Positions 1 to 64,000 of a stretch of DNA of 64,000 bases are shown one piece after another (positions within the stretch are counted from its first letter, which is position 1; each line of letters starts with the position of its first letter). Both the position numbers and the translations under genes were made by a program. Below the pieces are notes generated by a model. The model was given only the letters and a program-made list of their open reading frames with translations. It had not been told where the DNA came from and did no database searches. Origin of the DNA: Winogradskyella algicola (GTDB lineage Bacteria > Bacteroidota > Bacteroidia > Flavobacteriales > Flavobacteriaceae); assembly GCF_005869935.1 (NCBI RefSeq), contig NZ_SZQF01000006.1:124001-188000 (forward strand), read 5' to 3'.

Positions 1-417
1 AGCATTTACACCATTTGCCATTAATAACATCGATAACAAAAAAACCGAAGACAACAATCCTGCTCCTGAGCCGCCACTTATATTTTCAAAAATATTTGCA
101 AAGAAAAACTCTGAGGTTTGTGGTGGTAAAAAATCGTTTAGAAAACGCTCAAATTCTACCTGAAAACCGTCTATAGGTATATAAGGCATCAAAATAATTA
201 CAAACAGTAAAAACGGAAATATTGCAGTAAAAAAGCTAAAAGCAATGGCACTAGCTCTTGTCGTAAGCGCACCTTTTACAATACCCATTACATAGAGTTC
301 TAACAAGTCGTAGATAGATAAACCTTCAAAACCTGGTAATCGAATTTGCTTAAAAAAGCGAACCACTATATTAATTACAGGTATTTTATCAAGTTTATCT
401 TCTATGTGTTTTGTCAT
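1..417 (-). CDS. YihY/BrkB family inner-membrane protein, N-terminal part
   Basis: Partial gene: the C-terminus lies beyond the left edge, leaving 139 codons. The translation starts MTKHIEDKLDKIPV and has the family's amphipathic N-terminal region, followed by the typical segment TTRASAIAFSFFTAIFPFLL (about residues 52-71) that opens the first membrane helix. A second hydrophobic stretch begins near residue 121. YihY/UPF0761 proteins are six-helix inner-membrane proteins, once misnamed RNase BN, whose function is not settled. The ATG is the first in frame and lies 83 bases upstream of the nadC stop codon, so the two genes may not be co-transcribed. Family assignment is fairly sure; function is not known. 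Confidence 0.8.
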   Translation of the reverse strand, partial: MTKHIEDKLDKIPVINIVVRFFKQIRLPGFEGLSIYDLLELYVMGIVKGALTTRASAIAFSFFTAIFPFLLFVIILMPYIPIDGFQVEFERFLNDFLPPQTSEFFFANIFENISGGSGAGLLSSVFLLSMLLMANGVNA

Positions 418-473
418 TCAACTTTAGATGTTTAGACTACTTAGACGGTTAGATTGTTAGGCTTTTCGTTTTT

Positions 474-1331
474 CTAGATAGCTTTTAAACTTAAATCCAT
501 ATTATATACGGAATGTGTTAGTGCACCAGAGGAAATAAAATCTACACCACATTCAGCATACTGCCTTACCGTTTTTTCGTTAATACCTCCTGAGGATTCT
601 GTAAGACATTGGTCACCTATAAGTTTTACTGCTTTTCTAGTGTCTTCATAATTAAAATTATCGATAAGAATACGATACACACCACCACATTCTAATATTT
701 CTTTAATTTCTTCAAGATTACGTGCTTCAACAATAATTTTTAAATCTCTATTGGTATCTTTTAAGTATTGCTTGGTTAAGTTAATAGCTTTTGTTACTCC
801 ACCTGCAAAATCTATATGATTGTCTTTTAACATAATCATATCATATAACGCAAATCTGTGATTTTCTCCACCTCCAATTTTTACAGCCCATTTTTCAAGT
901 GCTCTAATACCTGGAGTTGTTTTTCGGGTATCTAAAATTTTGGTTCCTGTACCTTCTAACAAATCCACAAACTTTCTGGTTTTAGTTGCTATAGCGCTCA
1001 TACGCTGCATAGCATTTAGCACCAGACGCTCAGCCTTAAGAATAGACTGCGAAGATCCTTCTACATAAAACGCAATATCTCCATACTTCACTTTACTCCC
1101 ATCTTCAATAATTGTCTCAATTTTCATGTCTTTATCCACGTAAGCAAAGACTTGTTTAGCAAATTCAATACCAGCAATAATACCGTTATCTTTTACTAAA
1201 AGTTTAGCCTTTCCAGTAGCTGAAGCTGGTATGCAAGCCAAAGAACTATGATCGCCATCTCCTACATCTTCTCTAATGGCATTGGCTATAATTAAATCTA
1301 TTTCAGTTTGGAATTGTTCTTTTGAAATCAT
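474..1331 (-). CDS. nadC: Nicotinate-nucleotide pyrophosphorylase (carboxylating)
   Basis: Quinolinate phosphoribosyltransferase of de novo NAD synthesis: it condenses quinolinate with PRPP to give nicotinate mononucleotide, CO2 and pyrophosphate in the cytoplasm. At 285 residues it is full length. Visible family motifs are EDVGDGDHSS (21-30), ERLVLNAMQRMSAIAT (101-116), DTRKTTPGIRALEKWAV (134-150), the GGGENHR substrate loop (153-159) and KDNHI (169-173). It reads in the same direction as the YihY gene that follows it. nadA and nadB are not in the window. The start is the first ATG of the frame and fits the family N-terminus. Confidence 0.95.
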   Translation of the reverse strand: MISKEQFQTEIDLIIANAIREDVGDGDHSSLACIPASATGKAKLLVKDNGIIAGIEFAKQVFAYVDKDMKIETIIEDGSKVKYGDIAFYVEGSSQSILKAERLVLNAMQRMSAIATKTRKFVDLLEGTGTKILDTRKTTPGIRALEKWAVKIGGGENHRFALYDMIMLKDNHIDFAGGVTKAINLTKQYLKDTNRDLKIIVEARNLEEIKEILECGGVYRILIDNFNYEDTRKAVKLIGDQCLTESSGGINEKTVRQYAECGVDFISSGALTHSVYNMDLSLKAI

Positions 1332-1390
1332 GAGATGTTTTATTTAGTGTAAAAATAGGAATTGAAATTTGAAAAGTTTAATAAATCTTA

Positions 1391-1533
1391 CGTCAGTTCG
1401 AATGAATTTATGAGCAAAACGAATAAATTTGTACTTCGGCAAGCTCAGTAGAACTATCGAGAACCAGCTCACAAGACTTGTCGATACAATTCCAATTTCG
1501 ACAGCAATCCAAATGAAATCACTCGAAGTGACA
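1391..1533. repeat. Intergenic palindromic repeat, family C
   Basis: The nadC-rlmH gap is filled by a decayed palindromic element. It starts CGTCAGTTCGAATGA at 1391 and ends with the complementary-type sequence TCACTCGAAGTGACA at 1533. In the middle is a TACTTCGGCAAGCTCAGTA block related to the family A core seen elsewhere in this window. A related copy lies at 16153-16293. No open reading frame is visible in it. Confidence 0.6.
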
Positions 1534-1540
1534 AAAGCAT

Positions 1541-2014
1541 ATGAATATTAAACTCTTCGCCATAGGCAAAACGGATAATAAAAATCTTCAGACATTAATT
1601 GAAGATTACAAAAAACGACTGAGCCATTACATTAAATTTGAATTTGAGATTATACCAGATCTTAAAAAAGTGAAGCATCTTTCTGAAGAAATGCAAAAAG
1701 AAAAGGAAGGGGAATTAATTTTAGCTAAAACTCAAAACTCAGATGTGCTAATTTTATTGGATGAAAATGGAAAACAAATGGATTCTGTAGCGTTTTCTAA
1801 CTACTTGCAAAAACACATGAATTCAGGAATAAAAACTTTAATTTTTGTTATTGGAGGCCCTTATGGATTTTCTGAAGCGGTTTATAAAAGAGCTAATGGA
1901 AAAATAGGATTGTCTAAAATGACATTTTCGCATCAAATGGTTCGCTTATTTTTTATAGAACAATTATACAGAGGGTTTACAATTTTAAAGAACGAACCAT
2001 ATCATCATAGATAA
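1541..2014 (+). CDS. rlmH: 23S rRNA (pseudouridine(1915)-N(3))-methyltransferase
   Basis: SPOUT-class methyltransferase that methylates pseudouridine 1915 in helix 69 of 23S rRNA on the assembled ribosome. The 157 residues match the family length. The SAM-binding trefoil knot is evident as FVIGGPYGF (102-110), LSKMTFSHQMVRLFFIEQLYR (124-144) and the closing NEPYHHR at the C-terminus. Upstream is the repeat at 1391-1533. A 12-base stretch of the coding sequence (1969-1980) is perfectly complementary to the region just past the stop codon (2023-2034); see the findings. Confidence 0.97.
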   Translation: MNIKLFAIGKTDNKNLQTLIEDYKKRLSHYIKFEFEIIPDLKKVKHLSEEMQKEKEGELILAKTQNSDVLILLDENGKQMDSVAFSNYLQKHMNSGIKTLIFVIGGPYGFSEAVYKRANGKIGLSKMTFSHQMVRLFFIEQLYRGFTILKNEPYHHR

Positions 2015-2034
2015 CCAACCGAGTAAACCCTCTG
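1969..2034 (+). other. 12-bp perfect inverted repeat across the rlmH stop codon
   Basis: CAGAGGGTTTAC at 1969-1980, inside the last codons of rlmH, is the exact reverse complement of GTAAACCCTCTG at 2023-2034, eight bases past the stop (2012-2014). The spacer is 42 bases. In the mRNA this would form a 12-bp stem closing over the 3' end of the reading frame. No T-run follows, so it is not a plain intrinsic terminator. Confidence 0.75.
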
Positions 2035-2068
2035 TTATAATTAAACGTCGAAACGTTTTATTTCAAAT

Positions 2069-2368
2069 TTAGTGTGTTTTAAATACTTCTTTTCTCTTTT
2101 TTAACTGTCGCGTTAAATCGTTTATAGTTTCATTTACAGCCAACTCATAAGAAGCCTCATTTGAGGTTGCAAAAATACGTGGACCAGGAAGACTCAATTC
2201 TATATTACAAATTTTACCTGCTTCGTGGTCTTTGTCATCATGTTTAATGTAAACCTGAGCTGAAATTAAGAACTCAAATTTATCTGCTAATTTTTCTAAC
2301 TTTTCTGTTGTAAACGCTGATAATGTATCACTTACGTCTGTGTTTACATATTGAAAATTTACCGTCAT
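2069..2368 (-). CDS. hpf: Ribosome hibernation-promoting factor (HPF/RaiA family), short form
   Basis: A 99-residue protein that fits the short HPF/YfiA family, which binds the 30S subunit in the decoding region and inactivates or protects ribosomes in stationary phase. The N-terminal beta strand MTVNFQYVNTDVSDTL, the central IKHDDKDHEAGKICNIELSLPG and the basic C-terminal helix LTRQLKKRKE are as expected. The dimerisation domain of long HPF is absent. It lies tail to tail with rlmH, another gene acting on the ribosome. The start is the only ATG near the family N-terminus. Confidence 0.9.
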   Translation of the reverse strand: MTVNFQYVNTDVSDTLSAFTTEKLEKLADKFEFLISAQVYIKHDDKDHEAGKICNIELSLPGPRIFATSNEASYELAVNETINDLTRQLKKRKEVFKTH

Positions 2369-2518
2369 AATATTACTTGTTTTAATTAATAATTCCTTTA
2401 TCTAATATACGACAATTTACAGGAGGTATAACTGATAATTGTCATAAATAATCTTTAATGTAAACACAAATTGAACATTAAATTTAAAGCTAAATAGTAC
2501 TGCCTACATCAAAGAATA

Positions 2519-4315
2519 TTACTCAAATACAACATCGTCTATATAAATTTTATGTGGCAGTCCTACTCCACCTGAAAAAACTACAAGACCAGATCGAATA
2601 CAAGACAAGTCCAATCTTTTAGTCTTAATGGTATACTTTTTCCATTGATTGGTTAATCTAATTTCAACAGACTTTTTAGCGGTATCGTAATATGGTTTAT
2701 CATCATCAATAAGTCCAAAACCGATAGTAGCCATAACATTGGTACTTGTTGCCTTAGCCCAAAAACTAAAAGTTTTGGCACCAGAAATATCATAACCGCC
2801 TAGAATTTCTCCCCAATCATTAGCAGGATCTACCATAGCAACACCATACCAATCGTATCCAACATTGTAACTTATTTCTATAGCTGTTTTACCTGAGTGC
2901 ACATTTTCTGTATGATTAAGATCTACCGCTATAGCTCTGTAATTTCCCATGTAACCAGACGGAAAATAAGGCACATCCGAATTATCTTTATAAACATAAA
3001 ATGGCAGCTCTACTTTTGGCACCTTAAATTTTCGTTCAGCAGCTATTTTGTCCTTAACTTTTATTGATGTAGAAGCGATACCTATATTACCAAAAGCATC
3101 TTTAGCATAGACATAGACTTTGATAGCTCCATCTTCATTAGGTAATTGAATTTCAAAACCTTGTTCTAAATTCCCTCTGAATTTTAGTGGAAGAATTTGG
3201 TTTCTTCGCCTTCTACTACCTTCACGTTGATTATAATGAAAACTAATATCTAAAACTTCATTTTCAATATCTTCAATTTGTAGGTCTACTGGTATCCAAG
3301 TTTCGCTGTTATACTCAGCATCTGGTAATTTAAATTCAGCTATTCTAGGTACATAGTTATTAGGTTTGTTTCCTGTAAAAGCTTCTCTAATTGCCCAATA
3401 TTGTGGTCTTAGTGAATTATTAAAATGTGTCATTAACCAAACTCCACCAAAATCTTTCCCATTGCTGTAATGAAACACATACACGCCCAAACAGGATGGC
3501 TTATTTACAATCCAATTTTTATAACCTTCAGTAATGGCATTATACTTTTCCGTATCTGATGGTTCTATTTTTACACCATTCTTATCGGTTTGAGCATCCC
3601 ATTCTCCCGTTACACCAAACTCTGTTACTATATAAGGTTTGTCAATATTTCGTTTATTTAATTCTTGTTGAAGTAAACCTGCTCCAGGACCATAACTATT
3701 AAGTCCGTAAATATCTATTGATGGTACGTAGTTTTCCCACCAATCTAATCCAAACGTCCAAGCCTCAACAGAAGTTATTGGATGGTTGGTATCTATTTTT
3801 TTTATGCTACTACAAACGCGCTCCAAAAACTTTGAATACTCTAGCTTTTCCTCATCAGTGGCCATGTTTAAATAGACTTCATTAGCAACTCCCCAAGTTA
3901 AAACAGCAGGATGATTCTTGTAGGTTTCAACCGTTTTAATAGCATTTTTATACATCGCTTCCATGCCTTCTGTATCGCTGAGATAATCAAAGCGATCATC
4001 GTCTTCCATGCCTGGCCTTCCATGGCGCATCCATATACCAACCATAACTTTAATATCATACTTTTCGGCAGCATCTAAGAGTTGTGGAGTGTTTTTACCT
4101 GTAGCCCAAGTTCTTATGGTATTAACACCCAAAAACTTTAAATCCTTAAAATAGGTGTCGTAGTTTTCCACATCGTTATCATAGCCAAACGTAGCGCCTT
4201 TGATTTCAAAAGGTTTGCCATCAACTTCTAATGTCCAAACGGAATCTACTTTCTTTACAACCGTTTGACCGTGAACGCATAACGAAAAAATATAAACCAA
4301 AAAAAGTAATCTCAT
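2519..4315 (-). CDS. Secreted glycoside hydrolase, clan GH-A TIM barrel with C-terminal carbohydrate-binding-like domain
   Basis: 598 residues with an N-terminal signal peptide (cleavage near HGQ, about residue 17). The catalytic barrel follows: VNTIRTWATGK (about 64-74), the acid/base glutamate in TWGVANEVY (E146) and the nucleophile glutamate in YIVTEFGVTG (E232). This arrangement is that of clan GH-A, closest by eye to the GH2 C-terminal barrel, but without the GH2 N-terminal sandwich domains. After a beta-rich linker, residues from about 450 to the end look like a carbohydrate-binding jelly roll ending IYIDDVVFE. The substrate cannot be named. No SusC/SusD pair or other polysaccharide-locus gene lies nearby, and there is no T9SS tail. 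Confidence 0.8.
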   Translation of the reverse strand: MRLLFLVYIFSLCVHGQTVVKKVDSVWTLEVDGKPFEIKGATFGYDNDVENYDTYFKDLKFLGVNTIRTWATGKNTPQLLDAAEKYDIKVMVGIWMRHGRPGMEDDDRFDYLSDTEGMEAMYKNAIKTVETYKNHPAVLTWGVANEVYLNMATDEEKLEYSKFLERVCSSIKKIDTNHPITSVEAWTFGLDWWENYVPSIDIYGLNSYGPGAGLLQQELNKRNIDKPYIVTEFGVTGEWDAQTDKNGVKIEPSDTEKYNAITEGYKNWIVNKPSCLGVYVFHYSNGKDFGGVWLMTHFNNSLRPQYWAIREAFTGNKPNNYVPRIAEFKLPDAEYNSETWIPVDLQIEDIENEVLDISFHYNQREGSRRRRNQILPLKFRGNLEQGFEIQLPNEDGAIKVYVYAKDAFGNIGIASTSIKVKDKIAAERKFKVPKVELPFYVYKDNSDVPYFPSGYMGNYRAIAVDLNHTENVHSGKTAIEISYNVGYDWYGVAMVDPANDWGEILGGYDISGAKTFSFWAKATSTNVMATIGFGLIDDDKPYYDTAKKSVEIRLTNQWKKYTIKTKRLDLSCIRSGLVVFSGGVGLPHKIYIDDVVFE

Positions 4316-4371
4316 AATTTCAATAATATAATTATAAAGTTAGGTTTTTTTAAAAGCAATAGAGATATTCC

Positions 4372-4379
4372 TATTTTTG
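4372..4379 (+). promoter_or_regulatory. Candidate -7 box of rdgB
   Basis: TATTTTTG fits the Bacteroidota -7 consensus TAnnTTTG. Nineteen bases upstream there is only a T-rich stretch, not a clear TTG. Its value is in start choice: the TTG at 4377 that would extend rdgB upstream lies inside this box, so translation should begin at the ATG at 4398. Confidence 0.45.
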
Positions 4380-4397
4380 AAACTTAAATTCACAATT

Positions 4398-4973
4398 ATG
4401 CAAATTGTATTCGCCACCAACAATAAAAACAAAATTAAAGAAGTACAATCGCTAGTACCGCAACATATTCAACTACTGAGTTTAAAAGACATTGGTTGCC
4501 TTGAAGAAATTCCAGAAACTACTGGCACTATTGAAGGTAATGCACAACAAAAAGCCAGTTATGTAAAAGACAACTATGGTTACGATTGTTTCGCAGATGA
4601 TACAGGTTTGGAGGTAGATGCATTACATGGTGAGCCTGGCGTAGACACAGCATATTACGCAGGTCCGCAACGCAGTGCAGAAGATAATATGAACAAACTG
4701 CTTACCAATCTTAAAAATGCGACCTCTCGTAAAGCGCAGTTTAAAACCGTAATTGCATTGCATCTCAACGGTAAAATAGAAACTTTTACTGGCATCTGCA
4801 GAGGTGAAATTACAAGAGAAAAACAAGGTGATAAAGGCTTTGGTTACGACCCAGTTTTTAAAGCTGAAGGCTACACCCAAACTTTTGCTGAGATTTCTTT
4901 AGAAGAAAAAAACAAGATTGGACATCGTGGTAAGGCAGTCACACAATTAATTGCGTTTTTGAATCAGTTTTAA
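4398..4973 (+). CDS. rdgB: XTP/dITP diphosphatase (non-canonical purine NTP pyrophosphatase)
   Basis: Ham1/RdgB family house-cleaning enzyme that hydrolyses dITP, XTP and ITP to the monophosphate and pyrophosphate. With the ATG at 4398 the protein has 191 residues, the usual length. It starts MQIVFATNNKNKIKEV, the canonical nucleotide-binding beginning, followed by FADDTGLEVDALHGEPGV and the C-terminal GDKGFGYDPVF and KNKIGHRGKA motifs. A TTG 21 bases upstream (4377) would add seven residues, but it sits in the likely -7 promoter box. The gene is divergent from the glycoside hydrolase. Confidence 0.95.
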   Translation: MQIVFATNNKNKIKEVQSLVPQHIQLLSLKDIGCLEEIPETTGTIEGNAQQKASYVKDNYGYDCFADDTGLEVDALHGEPGVDTAYYAGPQRSAEDNMNKLLTNLKNATSRKAQFKTVIALHLNGKIETFTGICRGEITREKQGDKGFGYDPVFKAEGYTQTFAEISLEEKNKIGHRGKAVTQLIAFLNQF

Positions 4974-5072
4974 CAAAAAATATATGGATTAATAGCCATA
5001 ACTATTATCTTTAAATAAACTTAGATTATTACTGTTTTTAATAAAAAACGCTATAGCATACTTATAAAACTT

Positions 5073-5579
5073 ATGAAAATTCATCATATACTTTTTCTTG
5101 CACTTATTGTTTTTAGCTGCGAAACAAAAAAGGAAAACACCTCGTTGAATCCAGAAAACTGGTCTAAAAGAGCTATTGAACTAAAAACATCAGACTCTTT
5201 AGAGTATGGCAAATCTTATCTTTCTGTCTACTCTCAAATCTATAGCTTAACCGAACACACAAAACATAATCTCACCTCTATGGTTAGTATGCGAAACACA
5301 AGCGATAAGGATACCATTTACCTGTTAAGAGCTGAGTATTACGACACACATGGTAAATCTGTAAGAACCTATTTTGATTTTCCTATTTATCTTGCGCCAA
5401 TGGAAACCACAGAAATAGTTATAGACGAAGTTGATGTTTCTGGTGGTACAGGCTCTAATTTTATTTTTGAATGGAAAATCCCAACCAACTGCCCTGCACC
5501 ACTTTTTGAAGGAGTGATGACCTCAACTATGGGACAACAAGGCCTATCCTTTACAACAACAGCCAAAAGGATTAAATAA
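5073..5579 (+). CDS. DUF3124-like lipoprotein
   Basis: 168 residues with a lipoprotein signal (VFSC, acylated cysteine at about residue 16). The rest reads like DUF3124: GKSYLSVYSQIYS, then a beta-sandwich pattern with LTSMVSMRNTSDKDTIYL, RTYFDFPIYLAPMETTEIVI and FEWKIPTNCPAPLFEGVM. The function of this family is unknown. The protein is probably anchored at the periplasmic face of the outer or inner membrane. It is transcribed alone; upstream is rdgB with a gap of about 100 bases. Confidence 0.7.
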   Translation: MKIHHILFLALIVFSCETKKENTSLNPENWSKRAIELKTSDSLEYGKSYLSVYSQIYSLTEHTKHNLTSMVSMRNTSDKDTIYLLRAEYYDTHGKSVRTYFDFPIYLAPMETTEIVIDEVDVSGGTGSNFIFEWKIPTNCPAPLFEGVMTSTMGQQGLSFTTTAKRIK

Positions 5580-5644
5580 TATTACTAACCATTGAAAAAT
5601 ACGTAATGTTACGTATTGACTTGTTTATTTAAAAACCCGAACTT

Positions 5645-5707
5645 CGCTTATCGGTGGATATAAATCCTTCAAACAGATTCATATCCAAATCGTTGTGCAT
5701 AATATAG
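5645..5707. repeat. Left boundary element of a cassette-like unit (inverted repeat plus hairpin)
   Basis: CGCTTATCGGT (5645-5655) is the exact reverse complement of ACCGATAAGCG at 6539-6549. It is followed directly by a hairpin, GGATATAAATC (5656-5666) and GATTCATATCC (5676-5686), with one mismatch and a 9-base loop, then by GTTGTGCATA (5692-5701). A second copy of the hairpin part is at 14205-14235. The element ends about 11 bases before the lipoprotein start at 5718. Confidence 0.6.
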
Positions 5708-5717
5708 TCCTATAGCT

Positions 5718-6389
5718 ATGAAGAAAAAATTGATTTTTATTTTAATCCTTTTCACGGTAATATTTACGAGCTGTGAAAAAGAACCTCTGCCGGCTGATAT
5801 AGAAACTATAATTTTTGGTGAAATTTATGATTCAACGAATGATTTACCAATAATCAATAAGAAATTAAAGATAGCTGAGTTCAGAGAAATAAGTACGTTA
5901 TCCGGAGTTAGTTCAATTTTCAATGGATATATAGACTCAACATATACAAACATTAATGGGGCATACAATCTACCCTTCAAAACATCAGGAAATGGAAGTA
6001 GATACGTAATCCAAATTGAGTATAATAAAGAAGTTCATATTTTTGATTCCGACGAAACTATTCAAGATGAAATTATTGGACAACAGTTAGAATTAAATTT
6101 TGAGGCATTACAACTTTATCCAGTCGACTTAAGGGTAATTACTACAGATATAATAAATCAAGAAATTACAGTTTATCAACAATTCCCAGGTGGAATAACT
6201 GACAGAATACCACCTGCAACACAAAATTCTGTTAGAAGAATTTGGATTGATAAAAATATCGTAAATAATATTAACTTTAGTATTCGAGAACCAAACCCTA
6301 ACCTAAACTATGACATTGAAATTCCAATTAATGATACTACAGAATTATATGAATATGAAGTTGAAATAAATTCATCTGATTTTGAATAA
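5718..6389 (+). CDS. Lipoprotein of unknown function in an inverted-repeat-bounded unit
   Basis: 223 residues, beginning MKKKLIFILILFTVIFTSCEK: a lipoprotein signal with cysteine 19. The next part (EIYDSTNDLPIINKKLKIAEF, then INGAYNLPF) resembles the start of a carboxypeptidase-regulatory-like beta sandwich, which is a weak suggestion only. I do not recognise the family. The gene is the only one between the 11-bp inverted repeats at 5645 and 6539 and looks richer in A+T than its neighbours by eye. This suggests an inserted unit rather than a core gene. Confidence 0.7.
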   Translation: MKKKLIFILILFTVIFTSCEKEPLPADIETIIFGEIYDSTNDLPIINKKLKIAEFREISTLSGVSSIFNGYIDSTYTNINGAYNLPFKTSGNGSRYVIQIEYNKEVHIFDSDETIQDEIIGQQLELNFEALQLYPVDLRVITTDIINQEITVYQQFPGGITDRIPPATQNSVRRIWIDKNIVNNINFSIREPNPNLNYDIEIPINDTTELYEYEVEINSSDFE

Positions 6390-6393
6390 ATAC

Positions 6394-6549
6394 TATGTAC
6401 AACACGGTATAAAGCTCATAGCTAATTAGTTGTTCAAACGAAGTTAAGTGGTATTTGGAAATCGTCAAATTTAAAAATCTGGCTTGTGATTAATCCGAAA
6501 AATAATTGCTAATTTTCACGCAACAAGCCATACACAAAACCGATAAGCG
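6394..6549. repeat. Right boundary region of the cassette-like unit
   Basis: It begins TATGTACAAC (6394-6403), a 9-of-10 inverse match to GTTGTGCATA at 5692-5701, and ends ACCGATAAGCG (6539-6549), the exact inverse of 5645-5655. Between them are further pairings, for example GGCTTGT (6481-6487) with ACAAGCC (6523-6529). It holds no credible reading frame. The layout of two nested inverse matches plus internal stems resembles a recombination-site or attC-like structure. That is inference from shape only. Confidence 0.5.
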
Positions 6550-6580
6550 TAACAAAACCTCACCAATCCAAATAAAAGAC

Positions 6581-6723
6581 TATCTTTGCGCAAAAATTCG
6601 CGTATATTAAAGAAAACGCGAGAACCTCAGAGTGAGGTGTGTTACGAGAAGTTTTGGTTTAAGTATGTCGATACGCTTCTAATGTAACACTACATTAATT
6701 TATCGCATACATTAAATACAAGA
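6581..6723 (+). promoter_or_regulatory. Structured 5' leader of the DEAD-box helicase gene
   Basis: TATCTTTG at 6581-6588 fits the -7 consensus, although no TTG sits at the right distance upstream. It would give a leader of about 130 nt. Three stems follow in series: CGCGT (6599-6603) with ACGCG (6616-6620); ACCTCA (6624-6629) with TGAGGT (6633-6638); and GTGTTAC (6639-6645) with GTAACAC (6684-6690), the last enclosing AGAAG (6647-6651) with CTTCT (6676-6680). Long structured leaders are known on cold-shock helicase mRNAs. A regulatory role here is inferred. Confidence 0.55.
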
Positions 6724-8517
6724 ATGAGTACATTCCAAAACCTTGGTCTTAATGAAGACCTTCTTAATGGTATTTCAGATTTAGGATTTGAAACACCAAG
6801 TGAAATCCAACAAAAAGCAATTCCAGTATTATTAGAAGAAGAACGCGACCTAGTAGCATTGGCGCAAACTGGTACAGGAAAAACCGCAGCATTTGGTTTT
6901 CCGATGCTTCAAAAAATTGATATCAATAGCAGAACCACGCAAGGGCTTATCCTCTCACCTACCAGAGAATTATGTTTACAAATCACCAACGAGTTAAAAT
7001 TGTATGGTAAATACTGTAAAGGCCTAAACGTTGTTGCCATTTATGGTGGTGCAAGCGTAACAGACCAAGCCAAGCAGATTAAAAAGGGTGCACAAATTGT
7101 TGTTGCTACTCCTGGTCGTATGAAAGATATGATTAGCCGTAATCTGGTAGATATTTCTAAAATACAATACAGTGTTTTAGACGAAGCCGACGAAATGCTA
7201 AACATGGGCTTTTATGACGATATTACGGATATTTTATCACATACACCAATGGATAAAAGTACTTGGTTATTTTCTGCAACCATGCCAAAAGAGGTGGCTA
7301 CCATTGCAAAAGAGTTTATGTACGACCCAATTGAAATTACAGTGGGTAACAAAAACGAAAGTACAAGCAATGTTTCGCATGAGTATTATTTGGTTAATGG
7401 TCGTGATCGTTATTTGGCATTAAAACGTTTGGCAGATGCTAATCCTGATATTTTCTCGGTAATTTTCTGTAGAACAAAACGCGATACACAAAAGATTGCC
7501 GAAAAGCTTATTGAGGATGGTTACAGTGCTGGAGCATTACATGGTGATTTAAGCCAAAATCAACGTGATTTAGTTATGAAATCGTTTAGAAACAAGCAAA
7601 TACAAATGCTTGTGGCTACAGATGTTGCTGCACGTGGTATTGATGTTGATGATATTACACACGTTATCAATTACCAATTACCAGACGAAATAGAAACTTA
7701 CACACACCGTTCTGGTCGTACCGGTAGAGCAGGTAAAACTGGTGTTTCTATGGTCATTGTTGCTAAGAGCGAAGTACGAAAAATAAAAAGTATTGAGCGC
7801 ATCATTAAGAGACAGTTTGAAAAAAAAGATATTCCTTCTGGTATGGAAATCTGCGAGGTGCAATTAATGAACTTGGCCAATAAAATTCATAATACAGAAG
7901 TTAATCACGAGATTGATAAGTACTTAGACAGCATTAACGAACTGTTTGAAGACACTGAAAAGGATGAATTGATTAAAAAATTCTTTTCGGTTGAGTTTAC
8001 ACGTTTCTTTAACTACTATAAAAACTCTAAAGACCTTTCAGTTTCAGACTCTGGCCGTAGTAGTGATGATGGGGGAAGAGCCTCTGGCACAGACACACGC
8101 TACTTTATTAATGTTGGTCGTAAGGATGGTTATGACTGGATGTCTTTAAAGGATTTCTTAAAAGAAGTTTTAGAGCTTGGTAGAGATGATGTCTTTAAAG
8201 TTGATGTAAAGGATAGTTTTTCATTTTTCAACACCGAAAAAGAAAACGAAGAGAAAGTCTTAGCATTTTTTACGGACTTTAAGTATAATGGTCGCTTTGT
8301 TAATGTAGAGGTTAGCGAAAATAAAGGACGTAGTGGTGGCGGAAGACGCGACAGAAATCGTGGCGGAAAACGCAAAGGTAATGACAAATCTCGTGGTGAT
8401 AGACGTTCTAGACGCAGTAATGATTCTGGAAGACAAGATGGAAGACGTCCTGATAAATCCCCTAAAAAAGGGAGACGTTCTGCATCAGACAGACCACGCA
8501 GATCTAGAAGAAAATAA
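6724..8517 (+). CDS. DEAD-box ATP-dependent RNA helicase (CsdA/DeaD type) with DbpA-like RNA-binding domain
   Basis: 597 residues. The helicase core carries the Q motif (FETPSEIQQKAIP), Walker A AQTGTGKT (47-54), PTREL (79-83), DEAD (153-156), SAT (184-186) and HRSGRTGRAGKTG. After a helical segment, a DbpA/CsdA RNA-binding fold spans about residues 463-535 (YFINVGRKDGYDW to FVNVEVSENKGR). A very basic Gly/Arg/Lys/Ser tail of about 60 residues follows. Such enzymes unwind rRNA and mRNA in ribosome assembly and cold adaptation. It is a single-gene unit behind a structured leader. Helicase identity is certain; the exact orthologue is not. Confidence 0.95.
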   Translation: MSTFQNLGLNEDLLNGISDLGFETPSEIQQKAIPVLLEEERDLVALAQTGTGKTAAFGFPMLQKIDINSRTTQGLILSPTRELCLQITNELKLYGKYCKGLNVVAIYGGASVTDQAKQIKKGAQIVVATPGRMKDMISRNLVDISKIQYSVLDEADEMLNMGFYDDITDILSHTPMDKSTWLFSATMPKEVATIAKEFMYDPIEITVGNKNESTSNVSHEYYLVNGRDRYLALKRLADANPDIFSVIFCRTKRDTQKIAEKLIEDGYSAGALHGDLSQNQRDLVMKSFRNKQIQMLVATDVAARGIDVDDITHVINYQLPDEIETYTHRSGRTGRAGKTGVSMVIVAKSEVRKIKSIERIIKRQFEKKDIPSGMEICEVQLMNLANKIHNTEVNHEIDKYLDSINELFEDTEKDELIKKFFSVEFTRFFNYYKNSKDLSVSDSGRSSDDGGRASGTDTRYFINVGRKDGYDWMSLKDFLKEVLELGRDDVFKVDVKDSFSFFNTEKENEEKVLAFFTDFKYNGRFVNVEVSENKGRSGGGRRDRNRGGKRKGNDKSRGDRRSRRSNDSGRQDGRRPDKSPKKGRRSASDRPRRSRRK

Positions 8518-8522
8518 ATGTT

Positions 8523-10919
8523 TTAGCGTCTCAGACTAAAATGACCTGTAAAAACTTTGTTGATATTAGGCCGTATAACTTTAAACCAATAATCATTTGC
8601 TGGTAAACTTTTTCCTTCAAAAGTTCCATCCCAGCCTTGACTATTGCCTTTAAACTTTGCAATACGCTTTCCGTAACGGTCAAAAATTTCAATTAACAGA
8701 TCTGGCTCGGAAAAATAGGGTTTAACGTTCCAGTAATCGTTCATACCATCGTTATTTGGAGTAAAGAATTTTGGATAAGATAGCAGATAGACGTCTTCGG
8801 AGACTTTTCCACATCCATTTTTATCTTTTACAAAAACTGTGTGGTCGCCAGCTGGTACATTTGTAAAAACGTTAGCATCCTGATAATTTACATTATCAAG
8901 AGAATACTGGTAGTCACCAATACCATTTACTGTAATAGTTATTGTGTTTATTTCGTTTGGCAGATCATTAACTTCTATTGAAAGTACTGTAGCTTTATCA
9001 GACTCTGTAACAATAAATTCTTTTGTGTTTGAACAAAGTATTTGTTCTTGACTAGCTGTATTAAACAAATTATTGATTTCAACGCTGTATATACCACTTT
9101 GATTAATTGTTATAGATTGTGTTGTCTCTCCTGTAGACCAATTAAAAAGATCATAGCCATCACCTCCATCTAACTCAATTGTCTCACCACGACACAGATA
9201 AACAATTTCTGAAGTGCTTCTAGGTGACGGCAAAACAAACAGATTAAAAGACGTCAAATTAAAACAATCCGGACTATTTCTATAATAAACTCTCGCATAA
9301 AGTGTTTGCGGGTTAGACACATTAGTATAGTTATAACTTAAAGGGCTTATACTATTTATTGCATTAATTTCTGAAGTATAGAATTCTACAATAAGCTCAG
9401 CCTCTGTTTGGCCTGCCCTAATTTCAGCAGCTTTTTGCCTCAGGTTAAAATTCATGAAATCCGTATTATTATTACTACATAAATAATAATTATCTGGCTC
9501 ATTGACAATTGGTTGATTTAAGATATTTACTTCCTCAGTCAAAAAAATGGTTTCAGTTGCGCTAGTTATCGTAGCAGTAACTGTATAACTACCTTGATTT
9601 TGATAGGTATGTGTAGGATTAAAAACATTGGAAAATGACCCGTCACCAAAATCCCACGTAACAGCTAAGGCATCTAGATTTTGAGGGATCTCAAAATTAG
9701 TACTTTCACCAAAACAGTTGCTAGTTATTGAAATTTTGGGATTAAAAAATGATTGTACAAAAGAAGGTAAACCTAATGTTGCAACTTTATCATTAAGACT
9801 AATATATTCATTAATATAATCTACATTTAAACCTAAGGAATTAGGGTTTGCAATGACATCTAAACTTGTTTTCCCAAAGTTACTTACGTAAATTTTTCCA
9901 TCTACTGCCAATTGTAAGGCACCAAGTATTGTTTGACTACTGTAAATAACGGTATCTGAATTGATAACATCATTTGGATCTGATAGCGAAAGATCAAATT
10001 GATGCACTTCTGATGCATATTCCTGAGAAAAAAGATGAGTTGAAACATAGAGACGATTACTATTTCTGGAAAACTCAACTCCATATGCACCTTCTATCGA
10101 TGATATATTTTGATCAAAAAGCTCAAATATAAAAATAGGGTCAGATACTTCGCCCGTACTTGTGTTGAAATTAAACACTTCTACTCCTGCATTAACACCT
10201 CCTGCTTTTGCAATTGCTATTCTACTTCCATTTGGTGAAAATTTTAAATGACCTATGGCTTCAGTAAAATTATAGACGACTCCAAAGTTCTCATCTACTA
10301 CTGGCACACCATGAACGGTGCCTACTGAAGATATTACAGGATCTACGTTAATGCCTGCTTCATTAATTTTATATGCTAAAAAATTATTATTACCCCATTG
10401 GTGAGCCAACAACCAGTAACTAAAATTATCCGCATGAAGAACCGCGGAAATTTTTTCGGTAACATTAGCTATTAAATCCTCATTTTTAATTGAAGTTACA
10501 TCACCTAATCCAGAATTAAGACTCATATCCACTAAAGAATATTTTAAACCGTTAGAACCAGCTTCGCTGTCTGTAGTAAAAATATAGTATAAATTTGAGG
10601 AACCTGGCTTTGGTATTATTAATGCAGATTGGGTACTCGAGTGGTTTCCAGTTAGACCTTCACCATTTGGCATAACTTGATTTGTACTATCCCAAACCCT
10701 AAGACCATCGGTATAAAACAAAATATTGCCATCATCATCAGAAATGGTTGAACATCCTTCTATTGTAGACATCTGTCCATCATTTAAGGCTATTGGCTGA
10801 TCACCAGTAAACTCTAAACCAGCGTTATTACCAAAATACCAAGTAGATGTTTCTTGTTGACCAAAAACCCTAAGAATTGCAAAAGAGAACAAGAAAAATA
10901 ATAGTATTGTTTTCTTCAA
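8523..10919 (-). CDS. Secreted PKD-domain protein with gliding-type (type B) T9SS C-terminal domain
   Basis: 798 residues with a signal peptide ending near VFGQ. The N-terminal half (about 25-390) begins TWYFGNNAGLEF and has repeated blade-like segments such as GNILFYTDG and SRNSNRLYVST, suggesting a beta-propeller. A PKD domain follows (AVTWDFGDGSFSNVFNPTHTYQ), then Ig-like stretches. The last 85 residues (FFTPNNDGMNDYWNVKP to GHFSLRR) are the CHU_C/gliding-motility-associated sorting domain. The protein should be exported by type IX secretion and attached to the cell surface. The start codon is TTG; CAAATATA at 11002-11009 could be its -7 box on the minus strand. Confidence 0.9.
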   Translation of the reverse strand: MKKTILLFFLFSFAILRVFGQQETSTWYFGNNAGLEFTGDQPIALNDGQMSTIEGCSTISDDDGNILFYTDGLRVWDSTNQVMPNGEGLTGNHSSTQSALIIPKPGSSNLYYIFTTDSEAGSNGLKYSLVDMSLNSGLGDVTSIKNEDLIANVTEKISAVLHADNFSYWLLAHQWGNNNFLAYKINEAGINVDPVISSVGTVHGVPVVDENFGVVYNFTEAIGHLKFSPNGSRIAIAKAGGVNAGVEVFNFNTSTGEVSDPIFIFELFDQNISSIEGAYGVEFSRNSNRLYVSTHLFSQEYASEVHQFDLSLSDPNDVINSDTVIYSSQTILGALQLAVDGKIYVSNFGKTSLDVIANPNSLGLNVDYINEYISLNDKVATLGLPSFVQSFFNPKISITSNCFGESTNFEIPQNLDALAVTWDFGDGSFSNVFNPTHTYQNQGSYTVTATITSATETIFLTEEVNILNQPIVNEPDNYYLCSNNNTDFMNFNLRQKAAEIRAGQTEAELIVEFYTSEINAINSISPLSYNYTNVSNPQTLYARVYYRNSPDCFNLTSFNLFVLPSPRSTSEIVYLCRGETIELDGGDGYDLFNWSTGETTQSITINQSGIYSVEINNLFNTASQEQILCSNTKEFIVTESDKATVLSIEVNDLPNEINTITITVNGIGDYQYSLDNVNYQDANVFTNVPAGDHTVFVKDKNGCGKVSEDVYLLSYPKFFTPNNDGMNDYWNVKPYFSEPDLLIEIFDRYGKRIAKFKGNSQGWDGTFEGKSLPANDYWFKVIRPNINKVFTGHFSLRR

Positions 10920-11119
10920 AGCTCTAGCTTACATATTATTAAAATAAAAACTCAAGTCACTAAACCGTAAGATATAAGTTTTTAACAGTTCATCATTAAC
11001 TCAAATATACAAACAGATCACCTAAAAAATATTGTATATGTTGTTAATATTTAGTCAAATCTTTTTGGTAAAAGTGCAAAATCAGTTTTGTTTATTACCT
11101 TTACATTGTATTTAACACT

Positions 11120-11929
11120 ATGCGATACCTACTCATTATATTTTTATGCTTTGCTACAGTTTATAGCTATAGTCAAGATAGTACTGCCACAAAGACACCT
11201 GAAACGGTGAAAGGAACTATTAAAAGTTCTACAAATCAAGAGGCTTTAAGCGAAGTTAATATTGTAAATATTAATCAAGTTGTTGGTACAGCTACAGATG
11301 ATGAGGGTAAGTTTGAAATTAAAGCTAAAGTTAACGACACATTACATCTTTCTTACATAGGTTACAAGTCTATTAAAGTAAGAGTTACAAATGACTGGCT
11401 AAAGTTTGGTAACACGGAAATCGTAATGACCGAATTAGCTCTGGCGCTAGAGGAAGTTACCGTAAAATCGCTTGAGCTTACTGGTTACTTAGAGGTAGAT
11501 ATAAAGCAGGTACCTGTTAGAAACAACAACCAATATCGTATTTCTGGCTTGTATGGTAAGGCTTATGAAGGCGGAAAACCTAATATAGCAACTAAAGTTT
11601 TAGGTGCTATTTTTAATCCTGCTGATTTTCTTTACAATATGTTTGGTAAGAAGCCAAACGAGATGCATAAGCTTAAAAAGATTAAGGAAGACGACGAAAT
11701 TAGAAATCAGCTAGCCAAGCGTTTTGATAGAGAAATGCTAATGGTATTACTTCAAGTTACCAAGTACGATTTAGATGAGATTGTTAATCAGTGTAATTAC
11801 TCTAAAGACTTTATCAATACTGCTAACGATCTTCAAATTCTTGATGCTATAAGTGAGTGCTATGAGGAATACAAAGTGATTCAGCGTAGTAAGGATCGTA
11901 AAAATAAGAAGAAAAAAGATAAAGCTTAA
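11120..11929 (+). CDS. Carboxypeptidase-regulatory-like domain protein, exported
   Basis: 269 residues with a signal peptide (cleavage near YSQ). Residues about 28-115 form the CarboxypepD_reg-like sandwich, recognisable by VKGTIKSSTNQEALSEVNIVN, GTATDDEGKFEIKA and LHLSYIGYKSIKV, as found at the N-terminus of SusC-like proteins. The C-terminal half is helical and charged and ends in a lysine-rich tail; it has no beta-barrel. Its role is unknown. Its stop codon overlaps that of the convergent trmH gene by four bases. Confidence 0.8.
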   Translation: MRYLLIIFLCFATVYSYSQDSTATKTPETVKGTIKSSTNQEALSEVNIVNINQVVGTATDDEGKFEIKAKVNDTLHLSYIGYKSIKVRVTNDWLKFGNTEIVMTELALALEEVTVKSLELTGYLEVDIKQVPVRNNNQYRISGLYGKAYEGGKPNIATKVLGAIFNPADFLYNMFGKKPNEMHKLKKIKEDDEIRNQLAKRFDREMLMVLLQVTKYDLDEIVNQCNYSKDFINTANDLQILDAISECYEEYKVIQRSKDRKNKKKKDKA

Positions 11930-12585
11930 TTGTTATTGGTGTAATATCGCTCTACTATAGCATCGTAATCCTTAAGTGTTTTTTTAATCCAATCGAAACG
12001 TTTTTCTATATATTCTTCTTCAGTTAATCTCCAATTAATATCTGATTTACGCAACCATGATGTAACATGCTGAAGAATTATTGCTGCTGATACCGAAATA
12101 TTTAAACTCTCGGTAAAACCTACCATTGGTATCTTTAAAAAACAATCGGCTTGGTCTAAAACTTGTTGAGAAAGGCCTTCAGTTTCTCTTCCGAAGAAGA
12201 AACAAGACCGTTTAGTAATATCAAAATCAATAAGATCACAATCTTCTGCATGCGGACTTGTTGCTACAATTTGATAACCTTTAGACTTTAAATCTTCAAT
12301 GCAAGATTTTGTGGTATGATAACGATTTAAGTCTACCCATTTTTGAGCTCCCATGGCAATTTCCCTATCAATCCGCTTAGAGTTTACCTCTTCTACAATA
12401 TTTACTTCTTGTATTCCAAACACATCACAAGAACGAATAACTGCACTTGTATTATGCAACTGATACACATCTTCTGTGGCTACAGTAAAATATTTAGTCC
12501 GCTGAGCTAGGACTTTTTCAAAACGCGCTCTTCGGTTTTCTGTAAGATAGGATTCTAGATGTTCTAATAGTTTTAAATCTGACAT
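11926..12585 (-). CDS. trmH: tRNA (guanosine(18)-2'-O)-methyltransferase, SpoU/TrmH family
   Basis: 219 residues; SPOUT class. The three family motifs are clear: HNTSAVIRSCDVFG (44-57), FFGRETEGLS (130-139) with the catalytic-loop glutamate, and IPMVGFTESLNISVSAAI (152-169) forming the SAM-binding knot. The flanking helices match TrmH of tRNA Gm18 rather than the longer rRNA enzyme RlmB. It is convergent with the 11120 gene. Upstream is a decayed repeat (12609-12699). A trmL or rlmB-like substrate cannot be excluded from sequence alone. Confidence 0.88.
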   Translation of the reverse strand: MSDLKLLEHLESYLTENRRARFEKVLAQRTKYFTVATEDVYQLHNTSAVIRSCDVFGIQEVNIVEEVNSKRIDREIAMGAQKWVDLNRYHTTKSCIEDLKSKGYQIVATSPHAEDCDLIDFDITKRSCFFFGRETEGLSQQVLDQADCFLKIPMVGFTESLNISVSAAIILQHVTSWLRKSDINWRLTEEEYIEKRFDWIKKTLKDYDAIVERYYTNNN

Positions 12586-12608
12586 GACTCAAAATTAAAA
12601 AAATTACT

Positions 12609-12699
12609 GTCATTGCAAGGAATGTAGAACGAATGACTTGGCAATTTTAAAATAATTGAATTTCAATGTAAAAGATTATCGCGCTACGCTCGTAATGAT
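12609..12699. repeat. Intergenic palindromic repeat, family B (decayed copy)
   Basis: It starts GTCATTGCAAGGAATGTAGA and ends GCGCTACGCTCGTAATGATA, a degenerate version of the better palindrome at 15545-15628. It fills the gap between the divergent trmH and cobB genes. No coding capacity is visible. Confidence 0.6.
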
Positions 12700-12722
12700 A
12701 GTATATTTTATATTTTTAATCC

Positions 12723-13397
12723 ATGGAAAAACACATTGTTGTATTAACAGGTGCTGGTATGAGTGCCGAAAGTGGTGTAAAAACCTTTAGAGACCATGAT
12801 GGTCTTTGGGAAGGACACGATGTAATGAAAGTGGCTTCACCAGAAGGTTTTAGACAAAATCCTGAGCTTGTTTTGGATTTTTATAACCAAAGACGAAGAC
12901 AGCTTAAAACCGTTGAACCCAACCAGGCACATCTAGACTTAGCTGCACTTGAAAAAAATCACAAGGTCACCATCATCACCCAAAACGTTGATGATTTGCA
13001 CGAACGTGCTGGCAGTACAGACGTAATACATTTACATGGAGAACTCAAGAAAATACGAAGTACTGGCAATCCAAAGGATATCAGAGTTTGGACAGGGGAT
13101 ATTAACATAGGAGATACCTGCGAGAAAGGTTATCAGCTGCGGCCTCATGTTGTTTGGTTTGGTGAAGACGTGCCTATGATGGATACTGCCATTAAAATTT
13201 GTTACGCAGCAGATATACTTGTTATTATTGGAACGAGCATGCAAGTATATCCTGCAGCAAGTTTAATGCATTATGTACAACCAGATACTGAAATATATTA
13301 TATAGACCCTAAACCAGCGGTAACCAGAAATACTGACATTAAGGTCATTGCAAAACCAGCAACAGAAGGCATGAAGGTTCTCATAGAAATGCTGTGA
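12723..13397 (+). CDS. cobB: NAD-dependent protein deacylase, sirtuin class III
   Basis: 224 residues with the Rossmann motif GAGMSAESG (10-18), FRDHDGLW (22-29), the NAD-binding TQNVDDLH (86-93) and the catalytic histidine in VIHLHG (H105). Tyr54 and Arg57 in FYNQRRR match the YxxR pair that lets class III sirtuins accept succinyl-lysine as well as acetyl-lysine. The small domain has a single cysteine (C133) where zinc-binding sirtuins have four, so zinc is probably not bound. It is transcribed alone. Confidence 0.93.
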   Translation: MEKHIVVLTGAGMSAESGVKTFRDHDGLWEGHDVMKVASPEGFRQNPELVLDFYNQRRRQLKTVEPNQAHLDLAALEKNHKVTIITQNVDDLHERAGSTDVIHLHGELKKIRSTGNPKDIRVWTGDINIGDTCEKGYQLRPHVVWFGEDVPMMDTAIKICYAADILVIIGTSMQVYPAASLMHYVQPDTEIYYIDPKPAVTRNTDIKVIAKPATEGMKVLIEML

Positions 13398-13426
13398 TAA
13401 AAAATTGAATTAATCTTACAATTAAG

Positions 13427-13630
13427 CTAATCACCTTCACTCAACTTAAAAAAGTCATTAACCGGTTTACCGAACACCTTAGATAATTTCAGCGCTAAAA
13501 CCGTAGATGGTACATAACGATTGGCCTCTATAGAATTTATTGTTTGTCGAGAGACACCTATTTTTTCAGCTAAATCACCTTGAGTTAGATTGAGAATAGC
13601 ACGTTCTACCTTTATTGTATTTTCCATCAT
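13427..13630 (-). CDS. XRE-family HTH transcriptional regulator, short
   Basis: 67 residues, almost only a helix-turn-helix domain: NLTQGDLAEKIGVSRQTINSIEANRYVPSTVLALKLSKVF, then PVNDFFKL. This is the small YgzD-like type usually paired with a membrane protein. It follows the membrane gene with a 4-base ATGA overlap, so the two are translated together. Two copies of TGACAAATATA in the promoter/leader region of the pair are the obvious candidate operator. Confidence 0.88.
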   Translation of the reverse strand: MMENTIKVERAILNLTQGDLAEKIGVSRQTINSIEANRYVPSTVLALKLSKVFGKPVNDFFKLSEGD

Positions 13631-14070
13631 CGATTACGTTTTAAAACTTCAAAAAACATAATCTGAATAATAAGCATAAATGATAAAACCTGAAAATAAC
13701 TAAAAGAACTTGACGATATTGGTTTGCCAAGTAAGTTAAAAACCAAAACATCAACAATAGGTTGAATTAAAGCGTACAAAACAGCTAAAATAAAAGCTAA
13801 TCTAAATGACTTTGCTCTTAAAGAAACTATCATTTCATCTTCGGTTTTTTCTTTACTCAAAGCTATTACTAATAGACCTACTAATAAGGCCTTGCGAAAA
13901 CCAAACCTAACCCACTCAGTATTTACTTCGTTAAATTTTAAGACAATTGTTGCAACGAATATTATAAAACAAAATATGATTCCTTTGATTTTCCAATGAT
14001 TATTCAATTGAAACTGTGACCATTTTTCAATTTTAGAACGTTCGCATTTTATAATTTTTTTAGCATTCAT
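13627..14070 (-). CDS. Small multi-helix membrane protein paired with an XRE regulator
   Basis: With the ATG at 14070 the protein has 147 residues, starting MNAKKIIKCERSK. Four hydrophobic stretches are visible: KGIIFCFIIFVATIVL, ALLVGLLVIAL, LAFILAVLYALIQPIVDVLVF and FQVLSFMLIIQIMFF. The reading frame is open 17 codons further upstream, but the likely transcription start (near 14113) and the operator repeat lie in that region, so the downstream ATG is preferred. The function is unknown; similar membrane protein/XRE pairs are common in Bacteroidota and Firmicutes. Confidence 0.65.
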   Translation of the reverse strand: MNAKKIIKCERSKIEKWSQFQLNNHWKIKGIIFCFIIFVATIVLKFNEVNTEWVRFGFRKALLVGLLVIALSKEKTEDEMIVSLRAKSFRLAFILAVLYALIQPIVDVLVFNLLGKPISSSSFSYFQVLSFMLIIQIMFFEVLKRNR

Positions 14071-14073
14071 TAT

Positions 14074-14084
14074 TGACAAATATA
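14074..14084. promoter_or_regulatory. Operator-like repeat, copy 1
   Basis: TGACAAATATA, identical to the copy at 14116-14126 and 42 bases (four helical turns) away. The similarity extends to a following TTTTA/CTTTA. It lies just upstream of the membrane-protein ATG, within the predicted leader. Confidence 0.5.
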
Positions 14085-14115
14085 TTTTATAATTAGTAAA
14101 ATAATTTTTACTATA

Positions 14116-14150
14116 TGACAAATATACTTTACATTTTAATTTTACACAAG
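14116..14150 (-). promoter_or_regulatory. Promoter of the membrane protein/XRE operon overlapping operator-like copy 2
   Basis: On the minus strand CTTG (14147-14150) is followed after 20 bases by TATATTTG (14119-14126), a good Bacteroidota promoter. The -7 box is part of the second TGACAAATATA copy (14116-14126), so a protein bound there would block transcription. Autoregulation by the XRE protein is inferred. Confidence 0.55.
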
Positions 14151-14190
14151 TGATTTAACAAGAACTTGATATTTTTAATCATATAAGTGA

Positions 14191-14247
14191 ACTTCGTTAT
14201 TGGTGGATATAAATCATTGAAACGGATTCATATCCCAAGCGATAAGG
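14191..14247. repeat. Second copy of the 5645-type hairpin repeat
   Basis: GGATATAAATC (14205-14215) and GATTCATATCC (14225-14235) form the same stem with a 9-base loop as at 5656-5686. The leading ACTTCGTTATTGGT resembles ACTTCGCTTATCGGT there. No matching right boundary is found next to it. It sits just beyond the glycosyltransferase stop codon. Confidence 0.6.
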
Positions 14248-14252
14248 AATTC

Positions 14253-15524
14253 TCAACGATTCTTTTCCTCAATCCATTTACTCAAATACTTGGTACTTTG
14301 TAAAGTTTGATGCTGTAGTATATTACCAATAAAGTTATTTTGACGATGGCTTTTTAAATCAGTTCTTAAATCTTCTATTTTTTGTGTAAACTCGTCTTTG
14401 AAATTAGATTTATCAAAACGATGCTTTAAAACCATAAAACCGATGTTTTGTTTGTCTTTCCAAACTTCTTCTTTGGTATAGAGTTCTAATGCTTTTTGGG
14501 TAAAAGATTTTGGATCATCTGTAATGAATCCATTTACAAAGACACTTCGACTACGCTCAGTGTGACACACATCTTTTGACCCATTATCAAACATACCTTC
14601 AGCAGCAATTCTGGACATAACACATGGTGTACCATTTTGCATGGCATCGACAAGCTTGCCTTTTAGTCCTGCACCAAAACGCAATGGAGCTAAACATACC
14701 TTTGCTTGTTGCATTACATCGTTTACATCTTCTGCAAAACCTTTAATTAAAAAACCGTCTTTTTTGTTATGTAGTTGCGTTACTTTTTGAGATTCGTAAG
14801 CACCATAAATATGTAACTCTGCTTTCGGCAATTGCTGTCTTATTAATGGCCAAATGGATTGTTTTAGAAATAACACTGCATCATAATTTGGTGGATGCAA
14901 AAAATTACCAATGGTTATAAAATGTTGTCGCTCTTCAAATTTCGGTAATTGTGTTATAGCTTCTACTGCAACAGGTTCTAATAGAAACGGTAAATAATGT
15001 AGTAAGCTTCTATCAATCTTAAACTGTTGGGTTAAAATGTCTATTTCAGCTTCAGAGATTATTAAGCTTAAATCGCAACGATAAATACTGGCGATTTCGC
15101 GTTTAGTGGTATCGTTTTGCAAATGCTCAACTGTAACATCTACACCTTCTTTTAAAGCCAGTTCCCTAGCCTTGCGTATACCGTGAAAATCTTCAGTATC
15201 CAAAACACATAAAGCATTTGGACATTGTTCAGCCACACGCCAGCCATATTGCTCTTCTACCATAAACCGATCAAAAAGCACAACATCTGGTTGCAATTGA
15301 CTTATAAAGGCATCAAAAGACACATCATTCAATAGTATGCTTTGTGTCTTTACATCGAGTAGAGATAAATCGTAAGTATTATCAGAAGTTTTGGCAGCAG
15401 AGGCAAAAGTAATTTCAAAATCCTGATTAAGAAATTGCTCAATAAGTTGCAACATTCTACTACCAGCAGCAGAACTTTTGGGCTCTGGCCAAACAAAACC
15501 AATGATTAGTAATTTATTTTTCAT
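14253..15524 (-). CDS. Glycosyltransferase, GT-B fold (group 1/GT4-like), with an in-frame repeat insertion
   Basis: 423 residues. The C-terminal half shows the GT-B nucleotide-sugar domain: HFITIGNFLHPPNYDA, AELHIYGAYES, GFAEDVNDVMQQAKVCLAPLRFGAGLKGKLVDAMQNGTPCV. The donor and acceptor are unknown. Residues about 319-329 (VCHTERSRSVF) are encoded by a family A palindromic repeat (14541-14570) and sit between the donor-binding segment and the C-terminal helices. The rest of the frame is intact, so the enzyme may be functional with an extra loop. It is a single-gene unit. Confidence 0.82.
   Translation of the reverse strand: MKNKLLIIGFVWPEPKSSAAGSRMLQLIEQFLNQDFEITFASAAKTSDNTYDLSLLDVKTQSILLNDVSFDAFISQLQPDVVLFDRFMVEEQYGWRVAEQCPNALCVLDTEDFHGIRKARELALKEGVDVTVEHLQNDTTKREIASIYRCDLSLIISEAEIDILTQQFKIDRSLLHYLPFLLEPVAVEAITQLPKFEERQHFITIGNFLHPPNYDAVLFLKQSIWPLIRQQLPKAELHIYGAYESQKVTQLHNKKDGFLIKGFAEDVNDVMQQAKVCLAPLRFGAGLKGKLVDAMQNGTPCVMSRIAAEGMFDNGSKDVCHTERSRSVFVNGFITDDPKSFTQKALELYTKEEVWKDKQNIGFMVLKHRFDKSNFKDEFTQKIEDLRTDLKSHRQNNFIGNILQHQTLQSTKYLSKWIEEKNR
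14541..14570. repeat. Family A palindromic repeat inside a coding sequence
   Basis: GACACTTCGACTACGCTCAG followed by TGTGAC: ACACT pairs with AGTGT around the core TCGACTACGCTC. On the coding (minus) strand it reads as HTERSRSV in frame. Related cores are at 40507-40525, 41252-41276 and 53722-53741. Confidence 0.75.
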
Positions 15525-15544
15525 TAAATATTCAAAGATAATGT

Positions 15545-15628
15545 GTCATTGCGAGCATAAGCATGGCAATCTGTTGAAGTAATAACTAAAAATAAAGAGA
15601 TTGCCACGTCCTTCGTCTTCGCAATGAC
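15545..15628. repeat. Intergenic palindromic repeat, family B (well preserved)
   Basis: GTCATTGCGA (15545-15554) pairs with TCGCAATGAC (15619-15628), and inside it GGCAATCT (15565-15572) pairs with AGATTGCC (15598-15605). The whole forms one long hairpin between two genes on the same strand. A decayed copy is at 12609-12699. Confidence 0.8.
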
Positions 15629-15652
15629 AGTCTAGCCTTTATTTGTTCTCTT

Positions 15653-16126
15653 CTATTGTGGATCTTTTAAGAAAGCATACTTAATTCTAGCCATTTTCAC
15701 CCACTCTTCTATGGCTTCAATCTGTTCTTTGCTGAGTTTAGCATCGCTATGCGTCCAGGTATAGCTAGGTAATGGCATATGGCCTTCTCCAACTTCTTCA
15801 GCTAGTTCTTCTAGTTTGTGATCTTTTTTCTTGTCTGAATAATCATTCCATTTAGATACATTAAAATCTCCTTTACCATGTCTTACATGATCTGCCATCC
15901 AATAATTTACTGGTGTAATATTACTGTACCAAGGATAACGGGTATGGTCGCTATGGCAATCAAAACACGCATTTTTTAAAATTAAATGCACATCTTCAGG
16001 TGGATTTGTATCTGCTATAAAAGCTTCAACCGTAGCAATGTCGCCATCATTCTTTTCTGGTCCAAAAAATTGAGCAATTATAAAAACAACAAGAAGTAAT
16101 AAAGCGATTCTTTTTAAAATTTTCAT
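15653..16126 (-). CDS. Haem-binding-domain protein (single CxxCH, exported)
   Basis: 157 residues with an N-terminal hydrophobic segment (IALLLLVVFIIAQFF) acting as a signal anchor. NACFDCHSDHTRYPWYSNITP (C54, C57, H58) carries a c-type haem site within the family's Haem_bd domain, and VNYWMADHVRHGKGDFNVSKW is also typical. The C-terminal helix ends EEWVKMARIKY. Members of this family are periplasmic, probably redox-related proteins of unknown partner. No cytochrome maturation or respiratory genes lie next to it. Confidence 0.85.
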   Translation of the reverse strand: MKILKRIALLLLVVFIIAQFFGPEKNDGDIATVEAFIADTNPPEDVHLILKNACFDCHSDHTRYPWYSNITPVNYWMADHVRHGKGDFNVSKWNDYSDKKKDHKLEELAEEVGEGHMPLPSYTWTHSDAKLSKEQIEAIEEWVKMARIKYAFLKDPQ

Positions 16127-16152
16127 TTTTGATTAATTTAGAAATCTAAATT

Positions 16153-16293
16153 TACGTCAGTTTGAGTGATTTTCGAAAGAAAATTATATCGAAAACAAGT
16201 AAATTTAGTACAAATTAATTTTCGATACTTTTTTACTTACTCAATGTGTTAAAAAACACTCGACATGAGACAAGGTCGAACTGAGCGAAGCTA
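16153..16293. repeat. Intergenic palindromic repeat, family C, abutting the next start codon
   Basis: It begins CGTCAGTTTGAGTGATTTTC, like 1391, and ends with GGTCGAACTGAGCGAAGC just before an in-frame stop and the TTG start at 16295. It fills the divergent gap between the haem-binding gene and the 16295 gene. Confidence 0.55.
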
Positions 16294-16294
16294 A

Positions 16295-16870
16295 TTGACA
16301 ATTATTTTGACAAAAGCACAACTTTATAAGGAATTAAATTACGTTAACCACTCTCGTGAGAAGCGATTACATTATGCCAATTTGGTATTAAATCAGCCTG
16401 AATTAGTAAAACCACTTCTGAAAATATTATTTGATGTAGATGATAAAATTTCGTGCAGAGCAGCTTGGGTGTTTGAATTTATGTGTGGCGAAAATCTTGA
16501 GGTTATTATTCCGCATTTAGACACCTTTACACAAAACATTTCAAAAGTACACCTAGATCCTGCGGTACGACCAATGGCTAAAATCTGTGAATACTTAATA
16601 ACAGCTTACTACGAAAAACATGAAACAAAGATAAAACTGCACCTTAGCGAATCTCACAAAGAAAAAATTATTGAAGCTTGTTTTGATTGGATGATTAATG
16701 ACGAAAAAATTGCACCTAAAGCCTACTCTATGAATTCGCTTTATTTACTAGGCACAGAATATGATTGGATTCACCCAGAATTGGCAATAATTTTAGAACG
16801 CGATTTTCAAATGCAAAGCTCAGGTTTTAAAGCCAGAGCAAGGCATATTCTAAAAAAAATCAATAAATAG
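16295..16870 (+). CDS. Helical (HEAT-like) repeat protein of unknown function
   Basis: 191 residues, strongly helical, with repeating paired-helix patterns such as LVKPLLKILFDVDDKISCRAAWVFEFM and HPELAIILERDFQMQSSGFKARARHIL, which suggests an ARM/HEAT-like fold. No catalytic motif is visible. It precedes purB in the same direction with a gap of about 110 bases. The frame has a stop at 16292-16294 and no ATG before the internal methionines, so the start must be TTG at 16295 or at 16307. A repeat element ends right at this point and may have displaced the original start. Confidence 0.7.
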   Translation: MTIILTKAQLYKELNYVNHSREKRLHYANLVLNQPELVKPLLKILFDVDDKISCRAAWVFEFMCGENLEVIIPHLDTFTQNISKVHLDPAVRPMAKICEYLITAYYEKHETKIKLHLSESHKEKIIEACFDWMINDEKIAPKAYSMNSLYLLGTEYDWIHPELAIILERDFQMQSSGFKARARHILKKINK

Positions 16871-16872
16871 GA

Positions 16873-16950
16873 TGTAAAAAGTGCAAAGTATTTCAGTTCT
16901 ATTTCTTTCAAACTTTACACTACTTACTTTACACTTTTCAACTTACTTCA
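16873..16950. repeat. Short inverted repeat before purB
   Basis: AAAAAGTGCAAAGTA near 16876 pairs imperfectly with TACTTTACACTTTTC near 16926. It may act as the terminator of the 16295 gene. A TATCTTTG close to 16952-16959 could be the -7 box of purB, but no TTG is at the right distance. Confidence 0.35.
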
Positions 16951-16982
16951 CTATCTTTGATGCTTCTAAAAAACCAACTTAA

Positions 16983-18326
16983 ATGGCACTTACAGCACTT
17001 AGCGCAATTTCACCGATAGATGGCAGATACAGATCTAAAGTAGAGGCTTTAGGTAATTATTTTTCTGAAGAAGCTTTAATAAAATATCGTGTTTTAGTAG
17101 AGATTGAATACTTTATTGCGCTATGCGAATTGCCTTTACCTCAACTAAAATCAGTTTCAACCAGTGTTTTTGAAGATTTAAGAGCCATCTACAAAAACTT
17201 TACACCAGTTGATGCTGCTGCAATAAAAGAGATAGAAAAAGTAACCAATCACGATGTAAAAGCGGTTGAATACTTCATTAAAGAAAAGTTTGATGCCCTA
17301 GGTTTATCTGACCATAAAGAATTTATTCATTTTGGGCTTACATCTCAAGACATTAACAACACTGCAATTCCGCTAAGTATAAAGGAAGCCATGAACGATG
17401 TTTATACTCCTGAATACTTAACCTTACTGAAAAAAATTGAAGACTTAGCAGAGGAATGGAAAGCTATACCAATGTTGGCCAGAACACATGGCCAACCTGC
17501 TTCACCTACACGTTTAGGTAAGGAGATTGACGTGTTTGCGGCAAGATTGAAGGAACAGTTTAACCTTTTAAACGATGTACCAAGTGCTGCTAAATTTGGT
17601 GGTGCGACAGGTAACTTTAATGCGCATAAAGTGGCTTATCCTAATGTAGACTGGAAAGCCTTTGGAACGTCTTTTGTACAAGAAAAGTTAGGTTTACAGC
17701 ACTCGTTCCCAACAACACAGATAGAGCATTACGACCATATGGCTGCTTTATTTGATGCGTTAAAACGCATTAATACTATTATCATAGATCTAGACAGAGA
17801 TATCTGGACATACGTATCTATGGATTATTTTAAGCAAAAGATTAAAAAAGGTGAAGTTGGTAGCTCTGCGATGCCACATAAAGTAAACCCAATAGATTTT
17901 GAAAACAGTGAAGGTAACTTAGGTATTGCCAACGCTATTTTTGAACATCTTTCTGCTAAATTACCAATATCTAGATTACAGCGCGATCTAACAGATAGTA
18001 CAGTTTTAAGAAATGTTGGTGTACCGTTTGGGCACACAATTATTGGTTTTAAATCTACCTTGAAAGGATTAGGCAAATTACTTTTAAATGCTTCTAAATT
18101 TGAACAAGACTTAGAAAACAATTGGGCAGTTGTTGCTGAAGCAATACAAACGATACTGCGTCGTGAAGGGTATCCGAATCCTTATGAAGCATTAAAAGGC
18201 CTTACAAGAACTAATGAAGCAATTACTAAAAAATCAATTTCAGAATTTATTGATACTTTAGAGGTTTCAGATGCTATTAAATCTGAATTGAAAACAATAT
18301 CACCTAGTAATTACACTGGTATATGA
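16983..18326 (+). CDS. purB: Adenylosuccinate lyase
   Basis: 447 residues. It catalyses two steps of purine synthesis: SAICAR to AICAR plus fumarate, and adenylosuccinate to AMP plus fumarate. The fumarase/aspartase superfamily signature GSSAMPHKVNPIDFE lies at about 293-307. TSQDINNTA and ARTHGQPASPTRLGKE supply the other active-site segments. It overlaps the next small gene by four bases (ATGA). purL is elsewhere in the window (59061) and is not part of this operon. Confidence 0.97.
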   Translation: MALTALSAISPIDGRYRSKVEALGNYFSEEALIKYRVLVEIEYFIALCELPLPQLKSVSTSVFEDLRAIYKNFTPVDAAAIKEIEKVTNHDVKAVEYFIKEKFDALGLSDHKEFIHFGLTSQDINNTAIPLSIKEAMNDVYTPEYLTLLKKIEDLAEEWKAIPMLARTHGQPASPTRLGKEIDVFAARLKEQFNLLNDVPSAAKFGGATGNFNAHKVAYPNVDWKAFGTSFVQEKLGLQHSFPTTQIEHYDHMAALFDALKRINTIIIDLDRDIWTYVSMDYFKQKIKKGEVGSSAMPHKVNPIDFENSEGNLGIANAIFEHLSAKLPISRLQRDLTDSTVLRNVGVPFGHTIIGFKSTLKGLGKLLLNASKFEQDLENNWAVVAEAIQTILRREGYPNPYEALKGLTRTNEAITKKSISEFIDTLEVSDAIKSELKTISPSNYTGI

Positions 18327-18550
18327 AACTCTTTCCGATAAGTAAAAATTCTTTAGCACTTCTTTTTGTTGCTGTTATTACTTTTGGTTTTTTTACAGCC
18401 GGAATGTTTGAGGTATTGGATTATTTTATCATTAAAGCTTTATTATTTACACTTTTTGCTGGCTTGCTAGTTCTTGCTTTTGTGCAAGCACTAAAAAATG
18501 ACACCAAAAAAAATCGCCCTGAAGACGAGCTTCAAGACGATTCTAATTAA
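18323..18550 (+). CDS. Small membrane protein translationally coupled to purB
   Basis: 75 residues with two hydrophobic helices (LALLFVAVITFGFFTAGMF and FIIKALLFTLFAGLLVLAFV) and a charged C-terminal tail. Its ATG overlaps the purB stop. No known function; the coupling suggests a conserved pair but not a role in purine synthesis. Confidence 0.65.
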   Translation: MKLFPISKNSLALLFVAVITFGFFTAGMFEVLDYFIIKALLFTLFAGLLVLAFVQALKNDTKKNRPEDELQDDSN

Positions 18551-18570
18551 CATTTTAAATAACTGTCAGT

Positions 18571-19116
18571 TTATTTAAAAAAGTCTGTTATACCATTAAG
18601 GTTTGTATTATCAAAATTCATATCCTTTAATACAGATTGTAAAGACATTAGTTTTCCAGCATTCATATTATCTCCCAATACTCTTGCAACTACAAAACCT
18701 TGATCACTAGCGTTGCCAAAAATAATGAGTTCGTCTACATTATCAACGTCACCTATAAACATTACTTTAAATCGTCCATCCGTACTATTCCCTCCGCGCA
18801 TTAATTCTTCGTAATTAGGATTTTTAAGGATGGTATTTACTTTTGCAAGTTCTAATTCGTATTCCTGTGTATTATTCGCATCTAATCTAAAGGCTAAAAT
18901 GTTTATCTTATCCATTGATTTGTACGCTTCTTCCTGTTCTTTTGTTAGCTCAACTTCTTCAATATTTAGTAAGTCAACAGGTGCATCTATAGATAAGAAG
19001 CCAGGTTTAGGCTCGTTCTCTACAAAGTAAGTTTGCAACGTTGGCCCTTGGTTGCAACTTGTGTAAGCCACAACCAAAAGCAACATTACTATTGATTTTT
19101 TGATTGATTGTATCAT
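18571..19116 (-). CDS. DUF4252 lipoprotein
   Basis: 181 residues with lipoprotein signal ending YTSC (cysteine 21). The body matches DUF4252: LSIDAPVDLLNIEEVELTKEQEEAYKSMDKINILAFR, NPNYEELMRGG, DELIIFGNASDQGFVVARVLGD. The function is unknown. It is the last gene of the ECF sigma operon, with a second DUF4252 gene five bases upstream. Confidence 0.82.
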   Translation of the reverse strand: MIQSIKKSIVMLLLVVAYTSCNQGPTLQTYFVENEPKPGFLSIDAPVDLLNIEEVELTKEQEEAYKSMDKINILAFRLDANNTQEYELELAKVNTILKNPNYEELMRGGNSTDGRFKVMFIGDVDNVDELIIFGNASDQGFVVARVLGDNMNAGKLMSLQSVLKDMNFDNTNLNGITDFFK

Positions 19117-19121
19117 AACTA

Positions 19122-19697
19122 TTAGTCGTTATTGTTTTTATCAGCCTTTTTTAACTGATCACCACCTGGAATATCCATTTGGTTTGTGATTTTAGAAACT
19201 TGTCTTAAATCGATGTCTCCAGTAAGGGTTAATAGAACTGTCTCTATTTCACGCTTTTTTCCGTTTATTTCAATGTCTTGACCTTCTGTAAGTTCTTTCA
19301 ACCCAGTTACAAACATTAATAACTCTTTAACGTGATTTTCATCTTTTCCTTCCTTAACGTAAAATTTAACGGTTTGCTCACCATCTTTTATACGCATTAA
19401 CTCTTCAAGGTCAGATGATTTTAAATACTTATCCACGGTAGCTTTCATGTCTGTAGATATTTTTTCGTCACCTGTAGTAAATACTTTAAGACCTGTAATC
19501 TTTTTTACCATTTCCATGAATTCCTTTGCTTCAGGATCATCTACATCTAGATCTATTGTAGCTAACATTCTGAAAGCTTTTTGAGTAACAACAATTGATG
19601 TTACATCTTTCATGTCTTCATACTTATCAAAGATGCTCTGCGCACCTGATAACATTGGTGCTAAAATAAGCGCGATTATTACAATTACTTTTTTCAT
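19122..19697 (-). CDS. DUF4252 exported protein
   Basis: 191 residues with an ordinary signal peptide (cleavage near SGAQS). DUF4252 features are AFRMLATIDLDVDDPEAKEFM, KYLKSSDLEELMRIKDGEQTVKFYV and LLTLTGDIDLRQVSKI. It is a paralogue of the following lipoprotein, with the secreted form first and the lipid-anchored form second. It is part of the 20712-18571 operon. Confidence 0.82.
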   Translation of the reverse strand: MKKVIVIIALILAPMLSGAQSIFDKYEDMKDVTSIVVTQKAFRMLATIDLDVDDPEAKEFMEMVKKITGLKVFTTGDEKISTDMKATVDKYLKSSDLEELMRIKDGEQTVKFYVKEGKDENHVKELLMFVTGLKELTEGQDIEINGKKREIETVLLTLTGDIDLRQVSKITNQMDIPGGDQLKKADKNNND

Positions 19698-19721
19698 AAT
19701 TCTTTAATTTTTGTGTGTGTT

Positions 19722-20216
19722 TTACTTGTTTTTAAATATTCTGTTTGTTGCTTTTGAAAACTCAGTTAGCCTACTCGCTTCTTCTAAACCTTGATTAAGA
19801 TTATCAGAAACTAAGGTTAATGAATTAAGTTGTTCTTTACCTTCGTTCATTCCTATTGAAACTAGACTTAAAGCTTCCATGGTCTTATTATAGGTTTCCA
19901 TTGCTAATTCTTTTTGTCTTATCTCTTCTTTTGAAGGACCAAGAATTTGCGGAATAATAAGACCTAACATAAGAACCGTGACTGCTGCGACAGAAATCCA
20001 TTGATACATTTTTGTTCTCTTAGGTTTTAATGGAACGTCTTTGGTGTACTGCTCTTGCTGTGCCTGAGAAAAGTATACAAACATAGGTTTGTAATGTTCT
20101 AAATGCGGTGCAACATCACTACCTGTAAAGTAATCTCTTAGCTGAGTTTCTTCTGCCAGTGTTGTCTCTGCATTGTTATACTTTTCTATTAACTTTTCTA
20201 TATTATTTAATACCAT
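19722..20216 (-). CDS. Membrane protein partner of ECF sigma factor (putative anti-sigma)
   Basis: 164 residues. A cytoplasmic N-terminal region (NNIEKLIEKYNNAETTLAEETQLRDYF) precedes one membrane helix (WISVAAVTVLMLGLIIPQIL, about 85-105) and a periplasmic coiled-coil-like tail. It overlaps the sigma gene by 14 bases, the classic arrangement for a sigma/anti-sigma pair. There is no zinc-binding anti-sigma motif, so the role is inferred from position and topology. Confidence 0.65.
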   Translation of the reverse strand: MVLNNIEKLIEKYNNAETTLAEETQLRDYFTGSDVAPHLEHYKPMFVYFSQAQQEQYTKDVPLKPKRTKMYQWISVAAVTVLMLGLIIPQILGPSKEEIRQKELAMETYNKTMEALSLVSIGMNEGKEQLNSLTLVSDNLNQGLEEASRLTEFSKATNRIFKNK

Positions 20217-20712
20217 GTCTATGTGTATTAGTTAATTTTTCTCTTATTGTTTTTCTTGCTCTAGATAGATTAACACGCACTGCGGTTTCATTCATATCTA
20301 GCATTTTAGCTATCTCAGCAAAATCGTACTGTTCTATATCTCTTAGCTGAACTATTATTTTTTGTTGTTCGGGTAAATCTTCCATGATTCGAGATACCCA
20401 ATCTACACTATCTTTAGCTTCAACTTGCTTTTGTAATGACGCATTGTTATCAGTATAATTACTGTGAACAATTTTTAAATTTTGTGCTTGTTTAGATTTT
20501 AGTCTGTCCAAACAAAAATTCTTTGTCATTGTCATAGAGAAGGCTTCAACATTTTTATAATCTTCAATCTTCTCTTTATTCTTCCATAATTTCAACAGTA
20601 TTTCTTGTGTAGCATCTTCAGCTTCTTCTCGCGAAACCAATAAACGCTTGGCTAAACGAAATACTTTATCCTTAAATGGCATTACCAAGCTTACAAAATC
20701 TGCCTGCTTCAT
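20203..20712 (-). CDS. ECF-type RNA polymerase sigma factor
   Basis: 169 residues with region 2 (DKVFRLAKRLLVSREEAEDATQEILLKLW) and region 4 (LPEQQKIIVQLRDIEQYDFAEIAKMLDMNETAVRVNLSRARKTI). First gene of a four-gene operon: sigma, membrane partner, DUF4252, DUF4252. The regulon is unknown. The start is the ATG at 20712, in good agreement with the family N-terminus. Confidence 0.93.
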   Translation of the reverse strand: MKQADFVSLVMPFKDKVFRLAKRLLVSREEAEDATQEILLKLWKNKEKIEDYKNVEAFSMTMTKNFCLDRLKSKQAQNLKIVHSNYTDNNASLQKQVEAKDSVDWVSRIMEDLPEQQKIIVQLRDIEQYDFAEIAKMLDMNETAVRVNLSRARKTIREKLTNTHRHGIK

Positions 20713-20874
20713 TACTTTTTTGATTGGTGGTTAAAGGTGTTTTTTATAGACCTTCAACATTACGACGATACACTTTACAATTTGTTACAAAGTTTTTTTA
20801 TTTGTAATAATGTAAGTAAATTTAGAGTTTTACAGACATAATGTAAAGTATTGCTATTATTAAGAAAAAAAGCT

Positions 20875-22332
20875 ATGAAAACTTTAAAAAAAATTTTTAC
20901 CAAAACATTTATTGTAACCACTTTAATATGCCTAGCTTTTACAAGCTGTTTTGAAGACCAAGACGATAATCTTATTTCTAGTACTGACATTAAAGATTTT
21001 GTATGGAAAGCTATGAATGCCTATTATCTTTACAATAGCAATATTCCTGATTTGTCTAATGATAGATTTGGCATTAATGGTATTAATGACCGTTATGATA
21101 AAACGGAAGAATACCAAGCCTATTTAGACGATTTTGAATCACCGGAAGAATTATTTGAAACTTTAAAGTTTGATACTTTAGACGATTTTAGTGTAATTGT
21201 CCCTAATTATTTTGATATTTTAAACGCTCAACAAGGCACAATATTAACCAATGGATTAGAGTTTAGACTTTATTTTATACCTGGCAGTGATGCGCAACTA
21301 TTTGGTGCTATAACCTTAGTACTTAACAACAGCGTAGCCGATAATCTAGGATTAGTGAGAGGGCAAATTTTTAGAGCTGTAGATGGTGTCAATTTAACAG
21401 TGGAAAACAGAATAGAATTGTTAAGCCAAGATACCTATACCTTAAACTTTGCTAATTATTTAACAAATGGCACTTCTGAAGTAGAAGACGACACCATTGA
21501 ATTAAATGGAGAGAGCATCTCTCTTTCTAAAGAAGCTTATACAGAAAATCCTATCCATATTGCAGAAGTTCTTGATTTTTCTGGTACCAATGTTGCCTAT
21601 CTTATGTATAATGGATTTACCAGCACTTTTGATGGTCAGTTGAATTCTGCATTTGCTCAGTTTCAAGCTGAAGGTGCTGAAGAACTGATCTTAGATTTAA
21701 GATATAATGGTGGTGGTAGCATACAAACTGCTGTGCATTTAGCTAGCATGATTACAGGACAATTTAATGGACAAGTATTTTCCAAACTATTCTATAATGA
21801 TAATCAACAAGTACAGAACAGAGATTACGAATTTACAAATACGTTATCCAATAGTGCCGCTATTAATAGCCTTAATTTAAGTAAGGTTTATGTATTAACT
21901 TCTGCAAGTTCAGCCTCAGCAAGTGAACTAATTATTAATAGCCTCAGACCTTATATTGAAGTTGTACATATTGGTGACACTACAGCAGGTAAAACCCAAT
22001 CTAATAGATTAGTTTTTGACTCTCAAGATTTTGACACACAAAATATAAATGTTGGTCATAACTATGCATTAATTCCCCTAACAGCTAATTCAACAAACGT
22101 AAACGAAATTTTAGTACCAGCATCTGGTCTCATACCTGATATTCCGTATATTGAAACACCGGGAAATTTAGGTAGCTTAGGAACCTCATCAGATCCACTT
22201 TTAGCAACTGCAATTGTAGAAATAACAACAGATGACAGACCTGCCAGTAGAACATTTGAAACGCAAATTAGAACTTTGGAAAGTCAAATTAAATTTTCAC
22301 CTATTGAAAATTTAATGTTTGAAGATCAATAA
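20875..22332 (+). CDS. S41-family (C-terminal processing) peptidase, lipoprotein
   Basis: With the ATG at 20875 (an upstream TTG at 20851 is unlikely) the protein has 485 residues and a lipoprotein signal (FTSCFED). A PDZ-like region around the middle (GLVRGQIFRAVDGVNLT) precedes the protease core: ELILDLRYNGGGSIQTAVHLA, the catalytic serine in VLTSASSASASELI and the lysine in TTAGKTQS. Such proteins are anchored in the periplasm and cleave unknown substrates. It is transcribed alone and ends at a strong terminator. Confidence 0.9.
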   Translation: MKTLKKIFTKTFIVTTLICLAFTSCFEDQDDNLISSTDIKDFVWKAMNAYYLYNSNIPDLSNDRFGINGINDRYDKTEEYQAYLDDFESPEELFETLKFDTLDDFSVIVPNYFDILNAQQGTILTNGLEFRLYFIPGSDAQLFGAITLVLNNSVADNLGLVRGQIFRAVDGVNLTVENRIELLSQDTYTLNFANYLTNGTSEVEDDTIELNGESISLSKEAYTENPIHIAEVLDFSGTNVAYLMYNGFTSTFDGQLNSAFAQFQAEGAEELILDLRYNGGGSIQTAVHLASMITGQFNGQVFSKLFYNDNQQVQNRDYEFTNTLSNSAAINSLNLSKVYVLTSASSASASELIINSLRPYIEVVHIGDTTAGKTQSNRLVFDSQDFDTQNINVGHNYALIPLTANSTNVNEILVPASGLIPDIPYIETPGNLGSLGTSSDPLLATAIVEITTDDRPASRTFETQIRTLESQIKFSPIENLMFEDQ

Positions 22333-22362
22333 AAAAAGCCGCTCATAGAGCGGCTTTTTATC
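22331..22362. terminator. Bidirectional intrinsic terminator
   Basis: AAAAAGCCGCTC, a short loop, then GAGCGGCTTTTT lies between two convergent genes (S41 peptidase and btuB). The A-run and T-run on either side serve both strands. Confidence 0.9.
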
Positions 22363-22364
22363 TT

Positions 22365-24296
22365 TTATAATTTTAAATTAAATCCAAAATTAAATCCTCT
22401 TCCTCTCGTTTCAAACCCAAAAAGCTCTTGGTATTCTTCATTAAAGATGTTGGTTACATTAGCAAATAATGTCATCTTATCCCTAAAAACTTTATGACTC
22501 ACATAAAAATCTGTAATAATAAATGGCTCTAGATTTACTGTTACATTCTCAAAAGTAGTATTATCAAAGAAAATGTCATTCCTATCATCATTAAACTGAT
22601 ATGATAACCCTAAAGTTGTCTTATCACATAATTGATAATCAACTCTTGCATTAATCTTTAACTCTGGAATACGCAAACCTAAGTCTTCATTAACAACCGT
22701 ATAAGTAACATTGGTATTGAGATTTAAATTCTTAATTGCAGATACGTTGGCTACAAACTCTAGACCATTTGCATTGAAGGATTCTTCAATATTTTGATAC
22801 TGAAAAACAAAACCTCCTGTATCAACAAAATCAATAAAATTCTCTTCATTTCTATTAAAATAAACTAAACTTAATGTAGCTTTATTTTCTAAGTGCAGTT
22901 CAGCTCCTATTTCGAATGTATCATTTTCTTCTGGGTCTAGATTTGGATTTCCAAAATTTGGCTCAAATAATTGATATAAGGAAGGTGTTATAAATGCCGT
23001 ACTATAGCTCACCATACCTTTTATATAACCAAAGTCTAGTTTTTCCTTAAAAGAAGGATTTATACTATACACCAAATGGCTACCGTATTCGCTATGGTTA
23101 TTTAAACGCATTCCTGCATTTATATTTAGTCCAAAATCTGAGATATAAACTACATTAACATAAGGATCTGTAATAATAAATGTGGCGTTGTCTGGGTTAA
23201 TAGACTGACTAAAATCAGTTTCACCAAAAGGAATAGAAAAGCTTTCCATCGTATTCTTTTGATAATTAACACCAACAACAGTATAAAACTTATCATTAAA
23301 ATTATAACGGTTGAAGGCATCTACCACTATACTTTGTGCATTAAATGTAGAAGGAAAATCAGACTCTATTTCTCTTTCAACATTATTATAGGCAGCGTTT
23401 AATATTACTGTTCCGTTATTATAATTGTACTCTGGTGATAAGCCTATTCTATACTGGTTAGACGTACTCACATTATCAGCATCCATCATACCGAAGCTAT
23501 CATCAAAATCAGCTTCATAATTATCAAAACTTGTATAGGCTTTAACTTTAAATTCATTATTAAACTTATAACTCAGTTTTAGGTTTCCATTATTACTTTT
23601 AAACTTATCAGACTCGGTTGTATTTTCGATTGCTGATAAGCCATCTGTAGATTGTAGACCAAAACTTGCCAAATAGCTCAGTTTATCAACAGTTCCATTA
23701 ATGGAAATACTATTACTAAAATCCTCTAAAGCATAACTTTTATCTTCTGAAGATCTGTTAGTTCCTACCGTGCTTCTTAGATTGATATTGACTTTCTTTT
23801 TTGAAGCTTCCCTTAATTTAATATTAATAACAGCGGACGCTGCACCTGTACCATACAATGTACTTGAGGCACCTTTTAAAATCTCTATAGACTCTACCTG
23901 ATCTGCATTTAATAAGCGTAAATCATAATCATTTGCAATTTGTGAAGGGTCAGTTACCTGCACTCCATCAATCATAATTAAGACCTGACGATTTCTACCT
24001 CCACGCACAAAATAACTTAGATTTTGACCAGCATTACTTCTAACTCCGTTAATTTCTACACCAACAGTTCTACCAATAATTTCTGCGATACTTTGACCTT
24101 GTAATTTTTCTAATTCTTGGGAAGTGATTTTTGTAATGACTTTACCAGAATTTTCGCGTTTTAGCGCAAAGCGAGAATCTGATAATACAACTTCATCTAG
24201 TTTTTCTACTTTAACTGAATCCTGTTTAATTTGTGCAGATCCAATTGTGAGCATACCTAAACCTAGTATGCTACAAAACAATTTTGTTTTGTTCAT
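22365..24296 (-). CDS. btuB: TonB-dependent vitamin B12 receptor
   Basis: 643 residues: signal peptide, a plug domain (LDEVVLSDSRFALKRENSGKVITKITSQEL, VRGGRNRQVLIMIDGVQV, VESIEILKGASSTLYGTGAAS) and a 22-strand-type barrel ending in GRGFNFGFNLKL with a terminal hydrophobic residue. It transports cobalamin across the outer membrane using TonB energy. B12 specificity is shown by the cobalamin riboswitch in its leader (24413-24590) and by the adjacent ABC importer genes. The leader between riboswitch and ATG is about 115 bases. Confidence 0.93.
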   Translation of the reverse strand: MNKTKLFCSILGLGMLTIGSAQIKQDSVKVEKLDEVVLSDSRFALKRENSGKVITKITSQELEKLQGQSIAEIIGRTVGVEINGVRSNAGQNLSYFVRGGRNRQVLIMIDGVQVTDPSQIANDYDLRLLNADQVESIEILKGASSTLYGTGAASAVINIKLREASKKKVNINLRSTVGTNRSSEDKSYALEDFSNSISINGTVDKLSYLASFGLQSTDGLSAIENTTESDKFKSNNGNLKLSYKFNNEFKVKAYTSFDNYEADFDDSFGMMDADNVSTSNQYRIGLSPEYNYNNGTVILNAAYNNVEREIESDFPSTFNAQSIVVDAFNRYNFNDKFYTVVGVNYQKNTMESFSIPFGETDFSQSINPDNATFIITDPYVNVVYISDFGLNINAGMRLNNHSEYGSHLVYSINPSFKEKLDFGYIKGMVSYSTAFITPSLYQLFEPNFGNPNLDPEENDTFEIGAELHLENKATLSLVYFNRNEENFIDFVDTGGFVFQYQNIEESFNANGLEFVANVSAIKNLNLNTNVTYTVVNEDLGLRIPELKINARVDYQLCDKTTLGLSYQFNDDRNDIFFDNTTFENVTVNLEPFIITDFYVSHKVFRDKMTLFANVTNIFNEEYQELFGFETRGRGFNFGFNLKL

Positions 24297-24412
24297 TTAA
24301 TACATTAATTGCTCGAGAGAACATACAGCGATACTGAGTAAGGCTACTATAAAGACCTAAACTCAATTACCGAGTAAACTTTTATCCCGAAAGTTTGACT
24401 TCATTGTTGAAA

Positions 24413-24590
24413 TTGGCAGGTCTCCTGACTTGCGTCTTGCTGCTGGTCTTCCCAGAAAAAATTCCAGTGACATTGAAGGTAACAACAAGCTTTATAGCTT
24501 ACAGTTGCGGGAACAGTTTTGGATTTTCACCAAATTCCCTTTTAATTCATTCAATAAAAATTGAATAAAACCAGATTTCGGCGTAAAAGT
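24413..24590 (-). ncRNA. Cobalamin (AdoCbl) riboswitch
   Basis: Read on the minus strand, the conserved B12-element blocks come in order: GGTGAAAATCC (24521-24531), the CCGCAACTGTAA box (24499-24510), TGTCACTGG, and the closing GTCAGGAGACCTGCC (24415-24429). It should fold with cobalamin and repress btuB. The 5' limit is approximate. The divergent ABC genes do not carry a second copy. Confidence 0.96.
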
Positions 24591-24615
24591 AATGTAATCT
24601 TAAAAAATGAAAGGT

Positions 24616-24729
24616 TTATTTGTCGTTTTTCTTATTCATTTTGTAAATGAGATAGATAAAACCAACTAAAAAATGTGCAATTATAATTCCTGCAATAATA
24701 TATATGGTTAAATTTGAATCGTCTCTCAT
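24616..24729 (-). CDS. Possible 37-residue single-helix membrane peptide
   Basis: ATG to TAA on the minus strand, translating to MRDDSNLTIYIIAGI and continuing IIAHFLVGFIYLIYKMNKKNDK: a charged N-terminus, one hydrophobic helix and a basic tail. The pattern is that of real small membrane proteins. It lies between the divergent genes and upstream of the riboswitch. A possible -7 box TAGTTTTG stands shortly before the ATG on the same strand. It could be a chance frame in the btuB leader. Confidence 0.4.
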   Translation of the reverse strand: MRDDSNLTIYIIAGIIIAHFLVGFIYLIYKMNKKNDK

Positions 24730-24789
24730 TATTGAAGTTTTAACAAAACTACAATTAACAAACATATTAATGAGTTACAATAGTTACAT

Positions 24790-24877
24790 ATGAAAGCCCA
24801 TAATGGGCATTTGGAAAACTAGGTTCATTGCCCCTTAAAAAAAACTAAATCATAAACTATTGACTAATTTTAAATAG
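24790..24877 (+). other. Leader of the B12 ABC operon
   Basis: It contains a perfect small palindrome GCCCATAATGGGC (about 24796-24808). I see no riboswitch, promoter or open frame that I can support in the rest. Confidence 0.3.
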
Positions 24878-26035
24878 ATGAGAAAGTCACTTGTTTTTAT
24901 TCTATTATTCACATTCCTATTTAATTGCAAGGAAGAAAAGGAATCGTTAAGAACGTTTCCTGATTTGCCAAGCAAAGATCAAAGCAGTTTAATATTAAAA
25001 TATGCTAAAGGGTTTGCTGTTGAAAATTATTCTACCCATAAAATCTTAACGATTAATAGTCCTTGGCCAGAAGCAAAAAAAACATATAAATATCTCATTG
25101 TTTCTAAAGAGCAGTTGGCTGTAATGACGTTTCCAAGCGGTGCTTACGATGGTATAATTACGAATAACATTACAAAACTTGTTGTAACTTCAACAACACA
25201 TATTCCTGCATTAGAATTACTTGGTGTAGAACAAACATTGGTAGGGTTTCCAGGAACAGATTACATATCGTCAGAAAAAACCAGAAAACGTATTGACGAT
25301 GGACTGGTTAGAGAACTTGGCAAAAACGAAGGTATTAATACAGAAGTATTGTTAGAACTAAACCCAGACGTTGTTATCGGATTTGGTGTAGATGGTGTCA
25401 ACAAAACTTTTGAAACGATTAGAAAATCTGGTATTCCGGTAATTTATAATGGTGATTGGGTAGAGTCTTCAGCTCTAGCGAAGGCTGAATGGATAAAGTT
25501 TTTTGGAGTGTTGTTCAATAAAGAGAAAGAAGCAGATTCTATTTTTAATAATATTGAAAGCGACTATTTAGAAGCTAAAAAAATAGCTGCTAATGCAAAA
25601 AAACAACCAACCGTTTTGAGTGGTGCAATGCATAAAGACGTGTGGTATTTACCAAATGGTTCTAGTCCAGAAGCACAATTTTTAAAAGATGCTAATGTTA
25701 ATTATTTATGGAGTGACACCTCTGGAAACGGAAGTTTAGCACTTAGCTTTGAAGTGGTTTTAGAAAAAGCCCAACATGCTGATATTTGGTTAAGTCCATC
25801 CTACTATTCCAGCTACAAACAACTTGAAGAAGCTAGTGAACTCTATACCAACTTTGATGCCTTTAATAATAAATCAATTTATTCGTTTGTTAACACTACG
25901 GGTGCAACAGGTGGCGTTTTATATTATGAATTAGGAACAGCAAGACCAGATTTGGTTTTAAAAGATCTTATAAAAATATGCCATCCAGATCTATTACAGA
26001 ATTACACTCCACATTTCTTTAAACCTCTTAACTAA
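24878..26035 (+). CDS. ABC transporter substrate-binding lipoprotein, cobalamin type (BtuF-like)
   Basis: 385 residues with lipoprotein signal FLFNCKEE. The periplasmic-binding fold of the BtuF/FepB class is shown by TTHIPALELLGVEQTLVGFPG, ELGKNEGINTEVLLELNPDVVIGFG and TIRKSGIPVIYNGDWVE. Together with the permease and ATPase that follow and the riboswitch-controlled btuB upstream, B12 is the most likely ligand. An iron chelate cannot be excluded from sequence alone. The stop codon is followed directly by the permease start. Confidence 0.85.
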   Translation: MRKSLVFILLFTFLFNCKEEKESLRTFPDLPSKDQSSLILKYAKGFAVENYSTHKILTINSPWPEAKKTYKYLIVSKEQLAVMTFPSGAYDGIITNNITKLVVTSTTHIPALELLGVEQTLVGFPGTDYISSEKTRKRIDDGLVRELGKNEGINTEVLLELNPDVVIGFGVDGVNKTFETIRKSGIPVIYNGDWVESSALAKAEWIKFFGVLFNKEKEADSIFNNIESDYLEAKKIAANAKKQPTVLSGAMHKDVWYLPNGSSPEAQFLKDANVNYLWSDTSGNGSLALSFEVVLEKAQHADIWLSPSYYSSYKQLEEASELYTNFDAFNNKSIYSFVNTTGATGGVLYYELGTARPDLVLKDLIKICHPDLLQNYTPHFFKPLN

Positions 26036-27064
26036 TTGCATAAATCCCAAACATATCAATTTCAGTATGCATTACTTGTAGTAATACTTATTGCTTTCTT
26101 TTTTATTAATATTAGTTTAGGCTCTGTAAATATCCCTTTAAGGAGTATAATTGGTAGCCTATTTGGTAATATTGATAACACAACATGGGACGTTATAATT
26201 ACTAATTACAGGCTACCTAAAGCTATAACATCAATTTTAGTTGGCTCTGGACTTGGAGTTTCAGGATTGTTAATGCAAACCTTATTTAGAAATCCATTAG
26301 CAGGTCCTTTTGTTTTAGGTATTACGTCTGGTGCCAGTTTAGGTGTCGCTTTAATAATTTTAGGGTCTGGTTTATTTGGTGGATTTTTCGCTACAGCCTT
26401 AATCTCAAAATGGAGTATTGTCATTGCAGCCAGTCTTGGTAGTTTCCTAGTATTATTAGCGGTTTTAGCTGTATCGCATAAAGTTAGAGACACCATGGCC
26501 ATACTTATTATAGGCTTAATGTTTGGAAGCATTACTGCTGCAGTGGTAAGTGTGTTATCGTATTTTAGTTCTGCAGAGCAATTGCAACAATACGTTTTTT
26601 GGGGTTTTGGCAGCTTAAGCAATTTATCTTGGAAAGAACTCGGTATTTTCTTCTTAATATATCTTGTCGGTATGATTTTGAGTATCATGTCAATAAAGTC
26701 ATTGAATAGCTTATTACTAGGTGAAAATTATGCCAAAAGTTTAGGTATTAACCTAAAACAAAGTCGGTTTATCATCATACTAGCAACAAGTTTAATTGCA
26801 GGAACCATTACAGCATTCGCAGGTCCAATTGCGTTTATTGGCTTGGCCATTCCGCATTTAACGCGTCAAATTTTTAAAACCTCTAATCACAAAATACTAT
26901 TACCTGCAGTATTTTTGTTTGGTGCTATTACAATGCTTATTTGCGACAGCATAGCACAGGTTCCTGGTAGCGATTACACTTTACCTATTAATGCTATAAC
27001 CGCTTTGATTGGTGCACCTGTTGTGATTTGGCTGTTGGTTAGACAACGAAAAATTATGTTTTAA
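26036..27064 (+). CDS. ABC transporter permease, FecCD/BtuC family
   Basis: 342 residues with about nine to ten membrane helices, including the family marks RLPKAITSILVGSGLGVSGLLMQ, NPLAGPFVLGITSGASLG and GPIAFIGLAIPHLTR. It begins with TTG immediately after the stop of the binding-protein gene, so the two are translationally coupled. It would form the inner-membrane channel with the ATPase at 27160. Confidence 0.9.
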   Translation: MHKSQTYQFQYALLVVILIAFFFINISLGSVNIPLRSIIGSLFGNIDNTTWDVIITNYRLPKAITSILVGSGLGVSGLLMQTLFRNPLAGPFVLGITSGASLGVALIILGSGLFGGFFATALISKWSIVIAASLGSFLVLLAVLAVSHKVRDTMAILIIGLMFGSITAAVVSVLSYFSSAEQLQQYVFWGFGSLSNLSWKELGIFFLIYLVGMILSIMSIKSLNSLLLGENYAKSLGINLKQSRFIIILATSLIAGTITAFAGPIAFIGLAIPHLTRQIFKTSNHKILLPAVFLFGAITMLICDSIAQVPGSDYTLPINAITALIGAPVVIWLLVRQRKIMF

Positions 27065-27086
27065 ATGAAAATGAAAAATCTAACTT

Positions 27087-27143
27087 GTCATTCCGCACTT
27101 AATGCGGAATCTAATGAGATCCTGAATCAAGTTCAGGATGACA
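27087..27143. repeat. Intergenic palindromic repeat, family D
   Basis: It starts GTCATTCCGCA and contains two hairpins: CCGCA/TGCGG (27093-27107) and ATCCTGAA/TTCAGGAT (27119-27139), then GACAG. It lies inside the ABC operon, between permease and ATPase. Related pieces are at 52661-52684 and 53704-53832. Confidence 0.75.
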
Positions 27144-27159
27144 GAATTGCTTTTATATC

Positions 27160-27954
27160 TTGAATTTTAAAAAACCAAATACCATCCTAAAAGCCAAAAA
27201 CCTATCCATTGGTTACAAGACCAAAAAGGGAGAAGCAGTCATTTCTCAAAACATTAATTTTGAACTGGAAAAAGGACAACTTATCGGTTTGGTTGGTGCT
27301 AATGGTATTGGTAAATCTACGCTTTTAAGAACACTAATTAAGGTGCAACCTGCACTATCTGGAACTGTACTTTTAAATGATACAGATTTAAAAACGATAT
27401 CGTCTTTAGACCTAGCTAAACAACTAAGTATTGTTTTAACCGAAGCATTAACTTCAAAAAACCTCTCTGTATACGAACTCATCGCATTGGGAAGACATCC
27501 TTACACCAATTGGGTAGGCAGTTTAACCTCAAAAGATATTGAGATCGTTGAAAACGCCTTTAAGCTGGTTAACATTTCAGAACTTAGAAACAAAAAATGC
27601 TACGAACTAAGTGACGGTCAACTGCAAAAAGTAATGATAGCACGTGCCTTAGCACAAGACACAGATATCATTATTTTGGATGAACCCACTACGCATTTAG
27701 ACATGTATCATAAAGCGTATATTTTAAAATTGCTTCAAAAGCTAACTAAAGAAACAGGTAAAACCATTTTATTTTCATCTCACGAAATTGACTTAGCCAT
27801 TCAACTTTGTGACACCATGATCGTAATGCAAAAAGAAAATGTTGTTTATGATCAACCTTGCAATCTTATTTCTCAAGGTGTTTTTGAATCCCTTTTTCCT
27901 GATGATTTAATTTCTTTTGATAATACTTCTGGAATTTTTAGAGTGAAGAAATAG
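27160..27954 (+). CDS. ABC transporter ATP-binding protein, BtuD/FecE family
   Basis: 264 residues: Walker A GANGIGKST (46-54), Q-loop region, ALGRHPYTNWVG (109-120, typical of iron-chelate/B12 ATPases), signature LSDGQ (150-154), Walker B IIILDEPTTH (170-179) and H-loop SSHE. The start is TTG at 27160. A repeat of about 57 bases separates it from the permease, but the order and direction indicate one transporter operon. Confidence 0.9.
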   Translation: MNFKKPNTILKAKNLSIGYKTKKGEAVISQNINFELEKGQLIGLVGANGIGKSTLLRTLIKVQPALSGTVLLNDTDLKTISSLDLAKQLSIVLTEALTSKNLSVYELIALGRHPYTNWVGSLTSKDIEIVENAFKLVNISELRNKKCYELSDGQLQKVMIARALAQDTDIIILDEPTTHLDMYHKAYILKLLQKLTKETGKTILFSSHEIDLAIQLCDTMIVMQKENVVYDQPCNLISQGVFESLFPDDLISFDNTSGIFRVKK

Positions 27955-28028
27955 TCTTTTCATCTTTGAGCTTCATACTACTTACTTCATACTAAAAATG
28001 TATCTTTGATAAATTCTCTTTTACAAAT

Positions 28029-29348
28029 ATGAACGACACACTTATTCTCTTAATTGCCATTATTATTTCTGCCATAGTTGGTGCTTACCTTGGCATGCTT
28101 TTTACAAAACTGAAAAACAAAAGCGAGCAAAGTACTTTAGAAGAACGTCAAAATCAATTGAGTATAACTATTAACGACCTTAAACAAAATATTTCTAAAA
28201 TTGAATCTGAACGTGAAGACATCAGAAGAGAAAAAGAGTTGTTAAATTCTGAATTATCTCGAAAAAATACAGAGTACGAGAATCTTCAAGAACAGAACTT
28301 AAAACGAGACGAAGAACTTGCCAAACAACAGGAACAACTTAGAAAAGATTTTGAATTGATGGCCTCTAAAATTCTAGATGAAAAGTCTGAAAAGTTCACC
28401 ATTCAGAATAAAGAGAACATTAAAAACATTCTCAATCCACTTGAAGAAAAGATAAAAACCTTTGAAAAGAAAGTTGAAGATTCTCAAAAGGAAAGCATAA
28501 GCATGCATTCGGCTTTAAAAGAGCAATTATTGGGTCTAAAAGATCTCAACCAACAAATGGCAAAAGAGGCAACCAACTTAACAAAAGCCTTAAAAGGAGA
28601 TAGTAAAACTCAGGGGAATTGGGGCGAATTAGTTCTTGAACGAGTTCTAGAAAAGTCGGGTTTAGAAAAAGATCGCGAATATTTTGTGCAACAAAACTTT
28701 CAGCGCGAAGATGGCACTCGTGTTATGCCAGATGTCGTGCTTCATTTACCAGATAATAAAAAAATGATTATAGATTCTAAAGTATCGCTAACCGATTATG
28801 AGCGTTTAGTGAATGCAGAGGATGAGGAACGAGCGCTCTATTTAAAAGCACATGTTAATTCTATTAAAAAACACGTAGATCAGTTATCGGCTAAAAACTA
28901 TCAGGATTTATATGATATTGAGTCTCCTGATTTTGTATTAATGTTTATCCCAATAGAACCTGCTTTCGCTGTTGCTATTAATGAAGACAACACACTCTAC
29001 AACAAAGCATTTGAGCAGAATATCGTTATTGTTACACCTTCTACCCTTTTGGCCACATTACGCACCATTGATACCATGTGGAACAACGAAAAACAACAAC
29101 AAAATGCTATAGAAATTGCCAAACAAGCTGGCGCGCTTTATGATAAGTTTGAAGGTTTAGTTTCTGACTTAACTGGTGTTGGCAAAAAGATTGATGCTGC
29201 TAAAAGCGACTACTCTGCTGCGATGAATAAATTAGTTGAAGGTAAAGGCAACCTTATTTCGAGAGTAGAAAAAATTAAGAAAATGGGTGCTAAAGCTAAA
29301 AAAGCATTACCAGAGAGCATTATAAAGCGAGCTTCAGAGGATTTATAA
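28029..29348 (+). CDS. rmuC: DNA recombination protein RmuC
   Basis: 439 residues. N-terminal membrane anchor (LILLIAIIISAIVGAYLG), a long coiled coil (about 30-130), then the RmuC core: KALKGDSKTQGNWGELVLERVLEKSGL, MPDVVLHLPDNKKMIIDSKVSLTDYE and FIPIEPAFAVA. It resembles a PD-(D/E)xK nuclease fold and limits recombination at inverted repeats in E. coli. A TATCTTTG at 28003-28010 may be its -7 box. The thioesterase gene follows by 10 bases. Confidence 0.95.
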   Translation: MNDTLILLIAIIISAIVGAYLGMLFTKLKNKSEQSTLEERQNQLSITINDLKQNISKIESEREDIRREKELLNSELSRKNTEYENLQEQNLKRDEELAKQQEQLRKDFELMASKILDEKSEKFTIQNKENIKNILNPLEEKIKTFEKKVEDSQKESISMHSALKEQLLGLKDLNQQMAKEATNLTKALKGDSKTQGNWGELVLERVLEKSGLEKDREYFVQQNFQREDGTRVMPDVVLHLPDNKKMIIDSKVSLTDYERLVNAEDEERALYLKAHVNSIKKHVDQLSAKNYQDLYDIESPDFVLMFIPIEPAFAVAINEDNTLYNKAFEQNIVIVTPSTLLATLRTIDTMWNNEKQQQNAIEIAKQAGALYDKFEGLVSDLTGVGKKIDAAKSDYSAAMNKLVEGKGNLISRVEKIKKMGAKAKKALPESIIKRASEDL

Positions 29349-29358
29349 AACTAATTTT

Positions 29359-29898
29359 ATGTATAAAACAGTAGACGCTTCAAGAATACAGATTTCTCAA
29401 TTAATGCTACCGTCACATTCTAATTTTAGCGGAAAAATTCATGGTGGTTATATTTTGAATCTCATGGATCAAATTGCATTTGCATGTGCCTCAAAACATT
29501 CTGGAGCGTATTGTGTTACAGCTTCGGTAGATACTGTAGATTTTATTAACCCTATAGAGGTTGGTGAACTTGTTACTATGAAGGCTTCCGTTAATTATGT
29601 AGGCAGAACATCAATGGTTATTGGTATAAGAGTAGAATCTGAAAACATTCAAACAGGTAAAATTAAACACTGTAACTCATCTTATTTTACCTTGGTTGCT
29701 AAAGATGATAATGAACAACCAAAAGAAGTTCCGGGAATCATCATAAATGATGAAACCGAAATAAAGCGCTTTTTAAAAGCAATTAAACGTATTGAAACAA
29801 AAAAACAAAGGCAAGAAGAATTTGATCACAGTAACTTTTCAATTGAAAATTACTTAGACATTCTAAAGGATTACCGTGTTAAATTTGAAGGCATTTGA
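29359..29898 (+). CDS. Acyl-CoA thioesterase, hotdog fold
   Basis: 179 residues; a single 4HBT domain: FSGKIHGGYILNLMDQIAFACASKHSG, SVDTVDFINPIEVGELVTMKASVNYVGRTSMVIGIRVE. This is the YciA/BACH-type acyl-CoA hydrolase pattern. The C-terminal 50 residues are helical and specific to this group. It follows rmuC closely and may be co-transcribed with it. Confidence 0.88.
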   Translation: MYKTVDASRIQISQLMLPSHSNFSGKIHGGYILNLMDQIAFACASKHSGAYCVTASVDTVDFINPIEVGELVTMKASVNYVGRTSMVIGIRVESENIQTGKIKHCNSSYFTLVAKDDNEQPKEVPGIIINDETEIKRFLKAIKRIETKKQRQEEFDHSNFSIENYLDILKDYRVKFEGI

Positions 29899-29975
29899 CA
29901 TCTAATTTTAGGTTAATATTCCTTGATTATCCAATTTATATTAATAACTTTGAGATAAGTATATTAAATACCCAA

Positions 29976-30929
29976 ATGTTTATGAAACAAAAATTACATT
30001 CTAATTTTATATTATCTGGTTTATTTTTAATGTTCGTAGCTATTACAAATGGCCAAACTACAACAGATTTTAATCCTGATAAATATAATACCATATATGA
30101 AACTGAATCTGATAATCTGAGTAATGGTGCAGGAAGCTATTTATTTACTGGTAACACACTCCAAGCAGAAAGTGATAATGGTAGACGTGGCTTAATTAGT
30201 TTTGATTTATCATCAATACCAACTAATGCCACTATTACAAATGCTAGTCTTACGCTTTTTATGTCTAGATCTATATCTGGAGCTTCTGATGTTAGCCTAC
30301 ACAAAGCAACAAGCGATTGGGGGCAAGGAAGTTCTGACGCACCAGGACAAGAAGGTGCAGGCACAACCTCTACTGAAGGTGATGCAAGTTGGTTTTGTAG
30401 TTTTAGTAGTGGAGCCACTGGATGCAACACTTCATGGTCTACAATCGGAGGTGATTTTGACAGTACTGCCAGTGCAACCGTCTCTGTTGCAGGTATTGGA
30501 AACTACACGTGGAGTTCCGCTACATTACTATCTGATGTCCAAGGATGGATTAGCTCACCAAGTACTAATTTAGGGTGGTTTCTAATAGGTGACGAAACAG
30601 CTACATCTGCTAAAAGATTTGATGTATCAACTGGAACTATACCAGTTTTACAGGTAACTTACACGACACTTAGTAGCCAAGAATTTACGTTAAGTAATGA
30701 TTTTTATATCAGCCCAAATCCAAGTAGTTCTAATATTCGTCTTGTTTTACCAAACTCTATAAAAAATGACGTTAAGGTACAAGTATATGACGTATTAGGA
30801 AAAAAGATATACACATCACCCTATCAAGTAAACTCAAAAATAAATGTCTCTAATTGGGCTTCTGGAGTATATTTATTTAAAGTATCATTTAGCGATAGAG
30901 TTGTTACTAAACGATTTGTAAAAAGCTAA
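29976..30929 (+). CDS. DNRLRE-type secreted protein with type A T9SS C-terminal domain
   Basis: The frame is open from 29895, but the signal peptide begins at MFMKQKLHSNFILSGLFLM, so the start is the ATG at 29976 (or 29982). The mature part (about 30-230) carries a DNRLRE-like beta sandwich: RGLISFDLSSIPTNATITNASLTLF, DWGQGSS and GWFLIGDETATSAKRF. The last 80 residues (FYISPNPSSSNIRL, VQVYDVLGKKIY, GVYLFKVSF, VVTKRFVKS) are a type A sorting tail for type IX secretion. Function unknown; a surface or secreted structural role is likely. Confidence 0.85.
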   Translation: MFMKQKLHSNFILSGLFLMFVAITNGQTTTDFNPDKYNTIYETESDNLSNGAGSYLFTGNTLQAESDNGRRGLISFDLSSIPTNATITNASLTLFMSRSISGASDVSLHKATSDWGQGSSDAPGQEGAGTTSTEGDASWFCSFSSGATGCNTSWSTIGGDFDSTASATVSVAGIGNYTWSSATLLSDVQGWISSPSTNLGWFLIGDETATSAKRFDVSTGTIPVLQVTYTTLSSQEFTLSNDFYISPNPSSSNIRLVLPNSIKNDVKVQVYDVLGKKIYTSPYQVNSKINVSNWASGVYLFKVSFSDRVVTKRFVKS

Positions 30930-30950
30930 ATCATATTGAAATAAAAAATA

Positions 30951-30980
30951 AAAAGCCGCAATATTTAATTGCGGCTTTTT
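30951..30980. terminator. Bidirectional intrinsic terminator
   Basis: AAAAGCCGCAAT, loop, ATTGCGGCTTTTT lies between the convergent T9SS gene and carB. Confidence 0.9.
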
Positions 30981-30991
30981 ATTTTTTTGTT

Positions 30992-33844
30992 CTATCTACT
31001 TAGATACATTTTACGTCTTGAATATAGATCGTAGAATTCATCTTCTTTAAGACTTTCAATAAACAAAATACTCTCACCTGTACTCTTCATTTCTGGCCCT
31101 AACTTTTTATTAACGTTAGGGAATTTGTTAAAAGAGAATACTGGTTGTTTTATAGCATAGCCTTCTAACTGTGGGTTAAAATCAAAATCAGTAACCTTCT
31201 TCTTACCTAACATTACTTTAGTTGCATAATTTACATAAGGCTCTTTATAAGCTTTTGCAATGAATGGTACTGTACGTGATGCTCTAGGGTTTGCCTCTAT
31301 GATATAAACTGTATCATCTTTAATTGCAAACTGAATATTGATTAAACCAACGGTGTTAAGCGCTAATGCAATTTTCTTAGTGTGGTCTTTTATTTGCTGC
31401 ATTACAAATTCACCTAGATTAAATGGTGGTAATGTTGCATTACTATCTCCAGAGTGAATACCACAAGGCTCAATATGCTCCATTATACCAATGATGTAAA
31501 CATTTTCACCATCACAAATCGCATCAGCTTCCGCTTCAATCGCACCATCCAAATAGTGATCTAAAAGCAACTTGTTTCCTGGTATAGACTTTAAAAGATC
31601 TATAACGTGCTCTTCAAGTTCTTGCTTATTAATTACAATTTTCATGCCTTGTCCACCAAGAACGTAAGAAGGTCTTACAAGAATTGGAAAATTCAATTCT
31701 TCAGCTACTTTAAGTGCTTCTTCTGCGTTTGTAGCTACATCAAATTTTGGATAAGGAATATTATTTTCTTTTAATAAGGTTGAAAAACTTCCTCTATCTT
31801 CTGCTAAATCTAAAGACTGGAAACTTGTTCCCATAATCTTTACACCATATCGCTCTAACTTTTCAGCAAGCTTTAAAGCGGTTTGTCCACCAAGTTGCAC
31901 TATTACACCTTCAGGTTTTTCATGTTGAATGATATCGTAAATATGCTCCCAGAATACAGGTTCAAAATATAATTTGTCTGCAATATCAAAATCTGTAGAA
32001 ACCGTTTCTGGGTTACAGTTAATCATAATGGTTTCGTAACCACATTCTGATGCTGCTAAAACACCATGCACACAACAATAATCAAACTCAATACCTTGAC
32101 CAATACGGTTTGGACCTGAGCCTAATACTATGATTTTCTTTTTATCTGTAACAATACTTTCGTTAGCTACAAAAACCTGTCCGTCTACAGTCTCTACTTC
32201 ACTCTCAAATGTAGAATAGTAATATGGTGTTTGTGCCTTAAACTCAGCTGCACACGTATCAACAAGTTTGTAAACACGGTTTATTTTAAGTTCTCTACGT
32301 TTATTATAAACTTCACTTTCTAGACACCTAAGCATATGTGCAATCTGACGATCTCCATACCCTTTTTGCTTCGCTTCAAGTAGTAATTCTCTATCTATAG
32401 TATCTATCGTGTACGTAGAAATTTCCTTTTCTAGCTGGAATAACTCTTCGTATTGCTTTAAAAACCACATGTCTATTTTAGTGATTTCGTGAATACGACT
32501 TAATGGAATTCCCATTTGTATAGCATCATATAATACAAACACACGATCCCAACTTGCATTGGTAAGCTTGTCTATAATTTGATCGTAGTTCTTGTAACCT
32601 TTACCATCAGCGCCTAAACCGTTACGTTTTATTTCTAATGATTGTGTAGCTTTATGCAATGCTTCTTGGAACGAACGTCCAATGCCCATTACCTCACCTA
32701 CCGCCTTCATTTGAAGACCTAAAGTTCTGTCTGATCCTTCAAACTTATCAAAGTTCCAACGTGGTATTTTTACAATAACGTAATCTAAAGTTGGTTCAAA
32801 TAAAGCTGAAGTCGATTTTGTAATCTGATTACTTAACTCATCTAATGTATAACCTAAAGCTAACTTCGCTGCAATCTTTGCTATTGGGTAACCTGTTGCT
32901 TTACTTGCTAATGCTGAAGAGCGCGATACACGTGGATTAATTTCAATTGCAATAATTTCTTCTTCTTCATCTGGACTAACTGCGAACTGAACATTACAAC
33001 CACCTGCAAAATCTCCAATACTACGCATCATATGAATCGCCATATCACGCATTTTCTGGAAGGTTTTATCTGACAATGTCATTGCTGGTGCTACAGTTAT
33101 AGAGTCACCAGTATGGATTCCCATTGGATCCATATTTTCAATAGTACAGATTATAACAACGTTATCATTTTTGTCTCTAAGTAGCTCTAACTCGTACTCT
33201 TTCCATCCCATCATAGCTTTATCAATCATGACCTCATGAATTGGCGAAATTTCTAAACCTCTAGTAAGGGATTCATCAAATTCTTTTTCGTCATATACGA
33301 TTGATGCGCCTGCACCACCTAACGTAAAAGAAGCTCGAATACATAAAGGAAAACCAAATTCTTGAGCTATTTCTTTTCCTTTTAGAAACGATGTTGCTGT
33401 GGCTTGTGGTGCCATACCAACACCAATTTTTAGCATTAATTCTCTAAATTTCTCTCTATCTTCAGTAATATTGATAGCGTCGATGTTTACACCAATAATT
33501 TCTACATCAAAATCTTCCCAAATTCCTTTTTCATCGGCTTCTATACAAAGATTCAATGCTGTTTGTCCTCCCATGGTTGGTAGAACTGCATCAATTTGAG
33601 GGTGCTCTTTTAAAATCTTAATTATAGATTTCGTTGTTAATGGCAACAAGTAAACATGATCTGCCATGGTAGGATCTGTCATAATTGTCGCTGGATTAGA
33701 ATTGATGAGAATCGTTTCTATTCCATCTTCTCTTAAGGAACGTAGTGCTTGAGATCCAGAGTAATCAAACTCACAAGCTTGACCGATAATTATTGGACCA
33801 GAACCAATTAATAATATAGATTTAATGTTTTTGTTTTTAGGCAT
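30992..33844 (-). CDS. carB: Carbamoyl-phosphate synthase large subunit
   Basis: 950 residues from the ATG at 33844 (MPKNKNIKSILLIGSGPIII); an upstream in-frame ATG at 33889 is not needed and lies in the promoter/terminator region. Two ATP-grasp halves are visible, each opening with a GSGP sequence (IGSGPIIIGQACEFDYSG; LGSGPNRIGQGIEFDYC). The family's C-terminal allosteric domain is very short here, the protein ending soon after the second half (EDEFYDLYSRRKMYLSR). It makes carbamoyl phosphate for pyrimidines and arginine. carA is not adjacent. Confidence 0.96.
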   Translation of the reverse strand: MPKNKNIKSILLIGSGPIIIGQACEFDYSGSQALRSLREDGIETILINSNPATIMTDPTMADHVYLLPLTTKSIIKILKEHPQIDAVLPTMGGQTALNLCIEADEKGIWEDFDVEIIGVNIDAINITEDREKFRELMLKIGVGMAPQATATSFLKGKEIAQEFGFPLCIRASFTLGGAGASIVYDEKEFDESLTRGLEISPIHEVMIDKAMMGWKEYELELLRDKNDNVVIICTIENMDPMGIHTGDSITVAPAMTLSDKTFQKMRDMAIHMMRSIGDFAGGCNVQFAVSPDEEEEIIAIEINPRVSRSSALASKATGYPIAKIAAKLALGYTLDELSNQITKSTSALFEPTLDYVIVKIPRWNFDKFEGSDRTLGLQMKAVGEVMGIGRSFQEALHKATQSLEIKRNGLGADGKGYKNYDQIIDKLTNASWDRVFVLYDAIQMGIPLSRIHEITKIDMWFLKQYEELFQLEKEISTYTIDTIDRELLLEAKQKGYGDRQIAHMLRCLESEVYNKRRELKINRVYKLVDTCAAEFKAQTPYYYSTFESEVETVDGQVFVANESIVTDKKKIIVLGSGPNRIGQGIEFDYCCVHGVLAASECGYETIMINCNPETVSTDFDIADKLYFEPVFWEHIYDIIQHEKPEGVIVQLGGQTALKLAEKLERYGVKIMGTSFQSLDLAEDRGSFSTLLKENNIPYPKFDVATNAEEALKVAEELNFPILVRPSYVLGGQGMKIVINKQELEEHVIDLLKSIPGNKLLLDHYLDGAIEAEADAICDGENVYIIGIMEHIEPCGIHSGDSNATLPPFNLGEFVMQQIKDHTKKIALALNTVGLINIQFAIKDDTVYIIEANPRASRTVPFIAKAYKEPYVNYATKVMLGKKKVTDFDFNPQLEGYAIKQPVFSFNKFPNVNKKLGPEMKSTGESILFIESLKEDEFYDLYSRRKMYLSR

Positions 33845-33888
33845 GAGATTGTCTTTTGGTTTGCAAAAATAAATATCAATAGGGTACA

Positions 33889-33920
33889 AAAAAAGGCGTT
33901 ACACCTAAGTAACACCTTTA
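33889..33920 (-). terminator. Intrinsic terminator after rpmH
   Basis: On the minus strand AAAGGTGTTAC, loop TTAG, then GTGTAACGCC and a run of T. It separates rpmH from carB although both read in the same direction. TATTTTTG (33864-33871, minus strand) just after it may be the -7 box of carB. Confidence 0.75.
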
Positions 33921-33942
33921 AAATATTAACAATTGTTAATCA

Positions 33943-34104
33943 TTATTTTTTATGTCTTAATTCTGAAGATACAGACAATTTCTTTCTTCCTTTAGCTCTT
34001 CTGCGTGCTAAAACTTTTCTTCCGTTAACAGAAGCCATTCTTTCTCTGAAACCGTGCTTGTTTCTTCTCTTTCTTTTTGACGGTTGAAACGTTCTTTTTG
34101 GCAT
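33943..34104 (-). CDS. rpmH: 50S ribosomal protein L34
   Basis: 53 residues, translating to [20 protein letters not shown], then [22 protein letters not shown] and a short tail ending RHKK. The signature of L34 ([30 protein letters not shown]) is unmistakable. It has its own promoter (34174-34204) and terminator. rnpA, often next to it in other bacteria, is not present here; carB follows instead. Confidence 0.98.
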
Positions 34105-34173
34105 TGTCTTATATTTTTAAAATCCTGAATTCTTAATTTAATCGTATATAGAGGTTCTTTCAAAAACCGGGTG

Positions 34174-34204
34174 CAAATATACAACAAGTTTTTGCTTTAG
34201 CAAG
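34174..34204 (-). promoter_or_regulatory. rpmH promoter
   Basis: Minus strand CTTG (34201-34204), exactly 19 bases, then TATATTTG (34174-34181): a textbook Bacteroidota -33/-7 pair. The leader would be about 65 nt. Confidence 0.8.
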
Positions 34205-34271
34205 TACTATTTTCAAAAAAAAATTATTTGTTTTTATTACCTTTGCACACTTCAATATTTAAACCAAAAAA

Positions 34272-34850
34272 ATGTTCAATAAAAATATAAAATTAGTAAT
34301 AGCCGCATTAATTATTGGGTATGCCATATATCAATTCACAGAAGGTTATATAGGCAATGGCATAATGTATTTATTACTATCTACCATATTTATTTTTCTT
34401 TACTTTAAAAATGAAATGATTCTTTTAGCCTTTTTTAAACTGCGTAAGCAAGACTTTGCTGGTGCTAAAAATTGGTTAGATAAGATTAAGAATCCTGAAG
34501 CAGCATTGGTAAAAAAGCAACAAGGTTATTTAAATTATCTCAATGGTATTATGGTCTCTCAGACCAACATGAATGAAGCTGAAAAGTACTTTAAAAAAGC
34601 AATTAGTTTAGGCTTGTCTATGGATCATGATTTGGCAATGGCTAAATTAAATTTGGCTGGTATTGCTTTTTCTAAACGTAGAAAACAAGAAGCTCAAAAA
34701 TTATTATCGGAGGCTGAAAAGCTCGACAAGCGCGATATGCTTGCTGATCAGATAAAAATGATGAAGCAACAAATGAAGAAAGCGTCTATACCGAGACAAC
34801 ATTACGGACAGCCAACTTCTGCTAGACAAAACAGAAGAAGTAGAAGGTAA
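34272..34850 (+). CDS. Membrane-anchored helical (TPR-like) protein of unknown function
   Basis: 192 residues. Two short membrane helices at the N-terminus (LVIAALIIGYAIYQF and IMYLLLSTIFIFLYF) are followed by a soluble region with TPR-like helix pairs (KAISLGLSMDHDLAMAKLNLAGIAFSKRRKQEAQKLL) and a basic tail ending RQNRRSRR. TACCTTTG at 34238-34245 is a likely -7 box. It is divergent from rpmH and convergent with cls. No function can be named. Confidence 0.75.
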   Translation: MFNKNIKLVIAALIIGYAIYQFTEGYIGNGIMYLLLSTIFIFLYFKNEMILLAFFKLRKQDFAGAKNWLDKIKNPEAALVKKQQGYLNYLNGIMVSQTNMNEAEKYFKKAISLGLSMDHDLAMAKLNLAGIAFSKRRKQEAQKLLSEAEKLDKRDMLADQIKMMKQQMKKASIPRQHYGQPTSARQNRRSRR

Positions 34851-34852
34851 TT

Positions 34853-36301
34853 TTATAATAATGGTGCTGCTAAGCGCGCTAAAGCTTCAATGAGCTTGGT
34901 ACGCTTGGATCTTTTTTTCCAAGTACTAAGTTCTAACTGAGTTGTATGCTCTAAATCTGAATTAAATATCTGATTTAGTTGATTTGCAAAAGGTTTGTTG
35001 TAGACCAACGCATTGACCTCAAAATTTATATTAAAACTTCTGTAGTCCATATTTGCTGTACCAACAGTACTAAAAACATCGTCTACAACAATGGTTTTGG
35101 CATGTACAAATCCTTTGGTATACTGGTACACTTCTACACCAGCTTCGAGTAATTTTTCTAGATACGAATTGGTAGCATATTCTGCTATCCACGAATCTGA
35201 TTTTTTTGGTACAATAAGTTTTACTTCAATATTACTCCTTGCAGCGACTTGCAGAGCAGTTACAATTTCATCGTTAGGAATAAAATAAGGTGTTGTTATG
35301 TGAATATACTCTTCTGCATTGGTTATGGCTACAAAAATGGACTCCATAATATTAGACCAATCTGTATCTGGTCCGCTTGCCGCTATTTGTAAAGCAACAT
35401 CGTCTTTACAATTGTTCTCTGGAAAGTATTCTTTAGAAATATTTAAATCCCCATCGTTTACAAAGTCCCATGTGGTAAAAAATAAAATCTGAAGCTGCCT
35501 TACAGCTTCACCGACTATTCTAACATGTGTATCTCGCCAATATCTGGTATTGTTAGAATTAACATAGTTATCAGAAATATTAATACCACCAACATAGCCT
35601 ATTTTACCATCAATAATAGCAATTTTTCTATGATCGCGATAGTTCATCTTTCCTGTAAATCTAGAGAATAATACTGGCATAAATTTGTGAAGCACTACTC
35701 CACTTTTTTTAAGACTACGCTTCATTTTAGATGAAATTGCACTACCAACATCATCTATAACCATCCTTACCTTTACACCTTCTTCAGCTTTTTTACATAA
35801 AATATCTAAGAAGCGTGAACCTATAGTGTCGTCCTTAATTATAAAATATTCTATATGAATATGGTGCTTTGCATTATTCAAATCTTTAAACAACAACTCC
35901 ATTTTATCATCACCATCTTTAATGAGTTCAATTTCATTTTTTACAGTGAGTTTAGACTTCTCGCTGTTGTATAAAAGTCTAATAAGCTTTGATTTCTCTT
36001 CTAATAATTCATCAACACTTTCAATAGTTTTGGTATCTAATTCTAATTCATCTTGAATTTGTTTTACAACCGATTGATTTAAAACATGTTTACGATTAAA
36101 AATTTTTGATTTACGGTATTCTTGCCCAAACAAATAATAAACAATAAGGCCTACAAAAGGAAAAACCAACAAAACTATAATGTAACTTAAAGTCTTGGTT
36201 GGATTTATTTTTTTAAACAGAATTGTAATTACAGCAGATAAAGCTAAGACATAATTGAGTCCTATGAGAATTTGCCATATATGTTCTTTAAAATATTCCA
36301 A
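34853..36301 (-). CDS. cls: Cardiolipin synthase
   Basis: 482 residues. Two N-terminal membrane helices are followed by two phospholipase D domains, each with an HxKxxxxD motif: YRDHRKIAIIDG (about 218-229) and VHAKTIVVDD (about 399-408), with SFNINFE and GTANMDYRS also typical. It joins two phosphatidylglycerol molecules to make cardiolipin at the inner membrane. The transglycosylase gene lies three bases upstream, so both are probably in one operon with the hydrolase. Confidence 0.95.
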   Translation of the reverse strand: MEYFKEHIWQILIGLNYVLALSAVITILFKKINPTKTLSYIIVLLVFPFVGLIVYYLFGQEYRKSKIFNRKHVLNQSVVKQIQDELELDTKTIESVDELLEEKSKLIRLLYNSEKSKLTVKNEIELIKDGDDKMELLFKDLNNAKHHIHIEYFIIKDDTIGSRFLDILCKKAEEGVKVRMVIDDVGSAISSKMKRSLKKSGVVLHKFMPVLFSRFTGKMNYRDHRKIAIIDGKIGYVGGINISDNYVNSNNTRYWRDTHVRIVGEAVRQLQILFFTTWDFVNDGDLNISKEYFPENNCKDDVALQIAASGPDTDWSNIMESIFVAITNAEEYIHITTPYFIPNDEIVTALQVAARSNIEVKLIVPKKSDSWIAEYATNSYLEKLLEAGVEVYQYTKGFVHAKTIVVDDVFSTVGTANMDYRSFNINFEVNALVYNKPFANQLNQIFNSDLEHTTQLELSTWKKRSKRTKLIEALARLAAPLL

Positions 36302-36304
36302 AAA

Positions 36305-37240
36305 TTAAGGTTGTACACTGTAGTAACCTTCTTTAGGGATTTCTATGGTATATAATTTGCGAGTTTTATTGTTAAGATGTGCCTCTCTCAACCATGGATT
36401 ATGAATCTTTAATATTTTATAATTAATCCCAAAACGTTTAGCAAACTGTGAAAAATCAGTAACTGCTGTATCTACTTCTACCTTATATGTTGGTATGTAT
36501 TTGTATAAATCACTCTTGTTGAAATTAAATCCATACTTAGATGGGTTATTTAAAATTTCTTTTAATGCAACAATTCTAAACATATAACGACCGGTTTCTT
36601 CACCAAGAAGCAAATCGTAGTAATTGCCAACGCCTTGTTCTTTTAAGCGTCTTGAAATTCCTGCATTACCTGCATTATAAGCTGCTGCAGCTAATGTCCA
36701 AGATCCTAATTGTTCTTTAGCTTTCTTTAAATATTTACAAGCTACTTCAGTAGCCATTTCTAAATTATAGCGCTCATCAACATTAGAGTTTACTTCTAAT
36801 CCATTTTCTCTGCCAGTAGCTTTCATAATCTGCCAAAAACCTCTTGCACCAGCTGGAGAAACTGCATTTGTTAAACCGCTTTCTATAACTGCTAAATACT
36901 TAAAATCATCTGGCACACCATTCTTTTTGAGTATTGGCTCTATAACGGGAAAATATTTTTGTGCACGTTTAAACATTAGTAATCCATTAGATTGCCAATA
37001 GGTATTTACCAAAAGTTCTCTATCCATTCGTTCATAAATGTCTGGATTTTCTACCGGAACTTTTTCACCAGCAAAGTTTAAGCCTTCTGGCATTTCTAAG
37101 GCATAGACGTTATAATCGTTAACTAAAGGGTCTTCTTTACCAATAGTTTCATCTGAAGGTGCTTTCTGCATAGAAAAAATAAATAATCCCGATACGCACA
37201 CAAGCCCTACAGCCGCTAATATATTTTTTAAAGTCTTCAT
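36305..37240 (-). CDS. Lytic transglycosylase (SLT/MltD-like domain)
   Basis: With the ATG at 37240 (MKTLKNILAAVGLVCVSGLF) the protein has 311 residues and a clear signal sequence; a longer frame from 37285 would overlap the upstream gene by four bases and bury the signal. The SLT domain is shown by KYLAVIESGLTNAVSPAGARGFWQIM (catalytic glutamate in VIESG), YNLEMATEVACKYLK and AAAAYNAGNAGI. No LysM repeat is obvious; the C-terminal YKVEVDTAVTDFSQFAKRFGI may be a degenerate one. It cleaves peptidoglycan glycan strands. Confidence 0.9.
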   Translation of the reverse strand: MKTLKNILAAVGLVCVSGLFIFSMQKAPSDETIGKEDPLVNDYNVYALEMPEGLNFAGEKVPVENPDIYERMDRELLVNTYWQSNGLLMFKRAQKYFPVIEPILKKNGVPDDFKYLAVIESGLTNAVSPAGARGFWQIMKATGRENGLEVNSNVDERYNLEMATEVACKYLKKAKEQLGSWTLAAAAYNAGNAGISRRLKEQGVGNYYDLLLGEETGRYMFRIVALKEILNNPSKYGFNFNKSDLYKYIPTYKVEVDTAVTDFSQFAKRFGINYKILKIHNPWLREAHLNNKTRKLYTIEIPKEGYYSVQP

Positions 37241-37281
37241 ATAATTATTTTTTATAAATGTAAGTAATCTGACGAACTCTT

Positions 37282-37950
37282 TCAAGTACCAGACTCAATA
37301 AGTTTTGGTAAATTTTCGTTAAACCATTTGTACTTATTTAGTATCATAATATGTGTTCCTCCCTTGATAATGATACAGTTACCAGTGCAAGAATGCGGAA
37401 ATACCATATCCTTATCTCCGTGAATATAAATAGCATTAGGATTTGGTTCTTCTTGTTCCCAACACACTACTTGTTTTATGGCCCAATCTAAGTAAACAGT
37501 ATCATTTACTGAGAGGTATTTTTTATATAAATCCACACGCTTTTTAATAGTTTCACCTAAGGCGTATTTTGTTAAAAGGTCAATATTACCTACTAATCGC
37601 GTTGGTAAAATCTTATAGGCTTTGGTATATTTTAGCAATTTCAAACGTTTTGGTAGCTCGTGATGAGATTTTACGCTAGACACAACAAAAAGACGTTTAA
37701 GATTTAAAAACTTACTCATTTCTTGCACCAGCATTCCACCAAATGAAACACCTAATAAAACTGAGTTATCATATTCGATAAGTTTACACATACGCTTAGC
37801 ATAGTCCTCTAAAGTTTCATCTTTATTAGGTATTTGCCATTCTAACCAGTGAATTTTATAACGGTCTTTTGGCAATTCTATATATTCGAAAATTGATGGA
37901 TTAGCCGCCATACCTGGCATTAAATAAACATGTGTAATATCTGAGGTCAT
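37282..37950 (-). CDS. Alpha/beta hydrolase
   Basis: 222 residues. The nucleophile elbow is GVSFGG (serine 69); a later PNAIYIHGDKDMVFP gives the acid strand, and GGTHIMILNK the histidine. The fold is a small alpha/beta hydrolase. The natural substrate is unknown. It starts the operon with the transglycosylase and cls, suggesting an envelope or lipid role, which is inference from context. Confidence 0.82.
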   Translation of the reverse strand: MTSDITHVYLMPGMAANPSIFEYIELPKDRYKIHWLEWQIPNKDETLEDYAKRMCKLIEYDNSVLLGVSFGGMLVQEMSKFLNLKRLFVVSSVKSHHELPKRLKLLKYTKAYKILPTRLVGNIDLLTKYALGETIKKRVDLYKKYLSVNDTVYLDWAIKQVVCWEQEEPNPNAIYIHGDKDMVFPHSCTGNCIIIKGGTHIMILNKYKWFNENLPKLIESGT

Positions 37951-38130
37951 AACTAAAGTTTACTATACAAATTTAAGTTGATACTTATTCCCAAAGTTTT
38001 AAAGACTTATAATTTAACGTTTTAACAACCTTAGCTTAAAACTTACGTCAATTTTTTGTACCTTTGCACTGCAAAACTATATTAAATATAGTATCTACTT
38101 GCCAACCGCTAACTTAAAACAAAGAAAATT

Positions 38131-38427
38131 ATGACTGAAACTGCTGAATTGATCGATAATGACTTTCTGCGTCAATACGAATTAAAGGTTGATGATGATA
38201 TGGCTGTTATAGAGTATTCTTTGCAAGAGCGCAAAATATTCTTGACCAAAATGGTGATTCCCTCATCCATTAAATCTAGTGAATTTGAAAAAGAGTTTTT
38301 GGCAATGGTATTTGCAGATATAAAAGAAAGAAACATCAGTGTAGTACCAACAAGTCCTGAAATTGCTAAATTTGTAAGAAGTAATAGAAAATATAAACGT
38401 ATGCTACCTGTTGGTATTCGTATATAA
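38131..38427 (+). CDS. Small GNAT-like N-acetyltransferase (COG2388 type)
   Basis: 98 residues. The fold pattern (AVIEYSLQERKIFLTKMVIPSSIK, FEKEFLAMVFADIKERNISVVPTSPEIAKFVRSNRKYKRML) matches the short YjdJ-like GNAT group that keeps only the core acetyl-CoA-binding part. The substrate is unknown. TACCTTTG at 38059-38066 is a likely -7 box. A strong terminator follows. Confidence 0.78.
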   Translation: MTETAELIDNDFLRQYELKVDDDMAVIEYSLQERKIFLTKMVIPSSIKSSEFEKEFLAMVFADIKERNISVVPTSPEIAKFVRSNRKYKRMLPVGIRI

Positions 38428-38446
38428 ATTGAAAAGACATATAATT

Positions 38447-38482
38447 AAAAAAACCGAAACAGATGTGTTTCGGTTTTTTATT
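38447..38482. terminator. Bidirectional intrinsic terminator
   Basis: AAAAAACCGAAACA, short loop, TGTTTCGGTTTTTT lies between the GNAT gene and the convergent lipoprotein gene. Confidence 0.9.
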
Positions 38483-38498
38483 TTTATAAATTTCTTTA

Positions 38499-38984
38499 TT
38501 ATAAATCTACAGATATAGAACCATTTGTAAGTGATAAAGACACTTCTTGTTGGTTGGCATTATCCCACGCACATAAAGTACCAGAGAAGTTCGCCTCAAA
38601 TCTTGAACCATTGTTTACGGTAACAACAGATGCAAAATCATAATTGTTACAATTATATGGATAATATCCGGCGCCATCTAACGTATAATAAAAATCATAA
38701 ATTGAATCAGCACCTAAATCACCTTCAAAGAAATAAAATGTTATAATTCTACCTGTTGCATTATCTACAGTAGCAGTGATATCGTATTCTGTATATTCAT
38801 AATCATCTTCAGTATATGTATACTCATTAACAATCACAGAATTAAAAGTAACGACTTCGCCATCGATTGTAACAACCATTTGTCCTTCACTACCTCCATC
38901 ATTATCATTATCGTCATCACTAGAACATGATGTTGCAAATACTACAGCAGCTAAAACAAATAAGTTTAGAAAGATTTTTTTCAT
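38499..38984 (-). CDS. Lipoprotein of unknown function
   Basis: 161 residues from the ATG at 38984 (MKKIFLNLFVLAAVVFATSC). The signal ends ATSC, followed by an acidic run (SSDDDNDNDGG) that is usual for surface-exposed Bacteroidota lipoproteins. The mature part is rich in Tyr, Asp and Thr with alternating beta-strand patterns and two or three cysteines. The longer frame from 39041 is excluded because it would start inside the promoter at 39012-39042. No family recognised. Confidence 0.75.
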   Translation of the reverse strand: MKKIFLNLFVLAAVVFATSCSSDDDNDNDGGSEGQMVVTIDGEVVTFNSVIVNEYTYTEDDYEYTEYDITATVDNATGRIITFYFFEGDLGADSIYDFYYTLDGAGYYPYNCNNYDFASVVTVNNGSRFEANFSGTLCAWDNANQQEVSLSLTNGSISVDL

Positions 38985-39011
38985 AATAAGTTTAATTAAT
39001 TGATTAAGACA

Positions 39012-39042
39012 CAAATATATATTAAGAAAAATACTACGCAAA
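39012..39042 (-). promoter_or_regulatory. Promoter of the 38984 lipoprotein
   Basis: Minus strand TTTG (39039-39042), exactly 19 bases, TATATTTG (39012-39019): an exact match to the Bacteroidota vegetative consensus. The leader would be about 20-25 nt. Confidence 0.85.
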
Positions 39043-39109
39043 TTTTTAAAAAAAAACGCGTATAATCATCAGAATCTTTCTTTAACTGTAATGTGTTTTT
39101 TGTTAAAAA

Positions 39110-39432
39110 AAGTTGATCTCTATTAATTATAATATAAGTATAAATATGTACTTCATTATCATCATATAGATTTACTTCGTTATTATTTAATTCACAAGTA
39201 AAAGATATAGGACTAGAAATTATTTCTCAAGAAGCAAACTGAGTACTTTCGGTATTAATCCCAGTATTATTAGAACCTAAAATCAGTGTAAAAGTAGTTG
39301 TAGACTCAATACCTACTTCAGTTTTTCCCAAACACATAAAATATTAACTTCTTTATCTAAACGCTCCCCTTCGGAACAAGACATTAGTACTAAAGAAAAG
39401 AAGATTATTAAAAATGAAGTAATTTTATAACA
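39110..39432 (-). pseudogene. Remnant of a lipoprotein gene
   Basis: On the minus strand a lipoprotein-type signal (FLIIFFSLVLMSCSEGERLD, cysteine codon at 39376-39378) lacks an in-frame start and runs into a stop at 39313-39315. A shifted frame continues with coding-like sequence (GIESTTTFTLILGSNNTGIN) and has a further internal stop at 39227-39229, before ISFTCELNNNEVNLYDDNE. One start loss, one frameshift and one stop together suggest decay. The ends are approximate. The rest of the gap to 39517 holds nothing I can support. Confidence 0.45.
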
Positions 39433-39517
39433 TATAATTACGAAATTTATTTTTGATAAATGTATTTGTAGCTATACAGTAATTAAAATTAAATCGTTTT
39501 GGCGCAGATTTATTAGA

Positions 39518-40879
39518 CTAATAAAATGCTTTAACTGAGCTATTAGTATTTACAAAATCAAACCTCACCAATCCATCCTCGTCTATTTTGGTTAACTCTA
39601 CTTCGTGCAGAGTGTTTACCAGCTCTGGATTCCAAGGAGCTTTAACTTTTACATAGTTTTCTGTAAAGCCGTGAATATAGCCTTCTTTATTCTCTCCTTC
39701 AAACAAAACAGTTCTTGTAGTTCCTATTTGTTTTTCATAAAAAGCTCTTCGTTTTTTGGCAGAAAGACCTCGAAGCATTTTACTACGCTTAGATCTTATA
39801 TTTTTTGGCACTACTCCATCCATTGCTGCAGCTTCAGTATTATCGCGCTCAGAATAAGTAAATACATGTAGATACGAAATATCTAACTCATTTAAAAAGT
39901 TGTAAGTTTCTAGAAAATGATCATCCGTCTCTCCAGGAAAACCAACAATAACATCTACACCAATACAAGCGTGTGGCATCACTTCCTTTATCTTTGAAAC
40001 TCGATCTACATACAACTCACGCATATAACGACGTTTCATTTTTTTAAGAATATCATTGCTTCCACTTTGTAATGGCACATGAAAATGCGGAACAAATGCT
40101 CTGGATTGAGACACCAACTCTATGGTTTCATTCTTCAGCAAATTAGGCTCTATCGAGGAAATTCTTAAACGCTCAATATCTTCTACCTTATCTAACTCAG
40201 TAACTAAATCTAAAAAAGTGTGTTCGTGCTTTTTGTTTCCAAATTCACCCTTACCATAATCACCAATATTAACACCAGTTAAGACGATTTCTTTTATGTT
40301 TTGTTCAGAAATTTCACGAGCGTTCTTAAGAACATTGTCCATTGTATCGCTTCGTGAAATGCCTCTTGCTAGAGGAATGGTACAGTAAGTGCATTTGTAA
40401 TCACAACCGTCTTGCACCTTAAGAAATGCTCTGGTTCTGTCGCCAATTGAATAACTACCAACATAAAAATCGGCTTCTTCTATCTCACAACTATGCACTT
40501 CACCAACCCTTCGACTACGCTCAGGATTATTCAAAAGCTCATTAATGTAATAGGTAACATTGAATTTTTCTGTAGCACCCAGCACCAAATCCACTCCGTT
40601 TACGTCCGCAAGCTCCTCGGGTTTTAACTGTGCATAACAACCTATTGCAGCTACAAAAGCATCTGGGTTTACCTTTTGTGCTTGCTTTACAATAGTTTTA
40701 AAACGTTTGTCTGCATTCTCTGTTACTGAGCACGTGTTAATCACATAAATATCAGCTTCTTCACTAAAGTCTACACGTGCAAAACCTTCATCCTTAAAAC
40801 TCCTAGCTATAGTAGAAGTTTCTGAGAAATTAAGCTTACAACCTAAAGTATAAAATGCGACTTTTTTTGTTGGGTTCAT
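39518..40879 (-). CDS. mtaB: tRNA (t6A37) methylthiotransferase MtaB, with an in-frame repeat insertion
   Basis: 453 residues. It converts t6A37 to ms2t6A37 in tRNAs reading ANN codons. The N-terminal MTTase domain has cluster cysteines C14, C50 and C81; the radical SAM motif is GCDYKCTYC (C159, C163, C166); a TRAM-like end follows. Residues 118-125 (NPERSRRV) come from a family A palindromic repeat at 40507-40525, in the linker between MTTase and radical SAM domains, where extra residues should be tolerated. Divergent from the binding-protein gene at 40925. Confidence 0.95.
   Translation of the reverse strand: MNPTKKVAFYTLGCKLNFSETSTIARSFKDEGFARVDFSEEADIYVINTCSVTENADKRFKTIVKQAQKVNPDAFVAAIGCYAQLKPEELADVNGVDLVLGATEKFNVTYYINELLNNPERSRRVGEVHSCEIEEADFYVGSYSIGDRTRAFLKVQDGCDYKCTYCTIPLARGISRSDTMDNVLKNAREISEQNIKEIVLTGVNIGDYGKGEFGNKKHEHTFLDLVTELDKVEDIERLRISSIEPNLLKNETIELVSQSRAFVPHFHVPLQSGSNDILKKMKRRYMRELYVDRVSKIKEVMPHACIGVDVIVGFPGETDDHFLETYNFLNELDISYLHVFTYSERDNTEAAAMDGVVPKNIRSKRSKMLRGLSAKKRRAFYEKQIGTTRTVLFEGENKEGYIHGFTENYVKVKAPWNPELVNTLHEVELTKIDEDGLVRFDFVNTNSSVKAFY
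40507..40525. repeat. Family A repeat core inside mtaB
   Basis: CCCTTCGACTACGCTCAGG, the same 12-base core as in the glycosyltransferase copy. On the coding strand it reads PERSRR. Confidence 0.75.
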
Positions 40880-40924
40880 TCTTGTATTTTTACCAAGTTG
40901 GCAAATTTACAACATATTAATTAG

Positions 40925-42559
40925 ATGCAAAAACCCACTAAAATCCTATTATTGAGCCTCTTAGTTTTAAGTATTACTTTGTTTTCTTGCTCATCTAAAA
41001 ACAATACAAACAAAAACCTGCAAGTTTTTAGGTACAACGAACACAAAAATATAGGCTCTTTAGACCCTGCTTTCTCAAAAGATTTGGCAGATATTTGGGC
41101 TACGCATCAGCTTTTTAATGGCCTAGTGCAAATGGACGACCAGCTTAATGTAAAGCCTTGTATTGCTAAAAACTGGGTCGTTACTGACAGTGCAAAAACT
41201 TACAACTTTACCCTTAGAAAAGATGTTTATTTTCACAAGCATCATTTATTTGGTACTTCGACTTCGCTCGGTAATCAAGATTCTACAAGAACAGTAAATG
41301 CATCAGATTTTGAATACAGTTTCAACAGACTAAAAGACGAAAAACTAGCGTCACCAGGAAGTTGGGTACTTAAAAAAGTAGAAAGTTATTCTGCAGTAAA
41401 TGATTCTACATTTCAGATTAAGTTAAAACAGCCATTTCCTGCCTTTTTAGGTTTACTTACCATGAAATATTGCTCAGTAGTACCAAAGGAAATTGTGGAA
41501 CATTATGGTAGTGATTTTAGATCAAATCCTATTGGTACTGGTCCTTTTAAATTTAAACGATGGGAAGAAAACATCAAACTCGTTTTTAGGCGTAACAACA
41601 ATTATTTTGAAACTGATGAAAAAGGAAAACAACTACCATATCTTGAAGCTGTAGCCATAACGTTTTTACCAGATAAGCAAAGTGAGTTTTTAGAGTTTGC
41701 GCAAGGTAATATTGATTTTGTTTCTGGTTTGGATGCTTCTTATAAAGATGAAATTTTAACGGCTGAAGGTAAACTAAGAGAACTTTATGCTGATGACGTT
41801 AATATGATTAGAGGCCCTTACCTCAACACTGAGTATCTCGCCTTTTTTATGCAATCTGAAGTTGAAGAAATTCAGGCTTTAAAACTAAGACAAGCCATTA
41901 ATCTTGGTTTTGACAGGACTAAGATGATTACTTACCTTAGAAACGGCATTGGCATACCTGCTACAGGAGGCTTTATTCCAAAAGGATTACCTGGTTTTGA
42001 TGATACAATCGGTTTTTCTTATCAACCAGAAAAAGCGAAACAATTGCTTTTAGAATTTAAGTCTGAAACTGGAATCCAAAATCCAGAAGTGACCTTAACA
42101 ACTACGAGTAATTATTTAAGTTTTTGTGAATTTATTCAACGTGAAATACAAAAAATTGGTGTTAATATAAATGTGGATGTGATTCCTGCTTCAAGTTTAA
42201 AAGATGCTAAAGCTAATGGTCAACTCAACTTTTTTAGAGCGAGTTGGATTGCTGATTATCCTGATGCTGAAAATTATTTATCCTTGTACTACAGTAAGAA
42301 TTTTGCACCTAACGGTCCAAATTATACACATTACTCAGACCCCAACTTTGATACCATGTACGAAGCCTCTTATCTAGAAACCGATCCAAAAATTAGAGCC
42401 AACCTTTACACTAAAATGGATTCTTTGGTAATGCGTACTGCACCTATTGTCCCAATGTTTTATGACGAAGTGGTTCGTTTTACTAGAAAAGAAGTAAAAG
42501 GTTTGGGAATCAATGCAACAAATTTACTAGAGCTAAAACAGGTTGAAAAAATGAAGTAA
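40925..42559 (+). CDS. Peptide-type ABC transporter substrate-binding lipoprotein (SBP family 5), with an in-frame repeat insertion
   Basis: 544 residues with lipoprotein signal LFSCSSKN. The cluster-C binding fold of DppA/OppA is shown by GSLDPAFSKDLADIWATHQLFNGLVQMD, NWVVTDSAKTYNFTLRKDVYFHK, NPIGTGPFKFKRW and FFRASWIADYPDAENYLSLYYS. Residues about 110-118 (GTSTSLGN) coincide with a family A-like repeat (41252-41276) between the HKHHLF and DSTRTVNASDFEYSFNRL parts. No permease or ATPase gene is adjacent, so its partner must be elsewhere. Confidence 0.9.
   Translation: MQKPTKILLLSLLVLSITLFSCSSKNNTNKNLQVFRYNEHKNIGSLDPAFSKDLADIWATHQLFNGLVQMDDQLNVKPCIAKNWVVTDSAKTYNFTLRKDVYFHKHHLFGTSTSLGNQDSTRTVNASDFEYSFNRLKDEKLASPGSWVLKKVESYSAVNDSTFQIKLKQPFPAFLGLLTMKYCSVVPKEIVEHYGSDFRSNPIGTGPFKFKRWEENIKLVFRRNNNYFETDEKGKQLPYLEAVAITFLPDKQSEFLEFAQGNIDFVSGLDASYKDEILTAEGKLRELYADDVNMIRGPYLNTEYLAFFMQSEVEEIQALKLRQAINLGFDRTKMITYLRNGIGIPATGGFIPKGLPGFDDTIGFSYQPEKAKQLLLEFKSETGIQNPEVTLTTTSNYLSFCEFIQREIQKIGVNINVDVIPASSLKDAKANGQLNFFRASWIADYPDAENYLSLYYSKNFAPNGPNYTHYSDPNFDTMYEASYLETDPKIRANLYTKMDSLVMRTAPIVPMFYDEVVRFTRKEVKGLGINATNLLELKQVEKMK
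41252..41276. repeat. Family A-like repeat core inside the SBP gene
   Basis: GGTACTTCGACTTCGCTCGG, a slightly diverged version of the TCGACTACGCTC core, in frame with the gene. Confidence 0.6.
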
Positions 42560-42583
42560 TTCATTTTACTTACCCTGCGATTT

Positions 42584-43276
42584 TTATTTATTCTCTTTCA
42601 GCAAACCTACTACAATAAAAAATTGCGACAAGTTAAATGCTAAGGCTATTATACTACTAGTGAGCACATTATACCGAAAACTAGATGAAAACATGTTTAG
42701 AGCTGTAAGGCCATCTACAACTAACATCAGTAAAAAACCTATTAAAACCAAGTTAAAACTAACCCTACTTACAACTTTATATCTCAGATAAGTAAATAAA
42801 CCAAACATCAGCGTAAAAAATAAATACACTAATACTTGAACGAAATAAATATCCTTGATATTATTAAATATAGCTGTCAAAAGAAAAAGCATATATACGC
42901 TACAGAAAATTAAAAAGGGAATAATATGCTTAAATTTGAAATCTTCGTGGTTTAAAAAGCACATTATAAAACAAATTTTAGCACATATTAGTAGACCTAT
43001 TGCCACATTAAAACTAATAATAGAATAACGGTTTAAAAAAAATAAATCACCAACAAAAAATAAGAGTATGCCAAAAACTACCAATAGTGGTTTTTGTTTC
43101 TTATAATTTTGAATATTCTTAAAAAAATAATGTAAAATAAGTAACGGTGTAATAGACTTTATAAAATAACGGTAAAATATAGAAACGCCATCATATTTCA
43201 AAGCAATATTAATAAGCACAAATACAGTTATTAAAGCTAAATATCCAATATAATTGTACGATGTTTTTCTACTCAT
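42584..43276 (-). CDS. Multi-helix membrane protein, YhhN-like
   Basis: 230 residues, seven to eight hydrophobic helices. The opening IGYLALITVFVLINI, FIKSITPLLILHYFF and FFVGDLFFLNRYSIISFNVAIGLLICAKICFI suit the YhhN/TMEM86 (lysoplasmalogenase) family, where an acidic GD pair in the second half is conserved (here LVVDGL). The assignment is by pattern only. Convergent with the SBP gene. Confidence 0.6.
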   Translation of the reverse strand: MSRKTSYNYIGYLALITVFVLINIALKYDGVSIFYRYFIKSITPLLILHYFFKNIQNYKKQKPLLVVFGILLFFVGDLFFLNRYSIISFNVAIGLLICAKICFIMCFLNHEDFKFKHIIPFLIFCSVYMLFLLTAIFNNIKDIYFVQVLVYLFFTLMFGLFTYLRYKVVSRVSFNLVLIGFLLMLVVDGLTALNMFSSSFRYNVLTSSIIALAFNLSQFFIVVGLLKENK

Positions 43277-43394
43277 AACCTAATGAAATTGCTGTTTAGC
43301 AAATAAAGACAATCTACTTTAAAACAAATTATTATATTGATTTACAGATGATTAAAGGATTTTTATTTGATATCCAAATTAAGATTTGACTCTA

Positions 43395-44303
43395 TTATTT
43401 GTACCCTGAGAAATAATACAAATCGTCACCGCCTTCACCTTTGTAGCGTCTTGATGAAATATAGCCAGTAGTTAAATCATCGTTTAAGAAAAAAGAAAAA
43501 TCGTCGCCTCTACTGTTTATAGGCTCTTCTAAGGATTGTGGTTCTTGTTCGGTATCATCAGAATCTAAGTCGTAAACATAAATATCTAAACCACCTTTTC
43601 CACCTTTTCTGTCAGAAGTGAAATACAGTTTATTATCTGCGCTTACAAATGGGAATATTTCTGTACGTGAAGAATTAATGTTTTCTCCCAAACTAGTGAC
43701 TTCACCGTAAGTTTCATGATTAGAAACCGAAACCTTATATAAATCTGACTTTCCTTTGGTTCCCTTTACATCTGAAATAAAATAAAGTGTATTTCCATCT
43801 GGACTCAATGCAGGATGGGCATAGTTATGGTCTGGTTCACAGAATGGTAAGGTTTCAAAATTTGTCCAACCTTTACCCTCTTCATATTCAGCACGCTGAA
43901 TTTGTAAGTTATAAGTCTCTACTCCTTTTAACTTATTAGTACCTTTATCAAGATGATTGGTTGTAAAGTACATGTACTTGCCATCTTTAGAAAAAGTAGC
44001 AGAAGACATATTAAAACGTCCTAGTTCAGTTTTTACGATTGGTTGCTCGTCTTTAATTTCTCCATCTTCACTTAAAGGTGCTTCATACATAATGTAAATA
44101 AAGCCATCGTACTTGTCCTTTATGGCTCTACCACGTTTTGTGGTAAGATTGTGACTAAAAAAAACTTTACCACCAACTACACGAGCGGCAAAATGGTCTA
44201 ACTCTGTGTTAATCTTCAGTTTTTTTACTTCAATATCTTCACTCTGTGAAAATCCGAAAGTAAAAGTCAATAAAGCTATAAGTAAGGTAAATTTGGATGT
44301 CAT
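43395..44303 (-). CDS. PD40 (WD40-like beta-propeller) exported protein
   Basis: 302 residues with signal peptide FTFGFSQ. Repeated PD40 motifs are visible: SSATFSKDGKYMYFTTNHLDKG, HPALSPDGNTLYFISDVKGTKGKSDLYKV, FPFVSADNKLYFTSDRKGGKGGLDIYVYD. This part resembles the N-terminal propeller of OmpA/PD40 proteins, but no OmpA domain follows. Probably periplasmic; role unknown. Confidence 0.83.
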   Translation of the reverse strand: MTSKFTLLIALLTFTFGFSQSEDIEVKKLKINTELDHFAARVVGGKVFFSHNLTTKRGRAIKDKYDGFIYIMYEAPLSEDGEIKDEQPIVKTELGRFNMSSATFSKDGKYMYFTTNHLDKGTNKLKGVETYNLQIQRAEYEEGKGWTNFETLPFCEPDHNYAHPALSPDGNTLYFISDVKGTKGKSDLYKVSVSNHETYGEVTSLGENINSSRTEIFPFVSADNKLYFTSDRKGGKGGLDIYVYDLDSDDTEQEPQSLEEPINSRGDDFSFFLNDDLTTGYISSRRYKGEGGDDLYYFSGYK

Positions 44304-44387
44304 ACTTTAAGTATTGTAATGATTTATAGTTTTTAGTACAGATAAGTAATAGAACAAAACACTTATCTAGCAAATGTTTATTGTAGG

Positions 44388-45563
44388 TTATTCTCTTCTG
44401 TACTGTTTTGTTTCTTCAAAAACATGTTCTAAAATGGCTTTATCTTTATCTGTAAATTCCTCATTTCTCCTTGCCATAACCACTTCTGCCACTTCAAACG
44501 CTTTGTTGGTTTTATAAGTTACAAAACCTTTGCTGCCGCCCCAAGAAAAACTCGGTACGAAATTGCGTGGAAACCCACTTCCAAAGATATTAGAACTTAC
44601 ACCAACAACTGTACCAGTATTAAACATCGTATTTATACCACATTTACTATGGTCTCCCATCATTAAGCCACAAAACTGCAAACCTGTTTTGGCAAAACCA
44701 CCTGTTTGATAGTTCCATAGTCTTATTTCTGCATAATTATTTTTAAGATTGCTATTGTTAGAGTCTGCGCCAATGTTACACCACTCACCTAATACCGAAT
44801 TACCTAAGAAACCATCATGTCCTTTGTTAGAAAAACCAAAGATTACTGAATTGTTTACTTCTCCTCCTACTTTACTATGTGGTCCTACTGTAGTTGGTCC
44901 ATATATTTTGGTTGCTAATTTTAGTGTTGCGTTATTACAAAGCGCTAAAGGTCCTCTCACGACAGTACCTTCCATAATTTCAGCATCTTTGCCAATATAT
45001 ATTGGACCTGAATTTGCGTTAAGCGTTACAAAATTGAGTTTTGCACCTTTTTCAATAAAGATATTTTCAGGATTAAGAGTCTTTACTGTAGCAGGAATAG
45101 GCTCAGACTTTCGTCCATTTGTAATAAGATTGAAATCCTCTTCTATAGCATCACCATTCTTAGAAAAAATATCCCAGGTGTTTTCAATTTTTAAAATATC
45201 ACCTTCAAATTCAATAGCCTCAAAATTTGAAAAGTCATTAACCTCTTCTCCTTCTTTGGCAAAAAAAGCGATGACATCTTCACCTTTAAATAGTGCTTGG
45301 TTATCACTTAAGTTTTTAATCACCTCCACAACTTCTGTATTTGGTAAAAATGAAGCATTAATCATTATGTTCTCTTCCATTTCTACCATTGGAAACTTGT
45401 CGGATAGATAATCTTCTGTAACAGTGGTTGTAGTATACTCTAAGAAGGATTCCCATTTCTGACGAATCGTTAATATGCCTACTCTAATGTCTGCCACAGG
45501 TCTGGTATAAGTAAAAGGTAAGAGGTTGTCTCTGTACGGTCCGTCAAAAAGTATGTAGTTCAT
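44388..45563 (-). CDS. GlmU-like sugar nucleotidyltransferase/acetyltransferase (Bacteroidota alternative form)
   Basis: 391 residues. The N-terminal part (MNYILFDGPYRDNLLPFTYTRPVADIRVGILTIRQKWE) is a reduced nucleotidyltransferase-like domain; the C-terminal half is a left-handed beta-helix with hexapeptide repeats (IYIGKDAEIMEGTVVRGP, GGEVNNSVIFGFSNKGHDGFLGNSVLGEWCNIGADSNNSNLKN). This layout is that of the putative alternative GlmU found in Bacteroidota, proposed to make UDP-GlcNAc. It is separated from rpmE2 by a terminator. An antisense frame of 220 codons within it is a shadow. Confidence 0.85.
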   Translation of the reverse strand: MNYILFDGPYRDNLLPFTYTRPVADIRVGILTIRQKWESFLEYTTTTVTEDYLSDKFPMVEMEENIMINASFLPNTEVVEVIKNLSDNQALFKGEDVIAFFAKEGEEVNDFSNFEAIEFEGDILKIENTWDIFSKNGDAIEEDFNLITNGRKSEPIPATVKTLNPENIFIEKGAKLNFVTLNANSGPIYIGKDAEIMEGTVVRGPLALCNNATLKLATKIYGPTTVGPHSKVGGEVNNSVIFGFSNKGHDGFLGNSVLGEWCNIGADSNNSNLKNNYAEIRLWNYQTGGFAKTGLQFCGLMMGDHSKCGINTMFNTGTVVGVSSNIFGSGFPRNFVPSFSWGGSKGFVTYKTNKAFEVAEVVMARRNEEFTDKDKAILEHVFEETKQYRRE

Positions 45564-45587
45564 TTTAAATTGAATTTATGTAAAAAT

Positions 45588-45622
45588 AAAAAAAGCCCTT
45601 CTACAAAAGAAAGGCTTTTTAA
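45588..45622 (-). terminator. Intrinsic terminator after rpmE2
   Basis: AAAAAGCCCTTCT, loop, AGAAAGGCTTTTT: a hairpin with a T-run on both strands, placed just after the L31 stop and before the GlmU-like gene. Confidence 0.85.
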
Positions 45623-45641
45623 TTTATCTAAACAACTAAGA

Positions 45642-45893
45642 TTATTTCTTAAACTTAGCGTATTTGTTTTTAAATTTATCAATACGACCAGCTGTATCTA
45701 CCAATTTAGATTTACCAGTGTAGTAAGGATGAGAAGTTCTAGAAATTTCCAATTTTACTAATGGATATTCAACACCATCAACCTCAATAGTTTCATTTGT
45801 CTCTGCTGTAGACTTAGTTAAAAACACCTCGTCGTTAGACATGTCTTTAAATGCTACTACTCTATAATTTTCTGGATGTATTCCTGCTTTCAT
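45642..45893 (-). CDS. rpmE2: 50S ribosomal protein L31, type B (zinc-free)
   Basis: 83 residues from the ATG at 45893 ([20 protein letters not shown]). A longer frame from 45971 is not real: it would cross the promoter at 45932-45962. Typical type B L31: no CxxC zinc ribbon, ending [30 protein letters not shown]. As the zinc-independent form, it is a usual choice in Bacteroidota. Single-gene unit with its own promoter and terminator. Confidence 0.96.
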
Positions 45894-45931
45894 CGCTATA
45901 TACTTTAAATAATTTCGATTTTTTCGAGGTG

Positions 45932-45962
45932 CAAATTTAAGCAAATTTTGTAATTCTACAAT
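45932..45962 (-). promoter_or_regulatory. rpmE2 promoter
   Basis: Minus strand ATTG (45959-45962), 19 bases, TAAATTTG (45932-45939). Good match in both boxes and spacing. Confidence 0.75.
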
Positions 45963-46053
45963 CTTTTTCAAAATTTTTATTTCACCTATTAGTGTAACAA
46001 TTTAGTATCTTTGAGTACTAACTAGGCAATTAACTAACAAAATCAACCTTATT

Positions 46054-46587
46054 ATGGAAAAATCTTTTAAATCCTCTTCAACTCAATACGGCTTATATCT
46101 AGCATTAATTCTTTCTTCATTAACAATCATAGGATATGCAGCTTATTTAGATTTATTTACCAAATGGTGGTTTGGAATTAGCCAAATGATTTTGGTAATC
46201 ATTTTTGGTATTATTTCAGCAGTTAAAGCTAGAAATATTATGGGAGGTTTTATTTCATTTAAAGATGCATTTACAGCTTTTTTCTTAACTATCGTAATTG
46301 GTATTGTAATACCTGCACTTGTCGGTTTAGTTATTTTCAATTTTGTAGACCCAGAAGCAGCTACAGTACTCCAAGAAAAAATTATAGAATCCCAACTAAG
46401 GATGATGGAAAATTGGGGTGCACCTCAAGAAACAATAGATGAAGCACTTAAACAGATTGAGGCTCAGGGAAGCTTTTTTACCATAACAAACACATTGAAA
46501 TCTATCGCATACCAACTTATTGGATTTAGTGTTGTAGGTTTAATTGTAGCGTTAGTGGTTAAAAAATCTGACCCTAACGCTGCTTAA
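46054..46587 (+). CDS. DUF4199 membrane protein
   Basis: 177 residues with four membrane helices (LYLALILSSLTIIGYAAYL, ISQMILVIIFGIISAV, FTAFFLTIVIGIVIPALVGLVIF, LIGFSVVGLIVALVV). RNIMGGFISFKDAFTAFF and the extracytoplasmic helix with MENWGAPQETIDEAL are the family marks. Function unknown. It directly precedes a GT2 glycosyltransferase in the same direction, a common pair in Flavobacteriia. TATCTTTG at about 46009-46016 is a likely -7 box. Confidence 0.85.
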   Translation: MEKSFKSSSTQYGLYLALILSSLTIIGYAAYLDLFTKWWFGISQMILVIIFGIISAVKARNIMGGFISFKDAFTAFFLTIVIGIVIPALVGLVIFNFVDPEAATVLQEKIIESQLRMMENWGAPQETIDEALKQIEAQGSFFTITNTLKSIAYQLIGFSVVGLIVALVVKKSDPNAA

Positions 46588-46633
46588 AAAAAATCAATTA
46601 TTTTTGAAGTCTATAAATTAGACCATTCAAAAT

Positions 46634-47587
46634 ATGAATATATCAGTAGTTATACCACTACTCAACGAACGCGACTCTTTAAAAGAACTACACGATTGGA
46701 TTGTATCTGTGATGCAATCCAATTCGTTTTCTTACGAAATTCTGTTTATTGACGATGGTAGTACTGATGATTCTTGGAGAGTGATTTCACAACTAGCCGA
46801 AGCCAATACCAATGTAAAAGGTATTCGTTTTTTAAAAAACTTTGGGAAATCTCAAGCCTTACATGCTGGTTTTGCTACTGCCAAAGGGGATGTTGTAATC
46901 ACTATGGATGCAGATTTACAAGATAATCCTGATGAAATCCCTGAGTTATACGACATGATAACCCATAAAGGTTTTGACCTTGTTTCTGGTTGGAAAAAGA
47001 AACGTTTCGATTCCGTAATTACTAAAAACCTACCCTCTAAGCTTTTTAATTGGGCTGCAAGAAGAACATCTGGAGTAAAACTTCATGATTTTAACTGTGG
47101 ACTTAAAGCTTACAGCAACACTGTTGTAAAACATATTGATGTTTATGGCGAGATGCATCGTTACATTCCTGTATTGGCTAAAAATGCTGGCTTTAACAAC
47201 ATTGGTGAAAAAGTTGTAAAACACCAAGCCAGAAAATATGGCCACACAAAATTTGGCATGAATCGCTTTATCAATGGATTTTTAGACCTTATTACTATAT
47301 GGTTTGTTTCGCGCTTTGGTAAACGTCCTATGCATCTCTTTGGTGCGCTTGGAGTTATTATGTTTATCATTGGTTTTGGATTTGCATTTTATTTAGGCTT
47401 GGATAAATTGTTCTTTAATCCCACAGGAAGACTTATCACTGACCGACCACAATTCTACATCGCGCTTTCAACGATGATTATTGGATCTCAATTATTTATT
47501 GCAGGGTTTTTAGGCGAACTTATTTTACGATCTAAGCGTCAACAACAACGCTATTACATTAAGGAAGCATTAAATGTTTCTGAATAA
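46634..47587 (+). CDS. Family 2 glycosyltransferase, polyprenyl-phosphate type
   Basis: 317 residues. The GT-A domain shows VVIPLLNERDSLKEL, LFIDDGSTDDSW, FLKNFGKSQALHAGFATAKGDVVITMDADLQDNPDEIPEL and DFNCGLKAYS; two C-terminal membrane helices follow (FGALGVIMFIIGFGFAFYLG; IALSTMIIGSQLFIAGFLGEL). This is the DPM1/GtrB-like group that transfers a sugar to undecaprenyl phosphate on the cytoplasmic side. The sugar is unknown. Downstream lie a sugar phosphomutase and an MsbA-like exporter, fitting envelope glycan or lipid production. Confidence 0.92.
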   Translation: MNISVVIPLLNERDSLKELHDWIVSVMQSNSFSYEILFIDDGSTDDSWRVISQLAEANTNVKGIRFLKNFGKSQALHAGFATAKGDVVITMDADLQDNPDEIPELYDMITHKGFDLVSGWKKKRFDSVITKNLPSKLFNWAARRTSGVKLHDFNCGLKAYSNTVVKHIDVYGEMHRYIPVLAKNAGFNNIGEKVVKHQARKYGHTKFGMNRFINGFLDLITIWFVSRFGKRPMHLFGALGVIMFIIGFGFAFYLGLDKLFFNPTGRLITDRPQFYIALSTMIIGSQLFIAGFLGELILRSKRQQQRYYIKEALNVSE

Positions 47588-47660
47588 CAGCTTTTTGATT
47601 ACCTTTTTAAATTAAGCTTACACAAGTTTTTTTACATTTGTATAACAATTATTTTTACCC

Positions 47661-49388
47661 ATGATTTATATTAAACCAGAAATACTAGAACGCGTAAACA
47701 CTTGGTTAACACCAACTTTTGACGAAGAAACTCAGAACCAAATTAAAAATATGATTGCTTCTGACCCTAAAGGATTGGAAGAAAGTTTTTATAAAAATTT
47801 AGAGTTTGGTACAGGCGGAATGCGTGGTATAATGGGTCTTGGCACTAACCGTATTAATAAATATACATTAGGAAAAAACACCCAAGGGTTAAGTAATTAT
47901 TTAAAGAAAGTTTTTTCTGGTGAACAAATAAAAGTTGCTATAGCTTACGATTGTAGACATAACAGTAAAGCGTTTGGTAAAGTGGTTGCTGATGTGTTTT
48001 CTGCTAATGGTATTCAAGTATATTTATTTGAAGACTTAAGACCTACTCCAGAGCTTTCTTTTGCACTTAAGCATTTAGGATGTCATTGTGGTATTGTATT
48101 AACAGCGTCTCATAATCCGCCAGAATACAATGGCTATAAGGTATATTGGCAAGATGGCGGACAATTAGTTCCTCCTCAAGATGGTGAAATCATTGCAGAA
48201 ATAAACAAGTTAGATTATTCTGAGATTAAATTTGAAGCTAATTCAGATTTAATTGAATACATGGGCAAAGCTATTGACGATGTATTTATTGATGCTTCTA
48301 TTAAAAATGGAAGTTTTAGTACCTCTTCAGAGGCTAAAGAAAATTTAAACATCGTTTTTACATCGCTTCATGGTACGTCTATCATGGCAATACCAGAAAC
48401 TTTAAAACGTGCTGGTTATACCAACGTCAACATTGTTGAAGAACAAAAAGATCCTAACGGAGATTTCCCAACTGTAGTATCACCAAACCCAGAAGAGCCA
48501 GAAGCTCTAAAAATGGCAATGGAATTAGCTAAAAAAGTAGATGGTGATATTGTTATTGGTACAGATCCAGATTGCGACAGATTAGGTGTTGTTGTCAGGA
48601 ATCTAGAAAACGAGTTGGTGATTCTTAATGGTAATCAAACTATGATCTTAATGACCGATTTCCTTTTAAAACAATGGCAAAAAGAAGGGAGAATTAATGG
48701 TAAACAATTTGTAGGTTCTACAATTGTGTCTACTCCAATGATGTCTGTTTTAGCCAATGCTTATGATGTGGAATGCAAAATTGGCTTAACTGGTTTTAAA
48801 TGGATTGCCAAAATGATAAAAGACTTTCCTCAACTAGAATTTATTGGTGGTGGTGAAGAAAGTTTTGGTTTTATGGTTGGTGATTTTGTGAGAGATAAAG
48901 ACGCTGTAACCTCTACCCTTTTGGCATGCGAAATAGCTGCACAGGCTAAAGCTGAAGGCAAAACTTTATATGAAAAACTGATAGATTTATATGTAGAACA
49001 TGGTTTCTTTAAGGAACGTTTAGTATCGCTTACCAAAAAAGGTATAGAGGGTGCTGCTGAAATTAAACAAATGATGATTGATGCTAGAAATAATCCTTTA
49101 AAAGAAATTAATGGAGAAAAAGTTGTGCTTATTGAAGATTATCAAACTTCAATTTCTAAAAATCTTCAAACTTTAGAGGAAAAAGTCATAGATGTGCCAA
49201 AATCCAATGTTTTGATTTATTACACGGAGGAAGGTAGTAAGATTGCGCTTAGGCCTAGTGGTACAGAACCAAAAATTAAATTCTATATCAGTGTTAATAC
49301 AGATCTTGACAATGTGTCTGCTTTTGCGGCAACGGAGCAGTTATTGGAAAGCAAGATTGATGCTATCCTTAAGGATATGAATTTATAG
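47661..49388 (+). CDS. Phospho-sugar mutase (phosphoglucomutase/phosphomannomutase)
   Basis: 575 residues of the alpha-D-phosphohexomutase superfamily, the long PgcA-like form. Active-site phosphoserine loop: [20 protein letters not shown]; metal loop: [15 protein letters not shown]; sugar loop: [10 protein letters not shown]; phosphate-binding loop: [14 protein letters not shown]. It interconverts glucose-1-P and glucose-6-P or similar. TACATTTG about 30 bases before the ATG may be its -7 box. The MsbA-like gene follows by three bases. Confidence 0.95.
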
Positions 49389-49391
49389 TAC

Positions 49392-51218
49392 ATGGATTAC
49401 ATAAAAAAACTATCTCGATTTATTATTCCGTACAAACGTTACGGCATTTTAAATATAATCTCTAATATCTTTTACGCACTTTTTAGCACCTTGGCAATGA
49501 TATCTTTGATGCCTATGATTAACGTGTTATTTGGTGAAGGTAAAAAGGTAACAGAAAAACCAATATACCAAGGCATAAAAAATATTAAGTCTTATGCTGA
49601 AAACTCAATTAACTATTTAATTACAACAACATCAGAGCAATATGGAGCGCAACGTTCATTGTTATATATGATTATTCTAATAATAAGTCTTTTTTTATTA
49701 AAGAACCTTTTTAATTATTTGGGATTATACTTTATCACGTTTTTACGCAACGGAGTACTAAAAGATCTTAGAAATGAAATCTATAATAAAGTTACCCATT
49801 TACCAATATCGTATTATTCTGAAAAAAAGAAAGGTGATATTATAGCCCGAATTTCAGGTGATGTAAATGAAGTAAAAAACTCATTATTAGCTATTTTAGA
49901 ACTTATTGTAAAGGAGCCTTTAACCATCTTATTTGCAATTATTGCGATGTTTATGATATCTGTTAAGCTCACAATTTTTGTCTTTCTTTTTATTCCTATA
50001 TCAGGTTTTATAATCTCAAGAATAGGTAAAAGTTTAAAGAAAAAATCAAACAGAGTTCAGACAGAGCAAGGTGTTTTTCTTTCCACTTTAGAAGAAACCT
50101 TGAGTGGCCTAAAGGTTATAAAAGGATTTAATGCAGAAAAAAGATTTAATGACGAGTTTCAAAAATCCACCAACCGTTTTTATAATTTTTCTAATACTTT
50201 GATGAATCGTCAAAATCTAGCATCTCCAACAAGTGAAGTTTTGGGTATTATAACCATAGCTGTTTTACTGTGGTATGGAGGTAGCATGGTACTAGTAGAT
50301 AAAACTTTATCAGGTGGCGCCTTTATTGGCTATATAGGTTTAGCTTGGCAAATTCTTACACCAGCAAAAGCTATTAGTAAAGCTAGCTATAAAGTTAAAG
50401 CAGGTAATGCAGCAGCAGATCGTGTATTAGAAATTCTTAATACAGAATCACCTCTTAAAGATAAGCCAGACGCAAAAGTGAAATTAGATTTCACATCTCA
50501 ACTTAGTATAGAAAATATTTCATTTAAGTACGAAGAAGATTATGTGCTCAAAAACTTCAATCTTAATGTACCAAAAGGAAAAAGTGTTGCTTTAGTTGGC
50601 CAGTCTGGTAGTGGAAAAAGTACCATTGCTAATCTTGTAACACGATTTTACGATGTTAACGAAGGAAGTATCTCTATTGATGGAGAAAACATAAAAGACC
50701 TCACAAAACATTCCTTACGCAACTTAATGGGACTTGTAACACAAGATTCCATTTTATTCAATGACACTATTAAAAACAATGTGTTATTAGGTAAAGAAGA
50801 TGCTACAGATGATGAGATTATCGACGCCTTAAAGATTGCCAATGCATGGGAGTTTGTAAAAGAATTGCCTATGGGTATTAACACTAATATTGGAGATTCT
50901 GGTAATAAACTCTCTGGTGGCCAAAAACAGCGCTTGAGTATTGCTAGAGCTGTGCTGAAAAATCCGCCTATCATGATTTTAGATGAAGCAACTTCAGCCT
51001 TAGATACAGAAAGTGAGCGCTTAGTTCAAGATGCACTAGAGAACATGATGAAAAACAGAACTTCTATTGTTATAGCACATAGACTTTCAACAATACAAAA
51101 TGCAGACTTAATTGTGGTTATGCAAAAAGGTGAAATTGCTGAACAAGGCTCACACTCAGAACTAATTGCAAAAAATGGGGTTTACAAAAAACTTGTGGAA
51201 ATGCAGAGTTTTGACTAG
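49392..51218 (+). CDS. MsbA-like ABC exporter (fused permease and ATPase)
   Basis: 608 residues. An N-terminal six-helix membrane domain (to about 340) with a large extracytoplasmic loop, then the ATPase: Walker A GQSGSGKST (about 403-411), Q-loop VTQDSILFND, signature KLSGGQKQR (about 507-515), Walker B IMILDEATSALD and HRLSTI. In this form it would flip a lipid, such as lipid A or an undecaprenyl-linked product. It is the last gene of the cluster with the mutase and lies convergent with the 51699 gene. Confidence 0.93.
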   Translation: MDYIKKLSRFIIPYKRYGILNIISNIFYALFSTLAMISLMPMINVLFGEGKKVTEKPIYQGIKNIKSYAENSINYLITTTSEQYGAQRSLLYMIILIISLFLLKNLFNYLGLYFITFLRNGVLKDLRNEIYNKVTHLPISYYSEKKKGDIIARISGDVNEVKNSLLAILELIVKEPLTILFAIIAMFMISVKLTIFVFLFIPISGFIISRIGKSLKKKSNRVQTEQGVFLSTLEETLSGLKVIKGFNAEKRFNDEFQKSTNRFYNFSNTLMNRQNLASPTSEVLGIITIAVLLWYGGSMVLVDKTLSGGAFIGYIGLAWQILTPAKAISKASYKVKAGNAAADRVLEILNTESPLKDKPDAKVKLDFTSQLSIENISFKYEEDYVLKNFNLNVPKGKSVALVGQSGSGKSTIANLVTRFYDVNEGSISIDGENIKDLTKHSLRNLMGLVTQDSILFNDTIKNNVLLGKEDATDDEIIDALKIANAWEFVKELPMGINTNIGDSGNKLSGGQKQRLSIARAVLKNPPIMILDEATSALDTESERLVQDALENMMKNRTSIVIAHRLSTIQNADLIVVMQKGEIAEQGSHSELIAKNGVYKKLVEMQSFD

Positions 51219-51231
51219 CTTCAAAATAAAA

Positions 51232-51699
51232 CTAAAGCAAACCAAAAAAATAGGTCCAATTAGCACCATCACTAATTACAATAACACTTTTACGTAAATC
51301 ACTACCGCTTTCATAAAGATATATCTCATTTGAACCACTTGTAGTACTACCTGAAGAAAATAACTGACCTGTCTCAGTAACTATTTTGGCTGTTACTGTG
51401 TTTGTTGAATTTACATTTCTAATAAAGTACACTCGTCCTGGAACCTCCGAAGGATCAGGTAATTCAAAAGTATCATCTTGAACCTGAGGATTAATTGAAA
51501 TATAAACACCATCATCTATTTCTACAGTTGTACCTGCATTTGTCTGATTACCTGTGCTATTTCCAGTTAAGCTAACAACTTTTACAGATAAGTTACCATT
51601 AATATCCAAAGTACTTTGTGGATTATCTGTATTAATACCTACTTGTGCAAAAATACATGTGGTAAAAACCAGTGAAAAGAGTAGGGAATAAATTTTCAT
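51232..51699 (-). CDS. Secreted Flavobacteriia-type protein with VGINTDNP N-terminal motif
   Basis: 155 residues with a signal peptide (cleavage near IFAQ). The mature N-terminus VGINTDNPQSTLDINGNLSV is the recurrent 'GI-T-NP--TLD--G' motif seen at the start of many Bacteroidota surface proteins that resemble phage-tail adhesins. A beta-rich body follows, ending SDGANWTYFFGLL. No C-terminal T9SS domain. Function unknown. The candidate small RNA and its promoter lie upstream on the same strand. Confidence 0.75.
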   Translation of the reverse strand: MKIYSLLFSLVFTTCIFAQVGINTDNPQSTLDINGNLSVKVVSLTGNSTGNQTNAGTTVEIDDGVYISINPQVQDDTFELPDPSEVPGRVYFIRNVNSTNTVTAKIVTETGQLFSSGSTTSGSNEIYLYESGSDLRKSVIVISDGANWTYFFGLL

Positions 51700-51811
51700 T
51701 GCTTATTAATCTTATAGATACAATAAACCAATGTACGATTTTTCATTAAAAATCTAAAAATATAATCGAGGTAACTACAAAAACATCAGCTAAATAGAAA
51801 AGTTAATACCA

Positions 51812-51894
51812 TTAAAAAAGGATGCATGTAAGACACACATCCTTCATTTTTGTTACCAGATTTGGGGAAACTGATAACAGTTAATAGGTTAAGC
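51812..51894 (-). ncRNA. Candidate small RNA (about 83 nt)
   Basis: On the minus strand a promoter (51900-51931) is followed by a hairpin at 51852-51878: GTTATCAG pairs with CTGGTAAC, extended by TTT/AAA around a CCCC loop with one bulged T. A second hairpin at 51818-51844 (AAGGATG / CATCCTT) ends in a run of six T, which is an intrinsic terminator. No gene on this strand lies upstream of it, so the terminator needs its own transcript. No open frame fits inside. It could instead be an attenuated leader of the 51699 gene. Confidence 0.55.
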
Positions 51895-51899
51895 TGTGT

Positions 51900-51931
51900 C
51901 AAACATATAACAAATAAATCTACAAAACAAG
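51900..51931 (-). promoter_or_regulatory. Promoter of the candidate small RNA
   Basis: Minus strand CTTG (51928-51931), 20 bases, TATGTTTG (51900-51907). It fits TTG-N19/20-TAnnTTTG. Predicted transcription start is near 51894. Confidence 0.6.
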
Positions 51932-51938
51932 AAAAAAA

Positions 51939-51970
51939 TGCTTTTTATCGTATTTATTTGCTTTTTATCG
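51939..51970. promoter_or_regulatory. Tandem repeat upstream of the small RNA promoter (putative activator site)
   Basis: CGATAAAAAGCA (minus strand) occurs twice, at 51959-51970 and 51939-51950, exactly 20 bases apart (two helical turns). The nearer copy ends seven bases before the -33 element, where an activator that contacts RNA polymerase would bind. Read on the plus strand it is also about 120 bases upstream of the sigma gene. Confidence 0.55.
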
Positions 51971-52086
51971 ATATTTTATATTCTTAATTATTGTTTATCA
52001 GGCAGTTACAAATTACACATCGATAATAATTTTTTCAATATTAAACTTTTGCTAATTTAAGTGGTCTAAATACCAAAGTATTTTAC

Positions 52087-52629
52087 TTGATAAACGAAAC
52101 GGATTTCATATTACGTCTCAAAGATCCTAAATCTAAAGAAGCCGCTTTTAGAGAACTTCTAAGTCTCTATAAAGAACGTCTGTATTGGCATATCCGAAAG
52201 ATTGTAATTTCTCATGATGATGCAGATGATGTGTTACAAAATACATTCATTAAAGTATATCGTAGTATAGATAAATTTAAAGGAGACAGTAAGCTATACT
52301 CTTGGTTATATCGCATTGCTACAAACGAATCCATCACTCATATCAATAGAAATGCCAAACGTATGCAAATTACTAATGAGGAACACCAAAATTTAGCTAT
52401 CAATAACCTTACTGCAGATATTTACTTTGAAGGTGATGAAATTCAGCTAAAATTACAAAAGGCTATAGCGTCACTTCCACAAAAACAGCAACTCGTTTTC
52501 AATATGAAATATTTTGACGATCTTAAATACAAAGAAATTGCAGAAATTTTAGAAACCAGTGAGGGAGCTTTAAAGGCCTCATACCATATAGCAGTAAAAA
52601 AAATAGAGAGCTTTTTAAGTTCAGATTAA
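52087..52629 (+). CDS. ECF-type RNA polymerase sigma factor
   Basis: 180 residues: region 2 (FRELLSLYKERLYWHIRKIVISHDDADDVLQNTFIKVYRSI, YSWLYRIATNESI) and region 4 (SLPQKQQLVFNMKYFDDLKYKEIAEILETSEGALKASYHIAVKKI). The frame has an upstream stop at 52042-52044 and no ATG before the conserved part, so the start is TTG at 52087. First gene of a sigma / membrane partner / Spy-like operon (52087-53695). Confidence 0.93.
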   Translation: MINETDFILRLKDPKSKEAAFRELLSLYKERLYWHIRKIVISHDDADDVLQNTFIKVYRSIDKFKGDSKLYSWLYRIATNESITHINRNAKRMQITNEEHQNLAINNLTADIYFEGDEIQLKLQKAIASLPQKQQLVFNMKYFDDLKYKEIAEILETSEGALKASYHIAVKKIESFLSSD

Positions 52630-52660
52630 ACCATTTTGTTATTTTAAAGTCATAGAAATA

Positions 52661-52684
52661 GATACTGAAACAAGTTCAGCATAA
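52661..52684. repeat. Family D fragment abutting a start codon
   Basis: GATACTGAAACAAGTTCAGC then ATAA, with CTGAA/TTCAG pairing at 52665-52679. It stops one base before the GTG start at 52686. The same unit appears in the larger repeat at 53704-53832. Confidence 0.65.
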
Positions 52685-52685
52685 A

Positions 52686-53186
52686 GTGAAAAAAGAAAAA
52701 TTACATAATATTAAATCTAGTGGTTTTAAAACACCAGAGAATTACTTTAATACTTTTGACGACAAACTCTTTGAACGTCTTAACATTAAAGAGAATATTG
52801 AAGGTGTCACTGATTCTGGTTTTACAACACCAAAGGATTATTTTGAAACGTTAGATGACAAAATTTTAAGTAAGTTAGAGGACAAGCCTGTTGTTAGACT
52901 TAATACCAGCAAAACCTTATACTATATAGCTGGTATTGCAGCTTCTCTTCTATTATTATTTGCGATTTTCATAAACAATGGTGGCGAAACCCAAGTGTTA
53001 TCTGCAGAAATGGTTGAAACGTACTTTGAAAACAGTGATTTAGACAGCTATGAGTTGGCTGAATTATTAGTTGAAGCAGATTTTCTTGAAGAAGATTTTA
53101 CTATAGTAGAAACCGAATACAAAGAAGAAAACTTAGAGTCATACCTTTTAGAAAACACAGATATTGAAACAATTTTACAACAGTAA
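52686..53186 (+). CDS. Membrane partner of sigma factor (putative anti-sigma) with a duplicated N-terminal motif
   Basis: 166 residues; GTG start. Two tandem copies of a short unit open the protein: SGFKTPENYFNTFDDKLFERL (12-32) and SGFTTPKDYFETLDDKILSKL (44-64). One membrane helix (YYIAGIAASLLLLFAIFI) and an acidic periplasmic tail follow. Its place between sigma factor and Spy-like gene suggests it holds the sigma factor at the membrane; this is inferred. Confidence 0.65.
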   Translation: MKKEKLHNIKSSGFKTPENYFNTFDDKLFERLNIKENIEGVTDSGFTTPKDYFETLDDKILSKLEDKPVVRLNTSKTLYYIAGIAASLLLLFAIFINNGGETQVLSAEMVETYFENSDLDSYELAELLVEADFLEEDFTIVETEYKEENLESYLLENTDIETILQQ

Positions 53187-53239
53187 AAACATTATATTGA
53201 AATCGAAGATTCACGAATGCTTCGTAAAATTTAAAAGAC

Positions 53240-53695
53240 ATGAGTAAACAATTAATCCCAATACTAATTTTACTTGTAAGCTTCACAGGCTTTGCCCAAC
53301 GAGGTGGTGAAATTCAAGAAAAAATTAAAGCCCAAAAAATAGCATTTATAACAGACAAACTTGAACTTACAAGTGAAGAAGCTCAACTATTTTGGCCAAT
53401 TTACAATGCCTTTGAGGCCAAGGTAGAAAAGATTAAATCTGAAGACTTAAGACCTTTAAAAAAGGAAATGAGACAAGGTAATGTTAGTGATAAACGTGCT
53501 GGTGAAATTTTAGATAAACTTCTTGAAGCAGAAACAGAAATGCATAACGCCAAGTTAGAACTTGTGGAAGACTTAAAAACAGTTATATCTGCTAAAAAAA
53601 TAATTATGCTTAAAGTGGCAGAAGACCAATTCAATCAGAAACTTTTAGATCGGTTAAAAGAGTTTAGAGAACGTAGACAAAACAGACGAAACTGA
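53240..53695 (+). CDS. Spy/CpxP-like periplasmic sensor or chaperone
   Basis: 151 residues with a signal peptide (GFAQ). The mature part is helical and charged: KIAFITDKLELTSEEAQLFWPIYNAF, KVEKIKSEDLRPLKKEM, LLEAETEMHNAKLELVEDLKTVISAKKIIMLKVAEDQF. This is the pattern of the Spy-related sensor proteins encoded with ECF sigma factors. It ends in an Arg-rich tail. Same gene order as the 56456-55061 operon. Confidence 0.75.
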   Translation: MSKQLIPILILLVSFTGFAQRGGEIQEKIKAQKIAFITDKLELTSEEAQLFWPIYNAFEAKVEKIKSEDLRPLKKEMRQGNVSDKRAGEILDKLLEAETEMHNAKLELVEDLKTVISAKKIIMLKVAEDQFNQKLLDRLKEFRERRQNRRN

Positions 53696-53703
53696 AATTA
53701 ATC

Positions 53704-53832
53704 TGTCATTCTGAACTGTTTCACTGAGCGCAGTCGAAGTGTACATCAGAATCTTATTTCATAAATTTCTTACGAGTTTTTAGAATCTGAAATACTGAAA
53801 CGAGTTCAGCACAGGCAAGTTCAGATTGACAA
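53704..53832. repeat. Composite intergenic palindromic repeat
   Basis: It begins TGTCATTCTGAA and ends TTCAGATTGACA. Inside are a family A core, CACTGAGCGCAGTCGAAGTG (53722-53741), and a family D piece, ATACTGAAACGAGTTCAGCA. The repeat sits between the two convergent genes. Confidence 0.7.
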
Positions 53833-53843
53833 AAAAACTTTTT

Positions 53844-54926
53844 TTATTCCCTAAAAGTCAGTTTACTTATACGTCCTTTTCCAGCTGCATAAGCTATAGA
53901 ATCGTTTAAAAATCTAATGGTATAAAAACCTTCGTCGCTGAGATGCTTCCATGTGTCACCAGAGTCATTGCTGTAATCAATACCCTTAAAACCTATAGCC
54001 ACTAATTCCTTAGCATTAGAATTTGGGATGTACTGCACACAGCTTCTATAACCTGGTCCTTTGCCATTAGCTACCTCTTTCCAAGTTTTGCCACCATCTT
54101 TGGTTCTTATTTTATTGTTTAAAGTGTCATTAGGCTTTGTATAATCTCCTCCAATTGCAAAACCATTATTCTCATCATAAAAGTCTATAGAATACATACC
54201 TGTAGTTGCTGTACCTTGAATAATTGGTGTCTCAAAAACTTCCCATGTTTTGCCTTTATCAGGTGAATATAAAATTCTACTAGCCTTGCCTCCTGTGGCT
54301 ACCCAAGTATGGTCTCCAACTATTGAAATATTGGTGTCACTAGCTGCAAAAGCGGCTTCACCTTCTTTGGCTTTAGGTAAATCATCACAAGAGAGTTTAT
54401 TCCATGTCTCACCTCCATCTCTGGTAATGATGATACTCATACAATCATCCGTTGGGTCACCAATGGCAATACCTTCTTGGTCATTCCAAAAGTCCATAGA
54501 GTCGTAGAATGCTTTTGAGTGGGTTTCTTGGTAAACGATTTTGTTTTTTTCAAAATCAATATCTAGGCTATACACTAAAGCAGGTGAGCCAATAGATACT
54601 CCGTAACCGTTATTTGAAGTAATTGCCAAAGATCTAAAGTTAGGTGTAATAGAATCAGTCTTTAAAGAAACTTCAAAGAACTTAGGCAATTCAGCCTGGT
54701 TATCATATCCTATCTCTTCATTAACAATGGCTCCTAAATCACCTTTTGATGTAAGATAAACCAACCCTAAAGTATCAACGACTTCAATAGCCCTAACATT
54801 CAATAACGAATCTTTCAATAAAGTTTCAATCTCAACTTTTGAAAAATTTCTTTGTCCTACATCTTTTTTAGATTTTCCAAAACATAAACTCAATACTATC
54901 AAGCAAACTATTACCAAAAATCTCAT
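53844..54926 (-). CDS. YCF48-like beta-propeller protein, exported
   Basis: 360 residues with an N-terminal signal (MRFLVIVCLIVLSLCFGKS). Repeated propeller motifs with GxTW-type turns: IIITRDGGETWNKL, ILYSPDKGKTWEVFETP, IRTKDGGKTWKEV, YSNDSGDTWKHLS. These are the BNR/YCF48 repeats. In cyanobacteria YCF48 aids photosystem II, but flavobacterial members have unknown roles. It lies between the two sigma operons and convergent with the first. Confidence 0.88.
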   Translation of the reverse strand: MRFLVIVCLIVLSLCFGKSKKDVGQRNFSKVEIETLLKDSLLNVRAIEVVDTLGLVYLTSKGDLGAIVNEEIGYDNQAELPKFFEVSLKTDSITPNFRSLAITSNNGYGVSIGSPALVYSLDIDFEKNKIVYQETHSKAFYDSMDFWNDQEGIAIGDPTDDCMSIIITRDGGETWNKLSCDDLPKAKEGEAAFAASDTNISIVGDHTWVATGGKASRILYSPDKGKTWEVFETPIIQGTATTGMYSIDFYDENNGFAIGGDYTKPNDTLNNKIRTKDGGKTWKEVANGKGPGYRSCVQYIPNSNAKELVAIGFKGIDYSNDSGDTWKHLSDEGFYTIRFLNDSIAYAAGKGRISKLTFRE

Positions 54927-54949
54927 ACTTTCAATTTTCCTTAAAAATA

Positions 54950-54982
54950 GAAAAGCTTTACGATATTACTGCAAAGCTTTTC
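54950..54982 (-). terminator. Inverted repeat, probable terminator of the 56456-55061 operon
   Basis: GAAAAGCTTT (54950-54959) pairs perfectly with AAAGCTTTTC (54973-54982); on the minus strand it is followed by a T-rich tract. Confidence 0.7.
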
Positions 54983-55060
54983 ATATTAACAATAATCAAT
55001 CAAATAAAAGTTTACATAATTTATCAATGTATAAATTCAAAGACAAATTATAAAACTAAC

Positions 55061-55516
55061 TCAATCTCTTTTTTTAGATTTCCCTCTTTTTCCACGACGC
55101 TCTATAGCATCATTTATAATTTTAGAAAGTTGTTCTTTCTGCTTATCGTTACATATTTCCCTAACATCTCTAAAATGCTTATACATTTCTAAGTCTTTGT
55201 TTTTCTCTTCTAGTGCAATTAAATCTACTACAGAATCTAATAAAGCCTCTGATATGTCCTGTTCGCCTACATTAGAATATATTTCCTTTTTAAGCTCACT
55301 TATTCTTTTAGAATAGGATTTCATCTTATCAAAATGCTTACTTCTTAGTGCCTTGTAAGTCTCTTGCTGCTCTTGGTTAAAGTTTAATTCTTCAATCATA
55401 GAAAAACGAGACTTATGGTCTTTATGCCCAAATCTTCCTACATGATGAAAAATAAAAAACACATTAGACAGAAAAAGTACAATGAGTAGTATGTATAAAA
55501 CAGTTTGCTTTTTCAT
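55061..55516 (-). CDS. Spy/CpxP-like periplasmic protein
   Basis: 151 residues. An N-terminal membrane or signal helix (VLYILLIVLFLSNVFFIFHHV) precedes a helical, charged body: RFSMIEELNFNQEQQETYKALRSKHFDKMKSYSKRISELKKEIY, ending in basic residues (RRGKRGKSKKRD). Pattern like the heavy-metal or stress sensors of the CnrR/Spy group. Last gene of the 56456-55061 operon. Confidence 0.75.
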   Translation of the reverse strand: MKKQTVLYILLIVLFLSNVFFIFHHVGRFGHKDHKSRFSMIEELNFNQEQQETYKALRSKHFDKMKSYSKRISELKKEIYSNVGEQDISEALLDSVVDLIALEEKNKDLEMYKHFRDVREICNDKQKEQLSKIINDAIERRGKRGKSKKRD

Positions 55517-55522
55517 GTTTAA

Positions 55523-55834
55523 TTAATTAAAAATAGAAGTATACGCCTCATCACCAAAATCATAAGTGTCAACAAATTCTTCAACTGTTGAGTTGTACTC
55601 TTCAGAAATCAATACTTTGTATGCATATATGTTGAGTAAAACAACAACCACCAATGTTGCGATCTGAAACTTAGGAGTAAACCAAGCCCAAACCCTTTCA
55701 GTTTCTTCGTTCTCAACGTTTAAATTGTTCAGTATTCTATCCTTAAGAAAAGGAGACACCTTTACCTCTTGGATAGTATCTACAGCATTTAGCGTAGTGT
55801 TTACTTTTTTCTTAATCTCAGAATCTTTCATCAT
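55523..55834 (-). CDS. Small membrane protein partner of sigma factor (putative anti-sigma)
   Basis: 103 residues; cytoplasmic N-terminal part (TIQEVKVSPFLKDRILNNL), one membrane helix (FQIATLVVVVLLNIYAYKVL) and a short acidic tail. There is no classical anti-sigma zinc motif. It lies between sigma factor and Spy-like gene, so an anti-sigma role is inferred from place and topology. Confidence 0.65.
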   Translation of the reverse strand: MMKDSEIKKKVNTTLNAVDTIQEVKVSPFLKDRILNNLNVENEETERVWAWFTPKFQIATLVVVVLLNIYAYKVLISEEYNSTVEEFVDTYDFGDEAYTSIFN

Positions 55835-55877
55835 AAATCATTTGATATTTAGATGCATAAGTTTTAAAAAACTTGTG

Positions 55878-56456
55878 CTACATTTCGTTTTTGTAATAGT
55901 CATACAATAACTGTTGAAGGTTTTTCTTTGCCCTAAACATAAGAGACTCAACAGAAGACACACTTTTATCTGTTATAGCTGCAATTTCCTGATAACTTTT
56001 ACCATCAATCTTATGCAATGTAAAAACCGAAGCCTGACTTTCTGGCAAACTGTTAATAGCCTTAAACAGTGTTTCGTTTAGTTCTTTGTTTTCTAATAAA
56101 AATCCAGGATGGTTAAACTCAGTAAAATAATTAGTCTTGTCTATTGAAAAATCTTCACTAAACAATGGTTTTAAAAAACCCGTGCGCTTTTTAGTATTCC
56201 TTTTTCTTATGAACTCCAAGCACTTATTTGTGGTAATTTTATAAATCCATGTTGAGAGTTTAGAGTTTCCCTTAAATTTAGAGATGGAATTATAGACTTC
56301 TAAAAATACTTCTTGTACTAAATCCTCCGCATCTTCCTTGTTTGGCACAAAAGAAATACAAGTACCAAAAACCTTTTGCTGATAATCATCTATAAGTTGA
56401 GAAAATACAGCTGTATTTCTTCTTTTTAGTTCTTTTATGGTTTCTTTTTCCTCCAA
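55878..56456 (-). CDS. ECF-type RNA polymerase sigma factor
   Basis: 192 residues. Region 2: FSQLIDDYQQKVFGTCISFVPNKEDAEDLVQEVFLEVYNSISKF, STWIYKITTNKCLEF; region 4: SLPESQASVFTLHKIDGKSYQEIAAITDKSVSSVESLMFRAKKNL. First gene of the operon sigma / partner / Spy-like, with the same layout as 52087-53695 but reading towards it. Confidence 0.93.
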   Translation of the reverse strand: MEEKETIKELKRRNTAVFSQLIDDYQQKVFGTCISFVPNKEDAEDLVQEVFLEVYNSISKFKGNSKLSTWIYKITTNKCLEFIRKRNTKKRTGFLKPLFSEDFSIDKTNYFTEFNHPGFLLENKELNETLFKAINSLPESQASVFTLHKIDGKSYQEIAAITDKSVSSVESLMFRAKKNLQQLLYDYYKNEM

Positions 56457-56603
56457 ATTATTTTTAAGTAATTACCGCAATTTAATTGAGATGCAAAAAC
56501 AAGCAAAAACTTGTTCTCTATTTTTCTATTTAAAAAAGACTTTACATTCATAACTGTAGCACATCTCAACTTTTATACTACCTTTGCATGCTAATTTTTT
56601 GCA

Positions 56604-57827
56604 ATGCGATTACACAGAAATTTATGTTTTGCGGTTATTGATGGTTTACACAAAATCTTCAATGAAAATGAATATGCAGACAAAGTGGTACAACAATTAC
56701 TAAAGCGCGACAAACGTTGGGGAAGTCGAGATAGAGGTTTTGTTGCAGAAACTGTGTACGAAATTGTAAGGTATAAACGCTTATACTCTGAAATTGCTGA
56801 TGTAAAAGCGCCTTATGACAGAGACAATCTTTGGAGAGTTTTTGCTGTTTGGGCAACACTTAAGGGTATTAGACTTCCTGATTGGAAATATTTTACAGAT
56901 ACTCCTACACGAAAAATTAAAGGGCGTTTTGATGAACTTTCTAAAATTAGAAAGTATCGCGAATCTATACCAGATTGGATGGATGACTTAGGAGTGAAAG
57001 AATTAGGTGAACAAATCTGGACTGAGGAAATTGCCATGCAAAATGAGCAGGCAGATGTTATCTTGAGAGTAAATACTTTAAAGACCAACAAAAAAGATTT
57101 GCAGCTTAAACTACAGTCTGAAGATATCGAAACCGAAGTTTTACCAGATCATCCTTGGGCTTTAAAACTTACTAAGCGTGCTAATGTTTTTAAAACTGAA
57201 GCCTTTAAAAATGGCTGGTTTGAAGTGCAAGATGCTTCATCACAGTTAGTTGCTGACTTTTTAGATGTAAAATCAGGCATGAAAGTTGTAGATGTATGTG
57301 CAGGTGCTGGCGGAAAAACATTGCACCTAGCATCGCTAATGGAAAATAAAGGCCAAGTCATTGCTATGGATATTTACGAGAGTAAGTTAAAAAAACTGAA
57401 AGTTAGAGCGCGACGCAATGGTGTTCACAATATAGAGATGAAGGTTATTGACTCTACAAAACCAATAAAAAAACTTCATGGTAAAGCAGACCGCTTATTG
57501 ATTGACGCACCATGTTCTGGTTTAGGAGTGTTAAGACGAAATCCTGATGCAAAATGGAAATTGAAGCCTGAGTTTATCGATAATATTAAAAAGACACAAG
57601 CAGAGGTCTTAGAGCAATACTCAAAAATGGTAAAGCCTGGTGGCAAAATGGTGTACGCAACATGCTCCATTTTACCTTCTGAAAATGAAGAACAAATTGA
57701 TAATTTCTTAACTTCAATACACGGAAAAGCGTTTAAACTTGTAAAAGATAAAAAAATATTAGCCCACAAATCTGGTTATGATGGATTTTATATGGCTTTA
57801 TTAGAAAAAAATAACCCAATTCGATAA
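56604..57827 (+). CDS. RsmB/RsmF-type rRNA cytosine-C5 methyltransferase
   Basis: 407 residues. A helical N-terminal domain (about 1-130) precedes the SAM domain: VQDASSQLVADFLDVKSGMKVVDVCAGAGGKTLHLASLM, KADRLLIDAPCSGLGVLRRNPD (catalytic-type cysteine near 304) and MVYATCSILPSENEEQI (cysteine near 353). Most like RsmB (16S C967), but the exact target is not certain. TACCTTTG at 56579-56586 is a likely -7 box, leaving a leader of about 15 nt. Confidence 0.92.
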   Translation: MRLHRNLCFAVIDGLHKIFNENEYADKVVQQLLKRDKRWGSRDRGFVAETVYEIVRYKRLYSEIADVKAPYDRDNLWRVFAVWATLKGIRLPDWKYFTDTPTRKIKGRFDELSKIRKYRESIPDWMDDLGVKELGEQIWTEEIAMQNEQADVILRVNTLKTNKKDLQLKLQSEDIETEVLPDHPWALKLTKRANVFKTEAFKNGWFEVQDASSQLVADFLDVKSGMKVVDVCAGAGGKTLHLASLMENKGQVIAMDIYESKLKKLKVRARRNGVHNIEMKVIDSTKPIKKLHGKADRLLIDAPCSGLGVLRRNPDAKWKLKPEFIDNIKKTQAEVLEQYSKMVKPGGKMVYATCSILPSENEEQIDNFLTSIHGKAFKLVKDKKILAHKSGYDGFYMALLEKNNPIR

Positions 57828-57839
57828 GATTAATTGAAT

Positions 57840-58919
57840 ATGAAACATATATACTTTTTAACAATTTTATTTATTTGTGCATTTAGTTTTGCGCAACAAC
57901 CATATTATACCAATGGTCAAAACAATGTGGATTTTTCGTTAACAGGACAAAGTTTGTACGATGCGCTACAGCTTAAAATAAGTAACAATACTAATGATTC
58001 TTTTTATACTTATGGAGATGCTAGAGATGACATTGAGATTATGGACTTAGACCCAAATGATAATACAGACTCTAATATATTACTAGTATATGGCTATGTT
58101 AATAATCTTTCATGTTCTAGTGGAATCACTGACAGAAGAATAAGAAACAAAAACGATTTTGGCGGTGCTGTTTGTGAGTATAATAGAGAACATGTTTTTG
58201 CGAGATCTAACGCAGATCCAGGTATGGGAAATACAAGTAATAATACTTTAGGTATTGGTGCCGATCCTCATAACTTAAGAGCAAGTGACGTACAGAGAAA
58301 TGGAGCTCGTGGCAGTAAATTATTTGCTAATGGCTCTGGTAATTCTGGAGATGTTGGTAGCGGAAACTGGTATCCAGGTGACGAATGGATTGGTGATGTA
58401 GCTCGTATTATGATGTATATGTACGTTAGATATGGTGACCGTTGTTTGCCAGAATATAATGCTGCAGGCGCAAAGGAAGGTTCTACAGACATGTTGCAAA
58501 TACTGTTACAATGGAATGCTGCCGATCCCGTTTCTGATATAGAAACTAATCGTAATAATTTGTTAGAATCCACTTATGGTAACCGAAATCCATTTATAGA
58601 CAACCCTTATTTAGCTAAAATTATTTGGGGCGGAAATGATGATCCTGAAGATCCTTGGGGAACGCTCTCTATTGATGAAATAGAAAAAGACCCAGAGTTT
58701 AATTTATCTCCTAATCCTGCTGCTAATGTGGTTCATATTAAACTATCTAATAACGCTGAAACAAGAATTGAAATCTACGATGTTCTTGGGAAACGTGTAT
58801 TTGTAAGAATGATTAATGAATCAATGGATTTAAATATAAGTAGCCTCAAAAGTGGATTATATATTGTTAAATTCACCCAACAAAATAAAACTGTCAGTAA
58901 AAAACTGATTAAGTCCTAA
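57840..58919 (+). CDS. Secreted endonuclease I with type A T9SS domain
   Basis: 359 residues from the ATG at 57840 (MKHIYFLTILFICAFSFAQ). The body is the endonuclease I (EndA/NucM) fold: CEYNREHVFARS with the catalytic histidine, GIGADPHNLRASDVQRNGARGSKLF, and GNWYPGDEWIGDVARIMMYMYVRYG. The last 75 residues (FNLSPNPAANVVHIKLSN, IEIYDVLGKRVF, SGLYIVKFTQQN, SKKLIKS) are a type IX sorting tail. It should degrade extracellular DNA. It follows the methyltransferase by 12 bases, but with an unrelated role. Confidence 0.92.
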   Translation: MKHIYFLTILFICAFSFAQQPYYTNGQNNVDFSLTGQSLYDALQLKISNNTNDSFYTYGDARDDIEIMDLDPNDNTDSNILLVYGYVNNLSCSSGITDRRIRNKNDFGGAVCEYNREHVFARSNADPGMGNTSNNTLGIGADPHNLRASDVQRNGARGSKLFANGSGNSGDVGSGNWYPGDEWIGDVARIMMYMYVRYGDRCLPEYNAAGAKEGSTDMLQILLQWNAADPVSDIETNRNNLLESTYGNRNPFIDNPYLAKIIWGGNDDPEDPWGTLSIDEIEKDPEFNLSPNPAANVVHIKLSNNAETRIEIYDVLGKRVFVRMINESMDLNISSLKSGLYIVKFTQQNKTVSKKLIKS

Positions 58920-58924
58920 CTCAA

Positions 58925-58955
58925 AAGAGCAGCTTTTTAGCTGCTTTTTTTTGTT
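58925..58955 (+). terminator. Intrinsic terminator after the endonuclease gene
   Basis: AGCAGCT, loop TTTT, AGCTGCT, then a run of seven or more T. Confidence 0.88.
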
Positions 58956-59060
58956 TAAAACTTGTTGAATAAGTCTTCCCTTTAGCACTAAATAAATAAC
59001 ACGATATTGTCAAAATAAACTAAATTTGTGTTTTATTTTTAAACAAAACACATCATATAA

Positions 59061-62000
59061 ATGATTCATTTCTTTGGAAACCAAAACAGCAAAGTTTTCG
59101 CTGTTCAAGCCACAAAAGAATTATCAACAGAAACCATCTCAAAACTGGTATGGTTATTTGGCGACCAGCCAAAAATAGAACAAGCATCGGTAGATGCTTT
59201 TTTTGTTGGACCAAGAGCTGCAATGATAACGCCTTGGAGTACAAATGCCGTAGAGATTACCCAAAATATGGGAATTTCTGGCATTGTTAGAATTGAAGAA
59301 TTCATTTCTACATCTGAAGATTTTAAAGGGTACGACCCAATGATTTCTGAAAAATTTTCAAGCTTAAATCAAGACATCTTTACCATAAATATTCAACCTG
59401 AAGCGATTCAGAATATTGAAGATATTTCAGCCTATAATACAAAGGAAGGTTTAGCACTAAGTGACGAAGAAGTTGAATATCTTGAAGGTGTTTCAAAAAA
59501 GATTGGTCGTCCATTAACAGACTCTGAAGTATTTGGATTCTCACAAGTCAACTCAGAGCACTGTCGTCATAAAATTTTCAACGGAACTTTTGTTATCGAT
59601 GGTGAAGAAAAACCAACATCGTTATTCAAAATGATTAAGGAAACATCAAAACAAAATCCAAACGATATTGTTTCTGCATACAAGGATAACGTAGCGTTTA
59701 TAAAAGGACCTGTTGTAGAACAGTTTGCGCCAAAACGTGCAGATATTCCTGAATATTACCAAACCAAAGATTTTGAATCTGTAATTTCTCTAAAAGCAGA
59801 AACACATAATTTCCCAACAACTGTAGAGCCATTTAATGGTGCTGCCACAGGATCTGGCGGTGAGATTAGAGATAGACTTGCTGGTGGTAAAGGATCTATT
59901 CCTTTGGCTGGAACCGCTGTTTACATGGCATCATACTCACGTTTAGAAGAAGAGCGTCCTTGGGAAAAGGCCTTTCCTGAACGCAAATGGTTGTACCAAA
60001 CTCCAATGGACATTCTAATTAAAGCGTCTAACGGAGCTTCAGATTTTGGAAATAAATTTGGGCAACCTCTTATTTGTGGTTCTGTTTTAACCTTCGAACA
60101 CCAAGAAGGAAATAACAAAATCGGTTACGATAAGGTTATTATGCAAGCTGGTGGAATTGGCTACGGAAAAGCAGACCAAGCTATAAAAGACACTCCAAAA
60201 GCAGGTGACAAAATCGTAATTCTTGGTGGTGATAATTACAGAATTGGTATGGGAGGTGCAGCAGTTTCCTCTGCAGATACAGGTGAATTCGACAGTGGTA
60301 TTGAGCTAAATGCCGTTCAGCGTTCAAACCCAGAAATGCAAAAACGTGCTGCCAATGCGGTTCGTGGCATGGTTGAAAGTGATGAAAATTCAATCGTTTC
60401 TATTCACGATCATGGTGCTGGTGGACACCTCAACTGTTTATCTGAGTTGGTTGAAGATACTGGTGGACACATTGATTTAGATAAGTTACCAGTGGGTGAT
60501 CCTACCCTTTCTGCTAAAGAAATTATTGGTAACGAGTCTCAAGAACGTATGGGATTAGTTATCTCAGAAAAACACTTAGACACACTTCATAAAATTGCAG
60601 ATAGAGAACGTTCACCAATCTATGATGTTGGTGAGGTTACTGGCAAGCATCGTTTTACTTTTGAATCTAAAACTAATGGTGACAAACCAATGGATTTGGC
60701 TTTAGAAGACATGTTTGGTAGTTCTCCAAAAACAATAATGACAGATCGTACTGTTAACAAAAACTACAGTGATCTATCCTATAATTCAGATAAGTTTTAC
60801 GATTACTTAGATCAAGTTATGCAGCTTGAAGCTGTGGCTTGCAAAGATTGGCTTACAAATAAAGTAGACCGTTGTGTAGGTGGAAAAGTTGCCAAACAAC
60901 AGTGTGCTGGTCCGTTACAACTGCCATTAAACAATGTTGGTGTAATGGCTTTAGATTATAAAGGAAAAGAAGGCATTGCCACGAGTATTGGCCACTCACC
61001 TATCTCAGGATTAATAGATCCTATAGCTGGTAGTCGTAATTCGATTACGGAAGCCTTAACAAATATTATTTGGGCACCGTTAAAAGATGGATTACAAAGT
61101 GTTTCGCTTTCAGCCAACTGGATGTGGCCTTGTAAAAACGAAGGTGAAGATGCACGCTTGTATGAAGCAGTAAAAGCTGTTTCAGAATTTGCAATAGATT
61201 TAGGTATTAACGTACCAACAGGAAAGGATTCATTATCTATGAAACAAAAATATCCTGATGGTGATGTTATTTCTCCTGGTACAGTTATCATTTCTGCTGC
61301 TGCAAATTGTAACGATATTTCTAAGGTTGTAGAACCTGTTTTCAAAAAGGATAAAGGAGATATTTATTATATCAATATATCTCAAGACGACTTTAAACTT
61401 GGTGGTAGCTCGTTTGCACAAATCAATAATAAAGTAGGAAACAGCACACCAAATGTAAAAAGTGCAGCTTATACTAAAACTGTGTTTAACACGATTCAGC
61501 AATTAATAAAAGATAATAAAATTGTTGCTGGTCATGATGTGGCTTCTGGTGGATTGATTACAACTTTACTTGAATTGTGTTTTGCAGATAACAATCTTGG
61601 TGCAGAATTAGATATTACTGAATTGGCTGAAAAAGATTCATTCAAAGTTTTATTTGCTGAAAACGCTGGTATTGTTATTCAATCTACAGATAATAGTATA
61701 GAAAATACATTGTCAGAAGCTGGAATTACCTTCCATAACATTGGAAAAGTAACTAATGCTGATGTACTAAGCATCATCAACGGAAGTGAAGTATTTACCA
61801 TGACGGCTTCAAGATTACGAGATATGTGGTACAAAACCTCTTTCCTACTCGACCAGAAACAAACCGCTAATAGTTTAGCTGAAGCACGTTACAACAATTA
61901 CAAACAACAACCACTTCAATATACATTCCCAAGTCATTTTACAGGTAAACTGCCTAGTATTGACGGTAGCAAACCAAGACCAAAAGCAGCAATTCTGCGT

Positions 62001-62723
62001 GAAAAAGGAAGTAACTCTGAACGTGAAATGGCAAATGCTATGTACTTAGCAGGTTTTGATGTTAAAGATGTACACATGACCGATTTAATTTCTGGTCGTG
62101 AGACTTTAGAAGACATTCAGTTCCTTGGTGCTGTTGGTGGTTTCTCAAACTCTGATGTTTTAGGCTCTGCAAAAGGTTGGGCTGGTGCTATTAAATACAA
62201 TGACAAAGCAAACGAAGTTATTAAAAATTTCTTTGAAAGAGAAGACACACTTTCGGTTGGTATTTGTAACGGTTGCCAGTTAATGATGGAACTAGATCTT
62301 ATTAATCCAGAGCATGAGCAGCATGGTAAAATGGTGCATAATGATTCTCATAAACACGAGAGCTCATTTATATCTGTAAAAATTCAAAAGAATAACTCTA
62401 TTATGCTTTCAACGCTAGCAGGTAGCACACTAGGAGTTTGGGTTTCTCATGGTGAAGGAAAATTCAACCTTCCTTATGCTGAAGATCAGTACAATATTGT
62501 TGCAAAGTATGGTTATGAAGAATATCCTCATAATCCAAATGGTTCAGATTTTAACACAGCTATGATGACTGATAAAACAGGAAGGCATTTGGTGACTATG
62601 CCACATATTGAAAGATCCACGTTCCAATGGAATTGGGCACACTATCCAGAAGGTCGCAAAGACGAAGTCTCACCTTGGCTAGAAGCGTTTGTTAACGCAA
62701 GAAAATGGATTGAAAAGCAATAG
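59061..62723 (+). CDS. purL: Phosphoribosylformylglycinamidine synthase (single-chain PurL)
   Basis: 1220 residues, the long form fusing the N-terminal, FGAM synthetase and glutaminase domains. Features: [44 protein letters not shown], the second half [16 protein letters not shown] and [14 protein letters not shown]; the glutaminase end has [13 protein letters not shown] with the nucleophile cysteine near 1068 and VSHGEGKF. It makes FGAM from FGAR, glutamine and ATP in purine synthesis. Single-gene unit after a terminator; TAAATTTG upstream is a possible -7 box. Confidence 0.97.
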   Translation: [1220 protein letters not shown]

Positions 62724-62807
62724 TGCCATTTCATAAGGCTTTTTAAGTCCTGAGCTCGTAAAAATCTTTAGTTTTAGTGCTAAAACTTGTGGTTTATGAT
62801 AAAAGTC

Positions 62808-62840
62808 ATTGTAACTTTATAGGGTCAGTGACTATGTTTG
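62808..62840 (+). promoter_or_regulatory. Possible sdhA promoter
   Basis: ATTG (62808-62811), 21 bases, TATGTTTG (62833-62840), about 40 bases before the ATG. Spacing is slightly long. It supports a transcription unit that begins with sdhA. Confidence 0.45.
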
Positions 62841-62882
62841 TCATTGAATAATGAAAACCAAAAGCTCCTTTAGTAAAAAAGA

Positions 62883-64000
62883 ATGCACTTAAATTCAAAA
62901 GTTCCCGAAGGCTCATTAGAAAAAAAATGGCAAAATTACCAGTTGAAATCCCAACTGATAAATCCTGCCAATAAAAAGAAACTCAGTGTTATTGTAGTTG
63001 GTTCTGGCTTGAGTGGTGCAGGTGCAGCTGCAACATTAGCAGAACTTGGTTACGACATAAAATGCTTCTGTTATCAGGATTCGGCCCGACGTGCGCATTC
63101 TGTAGCAGCACAAGGTGGTATAAATGCTGCTAAAAACTATCAACATGATGGAGATAGCGTTTATCGTATGTTTTATGACACATTAAAAGGTGGTGACTTT
63201 AGATCAAGAGAAGCCAATACTTACCGACTAGCAGAATTGTCTGCGCCATTAATAGATCATTTTGTACAACAAGGTGTACCGTTTGCCAGAGAGTATGGTG
63301 GTACCTTAGTAAATCGCAGTTTTGGTGGTGTACAGGTACAACGTACATTTTATGCAAGAGGCCAAACTGGGCAACAACTTTTACTGGCATCTTATTCGCA
63401 ATTGTATAAAATGATACATGCCAAAAAGGTTCAAATGTTTCCACGTAGTGAAATGGTTGACCTCGTGGTAATTAATGGAAAAGCAAAAGGTATTATAGTT
63501 CGTAATTTGGTTTCAGGCAAATTGGAGCGTTATGCTGCTGATGCCGTTGTTTTGGCAACTGGTGGTTATTCGAGGGTTTTCCGTCTTTCAACCTTAGCCA
63601 TTGGTTGTAATGGAAGTGCCCTATGGAAAGCACACAAAAAAGGAGCTTATTTCGCGGCACCGAGTTTTACACAAATCCATCCTACGGCATTACCACAGTC
63701 AAGTGAAGCGCAATCAAAACTGACCTTAATGTCAGAATCGTTACGAAACGATGGTCGTATTTGGGTACCAAAACAAAAAGAAGACAGCCGTAAACCAAAA
63801 GATATTTCTGAAGAAGAACGTGATTATTATCTAGAACGTCGCTATCCAAGTTTTGGAAATTTGGCACCAAGAGATATCGCCTCTAGAGCTGCAAAAGAAC
63901 GCATTGATGCAGGCTTTGGTGTAGGACGACTTAAAAATGCGGTCTATTTAGACTTTAAGCATGCTATTGAGAAGTTTGGTTTAGAAACCATAAAGGATCG
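62883..64000 (+). CDS. sdhA: Succinate dehydrogenase/fumarate reductase flavoprotein subunit, N-terminal part
   Basis: Partial: 372 codons before the window ends. Starts [23 protein letters not shown]-binding [19 protein letters not shown] (38-56), the covalent FAD histidine H72 in [47 protein letters not shown], and [13 protein letters not shown] are those of the Bacteroidota/epsilon-type SdhA/FrdA. The usual upstream sdhC cytochrome gene is missing: purL ends 159 bases before. Several positions differ from what I recall of typical flavobacterial SdhA, so this could be a second paralogue. Confidence 0.9.

Follow-up and report, generated by a model that had tools for sequence, protein, structure and literature searches.

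The window, by which the whole 64-kb stretch of Winogradskyella DNA under analysis is meant, harbors on the minus strand (51814-51970) a compact cassette composed of a pair of CGATAAAAAGCA boxes, a sigma-A promoter of the Bacteroidota type and a predicted RNA of about 82 nt that folds into two hairpins and ends in a T-tail (Table 1). The boxes lie 20 bp apart, start to start, and the proximal one is followed by seven T residues and then by CTTG, which an N20 spacer separates from TATGTTTG; the accessible part of PMC9723704 gives TAnnTTTG as the consensus of the sigma-A type -7 element. Direct reading of the minus strand gave the boxes, promoter and hairpins within a base or two of the places that an earlier sequence-only reading had assigned to them. 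That reading was also right about hairpin 1 and its CCCC loop, whereas the 11 pairs counted there become 9 in the minimum-energy fold (13 bases being paired in hairpin 2), since 11 would need an inner UUU/AAA with a bulge.

Table 1. Features of the cassette and its neighbours, with positions in the window
Feature	Position	Strand	Basis or remark
Distal regulator box CGATAAAAAGCA	51959..51970	-	exact match
Proximal regulator box CGATAAAAAGCA	51939..51950	-	exact match; pair also found elsewhere in the own genome and in the genus
-33 element CTTG	51928..51931	-	read in the sequence; geometry across loci
-7 element TATGTTTG, sigma-A type TAnnTTTG	51900..51907	-	20 nt from TTG
Likely transcription start, at A/G of AGCTTAACC	51895/51894	-	predicted
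Small RNA gene, about 82 nt	51814..51895	-	ends predicted; fold, alignment, covariation, model search
Conserved unpaired 5' segment AGCTTAACCTATTAA	51881..51895	-	GCTTAACCTA invariant in 30/30 genus copies
Hairpin 1, loop UUUCCCCAAA	51852..51878	-	CCCC at 51867-51864; fold, covariation, CCCCAA conservation
Hairpin 2 and T-run, intrinsic terminator	51814..51844	-	paired part 51844-51818; T-run to 51814
ECF sigma factor gene, divergent neighbour	52087..52629	+	profile, synteny
Second gene of sigma operon, 166 aa, putative anti-sigma	52686..53186	+	no Pfam match; assigned by position
Third gene of sigma operon, 151 aa	53240..53695	+	secreted, CpxP/Spy-like by eye only
ABC transporter, convergent conserved neighbour	49392..51218	+	synteny
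Secreted-protein gene, 155 aa	51232..51699	-	in this place only in some Winogradskyella; outside the RNA unit
Possible ECF-type promoter of sigma operon, TTAAACTTTT-N13-GTCTAA	52041..52069	+	putative; similar sequence in relatives

The arrangement of boxes, promoter and hairpins is exact and beyond chance. At up to 3 mismatches the tandem box has a single occurrence in the window and none in 100 shuffles, and the 83-nt RNA folds with -24.3 kcal/mol (z = -6.5), a value equalled by none of 200 shuffled sequences. By sequence, the unit has its own promoter, a short structured RNA and an intrinsic terminator, with no long open reading frame. As had been read from the sequence, no gene-like listed ORF of the minus strand runs into the terminator, and the site lies upstream of a stress-type sigma operon whose ECF gene diverges from the RNA. 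A generic terminator scan reported no terminator at the position of hairpin 2, and the sigma-70 scan used does not cover the promoter type seen at the RNA; despite this miss of the terminator scan, hairpin 2 with its T-tail is kept in all 30 aligned copies of the genus.

Conservation in Winogradskyella and other Flavobacteriaceae

The Flavobacteriaceae are a widespread marine and animal-associated family whose small RNAs are, to our knowledge, little charted. No publication on this RNA was found in the open-access library searched. The suggested comparison with Rfam, Flavo-1 included, was negative: a covariance search (E up to 10) returned five weak matches, none of them on the RNA, and the loci of four relatives gave no match at the gathering score. 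The Flavo-1 motif, mentioned in the accessible part of PMC9723704, is likewise a flavobacterial structured RNA and differs from the present one in this lack of a match.

A DNA search of 60 relatives found long matches in most genus-mates, and 30 RNA copies from 29 genus genomes were aligned, a short box-only match (L030) being excluded. Within the loop of hairpin 1, CCCAA is invariant in the 30 copies, with the full CCCCAA in 29 and TCCCAA in the remaining one. RNAalifold recovers both hairpins from this alignment and both covary across the genus, so that the expected conservation and compensatory changes were indeed found in relatives: two-sided changes occur in 9 of the 20 base pairs, a level that 0 of 500 shuffles reach, and they amount to 28 cells where shuffling gives 6.4 on average, the structures used for covariation counts having been derived, here and below, from the same alignments. 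Paired cells amount to 97% in the genus alignment and to 37-51% once the partners are slid.

With a covariance model (R1), a strong match (E <= 4.1e-11) was obtained in 55 of 68 genus genomes and weak matches only, up to E 0.01, in five further ones. In a separate model search, which took in the genus g21 treated below, eight weak matches (L068-L070, L072-L074, L076, L078) look like chance terminators without boxes and were dropped, as were the truncated L075 and L077 and also L079. Among the 13 genus genomes without a strong match, nine hold an orthologue of the ECF gene and the other four are 73-83% complete. In seven of these nine, box and RNA are both missing and the end of the ABC transporter gene comes close to the region upstream of the ECF gene, and the remaining two have a transposase-like ORF in the slot or a contig edge there. 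The transposase-like ORF, recognized by eye, occupies the very slot where the RNA would stand (L466, G079:C119). Conversely, one genus genome (G033) carries two tandem copies of the cassette.

Beyond the genus, where the sequence of the RNA has diverged, named genomes were scanned for the box-promoter pattern, which gave at least 80 rows, many of them in unrelated phyla and resembling chance, and 44 chosen loci of Flavobacteriaceae/Bacteroidota were read. Among the matches listed, the same architecture is found in Mangrovimonas, Algibacter, Hyunsoonleella, Flaviramulus (two loci, one ending before the RNA), Yeosuana, Mariniflexile, Seonamhaeicola, Jejuia, Psychroserpens, Hanstruepera, Gaetbulibacter, Subsaxibacter, Flavivirga and an Ulvibacter assembly. 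None of the 43 RNAs aligned across genera departs from the CCCCAA loop; AACCTA of the 5' segment recurs in most RNAs of other genera, which carry AACCTACTTATG and GTTAGTC..CCCCAAG..CTAAC, and the clade of alignment A4 has a second CCCAA in the terminator loop of 20 of its 24 RNAs. Covariation was counted per clade because hairpin 1 of the different clades is not brought into register in the MAFFT alignment A3, where RNAalifold finds only the terminator. The second clade has two-sided changes in 5 of its 19 pairs, which 0 of 500 shuffles reach; most of these pairs belong to the terminator, and hairpin 1 contributes one.

Among 397 genomes of the family, a second covariance model (R2) matched 113, from 79 of 237 genera, at E <= 1e-3 and 83 at E < 1e-6; a script checked box, loop and neighbours in 29 newly fetched loci, and not every weak match need be genuine. 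The heavily sampled genus g21, suspected to be Flavobacterium, gave one weak match, L076, apparently a chance terminator, and none of the 12 ECF orthologues read in it is preceded, within 520 nt, by an RNA with CCCCAA. Over 111 loci of distinct promoter-to-loop sequence, whose figures describe geometry and not presence because the regular expression that chose them presupposes box, promoter and loop, TTG stands 20 nt from the -7 element in 106, the boxes are 20 or 21 bp apart in 109, and the loop of hairpin 1 reads CCCCAA in 109 and TCCCAA in 2. In Aquimarina pacifica (L165, NZ_JACC01000012.1; about 5700-8000, minus strand) at least nine tandem units of about 262 bp follow each other at distances of 261-274 bp, each of them comprising a promoter with one clear box, hairpins with C-rich loops and a terminator; the array ends beside an ABC transporter gene, the same slot as elsewhere. 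This array and the tandem copies of G033 indicate that the cassette can multiply.

On these comparisons, the box pair, the sigma-A promoter, the two-hairpin RNA of about 80 nt and the terminator form one cassette that is inherited, or absent, as a unit between an ABC transporter gene and an ECF sigma gene, and the RNA represents a genuine small RNA family that stands on its own and has no entry in Rfam. In 20 family genomes picked from those lacking the RNA, the ECF orthologue has no ABC neighbour in the fetched stretch in 15 and has it directly in 4, and one of the 20 (L231) has a lone terminator-like remnant. It follows that gain, or repeated loss, affected the cassette as a whole.

The tandem box and its candidate regulator

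The expectation that further tandem boxes would be found in the genome held: six sites occur in it at up to 3 mismatches. Allowing up to 2 mismatches, between one and eight sites were counted in 63 of the 68 genus genomes, and the reversed pattern gave none in the own genome or in any of the 68. A subset of 104 sites (4 from the own genome plus 40 and 60 from genus genomes) was analysed. The box is often located just upstream of surface-protein genes, and most box-adjacent genes begin with an apparent signal peptide (by eye). By profile, they include GldK (TIGR03525, over cut-off, L310), DUF6588 (L081), a CAP domain (L283), an M14 peptidase (L282), Fer4_19 (L313) and a SixA-like histidine phosphatase (L082) that is below the NCBIfam cut-off and over that of Pfam for His_Phos_1; the remaining box-adjacent genes run against profiles gave no match. 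In three Winogradskyella genomes (L310, L405, L409) a tandem box stands about 91 nt upstream of gldK, the gene of the T9SS ring lipoprotein, the profile having been run on L310 only and the other two assigned by BLAST grouping. Nine of ten genomes from ten other genera also have sites, before genes that by eye are DUF6588-, CAP-type lipoprotein- or phosphatase-like.

At 49 of 70 box-adjacent genes the box has the opposite orientation to that at the RNA. The RNA and the box regulon are separable, because RNA-less genus genomes mostly retain boxes (for example G007, G067 and G001), with none in G008 and G079. Differing surface-protein genes (L420, L425, L428-L433) were also seen to share a start of about 100 bp comprising box, promoter and leader, with a signal-peptide-like beginning, as if this module had been shuffled among them.

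In the accessible part of PMC4847170, LytTR sites are described as paired repeats, each 9-11 nt long, separated by 11-13 nt. The boxes of the cassette measure 12 bp with a period of 20-21 bp, and the LytTR spacing fits if their core is about 9 nt. As in YpdB/LytTR sites, two direct repeats stand about two helical turns apart, and the GGCATTTCAT of YpdB, reversed, reads ATGAAATGCC, close to the box variant CGATGAAATGCA (PMC4847170, accessible part); the present tandem box differs in being used in both orientations and in having a regulator of candidate type only. Twelve LytTR domains over cut-off are encoded in the own genome, and no regulator was linked to the box by synteny. The box regulator is most likely a response regulator of the LytTR type, a link that is a lead rather than a demonstration.

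Possible action of the RNA

The sequence-only reading had proposed that an activator controls an RNA of about 83 nt whose C-rich loop is exposed, and the support for this, comparative in kind, comes from the conservation, the compensatory changes, the constant promoter geometry, the near-invariant CCCCAA and the recurrence of the box across the genome. We judge it probable that the cassette at 51814-51970 represents a small RNA gene in its own right in the Flavobacteriaceae, activated through the boxes and acting in trans through its unpaired parts. Points that count against this reading are the miss of the generic terminator scan, the lack of a synteny link between the box and any regulator, the opposite box orientation at most box-adjacent genes, the unusable target list described below and the boxes that RNA-less genus genomes retain. 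A candidate response regulator of the LytTR type would bind both boxes beside the -33 element and turn the RNA on together with a few surface, secretion and envelope genes bearing the same box, and the RNA would then act in trans via its conserved unpaired parts: the 5' segment with AACCUA and the loop CCCCAA, of which the terminator loop often has a second copy. Box-dependent activation of the RNA is likely, the invariance of the CCCC loops suggests that action passes through them, and the RNA is probably tied to the control of surface and secreted proteins. It is a widespread RNA in a nearly fixed slot beside an ECF sigma operon, preceded by a readable regulator box, and the same box marks the T9SS ring gene gldK (in the three genomes read) and many surface-type proteins; the covariance models and the exact cassette make this putative flavobacterial circuit of regulator, small RNA and surface proteins directly testable.

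As to how the RNA might act, antisense pairing of the C-rich loops with G-rich mRNA stretches has about an even chance of being correct, capture of an RNA-binding factor is possible at a clearly lower probability, and other modes take up the rest. In four genomes, ATTTGGGG occurs just upstream of ATG 47-74 times each against 8-15 for the reversed sequence, which gave no usable target list, many of the matches listed looking like Ile-Trp-Gly codons. Shine-Dalgarno regions are largely missing in Bacteroidota.

The RNA resembles in several respects LhrC1-5 of Listeria monocytogenes, which the accessible part of PMC4132741 describes as multicopy hairpin RNAs with a repeated C-rich loop motif, terminator loop included, under two-component-system control and linked to the cell envelope, whose UCCC targets Shine-Dalgarno regions. 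In both cases a short hairpin RNA exposes a C-rich motif at unpaired loop positions, which in Winogradskyella means a single loop and in 20/24 RNAs of the other clade two, and tandem copies are found in some flavobacterial genomes (G033, A. pacifica) as LhrC multiplied in Listeria. The flavobacterial RNA differs in its usually single copy, its CCCCAA core and its promoter and regulator, so far as that source describes LhrC, and the likeness is functional, with no claim of sequence kinship. Rfp18 of Flavobacterium psychrophilum, which according to the accessible part of PMC9723704 pairs through its third stem-loop and is tied to secreted proteases, is also a structured Flavobacteriaceae small RNA conserved beyond one species; it has at least three stem-loops as opposed to two hairpins here, which by that description would set it apart.

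Another reading concerns the leaders of the box genes, many of which resemble TTTTAGTCCCAAACTAAACTTAACCGCTTATG, as in the own-genome example L425. CCCAAA/CCCCAA was counted in the leaders of 20 of the 70 box genes and of 5 of the 90 remaining genes of the same loci (Fisher p = 7e-5) and, by protein family, in 8 of 32 against 4 of 48 (p = 0.04), and AACC within 20 nt of ATG in 31 of 70 against 6 of 90 and, by family (majority of members), in 10 of 32 against 2 of 48 (p = 0.001), p-values that are optimistic because the motif had been noticed in those leaders before being counted. Among the ORFs of the window, 0 of 51 have CCCAAA/CCCCAA and 5 of 51 have AACC near ATG. The RNA and the leaders carry the motif in the same sense and therefore cannot pair with each other through it, which makes a common partner an interesting reading: an RNA-binding factor would read the C-rich loop in the leaders of box-regulated surface-protein mRNAs, and the box-driven small RNA would soak it up. 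Besides the enrichment, the likeness of the L425 leader to the AACCTACTTATG and GTTAGTC..CCCCAAG..CTAAC of other-genus RNAs favors such a decoy, and titration would fit both the motif in two loops in one clade and the tandem copies of A. pacifica. Against it, only part of the box genes carry the motif, several leader families are paralogues, so that the family counts decide and these are weak, and pairing around the motif reaches p <= 0.05 in only 4 of 20 leaders. Moreover, CCCAAACTAA before ATG is only 1.5 times as frequent genus-wide as its reversed control (332 vs 215, 68 genomes), the order of the elements differs between RNA and mRNA, there is no candidate factor, and some RNA-less genomes keep boxes and such leaders (for example L298, L362, L371 and L402). 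The decoy is thus regarded as tentative and rather doubtful, and a Csr-like titration circuit in the Flavobacteriaceae, in which one box would drive both the C-rich-leader mRNAs for surface and secretion proteins and a small RNA competing for an RNA-binding factor, as unlikely and more speculative still. In the own genome, four of the five matches of CCCAAACTAA before ATG look like chance and were set aside (L422, L423, L424, L426).

Neighbouring genes and other readings of the locus

The surroundings of the RNA are nearly constant. In 103 of 108 loci the divergent ECF gene begins at a distance of 200-255 nt from the loop (the exceptions being L089, L123, L131, L150 and L153), and the 3' end of a convergent ABC transporter gene is located within 250 nt in 97 of 106. 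This constant distance to the ECF start would agree with a DNA control region for the divergent operon whose transcript is incidental, a reading that we hold to be improbable in view of the compensatory stem changes, the near-invariant loop and the conserved terminator, and because ECF genes without the cassette retain an upstream element of their own. Many genomes (L231-L250, L460-L468), RNA-less ones included, have TTAAACTTTT or TTAAACCTTTT followed by a sequence like GTCTAA ahead of the ECF gene; this element is possibly the promoter of the sigma factor itself.

The alternative also put forward in the sequence-only reading, that of a terminating leader (attenuator) of the gene at 51232-51699, is more improbable yet. 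The gene is on the same strand, about 115 nt downstream and with no gene in between; even so, a match to its product is found in only 7 of 104 distinct RNA loci with at least 700 nt downstream, three of the matches being longer than 100 aa (de-duplication removes a few further loci with a match, such as L010). RNA and gene are therefore not conserved together, the end of the ABC transporter gene usually following elsewhere, and the terminator persists in every aligned genus copy. The clean absence of the cassette from seven Winogradskyella, together with the lack of the 51232-51699 gene at most RNA loci, argues for an independent small RNA gene and not a leader. A small peptide encoded by the RNA, to which an ATG within AACCTACTTATG in several other genera might point, was rejected as the least probable reading of all, since 28 of 30 genus RNAs have no closed ORF of at least 10 codons and no shared frame was seen by eye.

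The 155-aa protein located between transporter and RNA is secreted and without a Pfam match; only its first 33 or so residues are matched in several relatives, which suggests a modular surface-protein start. A second sigma operon lies nearby in the window (55061-56456, minus strand), and by eye it encodes an ECF-like sigma factor, a small membrane protein and a Spy-like protein.
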